Below are positions 1 through 64,000 of a DNA stretch of 64,000 nucleotides, piece by piece (the first letter of the stretch is position 1; the number at the start of each line of letters is the position of its first letter). Source of the stretch: Apostichopus japonicus (lineage: Eukaryota > Echinodermata > Holothuroidea > Aspidochirotida > Stichopodidae); NCBI RefSeq assembly GCF_037975245.1, contig NC_092577.1, positions 3,867,501 to 3,931,500 on the forward strand. The letters are read 5' to 3'. Below the pieces are notes generated by a model. That model was not told where the DNA came from, ran no database searches, and saw only the letters and a program-made list of their open reading frames with translations. The translations under genes were made by a program, and so were the position numbers.

Positions 1-44
1 TACCTTTTAAAATCACAAAACCAGGCATCAGAGCCAACTTTAAC

Positions 45-175
45 AATCAATATTAATAAACAATATTAATATCAATATTAGCAATCAATATTAATCATCA
101 ATATTAATCATCAATATTAACAATCAATATTAGTAATCAGTATTAACAATCAATAATTACAATCAATATTACCCA
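45..175. repeat. AATATT-rich short repeat
   Basis: About ten irregular copies of a 10-13 bp unit of the form ATCAATATTA. It lies in the part of the NAPRT gene downstream of the last visible exon. Confidence 0.85.
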
Positions 176-844
176 GAGTTCAGCAGGAAAGGGATTTCCA
201 AAGAATTTTTTTTTTTTTTGGGTGATTTAAATTTACTTCAAAACTGGTGTCAGGATCACCCATTATTTTTCCTAAGTAGTTCCAAATTTATGTGCTGCTT
301 GTCTTCCACTTCCTTCGTTACTACAAATTGCTATTATCTGTCTGTATTTCCTAAAAGCTTTAATTAACCTGCAGGAGCCGTGCCTTGCACAGCTCGAACA
401 GGAATTTTATTCTGACCATGCTTTCAGTATCACTCAATTTTATCACTGCTGTCATAATATCAAATAAGTGTCAATACTTAAGTAAGTAAGTCAACTTTAT
501 TGAATCCCAGAAGGAAATTACATATCTGCGGTGAGCAATACAATGAATGATACAAAATACAAAGAACATTGATATAATGAATGATACAAAATACAAAAAA
601 CATTGATCATATACAACAGTTGTATGCAGTCTAAACAAAATATGCACTAACTAGCTCCAACAGTGCAACTAAGTGGAACAGCCACCCCCCCCCCTACCTT
701 GTGAAGTCTTTGTTGTGAACACTTCCGTATATTCCCTCCTAGCCATGACACAAACCTTATATATTGCTCTTATCACAATCCTACTAATAGAGACCAAACA
801 GGAAGGGATCTCATAAGATGATTTAGACAATAATCTCAACCTAC
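176..844. other. Non-coding, repeat remnants (NAPRT intron towards the 3' exons)
   Basis: A phrase ACTTTATTGAATCCCAGAAG near 495 resembles a widespread LINE-derived text. Two tandem copies of AATGAATGATACAAAATAC follow (about 543-605). I see no exon of NAPRT here. Confidence 0.5.
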
Positions 845-3800
845 CTTGAACACCACCCCAAGAGAAGGTTGTTTCCGACAAGTGACCAAATGAGTCCCGA
901 TCCCGTAGGCATCGATGCTGTGCCCCTGTGAGGATTATTGAAAGGAAAGTTAAACTCTTTATAGTAATGGATCAAAGTGTCACTACAGGCAGCTTTCAAA
1001 GTGTTCGTGATACAGGGATAGAGAGAAAAAGTGTTGACTATGAGCAAATTCAGCAAAGCAATTTTACACCCAACTTTGAGTGAGAGAAATAAGAATTATA
1101 TTAGTCTCAAAGTTTAATTTATAAATCTACAACCACATAAGAGTGATTTGATTCTAGTAGGAAAACACCTTGCATTTGTGATGTAAATAACTTCCACCAT
1201 GCTCAAAACACAAACTATTATGCTCTAACACTTCCACCTGCAACTGGTACCATCACCCCACCCCACCACCTCCCCCTGCACACACACACCATTCCTCCCT
1301 CAAGCAGATTGGCATGCCAATCACTTGCCAAGATAACAAAGGAGATCCAAAAATGATATAAATTTTAATCTTGATTTTTCTTTGACATACAACTTGTCAC
1401 TAGTCAAACTTTATAACAGACTACATTGCTATGACATTTTAACATCAGTTAGTATCAAGGTTTCTTGGAAGTTATCAGCAAAAACTCCATTTAATTAAAG
1501 TAGTGGGTTGCACTTGCAGCTAAACATTCTCTCACCAGAAAACTTATGCCTTGACAGGAAGGATACCTTTCGGTTTTTGCTGGCAAAAACTAAATGCAGA
1601 AATCTTGTACTCCAGCCCTTTGAATTATGGGTATGCAATTTTTTGCAACCCAACCAAGACTTGCTCCAAATACCAAACCGATGGGAAAATCCATATTAGC
1701 CTACAGAGGACGTCATTTTAGCCTACAGAGGACATCATTTTAGCCTACAGAGGATATCATTTTAGCCTACAGAGGATATCATTTTAGCCTACAAAGGATA
1801 TCATTTTAGCCTACAGAGGACGTCATTTTGGCCCATAGAGGACATCATTTAAGCCCACAGAGGACATCATTTTAGCCTACAGAGGATATCATTTTAGCCA
1901 AGAGAGGACGTCATTTTAGCCCATAGAGGACATCATTTTAGCCTACAGAGGACGTCATTTTAGCCTACAGAGGACGTCATTTTGGCCCATAGAGGACATC
2001 ATTTTAGCCTACAGAGGATATCATTTTAGCCTACAGAGGACGTCATTTTGGCCCAGAGAGGATATCATTTTAGCCTACAGAGGATATCATTTTGGCCTAC
2101 AGAGGATGTCATTTGAGCCTACAGAGGGTGTCATTTTGGCCCATAGAGGATATCATTTTAGCCTACAAAGAGGACATCATTTTAGCCCACATAGGGTGTC
2201 ATTTTAGCCTACAGAGGACGTCATTTTGGCCTATAGAGGACATCATTTTAGCCTACAGAGGATGTCATTTTGGCCTACAGAGGATGTCATTTGAGCCTAC
2301 AGAGGGTGTCATTATAGCCTACAGAGGATATCATTTTAGCCTACAGAGGATATCATTTTAGCCTACAGAGGATATCATTTTAGCCTACAGAGGACGACAT
2401 TTTGGCCCACAGAGTACATCATTTTAGCCAACAGAAGACGGCATTTTAGCCTACAGATCACTTCAATGCAAGAATTTCTTAATCACACAGAAGCATGGCT
2501 TGAGTGGAAAACTGGTGGAAGGCGAAAATATTTACCATTATTCATTTTAGCATCTGAAGAAGATCCTGCTAGGATCGAAACATCAGGCCAACTTACTTTT
2601 ACACATTCTCTTACACAGGCTCTCTAGTGGATGAGCAGTTTGCTAACAGTTCATATATTTTGATTATTCTTAAAGATGCGGAGGTGACTTGAAATAAACA
2701 ATATTTCCTGTTTTGTTCAGTCTCGTTACTGGTATTCTTGTTTGGCAGCTAATCCGATCAAGAAGGAAACAGCCGAGTGAGTAGTTCTTTACTATAATCA
2801 AATTAAAATCCTAAATTTGTTGTATCCTCTATCACAGTGTGTCACCATTAACATTAACCGAGACAAATTACCAACTCAGCCTTTAATCAGAAAACACACT
2901 GGTTTGATTCTTTGCCACCGCTCAATTAGTCTTGTTAAAGACCCTAGTATGAACAGCCTAGTGTACTTTTTTTTCCACAAAGCTAATTTCCCGTATCTAT
3001 TTGCTGTACTGCCCAGAGAACGCCAGTGGCAATGCTTTAGATTGATACTAGGGTCTTGCACATTTATTACAAGCTATCTTATGTTTTCCTTTGATTTTGG
3101 CAGATTTGCTTCAGAAAAGCGAAGAAGCCAATCAGGGTTGCAAATTGGGCCCACTTCCCCAAAAATGTTTATTCAAGCCCTGCCTTCCGCAGTGAACAAT
3201 TATTTGGCCTTAGCTTGGTTTGTACACTGCGAGACGGTCGCTAATTGCTGTGGAAAAAATGATCTCATATGACATGAAATTTCAAACACTTAAATATGAA
3301 TAAAGATACTGTGGTTTGCATAAGCTAGAAATGCCAAGACGTTTGTATCGGACAGATCCTCGGGCATGTAAATTACAGTGGGCAAGCACATTCGTGGTAG
3401 GCAGAAACAGACTCTATTAAAGGCATGTACAGTTAACACACAAGAAAAAGAGTATTACAAACGAGTTGGCCATGACTACCGCTCAATGAGAAGACCTGAC
3501 GTAAAACTGAACACAAGTTTTTCAAGTTTTGACCACTGCTGACTTGAAGTGACCTACACATCAAGATTTCATCCAAGTTGCTCTTGTATTTATTCTGTTT
3601 ACAAGGTGTGTCACTATGACCTCTGTTGACCACAAATGACTTTTGACAGTCACAGACATTGATACATTAGTTTACTCACTATGATGGATCTACTGAACAG
3701 AACGAGTATTGAGTTCATCCAAGCTTTAACTTTGACGTTACTCCAAAAAGAAGTTTGTGCTTTGACTTCTGTTGACCTCAAATGACCTTTGACCTTCACA

Positions 3801-6800
3801 GAAATTGATACAGTTGTTTACTCCCTAAGATGGATCTACTGAACAGACCGAGTATTGAGTTCATCCAAGCTTTAATTTTGACGATACTCCAAACAGAAGT
3901 TTGTGCTTTGACTTCTGTTGACCTTAAATGACCTTTGACCTTCACAGAAAACAATACAGGTTCATTGACTTAAATGGATCTCCTGCACATACCAATACAT
4001 GGAGTTCATACAAGCTTTCCTTTCTGAGTTATTGTGTTACACAATCTTTAACTCTGACCTCTGACCTCAAATAAATTTTGACCTCTGCAGCAAATCAATA
4101 TGATTCTTGTTCTTACTGAAGAGAATCCAAATAATCAGCACGAATATGCATATATGTAAATTTCTAATTCTGTCAGATGTGGGGAGGGCCTTTGTCACCA
4201 ACCCCCACACCCCCCCCCCCATGCACACCTTCCTTTTCCATCCTTACCTGTTGATTTAGTGAAAGCAGTGTCTCCTCATCAATATCATTACTAGCTACTA
4301 TTGTCAAATCTGCAAACCATGGAACGTTAAACCTGTAAAAGGAATACAACAAAGATTCTGTTTAAACCTTTTGAAATGTTTTAACTGCATACAGGGCTTA
4401 TAACATACCCAAGAGCAATAATCGAATTTACTTGAGTGTCTTTTCAGTTTTCCACCCTTTCACCCTCCCCTCCCTCCTCCCTCCCCCCCCCCCATCCTCC
4501 TCCAAAACATCCCATGTTACAAAGAATGAACAACGGTGACAGAACAAAAAATCCAGTCACAAAAAAATTGTATTAATCTTGCTGAGTCCCTTTGGAATCA
4601 CTTAAAACTATGCTTATTGGAGTTTTCATTATTGTACACTTGTCAAGTTAATATTATGCCCCAAGCACCATAAGTATCATAGTGCTTTATCCTACTTCCA
4701 CATATCAAACCCTTGTCAAGATTAATATTAAGCCCTGAGCACCATAAGTATCATAGTATTTTATCCTACTTCCACATATCAACCCCTTGTCAAGATTAAT
4801 ATTAAGCCCTGAGCACCATACATACTGTATCATGGTGTTTTATCTGTTCTTCCACATCCCTACTATCCCTATCTACCCTCTTACCAAAGAGTTGCTTGAT
4901 ACAAAACTGTCCTCTGGATATAACAACGTTTGGGCATATTTCCAAAAGAAGTACAAACCACGGTGGTTTATAACATTCAGCACTTTGAAAAGCTTTCTCC
5001 TTATTGGATACATCCCTGGTGTGTAGCATAATTAGTAACAGACTGAATTTATTTCAGAACACCGAAATTCTTGTCAAGTTATTGTGATCTTTTTGTTCCA
5101 AATTAAAGGCCAGTTTATCAAACGATATCGGTAAACAAATTCTCCTTTTTTTTTTTTTTATAATTTTTTTATAATTTTTTTTCTTGGTGACAATCTTATA
5201 TAATATTGGCCACTATATAGTTAAGTAAGGTGTAAACTCACTCTCTTGAAATCAAGTGAAAGACTTTTCTTATTTCCTTGGAGAGGTAGGCTAAATCCCC
5301 ACTGTCGATCCGTACCCCCATCGCCTTGTAGCCAAGTTCGTGTAAGGCCAGAGCGACGGTGCAGAAGTTGGGTAATCCACTCCTGGTAGGAGGAGGAGAA
5401 GAGCAAAATATTGACAGACAAAGAAAGTAGAGGTAAAACTGTATGACAGATCAGATAAAACAGAGTGTAGTCACTATAAACTGCATTTATGTGAATGCTA
5501 TTCCAAAGTGGATCAAAGTAGTGGCAATTATGAAAGACTTAAGTCATATATATTCCAGTGGTTAAAAGTCTTTGCAGGAAACTGTCTGCATCTTAAGATC
5601 AAAACCACATCCCTCATATTATTTTTGCGTTGTAGTTGGGTATATTTTTTCAACTTGAAAATTAAAGTCAAAAGTTTATGAATGCATCTGGCAACGGTAG
5701 GACCTCAATAGTGATGTTACCGTGGCAACTGTGCTGAAAAACATCTTAGGCTGTCTTTTAAAATGAATTAATTGCTGAGGTAAATAGCTATTCCAACAAA
5801 CAAACTGCATAGTGATGAAATTGTAAAAGTTATATAGGAGAAGGAAAAGCAAGATATTCTTCCCTGTTTCAGTTGAACGCCCCATCAATACATCTTGTTC
5901 CTTAGCCTAGATATGTCCGTTGCATTGCATCTTTGCGTGGGGAGAAACATTGCATTGCAACCACAAAACAAGGACTGCAGCTGGGAGGGTTGCATATAAG
6001 GATGACATGAACAAAAAAAGTTTCCAGTAATCAAATACTCTCTTAGTAACCTTTTAATGGTACTTTTAGCCCGTTTTATCTTGGTTGGCACTTACCTCAA
6101 GATGTCGTATGTATCAAGTAAGGCAAGGAATCCGTTAGGAAAGGCCAATGAATATGAAATGTAAGATGCGAGCTCCCCATCGTTTGTCTGTCCCAAGGAA
6201 ACTCTGCAAGCCTGACAAACGCGTTCCTTCCACTTCTGACACAGGGTGAGAAAGTCAACAGACTCTGAGGGTCTGTCTTTGGGAGATAAGTTCTTGAATG
6301 GGAAACGGAAAACATATTAAGAGTGAAATATTTATTTAGGGACGAAACAACGCTGGGTTCAACTGAACATATCTTGCCCGAGTTCTATGTAATATTATAC
6401 GTTTTTCAAATATATTGGTTCCAGTGAAATATTTGTCTCATTTGACAGCCTGGATCTTCGAAATCATCTTGTTTTTTTTTTTCAGCCCCAGACATGCAAA
6501 TTTAATATAATTTACTATGAATTTCATTATACCTTACCATTGTAAAGATGTCAGCAAACGTTGTAATACTTTCTTATCTTAACAATGAAACAAATCCGAA
6601 TGCACTGAGTCAGCAGAATAAAGAGTTTTACTGAATTACACTCTCTGCAATAATAATACTATGTTGGAATTTGAGACTTCACCATCACCATCAGTAGCTA
6701 TGTACAGAATCTAATGTTTGAGAATTCCTATCGATGATAGAGATGACTCTTTGCAGTACTCTTCAGAGAAAATAAATTCAATGTAAAATAACAGATGGGC

Positions 6801-9800
6801 TTGCACTGAGAAGCCAAAAACATCATCAGTTTAGCCTCAAAAGGAGCATTACAGAGACTTTGCGTTCTTAAAGGCGAAAACCGGAAAAGCTATGGAAACA
6901 TTTTTTAGCGCTCTCTTTTGTCCGTTTTCTTAAACTATACGGAATCGACGGGGAATGAATAAGTGTAAAAATGTTGCATATCAGTTTTGAAGGTTATGAT
7001 TAACTTTGTCTCTAATAAAATACTATGTGTTCCTGTGTACTATAACTGATATGCATCTACTGTATGCACTTGCATAGCAATTTGCCCACTTTGCATAGCA
7101 ATTTGCCCACTTTGCATAGCAATTTGCCCACTTTGAATAGCAATTTGCCCACTTTGCATAGCAATTTGCCCACTTTGCATAGCAATTTGCCCACTTTGCA
7201 TAGCATTTTACACAGCATTTAACACAGAATTTTGCATAGCATTATACAATACGATACCGAATCAATTAATTCACTGATCAAGAGTAAACATTCTGCCTCA
7301 CGTCATCCTCTGAAGCAAAGAATAAACGTTGACTTACTTTGTGGGCTAGTTGAGATACTCCTGTATGTGCCATGACGTAGGAATGTGCATGAGTCCCACT
7401 GACTGGAATACCGAATAACTTTCCCGCTAGGACGTTGCTGGTACCATCAAAGCCTGAATCAAGGAACGGAACCAACCAAAAAACAGAGTTAAGTAGCAGT
7501 GAAATCGCAAATAGTAGCAAAACAATAACAGTTTGTCTCTTTGAAATAACAGCTGACAGTATATATGGGGACATACAGGCAACTGTTATGCACATACAGC
7601 AGTGACATGAAACACTTTTAAATCTAGTTAAATTAAGGCTACAAGATCACAACTCAACATGCAAAAGTCACTTGTATGACTTCTGTAGCCGGTGGGCGTT
7701 GGTTTATTTGCGACAACTTACAAGTCTTTGAGTCAGAGACATCATGAGCGGGGACAGTCTGTTGGTTGCTGTATGTTCTCAGCCTGCTAAATTCTTTTCT
7801 TTCTTTTAAAGTTGGTTTCTTTTTGCTATTGTCTTTTTTTCTTTGGTATGTTTGATAAATTTCCAAACCTTCAGATACTTGAAGTTCATTAAACTTGACT
7901 AGTCTGGTTTCTTTTCCTGTTTTCAGAAAGAGTGTAAATGGTTGCCAAAATTTACCGAATATTACTCGAAACAAGACTGCAATTTGATGAAACTAAACTC
8001 TGCTTATTAAGAATTTTCATCTATTGAGGTAACTGAAATAAATAGCAATTTAAGTAATATTCCGCTTCCCTTGGATCATGTGAATTTTCTCAACCAGACC
8101 AAATTTCATATGTCTCTAACACGTAAGACACATGTTAGACACAAACACATAGCATCCAAAACTTAGAAATTCGGTGAACTTTTTCTAGAGATTTCTAGAG
8201 ATTGACAGAAAAATATTGATATTATGTTGGTCTAAGTTTAATGACTTGCCTCATTTTGATAGGACTTTTTTGAATGACATGGTAACAATACTGAGCCAAA
8301 TATCTAAAACAAAAAAATTATTTTAGCTTTTGAAGCTTTAAGCTTCCTCTTTGCACTTTATTTATGTGTTCTTTAGTAGACTGCCTGGATGACAGATTAC
8401 AAGTCGAGTGCCTGGATCACTCATTACAAGTCGAGTGCCTGGATCACTGATTACATGTCGAGTGCCTGGATCACTCATTACAAGTCAAGTGCATGGATGA
8501 CTGGAAGTCGAGTCGAATCTCCACTCGACCACGCTGGCCTATCTTTTCGATTGGCAGAATGAACGATTGATGAGCACACCCAGACACTGATGATGAAGGG
8601 ATTAGTCTCACCTCCGACATAACAGTACTTAGAAGCTGACAGGCCACCATCTGGACCTTGTGCTCTTCTTAAACCAAATTCAAGGAGTTTCTTGTCCTCC
8701 CCGGCTGCGATGCGGAATCTTGCAGCATTTGTGGCCACCAGACTGTATTAAACAAAAAATGATAGGATACAAGATTATTTATGAGATTGTTAAAGTGATC
8801 AGTAGTCTTACTTACTACTGGGTAATTGTTAGGGCATAGAATTACAGGTTTTTACTTCAGAGAATAATAAATTACACTATTCAAGTCTAGATCACAGATA
8901 GCAACTGAGGTATGTTGTTACCTTTGTGGCACAAACAAAAAAATAAATTAAACGGTAGTGAGGTAAAGTATGCTTGCTGGTTAATACAAGCACAGCTGAT
9001 CATATGCTTTACCTACAGTACAGTATGTATACCACGCAGTGACTGTTCTATGCATGTTATCATGGCACAACGACTGGGAAAGTATGCTTTATAGTTACAA
9101 GCACTATTCATATTATACTTATGTACACCACACAGTATTAAACTGCTCTATGCTGGTTATGACGGTAAGACTGGGAAAGTATGCTTTCTAGTTACAAGCA
9201 CGGTTCATATTATAGCTATATACATCACACAGTGACAGCTCTATGCTTGTTATGACGACACGATTGGGAAAGTATGCTTTATAGTTACAAGCATAGTTCA
9301 TATTATACCTATGTACACCACACAGTGACTGCTCTATGCTTGTTATGATGACACGACTGGGAAAGTATGCTTTCTAGTTACAAGCATAGTTCATATTATA
9401 CCTATGTACACCACACAATGACTGCTCTATGCTTGTTATGATGACACGACTGGGAAAGTATGCTTTATAGTTACAAGCACTATTCATATTATACTTATGT
9501 ACACCACACAGTATTAAACTGCTCTATGCTGGTTATGATGGTAAGACTGGGAAAGTATGCTTTCTAGTTACAAGCATAGTTCATATTATACCTATGTACA
9601 CCACACAGTGACTGCTCTATGCTTGATATCATGGCACGACTGGGAAAGTATGCTTTATAGTTACAAGCACGGTTCATATTATAGCTATATACATGACACA
9701 ATGACTGCTCTATGCTTGATATCATGGCACAACTGTTGTGAAGGTTCATTTCTTATTACAAGCACGGCTCATATACCTATGTTAAATACCAAACAGTGAC

Positions 9801-12800
9801 TTCTCTATGCTCGTTATCATGGCTACACCAATGAGAAGGTATGCTTGCTGGTTACAAGTTTATTCATATTATACCTAAGTGTAGATGTAAACAACATAGT
9901 GATCATTCTATGATTGTTATCATGACACAATTGATGTTGAAGGTATACTCTCTGGCTACAAGCGTTATTGGTATTACACTGTAAAGGTGTATGCATACTC
10001 AACATGACTGTTCTATGCTTGTAATCATAGCACAATCTATGGAAAGGCATGCTTGCTGTTTTACAATCACAATTTACTTTTTTTTTTTATACTGTACAGT
10101 AGGTATACAGCTGACCTACAGTATATGCTTTGTTATTGCGGCACATACAACAGTGAGACATGCATGTATGTTTCACAGCTCACCATTTTACTGCCTAGAT
10201 GCCAGACAGTGACTGGTGACAGTGTTCTAATTACAGACTTGACAAACAGACTACAGTAGTGAGGCATACTTCATAACAGTAGTGATAAGTTACTATCATA
10301 TATGTAACCTACTGTACATTGTTCCAAGTAGTGACTGCTATAGACTTGTTACTGTAGCACAGATGACACTAAGAAATACTGTACATCTTATACAGTACCA
10401 TGTACTGTTAGTAGTATATGGTATACCTTACCAACAGCAACCAAATGACTTGTTACTGTAGCACAGATGATACTAGGAAATACAGTACATCTTATACAGT
10501 ACCCTGTACTCATAGTAGTATATGGTATACCTTACCAACAGCAACCAAATGACTTGTTACTATAGCACAGATGATACTAGGAAATACTGTACATATTATA
10601 CAGTACCATGAACTGTATGGTATACCTTACCAACAGCAACCAAATGACTTGTTATTGTAGCACAGATGATACTAGGAATACTGTACATCTTATACAGTAC
10701 CCTGTACTCATAGTAGTATATGGTATACCTTACCAACAGCAACCAAATGACTTGTTACTGTAGCACAGATGATACTAGGAAATACTGTACATATTATACA
10801 GTACCATGAACTGTATGGTATACCTTACCAACAGCAACCAAATGACTTGTTACTGTAGCACAGATGATACTAGGAAATACTGTACATCTTATACAGTACC
10901 CTGTACTCATAGTAGTATATGGTATACCTTACCAACAGCAACCAAATGACTTGTTACTGTAGCACAGATACTAGGAATACTGTACATCTTATACAGTACC
11001 ATGCTACTACTGTAGGTAGTATATGGTATACCTTACCAACAGCAACCAAATGACTTGTTATTGTAGCACAGATGATACTAGGAAATACTGTACATCTTAT
11101 ACAGTACCCTGTACTCATAGTAGTATATGGTATACCTTACCAACAGCAACCAAATGACTTGTTATTGTAGCACAGATGAAACTAGGAATACTGTACATCT
11201 TATACAGTACCATGTACTGTTAGTAGTATATGGTATACCATACCAACAACAACCAAATGACTTGTTACTGTAGCACATATGATACTAGGAAATACTGTAC
11301 ATCTTATACAGTACCATGGTACTGTTAGTAGTATATGCTATACCATACCAAAAGCAACCAAATTTTAGACAGTCTATCAACATCAGTATTTATTTGAAGG
11401 AAATCCGTCCTTAAGGCTTCATTCATATGTATCACGTTATCAAAGAAAATGCAATATTCACAACAACTATTGACCCCTGCGGAAGGTTTCTCTATTTCGA
11501 AGAATGTGCCCGATAGTACGTCTATTGTAATCCATACCTGTATTGGCTCTATACCCTACAATGGAATGCCAAATATCTGAAATATTTGGAAAATGGCAAA
11601 AAGTTGAAAAGATATAATTGCATGGTTGACTTCAAATTGATTAGTCTTCAGAAAGCATTTTACAGGCAATAACCCTGTTGAAGATATAACACAACACCGT
11701 TAAAGCTATCATGCGTTTCCATGGTCACCCGTTATTTCTATTCTACCGAATGCACTGCGTAAGTAATATTCCAAACAGGACTGCGGTCGATCAGAAGAAT
11801 ACAACCTAGCAGTTACTATCCCTCACAGAAAAATGAGCAAATAGTACAATCCCTCAGCACTCCCCTCACGAGCCAAAACAATGTCGTCTAGACAAGTTTG
11901 TATACATACAAGTATTAAAGGTAACACAACCACTATCATCATCATAAACTTATATATCAGAAATCTTTGTGAAGAACCACTCACATAACCAGCTAAGAGA
12001 AATGTTTTGTTCAGGAGATATCCAAGTGTCTGCGGGGAGCTGTCCTTTTGTAAATGTGTGATGTCATAGTGCCACTACGACCTGAGAACCTTCTATTACT
12101 GTTTGTTTTTCTCTTCATATCTTCAAGCTAAAATTTTAGCAGTGTCGACAGTGAAACCAATCACATCATTAGGTACAATTTCTTAAGAATCAGCATTGGC
12201 AAAAAGCCAATATCCATTACAAAAGATAGATAAAAAAAAAAAAAGTAAAAAAGTGAAGCATGTGTGGTTGAATGAAGTCATAGACTTGATCAAGTCTTCA
12301 ACCTGGGTGTGTGAAGAAACTCCAAAGGGGACTTATTGTAGATCTTGAAGTTGTTCATGACAGTATTAAGTATCATATATGTTAGAACAATAACGATTAG
12401 GTTTGTGTCTCCTGGCTGGAGTAAGGTGAAATGTGGGGGGGGGGGGGTGGGAGGAATTGTTTATAACAGTTATCTCTATTACGTTGACCAATAATGATGA
12501 TTGTGTTTGTGTCTCCTGGCTGGAGTAAGGTGAAATGTGGGGGGGGGAGGAATTGTTTATGACAGTTATCTCTATTACGTTGACCAATAATGATGATTGT
12601 GTTTGTGTCTCCTGGCTGGGATGAGGTGAGATTTGGGCGGGGATGGGTTGTTTATGACAATTATCTCTATCACATAGACCAATAACGATGGTTATAGGAT
12701 TTGTGCCTCCTTTAATGTTTGGGCAACAACAAGTTTGAAAGTTTACTAATTAGCTATGGTAGCTTGCACACAAGTTTACATGATTATGTCCTCACAATAG

Positions 12801-15800
12801 CTGCCATCCAAGTTGATCATGATGGATGAAATAAGTCACAGCTTCTACAAAATCCATGTTTTCTTTTTATGATCTTACTGTAATTCTCAATGACAAGAGC
12901 CTTAGGGTCCTATTTTCTTGTTTTTGACCTCGAGTGTTCTCATCCATAGGGCAATATGTAGAGCATGTTCTTTGTACTGTGTTCAAGGTGAACTTAGTTG
13001 TGAAAATGGTCACAATTCTGAACCAGTTCTGCTTATCCTTGGATTATTGCCATGAATAATATGCTATTGCATTCCAGTAAGCTAAACTTCTGTAGACTGT
13101 GGGTGTAAAATAATAAAGTATAAAAATATCAATGATTGATATTATAGAAGACACTCAAAGTTGGTGCGGGGGGGGGGGGGTCCTTTGATCCCCTTTCCTT
13201 AATTTGGCAAACTTTTCAATAATGAAAGTACTTAAGTGACCAAGCATTTGATTTTTTCAGCTTTGGCACTTTTAACTAATCCTTCAATGAATGGATTGAT
13301 ATGTAAGGTCTCTGGAGATATTAAAAAAGTGTTGTAAACAGAACTACTCATTCTCTTACCGGCAAATGTGCATTTATCCTCAAATTTCCATCAGGGTTTT
13401 CGGGCTTCATATGTGAGTATTGTGTGTACACATACAACATTGTGAGGACGAAGTCATATAATTCAAGTTTGAAAACCTTTAAGCCTTAAATATGATTTAC
13501 TAAATTTTTAAAGTAACATTTCTTCAACTCACATCTCAGGGATGTGCTCAGGAATATTTGAGTGCCCAGACGGATTTGTACGGTAGGATGATCCACATCT
13601 GGTGGTAGGATCTCAGGGGTGGGGTTCCCCCCCCTTTTGGAACCTTTTTTTGCAAATGAAGTATGCTTAGATGGTAAATGGTGCTGTCTTCTTGCTATTC
13701 TAGTGCAACTTGTGTGCCTAATGTTCACCCATGGATCTTTTGATAATGGTAAACTTGGTAAACTTAATCATCAAAACAAAATCTGAACACTAAATTTTGC
13801 CCAGTCACCTGGATGTGTGGAACCCTTATTTAAAACATGGAAGTCCTAACGTGTTGTTTGTTGCACGTAAGTGTGTACATGGAAATCCTAATGTGTTGTT
13901 TGTTACACAAAATTGTATACATGGAAATCCTAATGTGTTGTTTGTTACACATAAGTGTGTACATGGAAATCCTAATGTGTTGTATGTTGCACATAAGTGT
14001 GTACATGGAAATCTTAACCTGTTGTTTGTAGCACGTAAGTGTGTACATGGTAATCCTAATGTGTTGTTTGTGTGCACATTAGTGTGTACATGGAAATCCT
14101 AACCTGTTGTTTGTAGCACGTAAGTGTGTACATGGAAATCCTAACATGTTGTATGTTGCACGTAAGTGTGTACATGGAAATCCTAACATGTTGTTTGTAG
14201 CACGTAAGTGTGTACATGGAAATCCTAACATGTTGTATGTTGCACGTAAGTGTGTACATGGAAATCCTAACATGTTGTTTGTAGCACGTAAGTGTGTACA
14301 TGGAAATCCTAACGTGTTGTTTGTTGCACGTTAGTGTGTACATGGAAATCCGATTGTATTGTTTGTTGTACATTAGTGTGTTAATGGAAATCCTAACGTG
14401 TTGTTTTGTTGCACGTAAGTGTGTACATGGAAAAACCTTATGGGTTGTATGTTGCACGTAAGTGTGTACATGGAAATCCTATAAAACGTGTTGTTTGTTG
14501 AACGTTATTGTGTACATGGAAATCCTAACGTTTTGTTTGTTCCAAGAGTGTACATTCTTCGGTAATTGGATTTTAAAATAAAGTTCTATTTCGATCCTCG
14601 AGGTCACATATATCTCACCTTAAAACTGCTTTTATGCTAAACTTTTTTTATTCAATATTTTAAAACTGTTAGTTGCACTTTAAACATAATGCAAACGATA
14701 CACTATAAAAAAAATTCCCTGCACTTTTCAGTCACTGACAACTGACCCATATTGTTCACATTCTACAAAGAAATTTGAAAACACTGCACCGTGGAGGTCG
14801 ACTGAAAACAAATCGTTGCCATTGTGCTTCTCAAATTGGCGCCTTATTCCGACATACATGAGACCATCCAGTCACTGATAATTTCAGGATGAACGATTCA
14901 GATTGATAAACAATTTGGTTTTTCTTTTCTTTGCTAAAGTTTACAGTAATCAGAGTAACCTGAATTGGGTGGAAAGATTGACATTCCAATAGGTGCCAAA
15001 AACTATGTGGGGGATCCTAGATTCAAGATTATCAAATTTTGTAGGAATGTGTAAGATTGTTCATGAAAAACAATGTGAAGAAGCTTAGTACACAGTACAC
15101 AAGTTTGATTACAAGTATGTTTAAATACTATCATTCAACTCAATGCTAGTAGTTGTTAATGTTTAAAAGGTTTACCGACAAAATTGTCATAATATAATAT
15201 GACTTAGAAATCATGAAATAGCTGCAACTCCCATCAAAATCCATCAAACACTTACCATTTATTAAACAAGTCTTTTGTCAATTCTAGTTCTATTTATGAA
15301 TAAAACACGAGCGATATATACATTTAAATGACTGCCTAAATTTCTGTTATGGTACAGTATCCTTTTTACTTTCACAACCATCGTTTGAAGGACAATGAAC
15401 ACAGGTTTGTTTGTGTTACTGTACTTGCCATTTTACTGTACCTGCAGTTTACTGTACCTGGGTTACTGTACCTGCCAATAGTTCTTGAAGATAACTGTTT
15501 AAATTTTTAGCAAATACTATTGTGCTTCTCTCATTTAGCCCGTACACTCCTACACCAATGTCTGCTGTAATGCAGGAAAATGCAAGTTAAGGAACTTGAT
15601 TTTATCCGGATTTGCAGATGACATAGACACTAAATATCCACAGATAAAGGAGCACAAGGCGCATGACAATATTACCTTAGTCAACAATGATAGCCTGTCA
15701 AATATAGAGACAATCCCTCCACATGGCAGCAGCTAAACAGCGCCCAACTGACAGTTTTATCTCACAGGTCCCCATTTATGCACCCACCAGGGTGAATACA

Positions 15801-18800
15801 GGCTATGGAGATAAAGTGCCTTGCCCAAGGACACAACGTAACGATCTTGGCCAGGCAGGACTCGAACCTTCAAGCCTTAGATCACAAGTCCACTGCCTTA
15901 ACCACTTGACCACAAACGTTCTCAACGTTGCATTATTCTTAGCAAGTTGCTAGCTACAATTGCGAAATTTTTTGCCAGAGATTTCTCAATTATTCATAGC
16001 TTTTACATTTGAAATTATGAGTATCACTCTATGACGGACCAACTGCATAATTGATACTATGCACTTCTGCCATCCACCCCACCCCCCCTCCCCCCTCCTC
16101 CTCTCTTTTTTCTCCTTCCTTTTATTAATGGCACTGAACTTACAGTTCTCATGACTACTTGACACAATGCTAGATGCTTCTATGACCCAGCCTACTTTTC
16201 GTGATAGCATAGATCTGCAAAATTGAAAAACCATCATAGGTGCCAAAGCAGAGCAAAATATATGAATCCAAACCACGGTATCTTCACAAAGGAAGAGGAG
16301 AAAAAAAATATAATATACCAGTAACATAAAACAACAAAAGAAAAAGACACAAAACCTCAACCAAATTGTTATCATTATCTTTTGTTGCAGGGGAGGGGGG
16401 GGGGAAAGGAACTAATAGATATTGTCCCTTCATACTTTTTCTGACAAAGGTCAGAGAGCGGGGTGGCCAATTGGCTAAGGTGTCGGACTCGTGCAAGGAT
16501 TGCTGGTTTGCTTCCTGCCTCGTCTTTGGGCAAGATGCTTTATGTCAATTGCCTCTCTCCACCAAGGGGATTAAATGGGTACCTGTGAGGTAACTTGTCA
16601 TTGGGTGCAGTATGTAACTGCTGCCGACTGGAGGGATTGTCTCTGACAGGTCATCATTGACCAGGGGTAATATAACGTCTGTAAAGCGCTTTGAGACCTA
16701 TCGCTGGTATAAAGCGCTACAAAAAGCAAAAAAAAGCAAATATTCAAGGTCTTTGCCCTCTGCCATTCTGAATTGACAAACTCAATATAAGAATCAGACA
16801 ATTGTGGTAGGAAAAGATGTAATGGTTGACTGCACATGGAGCCAGACTGAGACGGATAGCTTAACGGATACTCGTTAAAAAAACATAATTGCCAATTGTT
16901 CCCTCTTCAACCAGCAGGAACAAAAGATGGACGATTTTGACCCGCAGGACTGTACTTCACATCGACGTTACAGAACGAAAATGCGGTTGAAATTTTAAAT
17001 GGTTTTACATTCCTGGTCTTAAAGGCACCAAAAGGTTGAGTAAACAACTGGACAGAGACTGTCCTTACAATAAAACCGTACTATGAAAAGACTGGGGAAT
17101 TGACCAAATATTGTTTAAATTTGCAACAGCTTGTTAAAGTGAAAAATTTACACAGTCATAAAAAGTGCATTATTTCTGATATGCTGAACTTAAGCACCAA
17201 CAGGTGGCTAAATTTATTTATATGCAAAGAACTAGTAGTAGTAGTAGTAGTGGAGAGATGGCTAAGTTTATGTTTGCATAACAGGACAACAACTCACTGT
17301 TTGAAAGTGTCCTTCAGTATCATATTAGAGCCTTAGTTATGAGATGCTGAAAGCTATCTTCTCTAAATTCTTTGTTAGATTCTATAAGATTTCTCCCGGA
17401 CAACCAACTTTGACAAAACACAGTCATCGAAAAATGATCCAATGCTGAAAGTTTCTGCACAGTTAGGAATGTGCCTGATGAGAAATAAATTTAATAAATC
17501 TCAGCGATAGGATGACTGATGAATTATGAATTATATTCAACATGTACAGATTTTACTAAATTAGCATACTTGTACAGTTCTTAGCTCAAGTACAACATCA
17601 TGAGTACAAACACAACTCCCCTCTGTATGAGAACAAGTACAACAGAACTCCCCTTGTGATGAGTACAAGTAAAACAGAACTCCCCTTGGAATATGTACAA
17701 GTACAACAGAACTCCCCTTGGAATATGTACAAGTACAACAGAACTCCCCTTGGAATATGTACAAGTACAACAGAACTCTCCTCGGTATGAGTACAAGTAC
17801 AACAGAACTCTCCTCGGTATGAGTACAAGTACAACAGAACTCCCCTTGGAATATGTACAAGTACAACAGAACTCCCCTTGGAATACGTACAAGTACAACA
17901 GAACTCCCCTTGGAATATGTACAAGTACAACAGAACTCTCCTCGGTATGAGTACAAGTACAACAGAACTCCCCTTGGAATATGTACAAGTACAACAGAAC
18001 TCCCCTTGGAATACGTACAAGTACAACAGAACTCCCCTTGGAATATGTACAAGTACAACAGAACTCCCCTTGGAATACGTACAAGTACAACAGAACTCCC
18101 CTTGGAATATGTACAAGTACAACAGAACTCTCCTCGGTATGAGTACAAGTACAACAGAACTCCCCTTGGAATATATACAAGTACAACAGAACTCCCCTTG
18201 GAATACGTACAAGTACAACAGAACTCCCCTTGGAATATGTACAAGTACAACAGAACTACCCTTGGAATATGTACAAGTACAACAGAACTCCCCTTGGAAT
18301 ATGTACAAGTACAACAGAACTCCCCTTGGAATATGTACAAGTACAACAGAACTCTCCTCGGTATGAGTACAAGTACAACAGAACTCTCCTCGGTATGAGT
18401 ACAAACACAACAGAACTTGCCTCGGTATGAGTACAAGTAGAAATGGAACTCACCTCAGCATGAGTACAAGTAAAACAGAACTCCCTTCTGTATGAGTACA
18501 AGTAAAACAGAACTCCCCTCGGAATGAGTGCAAGTGCAAAAAGAACTCCCCTCGTAAGGTTACTTAAGGTAACTTCTTTGGGCCACCAGACAATCCTTTT
18601 AAAAGGATTGTCTGGTGGCCCAAAGAAGTTACCTTAAAAAAATAATAAATAATTTTCCAAACATGTTGTCAAAGTATGAGAACGCTAATGTTGCGTTTGA
18701 CAGAGAAAAGATTTTATAATCGTTAAGGACGGACACTTCCAATATGATTTGAACAGTACAGAATGTGACGTCAACTATGCTAATGCAGATTGCGACATAA

Positions 18801-20839
18801 CCCACACTCCGTACAGTACCTATACGGTAATCACAACAAAAACCATGTTTGTATACAGATTAATTTCTTCCTTAATTTTCAGTGAAATTTCTTATAAATT
18901 AGGTATGTTTTCAAAACTCCTTAATCCGCCATATATGTAGTAGATCGGTGGTTTCGTGGTCTTTTGGTAACACAAGATAAGTTTTAACAGCAAACTCTTT
19001 GTTGTTTATACATCGCGCTATCCAGCTCCAACGCAAGGAATGTTCCCATGTAGGCTACACTAATCACAACAAAAACCGTGTTTGTATACAGGTTAATTTC
19101 TTCCTTAATTTTCGGTGAAATTTCTTATAAATTAGATATGTTTTAAAAAACTCCTTAATCCGCCATATATGTAGTAGATCGGTGGTTTCGTTGTCTTTGT
19201 GTAACACAAGATAAGTTTTAACAGCAAACTCTTCGTTGTTTATACATCGCGCTATCCAGCTCCAGTGCGAAGAATGCTCTCATGTGTAGGCTACTCTAAC
19301 GTTTACAATCGGACAGTTCTGCGAAGCCTAAGCTTCTCGGTACTACATACTGCTCTGACATTGATTCCGCCAAGTTTCATCTTTCAGTGTTCCGAATGCT
19401 TTTCAAGTTTCTTTTTACTGTAAATTTGATCCGTGAATTTCATTTCAGCGATTTCGAAGAACAGTTTATGAACTGTGGTTTGAGTGTGAGAGTATATATT
19501 ATGTGCAACGGTATACGTATACCAACTGGGCATGGTACAGTAGGATATACACTCGCGATATGCACGTTATATAATAGGCAATCACATGTGCGTTTACACA
19601 TGAGAGTGTATTGCTGCGGAAATGGGAGTGCTAACTTCAAGTCGCCTGTTTTGCCTATTTGCCAGCACTACGTCAATCACCATATTGAAGCGTTCGAACA
19701 AACAGTACTTTTGGAGAGAAACTGGTGAATTTAAAAACCAGATTTCTACAAGAAGAAAACGTCGAATGGGGACAATTTGTACATGGTTAGAAAGAGAAAA
19801 ATAATAACTACAAGGACAATGTATCAAAATCTTCCACCAGACAATTCCTTTAAGTACAATCAAGAGGTGATAGGTCAAAGATCAAATTACTGATTGACCA
19901 ATCAATAAGCTGATCCACACACATCATACCTGGCGTAGTTGACGAGGTTCAGTATGGTCGTTTCGAGGAGTTGTACCAGCGGAAGGGGCCCTTCCACTCT
20001 TATCAACGGCTCCCTCGGGAACACCACGGTGCCTTCCTCAACGGAATATAATTTGATCCCTTTACCATCCGCTGCCGACAGATAATCAAAGAATTCTTGT
20101 TCGGCGTTGGCTGGCAGGATAGTCTTCAAGTAATCAATATCTGTTGAAAAGTCAGAAGATGAATGTAAAAAGAAGATTAGATCACTTCACTGGTCAAAAG
20201 TCTGACCAAAAGAGGTACAGTACAATTATAAAGTAGAGTTAAAAAAAAAAAGAATGTTAATTCATGCAAAAATGCCTTCTCCTGAATTAGATAAACTGCT
20301 AGTCATTACAACCTCTGCTGACCTCACATAACCGTTAACCTCTGCAGGAAACAAATAGGTTCTTGTACTCAATAAGTTGCATACGCAAATCAAATGTGAA
20401 GTTCACCCACTATATAAAATTTTTTGGTTATAGTGTTTTCATACAGAAGCCTGGCACATATATGTGAACCCACCCACATGCACACATCCACACAAAGCAT
20501 GCACACTATCACCACTGCATAGCTCGACTGAATGGCTTCCTGACCCTTTTAAATCACGGAAACTGACGTACAGTTCAAAACACTACTGTACCATCATCAT
20601 ACACCCCTACCTGACTCGGAATACTTCAGATTTCTGAGGAGCTTCAGGACCTCCCCAAGACCGGCAAATATCGTGAACTCCCCGTCGAACGGATTCTTAC
20701 GGAAGAAAACATCAAAGACAGCGTGGCAGTTTTGTTGTCCATTTTTCCAGTATGAATATGCCATGGTAACCTGATAGAGGTCTGTCAATAGCGACTGAAC
20801 CACTCCGTTGGTTGGAATGCTGTTCCCGTTTGCCTCCAT
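845..20839 (-). CDS. NAPRT: Nicotinate phosphoribosyltransferase (8 exons; 3' end outside the window)
   Basis: Cytosolic enzyme joining nicotinic acid to PRPP, with ATP use, to give nicotinate mononucleotide (Preiss-Handler NAD synthesis). Exons in transcript order: 20839-20611, 20140-19930, 8742-8612, 7453-7338, 6292-6096, 5382-5242, 4332-4248, 925-845. All have GT-AG borders and the phases join without a break into 397 codons. Landmarks: N-terminal TDLYQVTM (residues 19-26), [13 protein letters not shown] across exons 2/3, [15 protein letters not shown] in exon 3, [14 protein letters not shown] across exons 3/4, and SGTHAHS with His214 matching the catalytic His of the human enzyme. Then come [21 protein letters not shown], the PRPP-site region [11 protein letters not shown] and GIGTHLVTC. 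The start ATG has a strong context (gccATGG). The remaining C-terminal part of about 140 residues is not in the window, since nothing below 845 resembles it. Identification rests on recall of the family, but motif order and splicing agree throughout. Confidence 0.96.
1697..2460. repeat. 22-bp minisatellite, about 34 copies
   Basis: Unit AGCCTACAGAGGACATCATT plus TT, with variants at ACATC/ATATC/ACGTC and TAGCC/TGGCC. It lies in NAPRT intron 7. Because 22 is not a multiple of 3, the 89-codon plus-strand frame across it cycles through all phases and is not a gene. Confidence 0.97.
2461..3609. other. Non-coding part of NAPRT intron 7
   Basis: Apart from the ribozyme-like motif, the stretch contains a 151-codon plus-strand frame (2817-3272) that has no recognisable domain. 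I treat it as chance. No splice structure or repeats stand out. Confidence 0.4.
2554..2581 (+). ncRNA. Hammerhead-ribozyme-like motif (tentative)
   Basis: Shows CTGAAGA, a 5-bp stem GATCC/GGATC with loop TGCTA, then GAAAC, in the order of the conserved hammerhead core. An extra A sits between CTGAAGA and the stem, and stems I and III are not convincing. The downstream text resembles termini of Penelope-like retroelements, which are known to carry such ribozymes. Probably a degenerate copy. Confidence 0.25.
3610..4140. repeat. Degenerate 146-bp tandem repeat with TGACCTTTGACC words
   Basis: Three to four diverged copies (about 3617, 3765, 3908, 4053) of a unit with TTCTGTTGACCTCAAATGAC, CTACTGAACAGA and GAGTTCATCCAAGCTTTAA. 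A similar single piece occurs at 20310-20420 and a related array at 59.5-60.1 kb. Confidence 0.8.
4635..4850. repeat. 73-75 bp tandem repeat, three copies
   Basis: Copies begin CTTGTCAAG(A)TTAATATTA at about 4640, 4712 and 4787 and include GAGCACCATAAGTATCATAG and CTACTTCCACATATCAA. NAPRT intron 6. Confidence 0.92.
7070..7200. repeat. 21-bp tandem repeat, six copies
   Basis: Unit TTGCATAGCAATTTGCCCAC plus T, in NAPRT intron 4, fading into TTTACACAGCATTTAACACAG. Confidence 0.95.
8375..8505. repeat. 27-bp tandem repeat next to NAPRT exon 3
   Basis: Four to five copies of GAGTGCCTGGATCACTCATT plus ACAAGTC, ending about 110 bases below the donor side of exon 3, in the following intron. Confidence 0.93.
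8912..10060. repeat. 95-bp minisatellite in NAPRT intron 3
   Basis: The phrase TGGGAAAGTATGCTTT recurs at 9076, 9173, 9268, 9358, 9454, 9548 and 9644, with diverged units on both sides. Units share ACAAGCA, TTCATATTATA, TGTACACCACACAGTGAC and CTATGCTTGTTATGATG. Confidence 0.95.
10360..11365. repeat. 95-106 bp minisatellite in NAPRT intron 3
   Basis: Nine to ten copies with ACAGCAACCAAATGACTTGT, AGCACAGATGATACTAGGAA and CTGTACATCTTATACAGTAC. Shorter units lack the CATAGTAGTATA piece. TGTACA/TATACA/GTAC palindromic words make each unit able to fold. Confidence 0.96.
11366..12389. other. Unique non-coding sequence in NAPRT intron 3
   Basis: No exon, repeat or element end recognised on either strand. 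Confidence 0.5.
12390..12690. repeat. About 100-bp tandem repeat, three copies, with G tracts
   Basis: Each copy has TTGTGTCTCCTGGCTGG, GGTGA(A/G)AT, a G tract that shrinks from 13 bases to a few, then TTGTTTATGACAGTTATCTC and GACCAATAA. Confidence 0.92.
12691..13839. other. Non-coding, NAPRT intron 3
   Basis: Contains a 13-base G run near 13170 and C/G-rich text at 13615-13640. The phrase CTCAGGGGTGGGGTTCC near 13609 looks hAT-end-like but no partner end was found. Confidence 0.4.
13840..14545. repeat. 42-bp minisatellite, about 16 copies
   Basis: Unit TGTGTACATGGAAATCCTAA plus CGTGTTGTTTGTTGCACGTAAG. Since 42 is a multiple of 3, frames stay open through long parts of the array on both strands; they encode only the repeat. 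Confidence 0.97.
14546..15639. other. Non-coding, NAPRT intron 3
   Basis: No gene or element recognised. A short stretch near 15420-15475 repeats TTACTGTACCTG three to four times. Confidence 0.45.
15640..15914 (-). repeat. tRNA-derived SINE of a second family
   Basis: Reversed, it begins TGTGGTCAAGTGGTTAAGG (A box) with B box GGTTCGAGTCC, then a core containing TTGGGCAAGGCACTTTAT and GGAGGGATTGTCTCT. The core is shared with the 16.45-kb copy. Lies in NAPRT intron 3. Confidence 0.85.
16455..16745 (+). repeat. tRNA-derived SINE of the second family
   Basis: Head GGGGTGGCCAATTGGCTAAG resembles a tRNA A-box region; the B box is degenerate (GGTTTGCTTCC). The core has TTGGGCAAGATGCTTTATG and GGAGGGATTGTCTCT, then TGTAAAGCGCTTTGAGACC and an A-rich AAAGCAAA tail. 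Confidence 0.85.
16746..17595. other. Non-coding, NAPRT intron 3
   Basis: Apart from a GTA trinucleotide run near 17233, nothing recognised on either strand. Confidence 0.45.
17596..18550. repeat. 32-bp minisatellite, about 29 copies, two unit types
   Basis: Every unit begins GTACAAGTACAACAGAACTC and ends either CCCTTGGAATAT or TCCTCGGTATGA, so two subtypes alternate in blocks. Edge units are diverged. The minus strand is open in all three frames for 201-291 codons, an effect of the repeat. Confidence 0.98.
18564..18637. repeat. Perfect 74-bp palindrome (37-bp arms, no loop)
   Basis: The left arm, 18564-18600, starts TTAAGGTAACTTC and ends CAATCCTTTT. The right arm, 18601-18637, is its exact reverse complement. 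The right arm is the start of the TTAA element, so the left arm is an inverted copy of the element end set between two TTAA words. Confidence 0.97.
18599..19853. mobile_element. TTAA-flanked non-autonomous element (piggyBac-like ends)
   Basis: Begins TTAA-AAGGATTGTCTGGTGG and ends CCACCAGACAATTCCT-TTAA, so roughly 16-bp inverted ends sit just inside matching TTAA words, as in piggyBac-type insertions. The length is 1.25 kb, with no transposase ORF. Internally a 233-bp unit starting TAATCACAACAAAAACC is duplicated in tandem (18828 and 19061) at over 90 percent identity by eye. Confidence 0.6.
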
Positions 20840-20864
20840 GGCTTTGAAATATGATATATTTACC
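20840..20864 (-). other. NAPRT: NAPRT 5' UTR, start of the first coding exon
   Basis: On the minus strand a polypyrimidine-like stretch ending in TTTCAG lies just before position 20864, 25 bases upstream of the NAPRT ATG. This is a plausible splice acceptor, implying that the 5' leader continues in an exon further right. Confidence 0.5.
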
Positions 20865-23237
20865 CTGAAATTGACATTAAAGTTACCTTAAAGGTCTGCT
20901 GTATAGATCCCAACTATAGCATGCTATCATGGAATAAGCTTCTTGAGATTATGTAATCGACCTGCCTTGGTTGTAAAATGACCTCTTTTTACCAACTAGT
21001 CTGCAACGCCTGCCACATATTTTTAGTTGTATGAGAATCTTTGTGTGAACGCTGTATGATTAACTACACTGTCAACATGAACATATTTCCACACAGTGTT
21101 TACACAAAGAGCCTAGTGGTGTTAAGAAGCTATGCAGGGCTAATTGAGGTCAATTTATGATCGTGGCAGGTCGATTGCTAATCACATAACTTTCCTAGCT
21201 ACATAGCATGCTATAATTGGAGCCAATAAAGCAGATCTTTAACAATTAATAACAATTTCTTAAACTGTAAATTTTGATATATATTCTTTAATGGTTGGTG
21301 AGACAACTTAAGACAACATACTGTAGCTAGTGGGCATAAGCACTAGACAGGAACTGTTTTTTAATTGAAAAGCACTTGAGGGTTCCCCATGGAGATGGGT
21401 TTCCCAGCTAGTGTCATAACTGAGCAATATAACTATTCTATTCACTGGATTAATACATGATGCTAATGAGCAAGCTAAAGGGAACAGTTTTATGATAGCA
21501 ATGTGATACAGTATGCAATAGATCATATGGCTATAATACAAACTTGTGCAAAAATGTTTCTAGCACTTTGTTTACACTTGAACCATATTATTTTATAAGT
21601 GACAATAATCAGATCATTCCAAATTGCTATGAAAACGTTTGAACACAAACATCTATTCCCTGAACATTCTAATTTGAGTAGTTCAGTTTTCTTTTCAATG
21701 CATATTTATGAGTAATTAAAGCCTTATTCACCTTGTAAAATGACTGCCTGACATGTCAGTTAAATCAGTTATGTGCTTAAATTTACTATTTAAGGCTGAC
21801 TTTAGGAAGAACTTCAGTCTTGGCACATCATCAATCATGTCAACATAAGAAAAACAGGTTATTATGATTGTTATTATTATTACTATTATTATTATTATTA
21901 TAACAGAACAAAAACATGTTTCTAGATGCAGCTATTCTGTTTTTAATTAAATGTCACAAAAACTCACTTCAAGACTGATGAAGAGCACCTCCCAGTCCAG
22001 GCCTAATTATACAAATTTATATTAATCTGAAAAGTCCTATGATAACAACTCAGGCACAAAATAGTTACAAAATACAATCCCATAGATAATATGCAACACC
22101 ATTTGCCCTTGACAAATATGTACATATATATTTGCATTGTATGTTACATTCATGTAAATTTGAAACTGACTTCTATGTTCTGACTGAGTTTTGTTGAATT
22201 GAGTAACTGATCTAAAAACTGGACTTACAGTTCAGTAACCAGTAACTAATGTATAATTAACAATGATATAGACTTGTTCCCTTCTTTTAAGAGTTACAGT
22301 AGGCTACAACAATTCAGCCTTCAGTTGCCACTTAAAGAAACTTTTAACTATTCCTTAGATGATTTTGAAACTTGCAACTTAAACAATATGTCAGAAATAT
22401 TTGTGTTTGTTAAGAAAAACCTCTCTTAACAAAAAGTAAGGAATCTTAAATTTCACACTTTTGGCTTGTTACTTTAATGTAGGCCTAGTATTAGGTGTCT
22501 GTGCTAAGAAGAGTGACCAGTGTTACTAGGCCTTAATATGCTGTACACATTGACACTGCTGTGTTTGAAAGTCAAATGGTAAACACTTTTTCGAATGACA
22601 ATTTTATCAGAAACCGCCTCAGTGAAAACAGCTACTGTAATAATGTGCTAGCCCTAACTTAGGCCGGGCCTAGCCTATGTCTAGACTCTAGCCAGGCCTA
22701 GCTACAGTACTATGATTTGTGATGAAGAATACAAATTTTGTATCTTGACTCAAGGCTAATCATGAATTGTTTCAACCATTTATCGGAATTACACAGTAAA
22801 GTTTGCCGCGTGGTTGAAGCTAGGGAACTTTCTCTTTGCTTGAAGCGTTTTAACTCGACACTTTTGTAAACATTTAACTATATAAGTATAAGGCTATACT
22901 AAGGCTAGGCCTAACGTAGGCTATGAATCTAAGTTAGGCCTAACATTAGGCTACTGTATCTCATTCCATGTCTGTTCTGTTCAAAAGCAACATCACAGAG
23001 ATCATTATTTCCATGTCCTTTAAAAGAATATTTTGGTCTTTGCATCGCGAGGTTTTAGGCCTAACGTTAAGCCTACCAGGCTAGGCCTAACCAGTTCTGT
23101 GGGCTAGACATAGGCCTAGCTTTCTCTGGTACTTGGTAGCGTGCTACAGTACTGGTATTACTAGTACTAGGCTAGTAGTGTCATGAACTCGATAACTTCA
23201 AAAAATTCTTCGCAGAGGACGAAGGAAGGCGACTCAC
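20865..23237 (-). other. Presumed NAPRT 5' UTR intron, TAGGCCTA-rich at its distal end
   Basis: No coding sequence recognised. From about 22480 to 23170 the words GGCCTA, TAGGCC and CCTAGC recur dozens of times (for example CTAGGCCTAACGTAGGC), making a mildly palindromic low-complexity block. Confidence 0.4.
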
Positions 23238-23290
23238 TTGTTTCTTCTCGCTTTGTTATTGCATCTTCTGGTGGCGGACAACAAAAGAAA
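23238..23290 (-). other. Candidate non-coding first exon of NAPRT
   Basis: The minus strand reads AAACAA then GTGAGT at 23237, a near-consensus donor, after a short stretch of higher GC content. It would splice to the acceptor at 20864 across a 2.4-kb intron. The outer limit is a guess because no transcript evidence exists here. Confidence 0.25.
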
Positions 23291-25166
23291 ACAAGTGTTT
23301 GTTAGATAGATATGATTGCAAGCCACTGGTCTACTCTTAATAGTTAAGTAACTCCAGTGTAACCGGGCTTTGTGATTGTTTACAATAAACCCAACAACGT
23401 TAGTCATGTGCAAAACAAGATCACAAGTTATTCAGCCTAACCAATGACAGGTCCCTGGATACTGTATTTTTTCCCTGTAATGAGATAAGGACACGTGTTA
23501 GCAGATAGATGAGTAAGAAAAATCATTTGCAACGTAGGTTGAGAATTAGAGTTTACCGTAGACTCGGTAGACTGTCGAGGGAAGAACATTGTCTGAAGTG
23601 GTGGATATAGTGCCTAAAGTATCTTATCATATCAGCCCATTTTTTTCTGAGAATTACATAAGCTGGTGGGTTTTACGCGTAGCGACTATAAGATCCCAAT
23701 GCATTGTACAGAAGAAAAAAATTCCTGTAGATTTCGTATGCTGTTAGCAACGGAGAACAGGCTGGGCCTACTCAAATAGGCTATGATCTATATAGATCTG
23801 GGGTGGGCAACCTATGGCCCGCGGGCCACATGCGGCCCGTCAGTGATATTTTGCGGCCCGTGAGATGTCTCAAAGAAAAGAAAATAAATCAATCTATTTT
23901 ACATCAGCTGCTTAGAATTTATCGGAACTAATGATGCTGTCAGGTAGAGGTTGGCCTATTATCCCCATTAATTATCAACTGTACTGTATTGACATTATGT
24001 TTCTGTGAACACACACCTATTGCTTGAAAGTCCTCGGAATCAAAGGTTTGAAATCAACAGCAGGTCGTTGGTTAGGTGCGGCCCAGTCAATTTTTCACTC
24101 CTTATATCTGGCCCATTTGAACTGATAAAACCTATATAATCATAAACTAGTATAACAGGATTTAATCGTTCAAAGACCATCAGTGACGTTTGATACGTTT
24201 TTACTCCACAGAAGACAAATTAGTTCGAAGAGTCTGTGTCTATTGCAGGCTCTCTTGAAAATGGCCTAATTCGAACGTCCGCAGTCCCAGCAGGGGGAAC
24301 CATGTGAACAATTATACCGGCCACCAGTCGTCTCCGACGTTCCTAGGTAATGTCCTGCTATGACCATTGAATTGTTGCTTAGTGAAGATTATTAATGATT
24401 TTCAACATGCTTAAATTCATGCCCTCATCACAGTATAACTATTTACCATGAACATACACCTCAATTCGAGCTGAAAGTTTGCAGAATATACCGGGACACT
24501 GATGAGGTGCATGTTAATTGGGAGCTATTTGAAGGTTTGTGACCTAAGAGCCATTCTTGAAACCAAACAACAACAATTTTCCACAGTCTCTCATTTGTTT
24601 ATCACTATTTTCTAATAGCTTACACTCCAAATTGAAAAGAAAGATATTAATATTAATTTTAAATAATTTATTATATAAATGCAAGTTCGCAGGCAAGCAT
24701 TACTTACATCGGCGCGTTACACCCGGCCTATAGATTGCGCGGAACATCGATCTAGGCCTATAGCATTACGCAATACTAAACGAAGCTCCATCAAATCGAT
24801 ATATATAGGCGGCTTCCCAACTGATGTGAAGTACGTACGTACTTTAAGACTAATGAAGTGTGGCAAACACTACAAACTTCATCCAAATACCACCTGCACC
24901 CGGCCGTACCCATTCGAAGAAAAGGAAACATATACCTATGGTCAACGCAAATAAAGTTTCAGCTCTGACCATCAGATTTGATCCTTTTAAGAGAAACAAT
25001 AGCATCACGAACCCAGTGTAATTTAGTAGGAAGACTTAAGCTATGATTACCCACAAATCACCCCTCCCCTCCGCCGCCCCTGGCAGGCAAGACATTAAAA
25101 CAGTCATAGAGTGTATAAATATTAACAGTGTATAAACATGTATGTTTAGGCGGAGTGGAGTGTATA
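23291..25166. other. Intergenic sequence upstream of NAPRT
   Basis: No gene recognised. A 91-codon plus-strand frame (24679-24954) has no known motif. One hAT-like fragment is listed separately. Confidence 0.4.
23798..24130. mobile_element. hAT-derived fragment with GGCCCGCGGGCC text
   Basis: Starts CTGGGGTGGGCAACC and continues CTATGGCCCGCGGGCCACAT, text very typical of hAT elements in animals. GCGGCCC words recur to about 24115. The right inverted end and an 8-bp duplication were not found, so it is truncated or decayed. Confidence 0.5.
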
Positions 25167-25427
25167 GCGGAGTGTATAGGCGGAGTGTATAGCCTAGTGG
25201 TTAACGCCGGCGTCTCCCAGTCATGAGATCCCCGGTTCGATTCCCCGCCGACAGCAATGTGTGTCGTCTGGCAAGGGTGTTGTTCAATAGCAACTTCCCG
25301 ACATGGACGTTAAATGGATGTGTGCCGAGAGATTGGCTTCGGTCAGCTTGCGAGTCTACAAGCCTCCATGGCTTCTTTCGCGAGTTCCTGCTTGCGGGAA
25401 GATCACATATACATACATACATACATG
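25167..25427 (+). repeat. tRNA-derived SINE, full copy with CATA tail
   Basis: The head shows a Pol III A box (TAGCCTAGTGG) and an exact B box (GGTTCGATTCC), then a body with CATGGACGTTAAATG and TTCCTGCTTGCGGG, and a (CATA)n tail. The first bases (GCGGAGTGTATA) are repeated three times upstream. Confidence 0.88.
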
Positions 25428-25751
25428 TCGGCGCTACGATTAACAGTCGAGAATTCCTAATCAAAATTGTTTCAAAATTTGCAAAATAAAGCACCATGTT
25501 GATTCTATAGCAGCTTCCATTTTACCAAAGTTTCTAGAAAGGAGCGATTACCACATTCCTTTAGACACCTTCCCCCGGGAAGATAAAAAATATATAAGCC
25601 CCGCCCGGCCACTTCCCCCGGGACGAATATGAAGCCAACCCTAGCAACTTGAATTGAATGTGATTCACTCTTCAAACCAACCTTTCAGGATTGTGATAGA
25701 GAACCTATCATTTGTTGCATACTTAGCCTAACCTCCTTTCAATGTATAACA

Positions 25752-26012
25752 ATGTTTGTATATATGTATGTATTTTAGATTCTCCTGCAAGCAGGAACTC
25801 GCGAAGAAGCCTCATTGGCTTATCAAAGCCGCAAGCTGACCGAAGTCAGTCTGGTACATTCATATTTAACGTCCATGATTATGAATTGCCAATCGTCAAC
25901 AACTCTGTAACTGGACGACATAGCCTACATTAGGCCTAATCTTGGAGTGACTCGAACCGGGGACCTTATGATTGAAATGCACCGACGTTAACCACTGAGC
26001 TCACACTCCACT
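25752..26012 (-). repeat. tRNA-derived SINE, minus-strand copy
   Basis: Reversed, it shows the A box region GAGCTCAGTGG, the B box GGTTCGAGTCA, the shared body words and a TA/CATA-type tail at its low end. It faces the plus-strand copy 325 bases away. Confidence 0.87.
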
Positions 26013-29329
<3,317 letters not shown>

Positions 29330-29905
29330 TAACTAAAACTTTGCTAAAACAGTATCCTGATTTTGGTAGAATAGTTAGGGAAAAAAATAGAAAAAAAATA
29401 AAGTTCAAATTTACCTGGATATGTTGGTCTTGTACTTAATGGGGTATGTTTTGGAGAAATAACTTAAGTTAAAGTAATTCATTCAACTAAAAAATTTGCT
29501 AGAATACTTAGGGAAAAAAATAGAAAAAAAAAAGTTCAAAGTTACCTGTTTATGTTGGTCTTGTATTTTATGAGGTATGTTTTGGAGAAATAACCTTTTT
29601 AAAATAAGTCATTCAACTAAAAAAAGTTGCTACAATACTTAGGAAAAAATTAGAAAAAACATAAAGCTCAAAATTACCTTGTTATGTTGGTCTTGTACTT
29701 TATGGGGTATTTTTGGAGAAATAACCTTAAAATAATTTATTCAACTAAAAACAATTGCTAGAATAATTAGGGGAAAATAAAGTTAACAGTTACCAGTTAA
29801 TGTTGGTCTTGTATTTAAAGGGTATCATGGGGAGAAATAACCTTTTAAAATAATTCATTTAACTTACAAATAGTTGCTAGAATACTTAGGAAAACAATTT
29901 TTTCC
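29330..29905. repeat. 120-130 bp tandem repeat, five copies
   Basis: Units contain TTGCTAGAATACTTAGG, an A-rich stretch, ATGTTGGTCTTGTA (29425, 29552, 29684, 29801) and TTTTGGAGAAATAACCTT. They diverge by small indels and A-run length. Confidence 0.93.
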
Positions 29906-31123
29906 TGCTTGGTCGACAATTTGAAATCAAACTTTAGGATTTTGTTATACTCAAATTTATTAAACTGAAATATCGTTATACACATAATTCGACAAAATGA
30001 AGGTTTTAACGAACAATTAATTAAATTGAATCCATTCGGTTCTGAACATTTGGTTGGTGTCCCACTCATTTGTTTAACGTTTTTTTTTTTAAATTATCTT
30101 ATAATGAAACACAGAGAACAAACTGGAAGATTTCAACTTCATACTTGAGGTAAACCTGTAAAAAGCTCAAGTGAACGTAATTTGATTTCAGCTTAACATG
30201 CACAATTTTAAGATATCTTATGGTGTCCTATCGACTATTAAAATGGATGACAAATTCTGAGATTCTAGAGAAATAATAACCTTTGATGTAGTTTATAACA
30301 TATCCTGGGAAGCTTTTACAGCGACAATTTCCCTCCCATGCCCTCTCCAGCAAAAACGTTTCTGATGACGCCACCTTGTCTTAAAGCTGTGATAAATGTC
30401 TACCGTATATCGAGACATTACAGTAATTGATATACGTTTCCATGTAGCCGTCAAGCTGAAACAGATATGTGTCTTGGCCACGCGTGAGTTATGTTAACCG
30501 AATTAGTTTATGGCGAACGGTTTAACAATCCGGGTAGAAATATGTTGTAAGTTATATATATGATTCATTTGTTTCCTCTATGCGGTCAAATTCGTCATAA
30601 ATGAAACCCCGTTAAATGATCCTGCTATAGGAACACTGTTCATTATAATTGGAACATCGTGAAAGAGTCTTAATAACGTCATCACTACCTGGCTACTTTT
30701 GACAATTAAATATGCTATAAATATTCAAGGTCATGCGTACAGCGATCTGCACACTGGGTTACTCATTACGCTATAGGGAAGGAAACAAAAACAATATATT
30801 TTAGGTCCATTGTGTATTCCATGCCAAGTATACACTATTTGAATGTATTGATTAAACTAAGTACACTAATACAGTGAAGTCACGATATCAAGAAACGGTG
30901 CACAAACTTGAACCAATGAATATTCTAGCATAAAATATGGTACCAGTTTTGGTCAGCAATCGAGTGATGAACGCTCAAAGTATTTTAGCTGCGACAGGAG
31001 GCGGGTGATATATTAAGATATCAAAATAAGCTACACTTTAAATAACGGATCGGTAAGCACGTTCCCTTTGATCATAGCAGCAAGCCTTATTATTTGTAGC
31101 CAAAACAAGAGCCTTACGTAAAC

Positions 31124-31177
<54 letters not shown>

Positions 31178-33115
31178 CGTAAACAATAAATACGTAAATA
31201 ATATATACAATACGTAAACCTCCAAAGTATGGAAATGTGCAAGTGCCATGATACTTCGAGCTATCAGTTATATCATATGATATATGGCGGACACGTCATT
31301 TGAAAACCGCTTTTCTCTGGTGACATCGGGATTAAAAGTGAAAATTGTGCACATGTGGCGTAGCCGCCAAATACTTGTCTGCCCACCACTTCTCCTGCCC
31401 TTTCCCTCCAAAATGTAGCAGGCTTATACTTCTAGAAAATAAGTTTTCCCTTCCACCCTTAGAAAAAGTTTGCCCCTCCTTCCATTAAAATGAAGTCTAA
31501 ATACTCCACTGCACGAAATCGTAAGGAGTGCATGTGAACAAGAAACCACGCCTGGTTTGAACCCGATGGTTCAAATTTCTCTGAGTTTTGGTTTTAAAGA
31601 AATTATAGTTTAATGTATGTTTATGCAATAACTATAATATTTGGGTGATCAGATAACGTTTACCTCTTTGGTAGAGATTTGTAATTTAATTTAAAGGGGA
31701 CAGATCCTCAACCGTCACTTTTAACCTGTATATGACAGATTTCTCTGTGAAGATGAACTCCCCTGAACAGCAAAGAAAAGTCTCGCTCCTTTTGAAAGAT
31801 ATTCTACAGTTTTAAAAGTCGTGTCTGAGAGATGTCATTTTGTCATACAGTGTATCTAGTATCTGATACCATTTACTTTCTATGCGTTCTTAATTTCCAA
31901 CTTGAAGGTAAAATGTTAACAGCGTTACTAATTTACTTTTCAGCAGATTTTGAAACTTCAAATTATTTTCAAACATCGGGGTCTTTAATTTAAAAAGTAA
32001 AATGTAATAGAAATTATATAGTAGTAATTGTATGTGGAAGTAGATGTATAAATGTGGGAGTAAATCATTGTGTTTTTAGGCCTAAAATATCAACATTCAT
32101 GAATTATGTTGACCTTTTTGTTAGCATATTTCTAGCATATTTACCGACTACAGCAATGAATTCTATAGGGTGTACAGAAAGAGTGTGCATCTAATCCACA
32201 AATTAAAGCAGACAGTTTTTAGTTCGTCGACCGGCGCATTTTGACGCGTACTGCACCTTAACATAATTATTTCTAAGTTTCCATGGGAATTGCCATTACG
32301 CTCTTATCATAATAGAATCAATAGTGGCAAAGTTCAGTTGATTGATGGCAAGAAAACGATAATGAAAATATGTCAAGACCATTTTTTCGACACGAAATAG
32401 ACTTTCACGTTTGGCTTGTTATAAATGGACCAATCAAAGCGTAACTTAACAATTTATTAGAGAGTATGATTGGCTAATAGAATTCCTTACTTAACAGATG
32501 TTCTTCTTCACAATTAGCAAATATCTTATCCCCCTGTGGTTAGACGCATTTACAGAACTAAGCACTACCCTAAATTGCTGGTTATCAAACCTGTCCTAGA
32601 ATTACTTTCATAAAACTATGGTGATGCATTTCCTATGACTGCATGACAGACTTATCGTTATTTTGTCAGTATTAAAAGAAGTCATTACCGACCGTGACCT
32701 CACGCTATAATCACCAGGATCAGGGCAGACGACATTTTGTAGGTATGCGTAAAAGTAGAAGATGCCTACGGAAGGAAACCGTCAAAAGTAGGTTAGAATA
32801 TTGTATAATTACTTTCCATCTTTCACGTCTAGAGTCATAGCAATGGGTGATGTTGCTACGTAGGAGGGGGGGGGGGGGGGGGACGTGGCCGATGTGAATC
32901 TGAAGAGGGCCGATTTGGCAACCGCAAGCTTCCAACGGTCTAGCTGTATGCGCATCGTATACTACAAAGTGCAAGTGAGAAGACAATGCCTATGTGTATT
33001 TGCATGTCAGATCTTGCAATAATTTGTATTGTATTGTACGGAGGCTGACTCCCTGAAATGTTAACGAAATGTTTTTGCTTCAAATTGTATGTCGGGACTA
33101 AATGATCGTAGAGTA
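29906..33115. other. Intergenic, nothing recognised
   Basis: No gene. It contains the second (TA)n tract (listed) and a 17-base G run near 32865. A CAT/CG-rich piece near 32230 is unremarkable. Confidence 0.4.
31122..31174. repeat. (TA)n microsatellite
   Basis: About 26 TA units, followed by ACGTAAACAATA words repeated to 31220. Confidence 0.97.
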
Positions 33116-33419
33116 TGGAAGGCCCTTTGTGACAAATATACCACATTATGCACGCGTATTAATTCGAATATATATGTGTATTAAATGGAATATGTACGCA
33201 CGTGTTTATATTTAGCATGCAGCCAATGAGAAGGCCGAATTATATGGTTGTTTTAAATAGAATATATACGCGTATTAATTCGAAGATAAACACGTATTTA
33301 ATCAGCCAATCACATTAGCAGGGATATGAACACGTATTGAATCTATATTCGCGTAATAATTCGCATATACGCGTATTTAGTCAGTATTAAGTGGTATATT
33401 TGTCACACATGGCCTGCCA
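33116..33419. mobile_element. TA-flanked MITE with TGG(N)AGGCC ends
   Basis: Left end TGGAAGGCCCTTTGTGACAA, right end reversed TGGCAGGCCATGTGTGACAA. Both continue ATATACCAC, giving inverted ends near 29 bp with few mismatches and TA on each side. The interior repeats ACGCGTATTAATTCGAA-type words and two CCAAT contexts (AGCCAATGAGAAGG, AGCCAATCACATTAGC). It has no coding capacity. Confidence 0.75.
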
Positions 33420-35109
33420 TAGTCGAGACTACTCGTGGTACCAACAGGTAGGTAAGACCTTCGATATATGCCCAACCCTACTGAGTTTATATAATACATT
33501 GAATCCCACTATTGCCATAAGAATTCAACTTTGCAAAGGTTCATGTTATTTATTAGATATTATTCTTCATGTTCTCCCTAAATTTTATGCAATCTCACAA
33601 AGCATTAAGGATCAAACTTTACCATTATCTCTAGTACACGACCATGGTTAGAATATAAAATCAATTTAAATAAGGTGACATTTTCTTGACCAAATTTCAC
33701 ACATGGTATCTATTACTTTACAAACTGGTGGCCGTTTATTAGGGTGCATTTGCTGATTATGATCGATTCTACGAATTATTCGTCTTTTAATTCGTTCTTT
33801 CATATATTGAAAGCGGAAAACTGGAAATATTTTGACATTTAATTTCCTTCCTTGTTTATTTGAAATGAAGATTAGTCATTAATGGACAATCTTATGGAAT
33901 CTTGATATGTAGATTAGGTAAACGTCGTCGGAATGTATATATACGAAAGCCTATAAGAGCCATGCGAATTAAATTAGGATTTTTTTTATTATAGTACGAA
34001 TGAATAATTTTTTGTATAACAAATTAACAATTGTTAATAACAAGTTAAATCACTTGAATAACAATAACAAATTAATAAATTGTAATAACATATTATTATA
34101 TGATATCATTTATATATTACAGATATGGTCCTAATAGGCTTTCGTAGGTTCTCCTTGCGACTGCGTAACACTTCCTGCAACGTTTACGGCGAATATAGTC
34201 TCTGCCAATAATTATCAGCAGATTAGTGTTCATATCTTCGATCGTTCTTCCATGAAGCTTGGTCGACAAAATGGGATTTTTTTGCTTGTTTCGTTTGAGT
34301 ACTGGGACCAGTCGCATGAACCGATAATATAAATAATAATGATAAAGAAATTTATTTTCTGTTGCCCTTATGGCGCGAACGATTTACCGTAAAATGATTG
34401 CAACCGCCCATATCCGCACGTTCATTACACAAATTATGCAACCTACATAGACTATTATCGTCCACTTTTCTTACCAAATTCCACGTACAGTAGTAATTGA
34501 ATGATAATTTTCACTGTGACCTTTTCCAAAACACGTCAAGAAAAATTAATCCCGGGCGTGTCCTTAATAAGTACCTTATTTTACAAAATCCTCCCAGAAT
34601 TTCTATCAATCATGAATTGATTTAAAAAAAAAACCTAATACAAGACTATATATACCATCAGCTTTATGGTGTTTTGGTTTTAAAAGTAATCACATTCATA
34701 CATAAAAAAAAATTGCTTTTGATATGAATAATAATAATATAATAATAATAATAAATACCATATATTAAAGTGCTGTTATCATGAAATAAAACATGCTCAA
34801 GAGCACTGTACAAAAGAACCAATACCTGTAATGTAAAAATACCAAACTTAAGAAAACCTAAAAGTAATAACAACAGCAATAAAAGGGATGAAATGATATT
34901 AGACAGGGTTATAAACCACAATTAAAAACCAAAAAATATAAAAATATACACACACACAAAATGGGCACAGTAATAATATTCAACCTGCAAAGCTCTTCGA
35001 CCTATTGGCTTTTGGGTAACTACTAACAACATACAGGTTGACATGCAAATAGAGCTTAGGAAGCCGTTGGTTGGCATTGAGAGAACTCTAACAAAATTAT
35101 GAACATAGG
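33420..35109. other. Intergenic, AT-rich
   Basis: AATAACAAATTAATAA-type simple sequence near 34000-34100 and TAATAATAA near 34730. A minus-strand 66-codon frame at 34117-34317 ends in an Arg/Cys-rich stretch but has no firm match. Confidence 0.4.
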
Positions 35110-35337
35110 CAGGGTTGCCACGAGACCATTTTTAGAGCCGGGTAATTTGTGACAGTGATCCGCGGGGTTAATTACAGTTAAGCTGCGTTTTGTACTGAAT
35201 CGCGCTAATCTTTACCAAGTTACTTATTGGCGGTACTGTAGGCTAATTTGTGCCGGGCGGTAAGGCTGAAATTGACCTTGAGTACCGGCGGAAATTTTGA
35301 GAGCTGGGTAGCACCGCCCGGCGTGGTGACAACCCTG
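35110..35337. mobile_element. hAT-type MITE, 228 bp, with perfect 8-bp TSD
   Basis: Left end CAGGGTTGCCACG, right end reversed CAGGGTTGTCACCACG. The flanks are both AACATAGG (35102-35109 and 35338-35345), an exact 8-bp target duplication as hAT transposases make. GC-rich interior with GCCGGGCGG and CCGCCCGGC words. Confidence 0.88.
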
Positions 35338-35394
35338 AACATAGGCCTGGGTGATCTTGCGCATGGAAACCCGTGTTTACATTTAGTCGCCCGC

Positions 35395-35770
35395 ATCTCA
35401 TCTCAAAAACTGTTTTGGGATATTTTAACTATAAACTATCAAATATCTCACCTAGATAAACATATTTCAGTTACAACTACAAATATTTGCAGATAGGCCT
35501 ATCTTAAAATGATTTTCAGATCTCCAAAATATCACACAATTTCAGGTAACTGCATAAAAAATATTAGATATCTCAAATTTTCATTTATCTATCTAAAATC
35601 AACTTCGTTTTAGTCATCCTAAGTTATATTTCAGATATCTCAATATAAATTTGAGTTATCATGAATGCTTATTCAGACGTCTGATACGGTATATATACTA
35701 ATTCGGATATCTCAATTTTAACTTTAGATATCCAAAATTCTAATTCAAATGTGATTTTTTTTGCCGATCT
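35395..35770. repeat. Degenerate AGATATCT-word repeat region
   Basis: Irregular copies of ATATCTCA / TAGATATC in both orientations recur about every 30-60 bases. This could be the decayed body of a foldback element; no clear ends were found. Confidence 0.35.
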
Positions 35771-36758
35771 CTTGATGAGCTGATTTCAGTCATCAGTGGG
35801 TACGCTATATGTTTGCTCGACTAACTTAAAGGGATGCAACCAAACTACCCTATCAGTTTTGCTCCACTCCCACATACGGTTTCCGATTGTTTCTGTAAAT
35901 GAATATCGTTAACTGTGACATCTAATTATTATTTGCTTAACTATACTTCTACTCCATACACCTGTTTCCGTTGGCATTTATGCAACTGTGTTTTACTTCA
36001 GTTTTATTGTTATAATTGATTACGTAACTGTTTGGTATTGAACATGTATATAAAGTCTGCAAGTGGAATTATACATAGGAGTTGGATTTACGTTACTGCT
36101 GTGTTCGGTCTACTTGTCTTGTACTGATTTATTCCCCGACTACACGACATTTACTTCATTTACTTCAAATGAATTCCCTGCTATCTTTCTTAGCGATTCG
36201 TGGATTTAACATCTCTTTAGTTTATAATACCACGTATTAGTTAGTTTTCATTGGATATAGTTGGAGGTGATTACCATGGGCAGCCATTTTATTATACACG
36301 ACTACATACTAACTAACCTATATTATTTGAAATGATACAAAGATCAACACGTCGCAAATGCCCCCCTCCCCTCCCCACCCCTCCAACAGCCACCAATCCA
36401 TCCCGCACAACCTTCTTGTCACTGATGAAAAAAGTGCGTAGTTATTTTTAATAAACGGAAACCCAATATAGGTAAGTTCCGATGTCGCTTGAGGAACCAC
36501 GTTTTCGGATAAACAAGTGGCTATTTTTGCCAGCTGCGTGACGTCTTTGTTATACATGATAGATCAAGCAAGACTATTCTGGTATATTAATATTAAATAT
36601 TGAGATTAAGGTGCAAAACAGTCTGTTTTGTTTTGCCAGTTGAAGTTTCTTGGCCAAAAATAAGTACATGATTGCAATATCATGTGATTAAAACCTGTTG
36701 CACGAGGTGTCACAAGACAGGAAAGAAATTGTCTTAAGTGTTTCAAAACATGGTTTTA

Positions 36759-37372
36759 TACGAAAGCGTAGAAGAGACATTTATTTGTGAAGTTGGATGA
36801 GATGCAACAAATCGTCATTATGACAAGAAAACTGAAAACTGACGTTTTGACGACATTGCCCCAACTCGTCAAAATGAAAGATAAAAAATCTAAAAAATTG
36901 TGTTTTGATGAGATGCATCAGCTCGTCAAAGTGACAAAAATTTGAAATTTGACGTTTTTGGCGATATGCATCAACTTGTTAAAATGCCAAAAACCTTAAA
37001 ATTACAGACTTGCACTCTTCCAAATTTGGAAAATTAACAAAAATCTAGCAAAATGTCGTCAAGACGTCAATCTATAGATATTCTCCATTTTGACGAGTAT
37101 ATATATGCATCTCGACAAAACGTCGATTTTCATATTTTAGCCACTTTAATGAGTTGGTATAAATATAGTCAAAACGTCAAAATTCACTTGGGTTTTTGCC
37201 ATTTTGACGAGTTAATACATCACCCCAAAATGTAAATTTGTCATATTTTTGTAATTTTTATGATTTGGTGGTGATGGTCGACAAAATATCAATTTTCAGA
37301 TTCTTTGTCATTTCGACGAATTTTTGCATTTCATCAAAACGTAAATCGGCATGTCTCTTCTACGCTTCCGTA
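36759..37372. mobile_element. Foldback/MITE element, 614 bp, 22-bp terminal inverted repeats
   Basis: Left TACGAAAGCGTAGAAGAGAC and, reversed, right TACGGAAGCGTAGAAGAGAC, each followed by AT: one mismatch in 22. The interior is built of TTTTGACGA / TCGTCAAAA words inverted around the centre, so most of the element can fold on itself. The terminal TA on each side could be the target duplication. Confidence 0.75.
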
Positions 37373-38074
37373 AGTTCAAAATACGCGTCTGTACTTTTCT
37401 TGGGTCCGGAGCACTTTGATATTAGTTGTACTTGTATTCCTTGTCTTAATTATTTGCATACAAGAATTGATGATGCTGTGGTTGATAATTATGGGTGGTG
37501 TGTTCAAAGTGCATTTTGCTTTATGTAAATTTGATAGAATATGTTGGTATCATTGCTTGTGTACAGCCCGAGTATCAATGCAAGGTAAACTACATGGAAA
37601 CTTTTGAGCAAAATAAAAAATGAAAATTTGATCAGAGAAACGCACCCGGCACTATATTTGATAATAAACATTATCCAGCTGTATGATCCATCACTCCCAT
37701 GCAAGGAGTGGATCCGTAGTTAAAACCAATAAGGGGACAAAAATATTCTCTATACACCACTGTTCAAAATGATGGGGAGGGGGAGGGGTGGTGGAATCAC
37801 CCTCTCCCCATATGTCCCTAAACCTATGACATAGGTCTGATTAGTTATGTGTATATATCGATTTATTTAAATATATATTTATAAATAAGTCCCACCACAG
37901 GTCAGTCAAACAATAGGCTTGGAAGAAGCAGGTAAAGCATGTTAGACATCATATGCAGTATCTAACGAAATCACTTACTTGACGTAACACCGTTAAAACG
38001 ATACGGTTACCGGCTCGATCAAGTGGACTGAGGTTGAGAGTAAGATCCACTTGTTTGTCTGTTCTAGGATATAA

Positions 38075-38319
38075 GTATGTATGTATGTATATATTAGATC
38101 CTCCTGCAAGCAGGAACTCGCGAAGAAGCCCCATTGGCTTATCAAAGCCGCAAACTGACCGAAGTCAGTCTCTTAGATTCATATTTAACGTCCATGATTA
38201 TGAATTGTCAATTGTCAACAACTCTGTAACTGGACGACATACATTAATCTTGGAGTGACTCGAACCGGGGACCTTATAGATTGGAAAGCACCGGCGTTAA
38301 CCACTGAGCTAACACTCCT
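38075..38319 (-). repeat. tRNA-derived SINE, minus-strand copy
   Basis: Same family as the 25.75-kb copy, clearly closer to it than to the 25.17-kb copy. The tail is a TATG-type microsatellite at the low end; the head with GGTTCGAGTCA and GTTAGCTCAGTGG is at the high end. Confidence 0.87.
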
Positions 38320-38332
38320 TATCTTGGGTAAC

Positions 38333-38375
38333 TTTGGGTAACTCTTGGGTAACTCGTGGGTAACTTTGCTGGAGA
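38333..38375. repeat. GGGTAACT short tandem repeat
   Basis: Four spaced copies of TTGGGTAACT / GTGGGTAACT directly after the SINE head. Confidence 0.8.
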
Positions 38376-41300
38376 AGGCGTTCCAAGGGATTCGCTCACT
38401 AACCGTTTAGCATTAACCGTCAGTTTTTTTTGTCTAAGGTCATGTGATCATGTGAAAATAGTACACAGTGGATTGCTCGCCAACCATTAACCTGACTATG
38501 TGCAGTATCTATTCCTTTCTAAGGTACTCGTGGTGCATTTTTTTCTGAAAATAATCAGCAGTTATATTTACGACGCTTAAGCGACCACAAATGTGGGAGA
38601 AACCCGTAAGGGCTTATGGATTACAACTTACACGTCGGGTGGCTTCCAATTCAACATAACGTAACACCGTCATGTTCATTAGCTAATAACAACCTATTCC
38701 TGACAGTGCTAGTATAGTATCCGCAAAGGTCTTAACATTACAAAGAGCCGGAAACAGGAACTGACGTCATCTTCATGCGTTCCTTCGAGGAACATTCCAA
38801 GAACAGGAAACGGTCGTGAATGAACAAACTAGGTTTAGAAGCAGAGGTAACAATAGGTTAATTAGAGTTCATTTGAATATATGTCAGATCCTTACTCTAA
38901 TATAATGTCATACATCGCATGGATGCTTTGGGTAATCGAAAAACCTCTCCCCTGTACTCTTACCTATACAAGCACACAAGAAATAGTGGCAAACCACAAA
39001 CCACTTGCCAAGCAGGCGCAACCATGCATAGCAAATACCGCAGTTGGTTGCTCACATTTGTGGACTCTTTCCTCCAGTGGATATAAACTGTGGGAATTTG
39101 TGAAGTTGTGACGCTGCATCTCGCTTCCAAATTTGCGTAGCGTGGTCATAAGTGTGAAAATACATATTTTCCGATTGAATTTCTCTTGCACTAAGTACGT
39201 TATATATTTAACAAATTACTAAATAATAAATAAACATTGACTTAAAATTGCCTTGAAAATTGCGCTTTAGTTGCAGTATATTTGGATACATTTCTCGCAA
39301 ATAATATGTTCAATACCTATGAGAGTGGACGCACTTTTGTTGGTCCAACGTCACATGTAAATTTTGTCCGGGTCAATTCGGGGTCAATTCTTGCGTACGG
39401 CCAATATACAGTTACAAGACACTTACGTGGCCTCGAACTAAACATGAACCGACTTGACACATTACTATCTAACAAGAGCCGCGAAATTTATCATGTTCAA
39501 ATTGAATGTTTTTCTCAACAACAAGAAATAGACACGAAAACATTTTATTTAATATTTCTACATATTAACCCCCCGATTCCCTCATGAGTAAATCATACAT
39601 AGATTTTCTATCAAATAAAACTCCCGCTAAAAATATTAACAAATTCTTTATTTATGACTACAGTGTTTGTATTCGATAGACATTCGTAGTCATGTAAACA
39701 AAATGTATTGAAACCTTAAGAGTTTGCAAGCAACGTGAATTCTCTTCGGTACCATGTGGGTGATAGTTGTCAAACTGATTCGTGGAGATGTGAATCTCGT
39801 AAATAGCATAAGTAGCCAAACGAGACGTGATAATATCTGAACGCTTATATCCGAGGAGATTTAATTAACTAAACAACATCTTTGCAACAGCTGGGATTTT
39901 ATATCAGTCTGCAGTTTTTCTCACCCAGAATTCTTCAGAATATGACGAAAATGTATAAAAAATAACCATATTGCATACTATGGTATATTTTTTCATCAAA
40001 CGATTTTTTCCCTTTATTTGAGAGAAATATTGTCTCCCAGACACATATATTTTTCATTAGCTAAGAATAAGTACGGTTCATACGAAATAAAGTAATTCGA
40101 AAATTTTAGGATTTTCTGCATGTTTTTTTTCTTCGTAATTTCAAATGATAAATAATAGTCATTTAATAAATGTTAATAAATTGAGTCGTCTTCAATGGAT
40201 TCTATTGAATATTATCGAAGACTTGTGAAAACCAACACTAAAAGATGTTATGATTTCTCTGTGACAGTAAAGGTAGTTCCGCGCTCGCATATAGACGCCC
40301 ACGGCACCAACTTGCATTATCCGCATTTTGTGCCCCAACCCTCTTGTTCAGAGCAGGTTCACAATTACGATATAACAGTGCACAGTTCAGACCATAGGGC
40401 CCCTAGTTAGGTCAAGGTGGCGGATCCCCTTGATATAAACTTTGCTGTTTTCATCATTTCCAGAATTAATATCAGCTTCAAATCAGCAGAATTTGGAGGT
40501 AGAATTTAGTATTTCATAGTCAGTAGAAAAGATAACGTGTTTTGGGCACATTTCATTGGGAGTGGGGGGGGGGGGGGGTTATCCATGTATTTCTGAGAAG
40601 CATCTACGTACCCCAATCACACCCCTCCCCCTCCCCTTTAGCGACGCCGATGGAATTCAATATAGTCTCTAGTCTACATATAGGCTAACGATGATGGATT
40701 GGTTTCGACTTGTTCGTCATTAGTCTATCGAGAACAGACGTTTGTATTCATCAGATAATGTCATGCATATCTGTCATAGTTTATGATTGTGATGAGATGA
40801 CTGAGGTGGTGGGTATTCGGATATATTTAAGTTCTCCCCATAGGACGACGAGTGTTTTTAAACATGACACGAGAGAACAGTACAGACAGTGATATTTAGC
40901 ATTAGAAAAGTGTCCAAATTGCATGATGCATGTATAACATTGTCGTGTCATACATTATGGATACATATTTATATAATTCCGTTAAAGATGCAGCCAAGGT
41001 AAGTCGAGTGCTACTGGCCTGTTTTCGATTTCCATGGCCAAGTTTGGGTCATTATGTTAAAAATTCTTGATGCAACCTAGGTACTTGCTGAATGTTCCCA
41101 TCGTCAATACAGAATTAACGATAAGTTACTAACGATACCAACTATATATATCTCAAAGACACACACAACAAAAGTGCGTTGCCATCAAGTTGCATTTAAG
41201 TTCGAAACCAATTTTATGTGTATAAGGCACTGCGTTTTTACCGTATTTCCGTTAAAACCATAGGCAAGGTGTCACCCTCTAACCCCATCCCCACCACGGC

Positions 41301-41859
41301 AACGGGTAAGCTGCTCACCCAAACCCCCATACACCTATAACCCCCCCCCCCCCATCGAACAAACTATATACTAACGCCTATATCATTCCATTCTGTGTTA
41401 TTCCAAAACAACATCTTTTCTTTTTCCATAAGGAAACTTTTTTGGTAAGAGCAGTTGGCTTATAATATTCAAAAGCTCTTTATAAAATTACCACAGACAT
41501 GTAAACAGATGGTCTTTCAAATAAAGAGAGTGTGTGTGGGAGTTTATTCATCATAGCATGACCTAATGACAAAACACCACTGGTGTGGAAAATGTTTATC
41601 ACATCCAAATAATATTACCCTTCAATTCAGCTAAGGGAGAAAATTTATCTTCAAATGCATAAAAAATGAGATATTTATTAAGAAAAAATGGTAAACTAAT
41701 CAACTTAAGAAACAATTTTATGAAGTTTAAAGGGATGTGACGTCAAGGATAACTATACAGTACAGGCTTTGGAATGCATGGTCTATCTTTTAGAGAATAA
41801 CGTATGTGTTTGTAAACATATGCAATGTATCTTTACTAGTACTATACTTGACTATATAT
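38376..41859. other. Intergenic, nothing recognised
   Basis: Short open frames at 39282-39587 and 40195-40410 carry no recognisable motif. A 15-base G run lies at 40564 and a 13-base C run at 41341. Confidence 0.4.
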
Positions 41860-42246
41860 CAGGGGTTCCCTAACTGAGGTGCATGCATGAACCCCCAGGG
41901 TGCGTGTGTCCATCCCAGGGGGTTCCTGAGACGTTTCTGAAAGTCAAAACTAGAGTACTTTTTGTTGAACTAAAATATGATATATCATATAATTTAGTAA
42001 TGTACAAAAGCCGTACCTATCGACAAACTCTTTTTGCGTTCCATGCGCATATGGTGCTTTAGTAGTACATGTAGTACCGTGCATTTTTCATTACATTGTT
42101 ACACTATGAACTTGATCATTTACGAAGCACTCTTATGCGTATTATAGTATAATAATGACTCAGATCGTGTCTCGAAAAGTTGGGGGTTAGTGGACAACTC
42201 TGACATCCACAGGGGGTTGGTGGGGGATAAAGTAAGGGAAAACCTG
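41860..42246. mobile_element. hAT-type MITE, 387 bp, with perfect 8-bp TSD
   Basis: Left end CAGGGGTTCCCTAAC, right end reversed CAGGTTTTCCCTTAC. The flanks are both CTATATAT (41852-41859 and 42247-42254). GGGGGTT words recur near both ends. No transposase frame. Confidence 0.87.
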
Positions 42247-42254
42247 CTATATAT

Positions 42255-43365
42255 TGTGGAATCGGTAACTAAATGTGATGTCGTCCTAAACATGTATTCA
42301 AAGGTGATGACAAAAGTCATAACAGATCTGTTAGGATATTGGCAGAGCAAATCAAAGCGATAATATTTAACCTTTAAAACGTTATTTTAAGTAAGAGATA
42401 CATTTATCAGTTACATTAATAACTCGAGGCAGAAAAGGTATTGTGATTTGTTGGAGACAGTTAAAAAGCACTGTTATCTGTCCATGGTTGTATGTAACCA
42501 CCGCTGTCAAGTTTGGCAAAATGATCCTATAAATATCTGAGGCTCATCAATTAAAGTGGCTGAACAACTTAGTCTAATACATAGAACATTTGACCAATCC
42601 CTCATATGCAACACATACTTCAATGCGAAAATGTAATTTTTGGCATCAAATACTAATTTAAAAATTCATTATAAATATGCAAAGGACGTATGGTTTTGAG
42701 TACCTATTTTGAGCGTTCTGTTGTTTATATGAAGTTTAAAGAGCATGTTTTGGTTGAGGTATATTAGAATTTATGAAACAATGTATTAACAATTTAGGTC
42801 TTCATTTGAGGAACCGATGTCTTCATGACCATGTTAGGAGCGTTCCAGAGATTAAACATATTTTACAGCTGAATATCTTGAAGATCGCAAAAGCTATGAA
42901 GACATAACATTACCTCTCTAATTTTTCTTTCTTCTCGGACCATGACTTATCTAGACTAAACATATGCCTAAAGACGTTCTTTAATATCATAACAAACATA
43001 ACTTAAAGTAATAAAACAATGGTATACGTACATTTAGATGTACGGGGCGCGGATGGTAGGGCGTAAGGCGGTGTGGGGGAGAGGGTGGGGGTTATAGGGG
43101 CACATGGACTCCCAGTTTTGTAAAGTACCCGTTTATAAATTACAAGCGCCTTTTCTTGGTAATAAAAGTACCGACGCGTTTTCCATATCTTTAGCGTAAA
43201 ATGGGCCCATTATTTAAAAATTGCCCTTTATTAAAATACTGGAATTTGTGTTACGGAATGAGCAGAGGATCGTGGCTTTGTGGTTTACTATAGCTACCAT
43301 CAGATCTTATATTCCACAACATGCCTCTTGATGTTTGTATCTTCCAGATTGAACCCTCCCCTGTT
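42255..43365. other. Intergenic, nothing recognised
   Basis: No gene, repeat array or element end seen. G-rich text lies at 43070-43100. Confidence 0.4.
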
Positions 43366-43373
43366 CTTACAGA

Positions 43374-43710
43374 CAGTGGCGTAGGAAGGTACTTTTGAGT
43401 GGGGGGGGGGGGCTGAAGACTGATGGCCGGCCTGGGGGAGGGGTCTAAGGGGAGGGGGTGTCCCCCTCCCCTTTGGAATTTTTTGGCATTTCCAGGTGGC
43501 CTCAGATGCAATTTGGTGCAATATAGCACACTTCAACACCCACTCCATTTTGACAAGAATTTTGCATTTTCACCTGGCCTTAGATGCAATTTGGTGCTTT
43601 AAATGAGATTTTTTTCTCATTTGGAAATGAAAAAGGGGTTTTCTGACTTGCGGAGCGGGGGGGGGGGGGCGGAACGATACTTCCGCCCCCCCCCGGTTCC
43701 TACGCCCTTG
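43374..43710. mobile_element. hAT-type MITE, 337 bp, with perfect 8-bp TSD
   Basis: Left end CAGTGGCGTAGGAAGG, right end reversed CAAGGGCGTAGGAACC. The flanks are both CTTACAGA (43366-43373 and 43711-43718). The interior holds two G runs (12 and 13 bases) and two copies of AGATGCAATTTGGTGC. Confidence 0.88.
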
Positions 43711-43718
43711 CTTACAGA

Positions 43719-46188
43719 TCACTGGCCAAAATTAATGTACCCAATAACTACAATAAGACGTAGTCTCAAAATCACCAAAGTATTCTGTCAAATATACGAG
43801 TTGTTAATTCAAAATAACATTTTTGGTAATTTCACGAGGTTACATCCTTGAACAGTAACCGTTTTGTTGAAACTAAATTAAGAAAAAAATACAGCAACTG
43901 TTTTACAGCCGTCACAGTCCATTTTTTCTTCTTATTAAACAACAGGAATGATATGTTGTCGGTAATACGGTCAGATCAAAGCTGGATTTCATCGTGATTA
44001 ATTAAATGTCAAAAGTCTGAGCGAAAATTGGATTTATTTATTATTAATATCCATGATATGGCGTCGGTGTTGAAGCAATTTATAAAAAAAAAAGTAAGTT
44101 CATAGTTTCATTCTTTGTGACTGACGTTACATCGGAATGAACGTGAATAAAGCAAATAAAAATGTTTTAAATTAATATTTTTAGCACTTCTGTATTATAG
44201 TTACATTATGCAACCGATTCGGTTTTTTTTATAGGTTATGACGTAATAATGATAGAATGATGACGTAGTATTTCATAATATATATTCATCGTGAACATTA
44301 TGTCCGCTTTGCTGGCCTCGAACACTTAGACTCACTATATTTACTATGTTCCGTTTTTTACATTTTACTCTCAAACCAAACCTAAAAAAGTCCAAAAAAA
44401 AATATTGCACTGTAATTTTTAATGCACCATGTTCTCTTCAAGCGTCCATTTTCAAATTCCTGCGTAATTGAATAAATTAAGACATTTTTGTACAACATTA
44501 TGAAGTACGGTATGTTTTTACCCATGATATCAGTACTAGCACAAGGCCCTAACCGCGTTGACGCCGTATACGCCGGATAGTCCAAATGACTTTATCAAAG
44601 AAATATCAAAGAGGAATATTATCTAAGCATTCTGGTAAAATTTGCAACAAAATCCTACGTTTTGTTTTCGAGATATTGAGAGATGAGGTTGTCATCTTCC
44701 GTACCAAAAGTGAACTTGAATCAAACAGGTGTGATGTTATCGATGCGAACTGATAAATATATGTTTTGTTTTTCTTTCAAATTTGCATCTAACTTTGTAC
44801 TCCAACCAATGGTGTGTCCATACCCTACCTTTATCACATGTATTGGAACGTTTAAGATGATCAAAAGTTTCTGCGTTATCTTCACAAGTTTGTAAACATG
44901 TTGAAAAGCCATATTGCGCAAGAGCATCACACACCTGGCTCACCCATTGTTTTGCATCTGTGGAATCTTAGCAACAGAACAATAGCCATGTTACACAAGA
45001 TCCGGTAACGGCCCCCGCTAACATATCACCTGTGGAATCCTTTTCAGGTATGTTTCCTGTCACTTTTTAACCGTTAAACCTGTCCAATACTTTACCGGAT
45101 TTGGACACTTTTGCTGAAAGGACTTTGATTTTCAACCGTTAAAACTTGCCGCCTATAATTTACTTCTGTCTGACTTCGTAACATATACGTCAAAAACTTC
45201 AATCTTCTTTAGGCAAACATTCAACCCGATCCTATCACGAGTCAAAACAACATATTGAACAATAAAGCAAAATAAAAACATAGGTGAGTCAGTGTGCGTC
45301 TATGACGTCACACCATTTTGCTTCAATTCTATCTACGGTAGAAAGTGCAAGAACAAACGCACAATATCTCAAATGCAGTACATAAGATTTTATACAATTT
45401 TCGCGAGGATGCTTAGTTTTCGTTCTTCATTGATATGTCAAGGCATATACATACATTTGTAAACCACCTCCAGTGAGAGTATTCTAGGCTTTACGAGTAC
45501 AAATAGCCTACGTTAGAGCGAGTCCGAGTACAGCCAACTATGTTTGAAGACGAACTAGTAAGGACTCACTATACGAGGATGCATACCTTCTTGTAATCCA
45601 GAGGGACCTCCTGTTGAGAGTTCGACACAACTATTTATTGGCGACCAATGAGGGAATTCATCTACCTTTCAACCCAGTGCAAAATATTTAGCGTCCTTGT
45701 ACCAATTCGCGGTAAAGTATATTTTCTTTTTTTAAATGAATGCCTTTTACCTAATTATTTCAACCTTTCTTATACCGGGAATTGATAGATTAAGTAAGTT
45801 TTTCCAGGTTCATGGTATAGGGGTGAAGGCGATTTCCAAAGCCAAGTTAACGATACCTCCAATGACGCAAAAGTCAGTGAAAAAAAGGTAACACTTCAAT
45901 GTGTGTAATCGGTTCATATTCCCTCAAACTTTGTCCCATCCCATGTTATCACATTACCTTGGCAACGATTAATAGCACAGACAATGAGACACTTTATAGC
46001 CTTTATGTCAGGCTATGTATGAAGACACAAAGTTTCTACACTGTTGAAAAAATGCATCTCAATGTCATCTTGTTCCTAACTCTGGACATTCGGTTGCTTG
46101 AATGTTAACTATTTTTACATGATAGGCTAAATCCTTGGTAATAGCCTACATCAGGAAGTTTATCACAGAGAATGGTATCTATACGAGG
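43719..46188. other. Intergenic, nothing firm
   Basis: A minus-strand frame (44737-44943) has a cysteine- and tryptophan-containing text that looks protein-like (FDHLKRSNTCDKGRVW), but I cannot place it in a family. No other signal. Confidence 0.35.
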
Positions 46189-47086
46189 TGTGACATCCCT
46201 ATGTTCCGACGTCTCTATGTTGTGACGTCTCTATGTTCCGACAAAAAGAAAAAAATCGGAGCAACTTTTTGTTATTCCAAATTTGTTTGTACCAAGAAAA
46301 CTAGTTTTGTGACCCCAATATTTTGTTACCAAATAGTTTTGGAACTCAAATTTTTGGGCCAACATTTTTTCGGACCAAATTTTTTGAGACCAAAATTTTT
46401 TGCACGAAAAAAAAATGTGACCCAAAGTTTGTTATGACCCAAACAGTGCTTGTGACCGAAATTGCTTGTGACCAGAAATTTGTTTATACTCATTTTATGG
46501 GGACCAAAATCGTTTTGGGCCAAATCAATTTTCGAATAAAATGTGTTTAGATTTAGACCAAAATATGGTGTGTGACCAATCATTGCCCCTTGTTAAATTA
46601 CATAACTATAGAGCGGGTAAACGTGAAAACTATAGATATCGCTTGAGCAATAACAAAAAAGTCGCCTGAAGTGTGGACAAAAAAACATCGCGGGGCACCA
46701 ACAAAAAATCTATCGCGCCGCGCCGCTTGCAGTATTCTTTTTTGGTCCCAAAGTTTTGTCCAAAGAATTTTTGTCCAAATATTTTTTAGTACAAACAAAT
46801 TTCGGGTAACAAGCAATTTTGGTCACAAGCACTGTATGGGTCACAACAAATTTTGGGTCACATTTTTTTTTTGGGTGGGGGGGGGGGTGGGAATGTGGGT
46901 CCGAAAAAATGTTGGTAATAAAAAACGTTGGTCCAAAGTAATTTTGGTCACAAAAATATTGGGGTATGAAAACTTGTTTTCTTGGTACAAACGATTTTTT
47001 GGATAAAAAAAAAATTGTCCCGAATTATTTCTTGTTGTCGGAACATAGAGACGTCGGAACATAGAGATGTCGGAACATAGAGATTT
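46189..47086. mobile_element. Foldback element, about 0.9 kb, long inverted arms
   Basis: Each end carries three copies of a unit based on GACGTCTCTATGTTCC, in opposite orientation at the two ends (46194-46242 and 47036-47083). Inside, both arms are strings of GACCAAAATTTTT-type words that mirror each other. For example, GTGCTTGTGACCGAAATTGC on the left pairs with GCAATTTTGGTCACAAGCAC on the right. The centre, about 46590-46720, is unpaired. Confidence 0.8.
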
Positions 47087-48106
47087 AACCATATAAGGTC
47101 ATCATGGTAGACGCTTTACTTTCCTTTTATAATGTTGATCATGACTTTTGATATCAGTGTAATATTTGCTGACTTATTATGAATTCTCTGCGATTCGAAT
47201 TTATTACACATGTATCTGTAACTACAGGGGAGGGGACGGCGGTGGGCTTGTCAGTCGGGGGGGGGGGTCGGGGAATGTTTTTTATTTTTACGTTCAGCCC
47301 GGATCATTTAGGTGTAAATCATTTAGGTGTAAAACCCCATTTCAGCCTCAAACCAAAGTATGAAGATAATTTCTTTATTGCGTTTATAGCAGCATCCCCT
47401 TATAAAATCCTTTATTAGTCTCCGCCGTTGTTAGAAACCCCATCCTCCACCTACACCCGGCATTTGAAAATCCTGTACAAAACGTCTGTTTGTAAGAGTC
47501 CTATTTTCCTGTGGATAAATGATTTCTACATTGCGAAGGCAAAAACTTACATTGTTGTTTCAGTACCAGTTGTTTTGTTTATCATAATGACCTTATGCTT
47601 TACATTTTGTTGTCTATTGGGATGAAATATATGGATCACCTAAACCAACCGAGAAGGAAATCTGTGATTGTTTATAAACACCAATCTAATCATTCGAATA
47701 TTGTCTTCTTCTTTTTTTGACAAACACGGTAGCAGACGGATGAATCATAATATTGTTTACATGCTAGCTTTCATTTCATACAAGAAATATTTTTATTATA
47801 TATATATATATTATTCAGTCAAAATATATTTTTACCGATGACATGTATATTAAAATAATAGCACATATGAAGATTTGTGAGTTTGTTTCAAAGGTCAGAC
47901 AAGTGTGTCGCGCAATACCTTACCAATACATCTGTATAAATATTTATTAAAATCACTTTCCAGGTAATGATTTTCTTTGTTATTCTTAATAAGCAATAAA
48001 TTACTTACCCGTTCATGTTTGTGTAACAGCCTTTACGTGTGTGTTTGTGTCACTCGGGACATATTCGTCATCATGTGAATGTCTCTAAAATATTGTCTCT
48101 ACAATG
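47087..48106. other. Intergenic, nothing recognised
   Basis: An 11-base G run near 47257, a duplicated TTTAGGTGTAAA word near 47310-47335, and a short TATATA run near 47800. No gene. Confidence 0.4.
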
Positions 48107-48226
48107 TCTCTACAATAACAATTTCCTGACATGGACGTTAAATGAATGTGTGCCGAGAGATTGGCTTCGGTCAGCTTGCGAGTCTATAAGCCTCCATGGC
48201 TTCTTTCGCGAGTTCCTGCTTGCGGG
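48107..48226 (+). repeat. tRNA-derived SINE, 3' part, interrupted at 48226
   Basis: Matches the 3' half of the SINE at 25.17-25.43 kb almost base for base, from TTTCCTGACATGGACG through CGAGTTCCTGCTTGCGGG, then breaks off where the integrase element begins. The tRNA-like head is missing on the left. Confidence 0.85.
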
Positions 48227-48228
48227 TA

Positions 48229-48540
48229 TGGTTGGCCACAGTGGACAAAATTCGGGAATTTATGCCGACATATATTCGATTAAATGCTGACATAAATTAG
48301 ATTTTATGCAGACATTAATTCTGAGCCAATCAGGAGGCAGTTTTATATGTCTACATAAAATCGATTATATGCCCTCATAAAATCGGTTTTATGCTGGCAT
48401 ATATTCGATTTAATGCTGACATATATTCGATTTAATGTCAGCATATATTCCATTTAATGCTGACATATATTCCATTTAATGCTGACATATATTTGACCAA
48501 TGAGAGAGTAGGAAAATATGTCTGCATATATTCACTTCCG
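48229..48540 (+). repeat. Left terminus and subterminal repeats of the integrase element
   Basis: After the terminal TGGTTGGCC, five or more copies of a unit near 22 bp are spaced through the region, based on TAATGCTGACATATATTC. Some units are inverted (TAATGTCAGCATATATTC), so the DNA can fold locally. Two CCAAT words in similar contexts (AGCCAATCAGGAGG near 48315, ACCAATGAGAGAG near 48495) lie inside. Subterminal repeats of this kind commonly serve as transposase binding sites; that role is inferred. Confidence 0.6.
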
Positions 48541-48785
48541 ACTACAATTCCGGCCACATCCGACAACAAATTACCCACATCCGACAACAATTCTTCAACA
48601 GCCAATCGCTGCGTTTGTTAGAAATGAATCACGGCGCTGGTTTTTAAATACCAATCGTCACCAGTTACTCAGGGTCCATAGGATAGACTATAGTATAGGG
48701 TTAGCCCCGAGCATTGTTTGACTATATCCATGGCAAAGCGTGTAAGCCTGAGCCTGTTGTAAGCTTGTTTGCCTTTACCCTTATT
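48541..48785 (+). promoter_or_regulatory. Leader region upstream of the integrase gene
   Basis: Contains a CACTTCCG word resembling an ETS site (near 48532), a twice-repeated ACATCCGACAACAA (about 48555-48592), a CCAAT word near 48602 and a TATAGTATAGGG stretch near 48690 that could place initiation. A 10-codon upstream ORF (48730-48762) starts in a strong context and ends before the integrase ATG. Promoter assignment is inference. Confidence 0.35.
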
Positions 48786-51700
48786 ATGACCCGTTTGGAC
48801 GACCGAGATCAATTCCTTCGGGATTTTCGAAGGGAGGTTAACGATTGTGTACGAGTAGTTACCACCCAACTCGACAATCAACAGGTTCTTGGTGACGTTT
48901 TGGAGAGACTTTCTGCCCTTAAACGAGATTTGCTCCACTCTCGGACAGGAGACATCGTTAGTGCGAGCGCATACGACTCCCTGCTGAGTTCACTAAACCG
49001 ATTGGTTGAACTTGTGTCTCGACAAGCTGAAGTTGAAGAATCAAACGCAGGTAGGCATTTTTCCCCCCCAGAGTGACTTGAATGGAAGTATCAAAACACC
49101 TTTTGCAATATTGAATTCAATCAAGGTATTGGTTAGGCTCTAACCTACTTTGTTAAGCCTTACAGGCTTTATAGGAGACTTCCCGTCACACTGTAAATTG
49201 TGATGAAAGAAATAAATATACAAATACAAAACCTAGTCAGTAGACCAAGCCTAGGCCTATAGCATACAGTGCATCATAGTCATGTAGCCAGAGGCATTTA
49301 TTAGTTTTATTAACTACAACCCTACCCTATATTAGGATACCTTCCTGTAGTCGATCAGCGCATATCATTATATTAATTGCTGTAGGCCTAGTTGCATTCC
49401 CATATTTTCCTGCTTCCCCTATTTTCGTGCTTACGCGTCCCCTAGCTATTTCTGTGCAGTACGGACATACGGCATAAGGCTTAAAAAAATAACAATAAAA
49501 GGACAATTTGTACAGTACAGAGTAAGAATACCACAAAGTGGACATTTTATATAAGTCACAGTATGCATGGGCCAGCCAACATGTATATCATGAGAAAGGG
49601 TCATATTTGAAAAACAGACCAATGCTGGAGAGGTAAAGATGCTGTACTGCAGTCTGTGCGTATAATATGTTGTTTTATTACAAACAGGAGAAAATATAAT
49701 TTCAGTTTTTTTCGAAGGGTACATGAAGTACCTTTCTATAATGAAACCTTTGAATTCTTCCTACAGTATGTCATCGCACCGTGAGGTGGTTGCAATGCTG
49801 TTTAACTAACTATATTCTGGTATCTTTTCTTTTGCATCTTCTGGCTGTCAACTACAGATGTAACCGAAAGTTTTGCCAGTACTCGTGTCTCCAGCAGGCA
49901 GAGAGGCTCTCCAAAGTTTAACATAACACGTGCTCAACTGGAGTTCTTAATAGCGTGCCGGTTTTCCCAAAAAAAAATTGCTGAAATACTACATGTTTCA
50001 TCAAGAACAGTATCAAGGCGTTTCAAGTAAGTCTGTATTGTACGTACTTCAGTTGGTTTTGTCTGATTTTGTCAGATCATGCTCTAACCAGTGATTGTCA
50101 ACCGTGGCCCTCTCAGTGTGGCCCGGAACTGAATTTACATTTAAAGAAAACAAAAAAAAAGTAGGGAAAAATCATAACAGACTTGGGATAAACAACAAAA
50201 ATCGTTGACTTGTATTTTAATTATATTTTTGGGAGCCACTGATTCCTTCCCATCCACTTTACTCCCCTTAACTAGCTCCAAATTGATGTCTAGACTGCTT
50301 GGCATGTGACTCCTTTGATGGCCTTATGAATAGCCAGTGGCCTTTAACCTCAGCCCTACAGCTCTATTTGGCCCTGGCTCTTACAAAGTTCAAGAATCAC
50401 TGCTTTTAATTGTAAGGTTCCAGGGGTCAAATATTTTTTGACTTCACTTTTCATCATCAAGCTCATTGCATCATACTGTATATACTGTAGGTATGCAGAC
50501 TTGATTTTATACAGTAATGTGGCACTTGACAGACATTTATTTACAGCAGTGGAGTGGGTGGGGGCATAAAATGTGAGCGTACTATGTTATATGTGCATGA
50601 TGGTTGACACTCCAGTGTTCATGTTTTACTAATGAGCCATTATTTGTTATGAATTTCAATGCCTCTCTAGACACTGAAGCAAAGATGACCTTCCAAGAAT
50701 TATTGTGCATACAAGTGTGTTATGTTGATAGTATCCACAAAACCGTACATTACTTGCATGCATTTGTCGTTCACAGTGTACATGCGAGACACAGAAACAG
50801 GGAGTTGAGGTTATCCATTTTCCACACATTAAAATCCTGGAATATTGGCATGGAAATTGGGAAAGAGTGTGGAAAGATCTTTCTGTATCGTAAATGAAAG
50901 TTCCTTACTACAATATTTGTGATCCTCCCTTTAGACTCTCAATAGGTTTGATCGGCAGCGTGCCAACAATTAGGGTAGGTATGCTGTGTTCAGATATATG
51001 CCTTAAATTGTCGTAAGGAAGAGTCTGGTAGACTTCTTAGTAGAACCTTGAAAAGCCTGGACAAGGCAAGAAATTTACTCTGTTGTAAACTGCATGTCCA
51101 AATTGTGTTTGTCATGCATTACCATGCTGCAAATAATTATAGAATGCCATTACATGATGATAAGCAATCAAGATAGTAATGCATCATATTATCCTTTCAG
51201 AGAATTCAATCTTGACACAGAAGATTACAGTGACATGAGCACTGAAAGCTTGGATGAAACTGTGCAGAGACTCCTTGCTGGGAACCACAGAATTGGTGCC
51301 AATACTGTTGTCACTCTCCTCCACAATGAAGGAATTAAAGTACAAAGAGAAAGAGTGAGAGAGTCTGTCCGCAGAGTAGATCCTGCTGGCGTTGCATGCC
51401 GTTCTAGACGTGTGTTGAAACGAAGGGCTTACAAAGTTCATTGCCCAAACTCACTTTGGCATTTGGATGGCAACCATAAATTAATAAGGTTTGTACAGTA
51501 ACCATTAAACATTTACTTTTAATAGTCACTTGAGGGAAGTGTACTGCATGTGCAGCACACGTTACTGAACATAACATTGACTTACACATTACATTTTTTT
51601 TGTGGTAAACTCACATCTAGGCTTTTGCATGTGAAAGGTTATGTTGTTGTCAATAAAGGTCAAATAATGAAAACATAATTACTATGTATCGTCTTGATTA

Positions 51701-52529
51701 GTGTTAGCCGATATATAAAAAAATATTACAGAGTGAATGATGCAAGATGTTGCCATATTTTATTTGCAGATGGCGGATTGTTGTGCATGCTGGTGTTGAT
51801 GGGTTCTCAAGACTAATAACCTTCATGAAGGCAAGCACTGACAACAGAGCTTCAACTGTGTTTGAGCTGTTTAAAGAAGCCACAAAACAGTATGGGACAC
51901 CATCACGTATAAGGTGTGACAACGGAGGTGAAAATACAGCTGTTTGCCAATTTATGGAGGAATACCATGGTACAGGGCGTGGCAGTGCCATTAGAGGGAG
52001 GAGCGTGCACAATCAGCGTGTTGAAAGAAACTGGTTGGAAATGTGGAATGGTTGCATCAATGTATATTATGACCTTTTCACAAAGCTTGAAGAAGACAGA
52101 CTCCTTAACCCTAACAGCGAAGAACAATTATTTGCCCTTCATTATGTTTATTTACCGTCTATTAATCATGCATTGAAAAAGTTTGTTCTTCAATGGAACC
52201 ACCATAAAATGCGAACAGAGCACTCTTCATCACCTCTGCAAATGTTTGTTATGAGATCGCTAGAGGTTCAGGGATCTTTATCAACAGCAGTTGTGGATAT
52301 GTGGGAGAATGCAACCCATCAAGACACATCCATAGATACAGCATCAAGGCATAGTGATGAAGAAGATGATGCATCGCTCACTTATGTGGATGTACCAACT
52401 ACTGTAGCACCAATAACAGACACACAATTAGAACAACTCAGGCAACATGTCAACCCTATGGAAACGTCTGAGAATTTTGCTGTTGACATGTATCTGCAAG
52501 CTTTACATGTTATAAGTGAATTTCATTGA
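48786..52529 (+). CDS. DDE integrase-type transposase, 493 aa, 4 exons
   Basis: Predicted DNA transposase of the eukaryotic integrase-core family that carries an LDGNHKLIRW signature (retroviral-integrase fold). Exons 48786-49050, 49858-50026, 51201-51488 and 51770-52529 all have GT-AG borders. Their phases (1, 2, 2) join to exactly 494 codons including the stop. Residues 1-88 are charged and probably helical. Residues 115-144 form a helix-turn-helix (LEFLIACRF..KKIAEILHVS..TVSRR). A conserved linker (RRVDPAGVA) precedes the catalytic core. The triad is complete: Asp234 in HLDGN, Asp291 in RCDNGGEN, Glu326 in QRVERNW (34 residues between the last two). A Ser/Asp-rich tail follows. The start is the first in-frame ATG; its context is weak, and a 10-codon out-of-frame upstream ORF in strong context begins at 48730. 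No frameshift or stop is seen, so the gene looks functional. It faces the HECT gene at 57.7-64 kb. Confidence 0.92.
50089..50402. mobile_element. hAT-like MITE in intron 2 of the integrase gene
   Basis: The ends match as imperfect inverted repeats: CAGTGATTGTCAACC on the left and, reversed, CAGTGATTCTTGAAC on the right. The interior carries GTGGCCC/TTGGCCC words typical of hAT-derived elements. The flanks GCTCTAAC and CTTTTAAT match only partly, so the 8-bp duplication is decayed or the boundary is slightly off. Confidence 0.6.
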
Positions 52530-52946
52530 CTGTTAGCTTAATAATGTACCTATAGTACAATATTGCAAGAATATATATTAAAAAGGTTAAAAATGAAGCT
52601 CATTTGTCTAATTCCCATCTTCATAGCTAATTCAGTTGCTTAATTTATTTATTCACTTTACATGAAATAGTGGATTGCTGATATTGTGTGATGTCCTTCT
52701 TGTACTACTATTACTACTTTCTTGTACTACTATTGAAATGAATATGTTTACATTACCTTGCAAAATGACCCCTTTCTTGCATAGCATTTTGTGTGGAGAG
52801 GGTCTGCAAAGTCAGGTCACTATAAATATAAGACAGTGATCACATTTTGGCAAAAGGTGTAGTGGCCTTTGTAAAAACAAAACCAGTAATCTGAGTAGTA
52901 GTAAAATAGTGATATTTCAAATTATTGTGCAATTTTCTATTGAGTG

Positions 52947-52952
52947 AATAAA
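52947..52952 (+). terminator. Possible poly(A) signal of the integrase gene
   Basis: AATAAA lies about 420 bases after the integrase stop codon in AT-rich sequence, with GT-rich stretches further downstream. It is the first exact AATAAA I noticed after the stop. Confidence 0.35.
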
Positions 52953-55137
52953 CTTCAATATTTCATACCTTAGCACAGGAATGTACGATAGCCTAGGTCA
53001 ATGCAAACTCCAGTAATTCTGAAAGCCCTACAGAAACAATAACCACTGTTTGAAAAGAAAGGTGCAATACTTTATTTTGTTGGTAAATACAAGATTTTGT
53101 CCCTTCAACAGAATTTGAAAAACCTTTTTTATGCTTTTGCACTAGATTATCTTCCTGCTAACAAGTTTCATTGGGAGTATGCACATCCTAAAACACTTTG
53201 TTGGGCTTTGTAAATAATTTTTAGTCTTATACACTCTTTTGTAGGAACAACTTAACTATTCCTAACTTCCCTTGTACCACTGGTGAAGCTTGCAAAGTGC
53301 CACATACAGTATTCAACACCAAAGCTCCTGGCAAATTTTGCTTTGTACATTATATCCAGCCATCTTTGCTAGTAGTGGTTTTGCTTCAAAACTCAAGTCA
53401 TTATCATTGCTTTTAACTCACACACAAAGTTGCGGCAGAAAAGAGGTTTTCATAGCATAGAAAATACATTGTAGCATATGCATTCACCTATTGTGCCAGT
53501 TAATTTTAGCCACTCCGTTTTGAAAACTAGAAAGTTTAGTGATTCATAGCCTATAGGAAATATTCTTTAAGTTTATGGTGGTTTCAAATTGACATGACTT
53601 CATCGTGAAGTTTCTTTGTTTACACTTACATACGGAATGCTAAGTAGGAGACCCTGCCATTCCAGAGATATTGTGTTCACATGCACATCACATAGATCCT
53701 TTTTGCCTTTGGCAAGGAATCAAAGTGTAATATTTTTAGAGTTTTGTAATATATACTGTAATATTCATTTCCAACATGTTTCCTGCACTTCCATTTATGT
53801 TCAGAAGATCATTGTTCTCCAGAACAGTTACTTTGGAACTTTGTTTCTACACTATAAACCTTGTGCTCTAGTACATTTTTCTGTTATCATACTGATGGCT
53901 GTGTACTTTTACTCTTATGCAAGGCTTTGTACTGGTACTTTTGTGCATGTCAGATTGATAGCAGTACAGGAGTCTAGAGAAACCTATGGATAGTTGGTAC
54001 TGCTAGTTAGTAATTAGTATTCAGGAACATTCATGAGACCACTGCAACAGTTACAATATGACTGGCCAAGGCTCAACCTCAACTTAATTAATCTGTATAT
54101 AGCAGCATATTCACAACTACATTCAGTGGCTGCTGCCAGTAATTTGAACCTTTCTGCATTGAGTAATAACGTTCATGTAAACCTGATGGCAATGTAGAAG
54201 CCCAGCAATGTAGAAATTCTTATTTCGACATTTCATCCTAGTCAGTGGATGGAACTGGTAGTGTCACAACTGAAACCCCTCTCAAAAAGTTGTAACAATG
54301 ATATGAGACAGTGTAATCATATGCAAACTGTACACTTCACAAATTATGTATGTTTGCTCAGCTTTATGTTGAACAAAATCATTGTGTAATCTGAACAAAG
54401 AGGTATATTGATGCTGCAGTAATATATTTGAAGAAATTGCATCAGCCAATCAGTAATGTGAAATGTCATTTGCTATGCACCCTCATTATCTGTGCATGTT
54501 TGAGGGGTTTTGTCAAATTTATGGTGTCAGAATGGGGGGGGGGGGGGGGTTGTAAGGGAGACCTGTGACCCTAAAGGATAGAACAAGTGGGACCAGTTGG
54601 ACAACTGTTTTTCTTAATTACTTAATTCAAATGTTAAGGGAGGCTCAGTGAAATATTTAAGCCATGTGACAAACATTAAATGATATTATGTATCCCTCAG
54701 AAAAAAGATTATAGACATTAGAGAGGTTTGGTCTCGATGAGAGTTAAACTAATATCAGACAAGTACTTTGAGCTGAACATGTGTATATTTAATTTTATTA
54801 AGACAAATGTTGTGTTTGAGTAGTTTTCAGTCTGTCGAGTTGTCATTACATTTGGTTATTAAACATCAGCTCTTGAAAACTTACATCTGCTTATGTTTGA
54901 ATAATTTATGTATCTTTAGTCTTGTGATGTGTCACTGACAGTAATCTTTGGGAAAAACTGGTAGTACTGTGAGAGCCTTCAACTTGGTTCCCATGCAGTA
55001 GGGGAAAGTGTGGGAACCCTGCTTCAATATCATGTGACCTCTATTCCAGTTACAGTAAGGACATTAATATTGCAAACAAGCTCTGCCCATTTCTAATGAA
55101 TGATTACTTGGTAGCACTGCTTAACAAATCTAGTACA
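52953..55137. other. Non-coding spacer within the putative large transposon
   Basis: One 125-codon plus-strand frame (53616-53993) has no known domain and unusual Cys/His/Phe composition; I treat it as chance. A 16-base G run lies at 54534. No repeats until 55138. Confidence 0.4.
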
Positions 55138-57480
55138 ATAGCTAATCCTCTTCCAAAAGGTAGCACACAAGTAATACATTTAACAAAAAAAAAAAGAAAT
55201 AATGAAGACAGCCTTGGCAGTATAAAGTTAGTTTAATGAAACATTTATAGTAACATAAGTAAATTTGAAAACAGTCAAAAAGTTTGTAAAATGATATGTA
55301 GAAATATATAGGCAATGTACATTGCTTTATGCTGGCAACTGAGGACGGCATGAAAGAGTTGGAGGGAATATCTATTACACTCATTGTGGCAAGAACTATC
55401 GTCCAATAGGGCATGCTAACATTGCCATCAAGTGTACACTTATCTTTATGTTGTTATTCATTTATGTCTGTCTAATGAAGGGGTCTCACTCAGACAAGAC
55501 CATAGAAAAAAAACACATATATGATCTAGTTATATAGAGTAGCTAATCATCTTCCAATGTAGCAAAAAGTAGCACACAAGTAATACATTTAACAACAAAA
55601 AAAGAAGAAAAAATGAAGACAGCCTTGGCAGTGTAAAGTTAGTTAAAACATAAATACATTTGAAAACAGTCAAAAAGTTTGTAAAATGATATGTAGAAAT
55701 ATATAGGCAATGTACATTGCTTTATGCTGGCAACTGAGGACGGCATGAAAGAGTTGGAGGGAATATCTATTACACTCATTGTGGCAAGAACTATCGTCCA
55801 ATAGGGCATGCTAACATTGCCATCAAGTGTACACTTATCTTTATGTTGTTATTCATTTATGTCTGTCTAATGAAGGGGTCTTACTCAGACAAGACCATAG
55901 AAAAAAAACACATATATGATCTAGTTATATAGAGTAGCTAATCATCTTCCAATGTAGCAAAAAGTAGCACACAAGTAATACATTTAACAACAAAAAAAGA
56001 AGAAAAAATGAAGACAGCCTTGGCAGTGTAAAGTTAGTTAAAACATAAATACATTTGAAAACAGTCAAAAAGTTTGTAAAATGATATGTAGAAATATATA
56101 GGCAATGTACATTGCTTTATGCTGGCAACTGAGGACGGCATGAAAGAGTTGGAGGGAATATCTATTACACTCATTGTGGCAAGAACTATCGTCCAATAGG
56201 GCATGCTAACATTGCCATCAAGTGTACACTTATCTTAACAATGTTGTTATTCATTTATGTCTGTCTGATGAAGGGGTCTTACTCAGACAAGACCATAGAA
56301 AAAAACACATTTATGATCTAGTTATATAGAGTAGCTAATCATCTTCCAATGTAGCAAAAAGTAGCACACAAGTAATACATTTAACAACAAAAAAAGAAGA
56401 AAAAATGAAGACAGCCTTGGCAGTGTAAAGTTAGTTAAAACATAAATACATTTGAAAGCAGTCAAAAAGTTTGTAAAATGATATGTAGAAATATATAGGC
56501 AATGTACATTGCTTTATGCTGGCAACTGAGGATGGCATGAAAGAGTTGGAGGGAATATCTATTACACTCATTGTGGCAAGAACTATCGTAAAATAGGGCA
56601 TGCTAACATTGCCATCAAGTGTACACTTATCTTAACAAAGTTGTTATTCATTTATGTCTGTCTAATGAAGGGGTCTTACTCAGACAAGACCATAGAAAAA
56701 AACACATATATGATCTAGTTATATAGAGTAGCTAATCATCTTCCAATGTAGCAAAAAGTAGCACACAAGTAATACATTTAACAACAAAAAAAGAAGAAAA
56801 AATGAAGACAGCCTTGGCAGTGTAAAGTTAGTTAAAACATAAATACATTTGAAAGCAGTCAAAAAGTTTGTAAAATGATATGTAGAAATATATAGGCAAT
56901 GAACATTGCTTTATGCTGGCAACTGAGGACGGCATGAAAGAGTTGGAGGGAATATCTATTACACTCATTGTGGCAAGAACTATCGTCCAATAGGGCATGC
57001 TAACATTGCCATCAAGTGTACACTTATCTTAACAATGTTGTTATTCATTTATGTCTGTCTGATGAAGGGGTCTTACTCAGACAAGACCATAGAAAAAAAC
57101 ACATTTATGATCTAGTTATATAGAGTAGCTAATCATCTTCCAATGTAGCAAAAAGTAGCACACAAGTAATACATTTAACAACAAAAAAAGAAGAAAAAAT
57201 GAAGACAGCCTTGGCAGTGTAAAGTTAGTTAAAACATAAATACATTTGAAAGCAGTCAAAAAGTTTGTAAAATGATATGTAGAAATATATAGGCAATGTA
57301 CATTGCTTTATGCTGGCAACTGAGGATGGCATGAAAGAGTTGGAGGGAATATCTATTACACTCATTGTGGCAAGAACTATCGTCCAATAGGGCATGCTAA
57401 CATTGCCATCAAGTGTACACTTATCTTTATGTTGTTATCCATTTATGTCTGTCTGTCTTACTCAGACAAGACCATAGAAA
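55138..57480. repeat. Six-copy tandem array, unit about 397 bp
   Basis: The word AGCTAATCATCTTCC recurs at intervals of 401, 395, 397, 397 and 397 bases. Each unit repeats the same text, including ACAGCCTTGGCAG, AGGCAATGTACATTGC and ACTCAGACAAGACCATAG. Units are nearly identical, with a few indels (AAC insertions after ACTTATCTT, A-run length), and the first unit is the most diverged. The array occupies the gap between the integrase and HECT genes and may be part of the HECT 3' UTR. Confidence 0.95.
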
Positions 57481-57582
57481 AAAACTGAAGTCTTGTTACT
57501 TGTTGTTCCTTGAATAAGACTGACTACTAACACAAATCTGAAGTGAGTTTACACCCCCTACCCCTCCCCCCTCCCCATAGGT

Positions 57583-57703
57583 GGTTAGTGTTAGTAGAGC
57601 TTGCTTAAAAACTTGTGTTAGTGTTAGTAGAGCTTGCTTAAAAAAAAAGTGTTAGTAGAGCTTGCTTAAAAACTTACATGGCACAAAAAAAAGTTACATG
57701 GCA
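57583..57703. repeat. Short tandem repeat next to the HECT stop codon
   Basis: Three copies of GTTAGTAGAGCTTGCTTAAA, the last two separated by A-runs, then two copies of TTACATGGCAC. Lies directly downstream of the HECT stop on the minus strand. Confidence 0.8.
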
Positions 57704-57704
57704 C

Positions 57705-60700
57705 TCATGAAATAGAAAACAAATAGCCCTCATGCCCTCCACTCAAAATAGAATTGAATTCATATCGCAGGTCTGTGATGTCTGCATACATGACTGACAA
57801 TTCCAGGACAGGACCACAAGTCCTGGCAACTGGCCTTCTTTGCAGTCCAGCAATACTATTGAACGTAACTTCTATTGAAGCTACGGACATGACAGAGGAG
57901 CCAGTGCAGAACTTAAGAAACCTTGAGAGCATGTCCCTTTCAAGACCTCGAACATACATTTTTAGAAGTTGAAACACTTTTTGCTCTCTTGCAGAATTTA
58001 CATTTGCTTTGAGGAGTTTAAGCACTTTTCTATTGGTAGGAGCTATTTCCTTTACCAGTGACTGGATTGAACTCACATCGGTGAAGTCGGGTCGCAGGTA
58101 CCTTCTAGTCACATCAGCCATGCACACAAGAGGATACTTCGAAGTTTGAATTAATATCTTGTGTGCTATTTGGAGCAAGCATTTATCAAAGTGAGCGTGG
58201 TTGCCACTGTTGGGAATGGCTGAATTCCACCCACTGTCTGCAAGAAATTCAATCAAGTCAGTTTGGTCATCATCATCAAGAGGATTATCTCTTGCCCTAA
58301 CAAGCATATCCTTCACGTCCTCAGGCGAATAGCTATACAAACTTGAGAGTAGCATGTCGTCTGTAACCATTTCTTCTCCAAGCAGCATTGCTGTTAAAAA
58401 AGTAATGTTAAGTCTTATTGGAAAGATCTTGTGGTCTTTATATCCTTTCACTAAAATGTGACCCACTGCCAGCCATTCTTCCCTACAATACTGAACCGTG
58501 ATACAAGGCACAACTGTGTTACTCCCAGAAGTACGCCTGTCATAAAAAGCATCCCAGAAGGAGCTATATGCATCCCGAGACACCCCTGACTGGTTAACAG
58601 CAGACTCGCCCACAAAGCTGAATGTCAGCTGTTGGTGAATTATTCCTTCAGACTGGAAGGCAACTATCATATCCTCCAGTACTTGCAGTCGATGTATTTT
58701 TACTTCCCTCACATCATCCATGGGAGGTGGGGGTGATGGTGATCTTGGTGACTGTGGCGGTTGTGTCTGTAGGGTAGGTGGAGGATGTACTGACACTTGC
58801 AGAGGTGATGAAAGTGACCTTTGTGGCAATGTAAGATCTAACTGCGGTTGCCCTGAAGGCGGATGCAGTAACTCTCCCATCTGTGGTGACGGTGACCTTG
58901 AAAACGGCTGAGGTCGCATGGATGAAGAAAGTACTGACTGTGGCAGCACTGGTGGTAGTGAGCGTTGTGAAGAAGAAAAACTTGATCCTTGACCTTCAGT
59001 ACTGCTACCATAAAGAGAATGTTCCTGTAAAAGACCAAAAAAGAAATATAAGCAATTATATTTCAACTCACCATGAAGTAGGAACTTAAAATGTAAAACT
59101 GGACAATTTTTCACAATTTTTGCATGCCTGGCAACATTACATCTTGAAAAGCTTAAATTTATCAATGTTCTTAAGATAAACTAAACCCCAGGTATCAATG
59201 AAATCCCAGGTAAGTTGACTAAGGCAGTTGGTTATATTGTAGCACCCTGAATAATATACAGATACTACTCATGACCTCAGCAAAAAATCAGTGAAAGAAT
59301 TCTTTTCCATTTTAATATACTTACAAAGAAAAAACAGAATGCAAAATATGCACTGAGGTCTTGAAGACTGCATAACACAAGACTTAGACTGTATTTTGAT
59401 CAGAAATGGCTCTTATGAATGTCCAGAACCACTATTATGATGATCGATAACACAATGCAGGTCATTTTACTGTAGCAGTACAGACCACCAACACAAAAGG
59501 GGTCTTGCATGTACTCAATATGATGTAGTATCCATTCTTCCTACCTGGAGATATGTTTAGTTTTCAGAGTTTGAACTCTGGTGACAACAGATGAGCTTTG
59601 ACATCCATCAAAAACAAGTGTTCTTGCACACAATAAATGACATTGACAAACAATCTAGGAGAGTTATCCATGTTTCCTACCTTGGGATACCATTTTAATA
59701 GGTTTAGCATTTGCCCTATGGTAACTCTAGGTGAACTTTGATCTCAACCAAAGCAATAGGCTTCAGAGATTTGATTTAACACATCCACATACCATGCATG
59801 AGGAGATCTATATGCCTCTTATGTTGAGATAGCATGTTTACAAGATTTCCAGTTTGACCTCTGGTGACCCAAGATGACCTTTGACATATACCAACACACA
59901 ACAGCTAACATGTACTTAACAAGACACATCCACATACCAAGTTTAAAAAGCATCCATACATCCTTCTTAAAGATATTGTGGTTTCAATGTTTTCTGCACT
60001 TGACATCTGGTGACCCATATAACCTTTGACATCTACCAAAAACAACAGGATTATTCTACTCTTGTGAAACATCCACATACCAAGTATGAGAAGTATCCAT
60101 GCTTCCTATCTGTCACCAGGACTGCATAGGTTCTGATATTCACAAAAAATGGAAAGGCCTCAGACAGCAGCCAATGCTTTACTGTGCATAATCAAAACTA
60201 AATATGTCTGTGCAATAGCAGGAGGAATCTGACTACAACAATCACCTGTGCAAACTATCAATTCAAGTTCCAAACAAAAAAGGTAACAAGAGGAACCAAC
60301 CTGATTACTTGCTGTACTGCTCTTTGCAGGTGAAGTTTCACCAATGACGGCAATGTCAAAGTCAGATAACTAAAAATGAGGAAAAATATTTATATATATA
60401 TGAGAATATAAATATGAGGCATTATTGATACTCCCCTCGTTTTGCGAAGCAAGCATTGTTTACCAAGCATGAATATATGTAACACTGAGGTAGCAGGCAA
60501 CAAATGTGACCTCATTACTACACTCATCACACGCATATCGAGATTGCTCTTTCCTCCTCCCAGGATAATAATCCCTAACAAACTCACAGTAGGTAAGTGG
60601 TAACAACAAACATGCCAAGAAACAACTCCATTTAAAGCCAAAACCCTCAGAGCTGTTACTTGACTACATGTTGCAATTGGCAAGTCCCCCAAGCCTAGTT

Positions 60701-63700
60701 TTTACACCGATATGTGTAAATGGCTAATGTCTATGAATCAACTGAAAATGCAGAAGGGAAGTGTGATTATACTTATGATCCTGTTTATCAGGGAGCATGA
60801 TAACAGCTAAGTTTTACTCGCAATGCTGGAATTACCATATATGAAACAATGAGCTAGGCACATACATAGCAAGAAAGGGCTTTTGAGGGCAACAGCAGCA
60901 AATATTGTTAAGTCAATAACTGAAAACAGTCACTAATTTGCTGCTACATTTACTCCCAGCTATCCAAGGAGACTGGAAAATCAATCCTTTGAGGAGTATT
61001 TTGAATATGTGAAACAAACTAACCTCTGGAATATCCTCACTACTACACTCATCCAAATATGGCATAACATGCAGAGTATCTTCGAAGTCATCATCATCGT
61101 CACTGTCATTGTTCTACATATAAAGAGAAAGCCACAAACAAATTTACACCTATGCCAACAGTACAAAGGCAGGGATCCATTAAAGCTGGTAATCAGTTAA
61201 TTCCCCCCCCCCCTATTGCATATTTGTTACCAGCTTTGTGCATCAGGAAGGCACTCCAAATATCTCCAATTTCAAAAACAAAATGTCCCCAATGTCACCC
61301 ATTTAAACCGCCCAATATGCAGGTGAGAAGTACCTAGCATTAAATGTTCTTGTTCAACGTAGAACGATCCATGCCAACATTCTATGATTGTCAAAGCAAC
61401 TCAACTTAACCTTCAGCATCAATCTCTTGCATGTGTACTAGGATGCAGTGATCACTCAAACATGCATAGGGCAGAATATATACAGCTCTATTTTATAAGC
61501 TTTCTAGCCCTCTGTTGACACCTTTGGTGCCAATGCTATTTCCACCTATCTAGCTTATTTTACCTGCTATACAAAAAAATGAAAAAGCAACCCCTGCTAA
61601 AGGATCAATTACCCTGTTTAAATTGAAGAGCACTGAAGGAGTACCAGATGCATTTCTTCTCTCTCTTTCACCATTGAATGAACCCGAAGAGCATGGTTCT
61701 TCTAGTGCTTGGTCTGGCTGTATCTAGAGGGCAGGAATACAAACATTGGATTATTAAAATGTGAAAGTAAAGACTACAAGTACCTTATGTCCATTATGAG
61801 CCGATTGATCAAAATTGATGTGGACTGAATGCTGCTTTCATTTGCAGCAAATAATCACTGATGGGTTAACTGCAAGATGGCCAGACTCCTTTAAATGTAT
61901 CTCTGAATTTTGCAGTTCTTTTGACTCTGAATACTTCAATGACTGAAATGGTTTCATCAGTGACTACCACCACCTTTTATTATTTTAGTTAAAGACCTTG
62001 TGGCTATATGTAATCACTAAGAAGAAAGAATATTTGTCTGTTATTCTGGTCACAATGTAATAAATGATAACTTTAAGATAAATGATTAGGAAAAATCATA
62101 ATAATATTAAGAAATGGAAACTGCATCTCATCAAGTTACTGCAATTTTTACTTCCTAATATTGACACCTGTTAACTTACCCATGCAACATTAACAACACA
62201 TGCTGATGTAATTCCTACATCCTGCAAGGTTTTATAATGAGATTCAGTGGATGAAATTGACCTTTGCCCTACAGCATTGAACGTAAACTGCTCCGTTGCA
62301 CCTTCAAGGGAACCAATCCAAGTCACCAAAACCTGAAATGATGAAGTAAAGTTTAAACTTCTTTAATAAGGACTGTTATTAGTAGTACAGCACACCTCAT
62401 TCAACCAGCATGTTATTAAATATCAAAACATACAAGAGCCATTGTAAGTTTCATAATTATTGTGTAAAATGTAATTTAAGGCAATACCTTACCTCCTTAT
62501 GTATAATGTATAGGGGGATGAGATATTGTAATTCACCAGACAACAAGGATGTGCATTCAAGATGTATGTGAGTAAATATCTAAGTAAGTGAGTATGTGCA
62601 TGTAAGCAAACATGTCTGTCGCAAACTCCTTCTCAACGATACATCCTTTCAAGTTCAAACTTGGTGGGTAGGTGCCTAACCATGACAACCTGTGTGGGCA
62701 TAATTGATGTCATAGGTAAACAGTCACAGGTCAAATAACCTACAAAATTGGGTTTTTGCTATCTTTTTTTTTCTTGCTATTGCCTGTTTTCTGGTAAAAT
62801 TACCTCATTGATTTTATGAATTTTCGTAAGCTTTTATCAAATGAGTCCATGAGAGTACTTGTTTGGGTCTTCAAACTCTGGAGAACTGCCTCATGTCATC
62901 ATTACATTGAGAAAACCTCCAAGACAACAATACAGCATAATCTAAACTAATTCTCAAATGCCACTCAAGTAACGAAAAGTAGGGATGCTGTTTCAGGGTA
63001 TTTAGCTACACATTACACTAGTAACCCTGGTGGAAATTCCAGTTGAACTTTTGAACTCGGTTCAACTGGAATTTTCTATATGGAAATTGGCCCAAATTTG
63101 AACTAGGTTGAAATGGGTGAACTGGGGTTCCCAACTGGTTCAACTATGTTTTACTGGGTCCAACTGGTTCAACTATGTTTTACTGGGGTTCCCAACTGGT
63201 TCAACTATGTTTTACTGGGTCCAACTGGTTCAACTATGTTTTACTGCGTCCAACTGGTTCAACTATGTTTTACTGGGTCCAACTGGTTCAACTATGTTTT
63301 ACTGGGTCCAACTGGTTCAACTTTGTTTACTGGGTCAACTATGTTTTACTGGGTTCAACTGGGTCAACTAAGTTTTGCTGGGTTAAACTGGGTGAACTAT
63401 GTTTTACTGCTCATATTTTTAAATAGTTTGAACTGGGATTCTCAACTGGTGTTATCTACACAATATAACACCACACTATAAAGTTTTCATTTTTTTACAG
63501 TAGATCTATACTGTATGTAAGGGTGTAAGTCACTGAAAATAGATGCAAACATACTAGACTGCTGGCATCTTAGCTGTATGCACCTTCAAGTTTAATCCTA
63601 CATGTTAAGTTGTGTGCATGTCACATATATCGTACTAATACAGTTATTTACAATTTTTCTGGTACATTATCAAATTTATTGGTGTCACACTTATGACAAA

Positions 63701-63975
63701 GTTTTACATGTTACTTGCTACTTCAAATTATATATTGTGTACACATTTCACAGCAGAATGTAAAAGTATGCTACAGTAGGCTGACATTTGTTTATGGAAG
63801 GGCCTAAATACACTGATCACAGTTCAGTTATGACACGACCAAGTATACTTACTGAAAGAGCATTATCACAAGAAAACTTTCGTTGAAAGCACCCACTTTG
63901 AGTTCTGCATTTCACTTTAAATCCTTCCTCTGGCTCTGGCAAAGATTGAATTGCTTCAATCCGGTTATGTCTGAT
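57705..63975 (-). CDS. UBX-like/HECT E3 ubiquitin ligase (5' end outside the window)
   Basis: Predicted E3 ubiquitin ligase. Visible exons in transcript order: 63975-63853, 62332-62180, 61723-61613, 61113-61024, 60369-60301, 59024-57705. All are phase 0 with GT-AG borders and give 621 residues to the stop. The first two exons form a ubiquitin-like, UBX-type fold (FKVKCRTQSGCFQRKF ... VLVTWIGSLEG ... LQDVGITSACVVNV). Exons 3-5 are acidic and Ser-rich, including NDSDDDDDFED. The last exon opens with about 100 Pro/Ser-rich residues, then a HECT domain: LTFSFVGESAVNQSG near its start and a C-lobe ending RRPVARTCGPVLELS. The thioester Cys codon is 57816-57818, 37 residues from the end. HECT proteins with a TCGP C-lobe like this are abundant and repetitive in fish and invertebrate genomes, often named G2/M-phase E3 ligase-like. 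The gene converges on the integrase gene and I infer both belong to one transposon. Upstream exons lie beyond 64000. Confidence 0.88.
59540..60120. repeat. Degenerate 140-150 bp repeat with TGACC(T) words, in a HECT intron
   Basis: Four diverged units each contain a CTGGTGACC/ACCTTTGACATC phrase followed by AACA and an ACACATCCACATACCA-type phrase (59579, 59716, 59855, 60006). The style matches the array at 3.6-4.1 kb in the NAPRT gene. Confidence 0.6.
63105..63440. repeat. 29-bp minisatellite in the first visible HECT intron
   Basis: About ten copies of a unit built on TTCAACTATGTTTTACTGGG with TCCAACTGG as the joining phrase. Some units carry the longer GGGGTTCCCAACTGG. Open reading frames here are a by-product of the repeat. 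Confidence 0.92.
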
Positions 63976-64000
63976 CTAATATATTTAAATAAATGAAAAT

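Follow-up and report, generated by a model that had tools for sequence, protein, structure and literature searches.

A two-gene DNA transposon of Apostichopus japonicus in which a DDE integrase gene and a HECT ubiquitin ligase gene lie tail to tail

In the sea cucumber Apostichopus japonicus, a stretch of 64,000 nucleotides (the window) contains an integrase gene of the DDE type that converges on a gene for a HECT E3 ubiquitin ligase. Do both genes travel in one mobile element, as the original prediction had it, and if so, what would a transposon gain from a ubiquitin ligase? Here, we report a complete DNA transposon of 22,377 bp at 48227-70603 (window numbering is continued rightward beyond 64000). 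We regard it as nearly certain that this is a two-gene transposon, i.e., a DDE integrase with a tail-to-tail HECT E3 ligase; what the ligase does there is answered with less confidence below.

Results

Ends and insertion site

The element has the termini TATGG..CCATA and a target duplication of 6 bp (Table 1). Its terminal inverted repeats (TIRs) measure 386 bp on the left versus 430 bp on the right and are 84% identical to each other, the left one being made mostly of 22-bp tandem repeats. A defined left terminus starting with TGG had been predicted at 48229; the defined end stands, but its position is corrected to 48227 and its start to TATGG. The inverted end and the remainder of the interrupted repeat, both sought to the right of the window, were found there: the right end lies at 70603, not before 57.7 kb, and the joined flanks of the element match window 25285-25426 across the junction (96.5%, 142 bp). 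This empty paralogous site carries neither the integrase nor the HECT gene.

Table 1. Coordinates of the element, its two genes and the empty site (window numbering).
Feature	Position	Strand	Basis or remark
Left target-site duplication TGCGGG	48221..48226	.	right copy 70604-70609, continued coordinates, beyond window
Transposon body, in-window part	48227..64000	+	whole element 48227-70603
Left terminal inverted repeat	48227..48612	+	starts TATGGTTGGCCACAGTGG
Integrase exon 1	48786..49050	+	splice model; P0001
Integrase exon 2, helix-turn-helix	49858..50026	+	splice model; Pfam
Integrase exon 3, WHLDGNHKLIR, Asp234	51201..51488	+	splice model; protein comparison
Integrase exon 4 and stop, Asp291, Glu326	51770..52529	+	splice model; protein comparison
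Tandem array separating the two gene ends	55252..57454	.	397-bp unit, 5.6 copies, 98% matches
Last HECT exon and stop: proline-rich linker, complete HECT domain	57705..59024	-	splice model; Pfam; predicted structure
HECT exon 10	60301..60369	-	splice model
HECT exon 9, acidic	61024..61113	-	splice model
HECT exon 8	61613..61723	-	splice model
HECT exon 7, second half of UBX-like region	62180..62332	-	splice model; Pfam
HECT exon 6, first half of UBX-like region	63853..63975	-	splice model
HECT exons 1-5	70015-69894, 69334-69150, 68234-67996, 66828-66718, 64984-64937	-	continued coordinates, outside window
Paralogous empty site, other copy of the repeat hit by the insertion	25285..25426	+	alignment spanning junction

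The integrase gene

The four plus-strand exons of the integrase splice into an open frame of 493 aa, whose product matches a protein predicted for A. japonicus (P0001) at 100% identity over its full length. The gene is intact, and Asp234, Asp291 and Glu326 are found exactly as read originally; 118 of the 120 integrase proteins listed out of 597 matches (the query's own record counted) have the full DDE triad. Pfam matches are rva_4 (E 3.2e-86) and rve (E 3.3e-9), and the N-terminal rows belong to helix-turn-helix or sigma-type DNA-binding families. Zinc-binding integrase families are missing from the 15 Pfam rows with E <= 1, which is an absence of match only. A sequence search of the PDB with the integrase gave weak retroviral integrase matches at most (best E 0.21).

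The HECT gene

The HECT gene lies on the minus strand, starting at 70015, beyond the window, and ending at 57705; its 11 exons give an open frame of 856 aa with AG/GT at the internal junctions. Please note that this model was drawn up by eye from genomic DNA, and that its outside backing is a public protein (P0121) which covers the later exons only. The codon of the catalytic Cys (57816-57818) corresponds to residue 820 of the 856-aa model, and this Cys is kept in all 18 rows of the HECT alignment and in 10 of 10 A. japonicus proteins of another alignment, the window being counted in both. With the Pfam HECT model, the 621-aa window part scores 25.1 bits versus a cut-off of 23.9, and the 856-aa protein 23.8 bits, slightly under it. 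The predicted structure has a mean pLDDT of 77.5, mostly >90 in the HECT portion, and the PDB structural matches listed (50 of 101, E <= 0.001) are all HECT ligases or complexes thereof, with TM-scores by query length of 0.31-0.55 and identities of ~11-19%; the top match is HUWE1 (E 1.2e-11, TM-score 0.54 by query length). Judged by this predicted model, the HECT fold with both N- and C-lobe is present.

The convergent multi-exon gene had been described as UBX-like/HECT. Its HECT domain, catalytic Cys and multiple exons are borne out, but the UBX-like label is weak: the Pfam UBX match stays under the cut-off of 21 bits (14.0 bits, E 0.06 for the window part; 13.7 bits for the 856-aa protein). 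The canonical p97-binding FPR motif was not seen by eye in the UBX-like region. Recruitment of p97 is therefore weakly based, because the match is sub-cut-off and no FPR motif was seen. When 18 HECT proteins are aligned, conservation is almost confined to columns of the HECT domain and the remainder aligns poorly; homologue searches returned 4 matches at first and 16 when the HECT region was used (the query's record counted). Compared with a coral protein (P0134), the N-terminal region gives a full-length E of 0.052, which is not significant, and the match at E 0.004 pairs non-corresponding regions.

Further copies and genome-wide pairing

A second full copy resides on another chromosome (C16:42948954-42970872), with its own duplication GCCGTA identical on both sides; it is 99.1% identical to the window element over 21,741 aligned columns and contains both genes in convergent orientation. 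Its integrase is intact and a UBX-like HECT exon has an in-frame stop, a combination that is expected if the ligase is supplied in trans or dispensable. A second family (C5:1994003-2018872), whose integrase is about half identical, shows both ends, the duplication GTGACA and the same convergent pair. All three elements with both ends read (window, C16 and C5) thus have TATGG..CCATA termini and 6-bp duplications (TGCGGG, GCCGTA and GTGACA). In a fourth element (C17:23.5 Mb), the CCATA end is present, and the opposite end was not found in the DNA examined. The HECT gene of the C5 family was missed by tblastn with HECT proteins and recovered by the Pfam model, so the absence of a match is weak evidence.

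Clusters of matches were formed with a 10-kb gap on the same strand; 87/251 and 150/224 genome-search candidates were scored, and the cluster counts are lower bounds. Of the 71 HECT clusters detected, 40 have an integrase cluster (84 detected) at a distance of at most 20 kb, each a distinct one, and all 40 neighbor pairs are convergent, i.e., tail to tail. Random placement yields 1.5 such pairs on average and 8 at most (5000 trials); local shifts yield 2.6 on average and 9 at most. The count of convergent neighbors within 20 kb called for originally is hence 40, HECT is multi-copy in this genome rather than single-copy, and the claim that both genes travel in one element is upheld by TIR and target-site bounds in three elements of two families, by the empty site and by the uniform orientation. 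On the other side, no HECT was detected within 20 kb of 44 of the 84 integrase clusters; many of these are fragments, but some keep open frames, so that a ligase in cis may not be a strict requirement. In other species, no contig common to integrase and HECT proteins was seen by eye (120 of 597 integrase matches listed), and viral contigs, scanned with the integrase and with the HECT alignment, yielded no relative.

Gene trees and selection

The trees of the two genes agree for the most part: two multi-member clades are common to both, and one inner node differs. The Mantel correlation over 8 non-redundant pairs is r = 0.61, reached by 730 of 40,320 permutations; this main figure leaves aside two near-duplicate pairs and C17m, whose HECT fragment is not readable in one frame. 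With the two near-duplicate pairs restored, r = 0.85 (0/20,000 permutations). The integrases of the paired families differ at 40-76% of residues.

Between the window element and the second copy, HECT dN/dS is 0.16 (6 changes/1979 sites vs 11/589, Fisher p = 2.6e-4), and these substitution counts show purifying selection on the HECT gene. The integrases of the two copies are too alike for selection to be gauged (p = 0.13). The stop in the second copy accounts for one of the six non-synonymous changes in HECT.

Discussion

Relation to known elements

Polinton/Maverick elements surround their integrase with genes for DNA polymerase B, protease and capsid; no genes of this type were seen by eye among the open frames here, where short-exon genes could escape notice, and 10 longer frames outside the two genes had no Pfam match at E <= 0.01. 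RAG1 contains a RING E3 domain, and the RAG-like transposase belongs to a different transposase family. Ligase activity is a domain of the transposase in RAG-like elements, whereas it is a separate HECT gene here. RAG-like (RAGL/ProtoRAG) transposons resemble our element in having two convergent genes per DNA transposon (PMC7204232).

By sequence, the ends and the duplication fit the IS3EU/GingerRoot superfamily. PMC10045372 and PMC12730594 describe, as here, an integrase-like DDE transposase in which no HHCC zinc domain is detected, TA..TA termini, a 6-bp target-site duplication and TIRs >30 bp, and TATGG..CCATA fits the fungal IS3EU pattern TAYGG..CCRTA given there. Unlike these, the elements found here are 22-25 kb long, have TIRs of ~400 bp built of short tandem repeats and carry a HECT E3 ligase as second gene. 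Extra genes that adjoin the transposase are described for fungal IS3EU too, i.e., TET/JBP and an alpha-kinase, the latter oriented oppositely to the transposase (PMC12730594); the words ubiquitin and HECT do not occur in the main text of that paper. TET/JBP switched superfamilies, whereas the integrase and HECT trees here are largely congruent. Compared with host HECT E3 ligases (HUWE1, NEDD4 and UBR5), our protein shares the predicted fold and the catalytic Cys but belongs to a transposon-borne group whose N-terminal region is peculiar to it, and shows the low identity noted above. Among 5.39 million open-access papers, none mentions both IS3EU and HECT, and we found there no account of a DDE transposase that is regularly accompanied by a HECT ubiquitin ligase; in a review that mentions HECT domain, DNA transposon and integrase (PMC6027436), the HECT gene is a giant-virus one and not transposon-borne. 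What is new is the HECT ligase as a long-standing second gene of such a transposon, transposon-borne TET/JBP and, in fungi, alpha-kinase being known already.

Possible roles of the ligase

Our preferred reading, which we hold to be somewhat probable as a whole, is that of a large cut-and-paste DNA transposon of IS3EU/GingerRoot type whose ligase most likely acts on the element's own integrase complex. The integrase would bind the repeat-rich TIRs, cut the element out and join it to a new site with a stagger of 6 bp. The ligase would be a dedicated accessory expressed from the element and would ubiquitinate either the integrase itself or a host factor retained at the ends; a very stable strand-transfer complex might be removed in this way, or the level of the integrase limited. 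That the ligase serves some function for the element is likely, and that its target is the element's own integrase complex is a tentative proposal that may well prove wrong.

Could the two genes be neighbors by chance, or by a preference of integrase elements to land beside HECT genes foreign to them? Nothing was found in favor of this extremely improbable account, and the HECT gene inside TIRs and duplications in three elements of two families, the paralogous empty site free of both genes and the 40/40 convergence speak against it; on these bounds, site and orientation statistics we reject it, and it is refuted where both ends were read. A host HECT gene captured and carried without function is hardly more attractive, although transposons do capture genes and the HECT frame is interrupted by a stop in one full copy out of two. 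The pairing recurs, always convergent, across families with integrases as divergent as given above, and the gene is under purifying selection; on recurrence and selection, we reject non-functional cargo as quite improbable. Because the pair recurs tail to tail in many distant relatives genome-wide, the ligase looks integral rather than a stray passenger.

The main rival to our preferred reading, though rather unlikely, would be the role of an anti-host factor which tags host proteins of silencing or repair (PIWI pathway, heterochromatin, DNA repair) for destruction, so that the element evades repression. For TET/JBP of fungal IS3EU and other transposons, escape from methylation has been suggested (Kojima 2025, PMC12730594), and the poorly alignable region outside the HECT domain is what one would expect of a protein chasing changing host targets, although incomplete gene models look similar. 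The near-congruent trees and the constant gene order across deep divergence suit a core partner at least equally well. 

With less than even confidence, we suggest that a deep branch of animal IS3EU/GingerRoot-type transposons may be two-component, with a dedicated HECT ligase as the core partner of the integrase and ubiquitination built into transposition, e.g., to take the strand-transfer complex apart or to set the integrase level.

If this suggestion of a core partner is true, this HECT group in fish, corals and molluscs would consist of transposon genes and not of host family expansions; and should the element depend on the ligase to move, a defined gene pair would open the control of transposition by ubiquitin to experiment. 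HECT genes annotated in aquatic animals may likewise be transposon genes. In the present genome, 31 of the 71 HECT clusters lie far from any integrase cluster. Seventeen HECT clusters have at least two Pfam HECT matches and are presumably mostly host genes; 16 of them have no integrase within 330 kb or on the contig, and the remaining one belongs to the 40 pairs.

Ends, duplications and insertion site

The DDE integrase gene and the HECT E3 ubiquitin ligase gene lie tail to tail on a DNA transposon, of which a second full copy was found on another chromosome, at C16:42948954-42970872 (C numbers denote A. japonicus contigs or chromosomes). The alignment of the two loci is collinear from window position 48227 to 70603 (numbering continued past the right edge), and the sole matches beyond this range, of 121 and 257 bp, are short and lie elsewhere. 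Both copies start with TATGGTTGGCCACAGTGG and finish with its inverse, and each has its own 6-bp duplication on both sides, TGCGGG for the window element and GCCGTA for the C16 copy. Their lengths are 22,377 and 21,919 bp, respectively, and 99.1% of the 21,741 columns aligned between them are identical. When the two flanks of the window element are put together around a single TGCGGG, they match window 25285-25426 across the junction (142 bp, 96.5%), as well as three further places less closely. Window 25285-25426 is another copy of the repeat and represents a paralogous empty site, and the interrupted repeat forecast in the original prediction was indeed found.

The inverted repeats of the window element are about 400 bp long and consist largely of 22-bp tandem units. 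Short-unit tandem arrays make up the inverted repeats in both families found here: 22-bp units at 48227-48612 in the window element, and self-overlapping ends (C5:1994003 and 2018872) in a second family on C5; these arrays may be multiple binding sites of the integrase. Between the convergent gene ends, 55252-57454 holds a 397-bp unit repeated 5.6 times with 98% matches; long minisatellite arrays also occur in the window outside the element.

Minisatellite arrays of the window lying outside the element
Feature	Window position	Unit length	Copies
Minisatellite	1692-2457	22 bp	34.7
Minisatellite	13835-14541	42 bp	16.7
Minisatellite	17603-18552	32 bp	29.6

The two genes

The integrase gene proved genuine and intact, its four exons coding for 493 amino acids, with Asp234, Asp291 and Glu326 where they had been predicted, and a predicted A. 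japonicus protein is identical to it over its length. The DDE triad is intact in 118 of the best 120 of 597 integrase relatives. Pfam assigns rva_4/rve with an N-terminal helix-turn-helix, the best match of the latter being below its cut-off; no HHCC domain was detected in the integrase.

The HECT gene extends beyond the window, and the rest was read from neighbouring DNA of the same genome. Our gene model, built by eye without transcript support, joins 11 exons into an open frame of 856 amino acids, with a complete HECT domain within the last exon. The AlphaFold model of this exon (mean pLDDT 77.5, HECT part mostly above 90) matches solved HECT domains, the best being HUWE1 (E 1.2e-11, TM-score 0.54). 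The public A. japonicus HECT protein BSL78_17181 lacks exon 63853-63975, which codes for the first half of a UBX-like region, and its start falls inside an intron of our model, either because the public model is incomplete or because the protein has an alternative start.

Genome-wide pairing and shared history

Whole-genome searches gave at least 88 matches with the integrase query and at least 143 with Pfam rva_4, merged into at least 84 clusters; BSL78_17181 gave at least 48 and Pfam HECT at least 96, merged into at least 71 clusters, host HECT genes among them. Both cluster counts are lower bounds. Of the 71 HECT clusters detected, 40 have an integrase cluster at most 20 kb away, and all 40 pairs are convergent; their gaps have a median of 3.8 kb and range from 1.3 to 19.4 kb. 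When positions were drawn at random on the same contig, there were 1.5 neighbours on average and at most 8 in 5000 trials; with local shifts of 0.1-2 Mb the average was 2.6 and the maximum 9. With the ends and duplications of a mobile two-gene unit and convergence throughout the near pairs, the earlier suggestion that integrase and HECT travel together holds. Two or more Pfam HECT matches occur in 17 clusters, presumably for the most part genes of the host; for 16 of them the nearest integrase is more than 330 kb away or their contig has none, and the remaining one belongs to the 40 pairs. On the integrase side, 40 of the 84 clusters detected have a HECT neighbour; for the other 44 none was detected within 20 kb, and some of these keep open frames. 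Integrase clusters are strongly concentrated on C17, where 10.6 Mb (15-25.6 Mb) holds 32 of the 84.

Distance matrices of integrase and HECT from eight non-redundant pairs are correlated (Mantel r 0.61, reached by 730 of 40,320 permutations). Two multi-member clades are common to the integrase and HECT trees, which differ at one weakly supported inner node. Between the window element and the C16 copy, HECT has 11 synonymous and six non-synonymous changes (dN/dS 0.16, p 2.6e-4), and one of the six, in the UBX-like exon, is an in-frame stop carried by the C16 copy; the integrase has only three changes (p 0.13). Divergence between these copies is 1.01% in non-coding and 0.49% in coding DNA.

Other copies, families and species

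The window family has a third, degraded copy at C16:29.53-29.55 Mb that retains convergent parts of both genes on either side of a 16.7-kb insertion; its HECT part breaks off at window position 60391, within an intron. The fourth locus, at C17:15.6 Mb, is a fragment cut within the integrase, and no HECT match was found in the 50 kb examined there. In the second family, the C5 element spans 24,870 bp and has TATGG..CCATA ends; its inverted repeats measure about 410-420 bp, and a GTGACA duplication flanks it on both sides. Its integrase is about half identical to the window integrase in conserved exons, and its HECT is divergent with the Cys present. This copy may not be intact: the integrase core match has a stop, and the element holds stretches missing from a relative at C17:23.5 Mb, which has a CCATA end at the corresponding place; the other end of this relative was not found in the DNA examined. 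HECT is also paired convergently with a divergent integrase group (C7:2.37, C18:1.40, C8:13.97, C1:19.50 and C19:16.32 Mb; matches 34-36% identical), and in the four sequences read WHxDxYDKL or WHIESYDKL replaces WHLDGNHKL.

Named integrase relatives (best 120 of 597) come from fish, corals, mussels, a priapulid, a nemertean and a sea urchin, and named HECT relatives from Holothuria, the pearl oyster Pinctada, notothenioid fish and the coral Stylophora. These ranges overlap; the physical pairing was read in A. japonicus alone.

Class of element and earlier literature

In its ends, duplication length and transposase type, without a detected HHCC domain, the element fits the published descriptions of IS3EU/GingerRoot in Kojima and Bao 2023 (PMC10045372) and Kojima 2025 (PMC12730594). 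According to the latter, fungal IS3EU have 6-bp TSDs and TIRs longer than 30 bp with TAYGG..CCRTA ends, and carry TET/JBP and alpha-kinase genes. The A. japonicus elements are alike in the 6-bp duplication and in TATGG..CCATA ends, whereas their extra gene is HECT.

No paper combining IS3EU with HECT was found in the open-access literature searched, and phrase searches there for earlier reports of such an element gave no match; titles and abstract starts among the matches listed report none. HECT domain, DNA transposon and integrase together matched solely a virophage review (PMC6027436), whose HECT passages concern a mimivirus gene. As for PMC4255032 and PMC4284660, HECT is absent from the main text of one and occurs in the other only in the name Hector; the passages searched of PMC12062965, which deals with fusions between TE domains and multicopy domains, are without HECT.

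Possible role of the ligase

The window element is a mobile two-gene unit in which integrase and HECT form a long-standing pair, and we infer that the ligase works for the element. We favour the element's own integrase complex as the target on which the ligase would act. Strand-transfer complexes of the DDE type are highly stable, phage Mu needs an unfoldase to remove them, and in animals an unfoldase is reached through ubiquitin. The UBX-like region would fit this route, but it is below the Pfam cut-off and no p97-binding motif was seen in it, so our case is not rested on it. The main rival is that the ligase removes host silencing factors. One of the two full copies combines a broken ligase with an intact integrase, a state that agrees with a ligase supplied in trans or with one that is dispensable.
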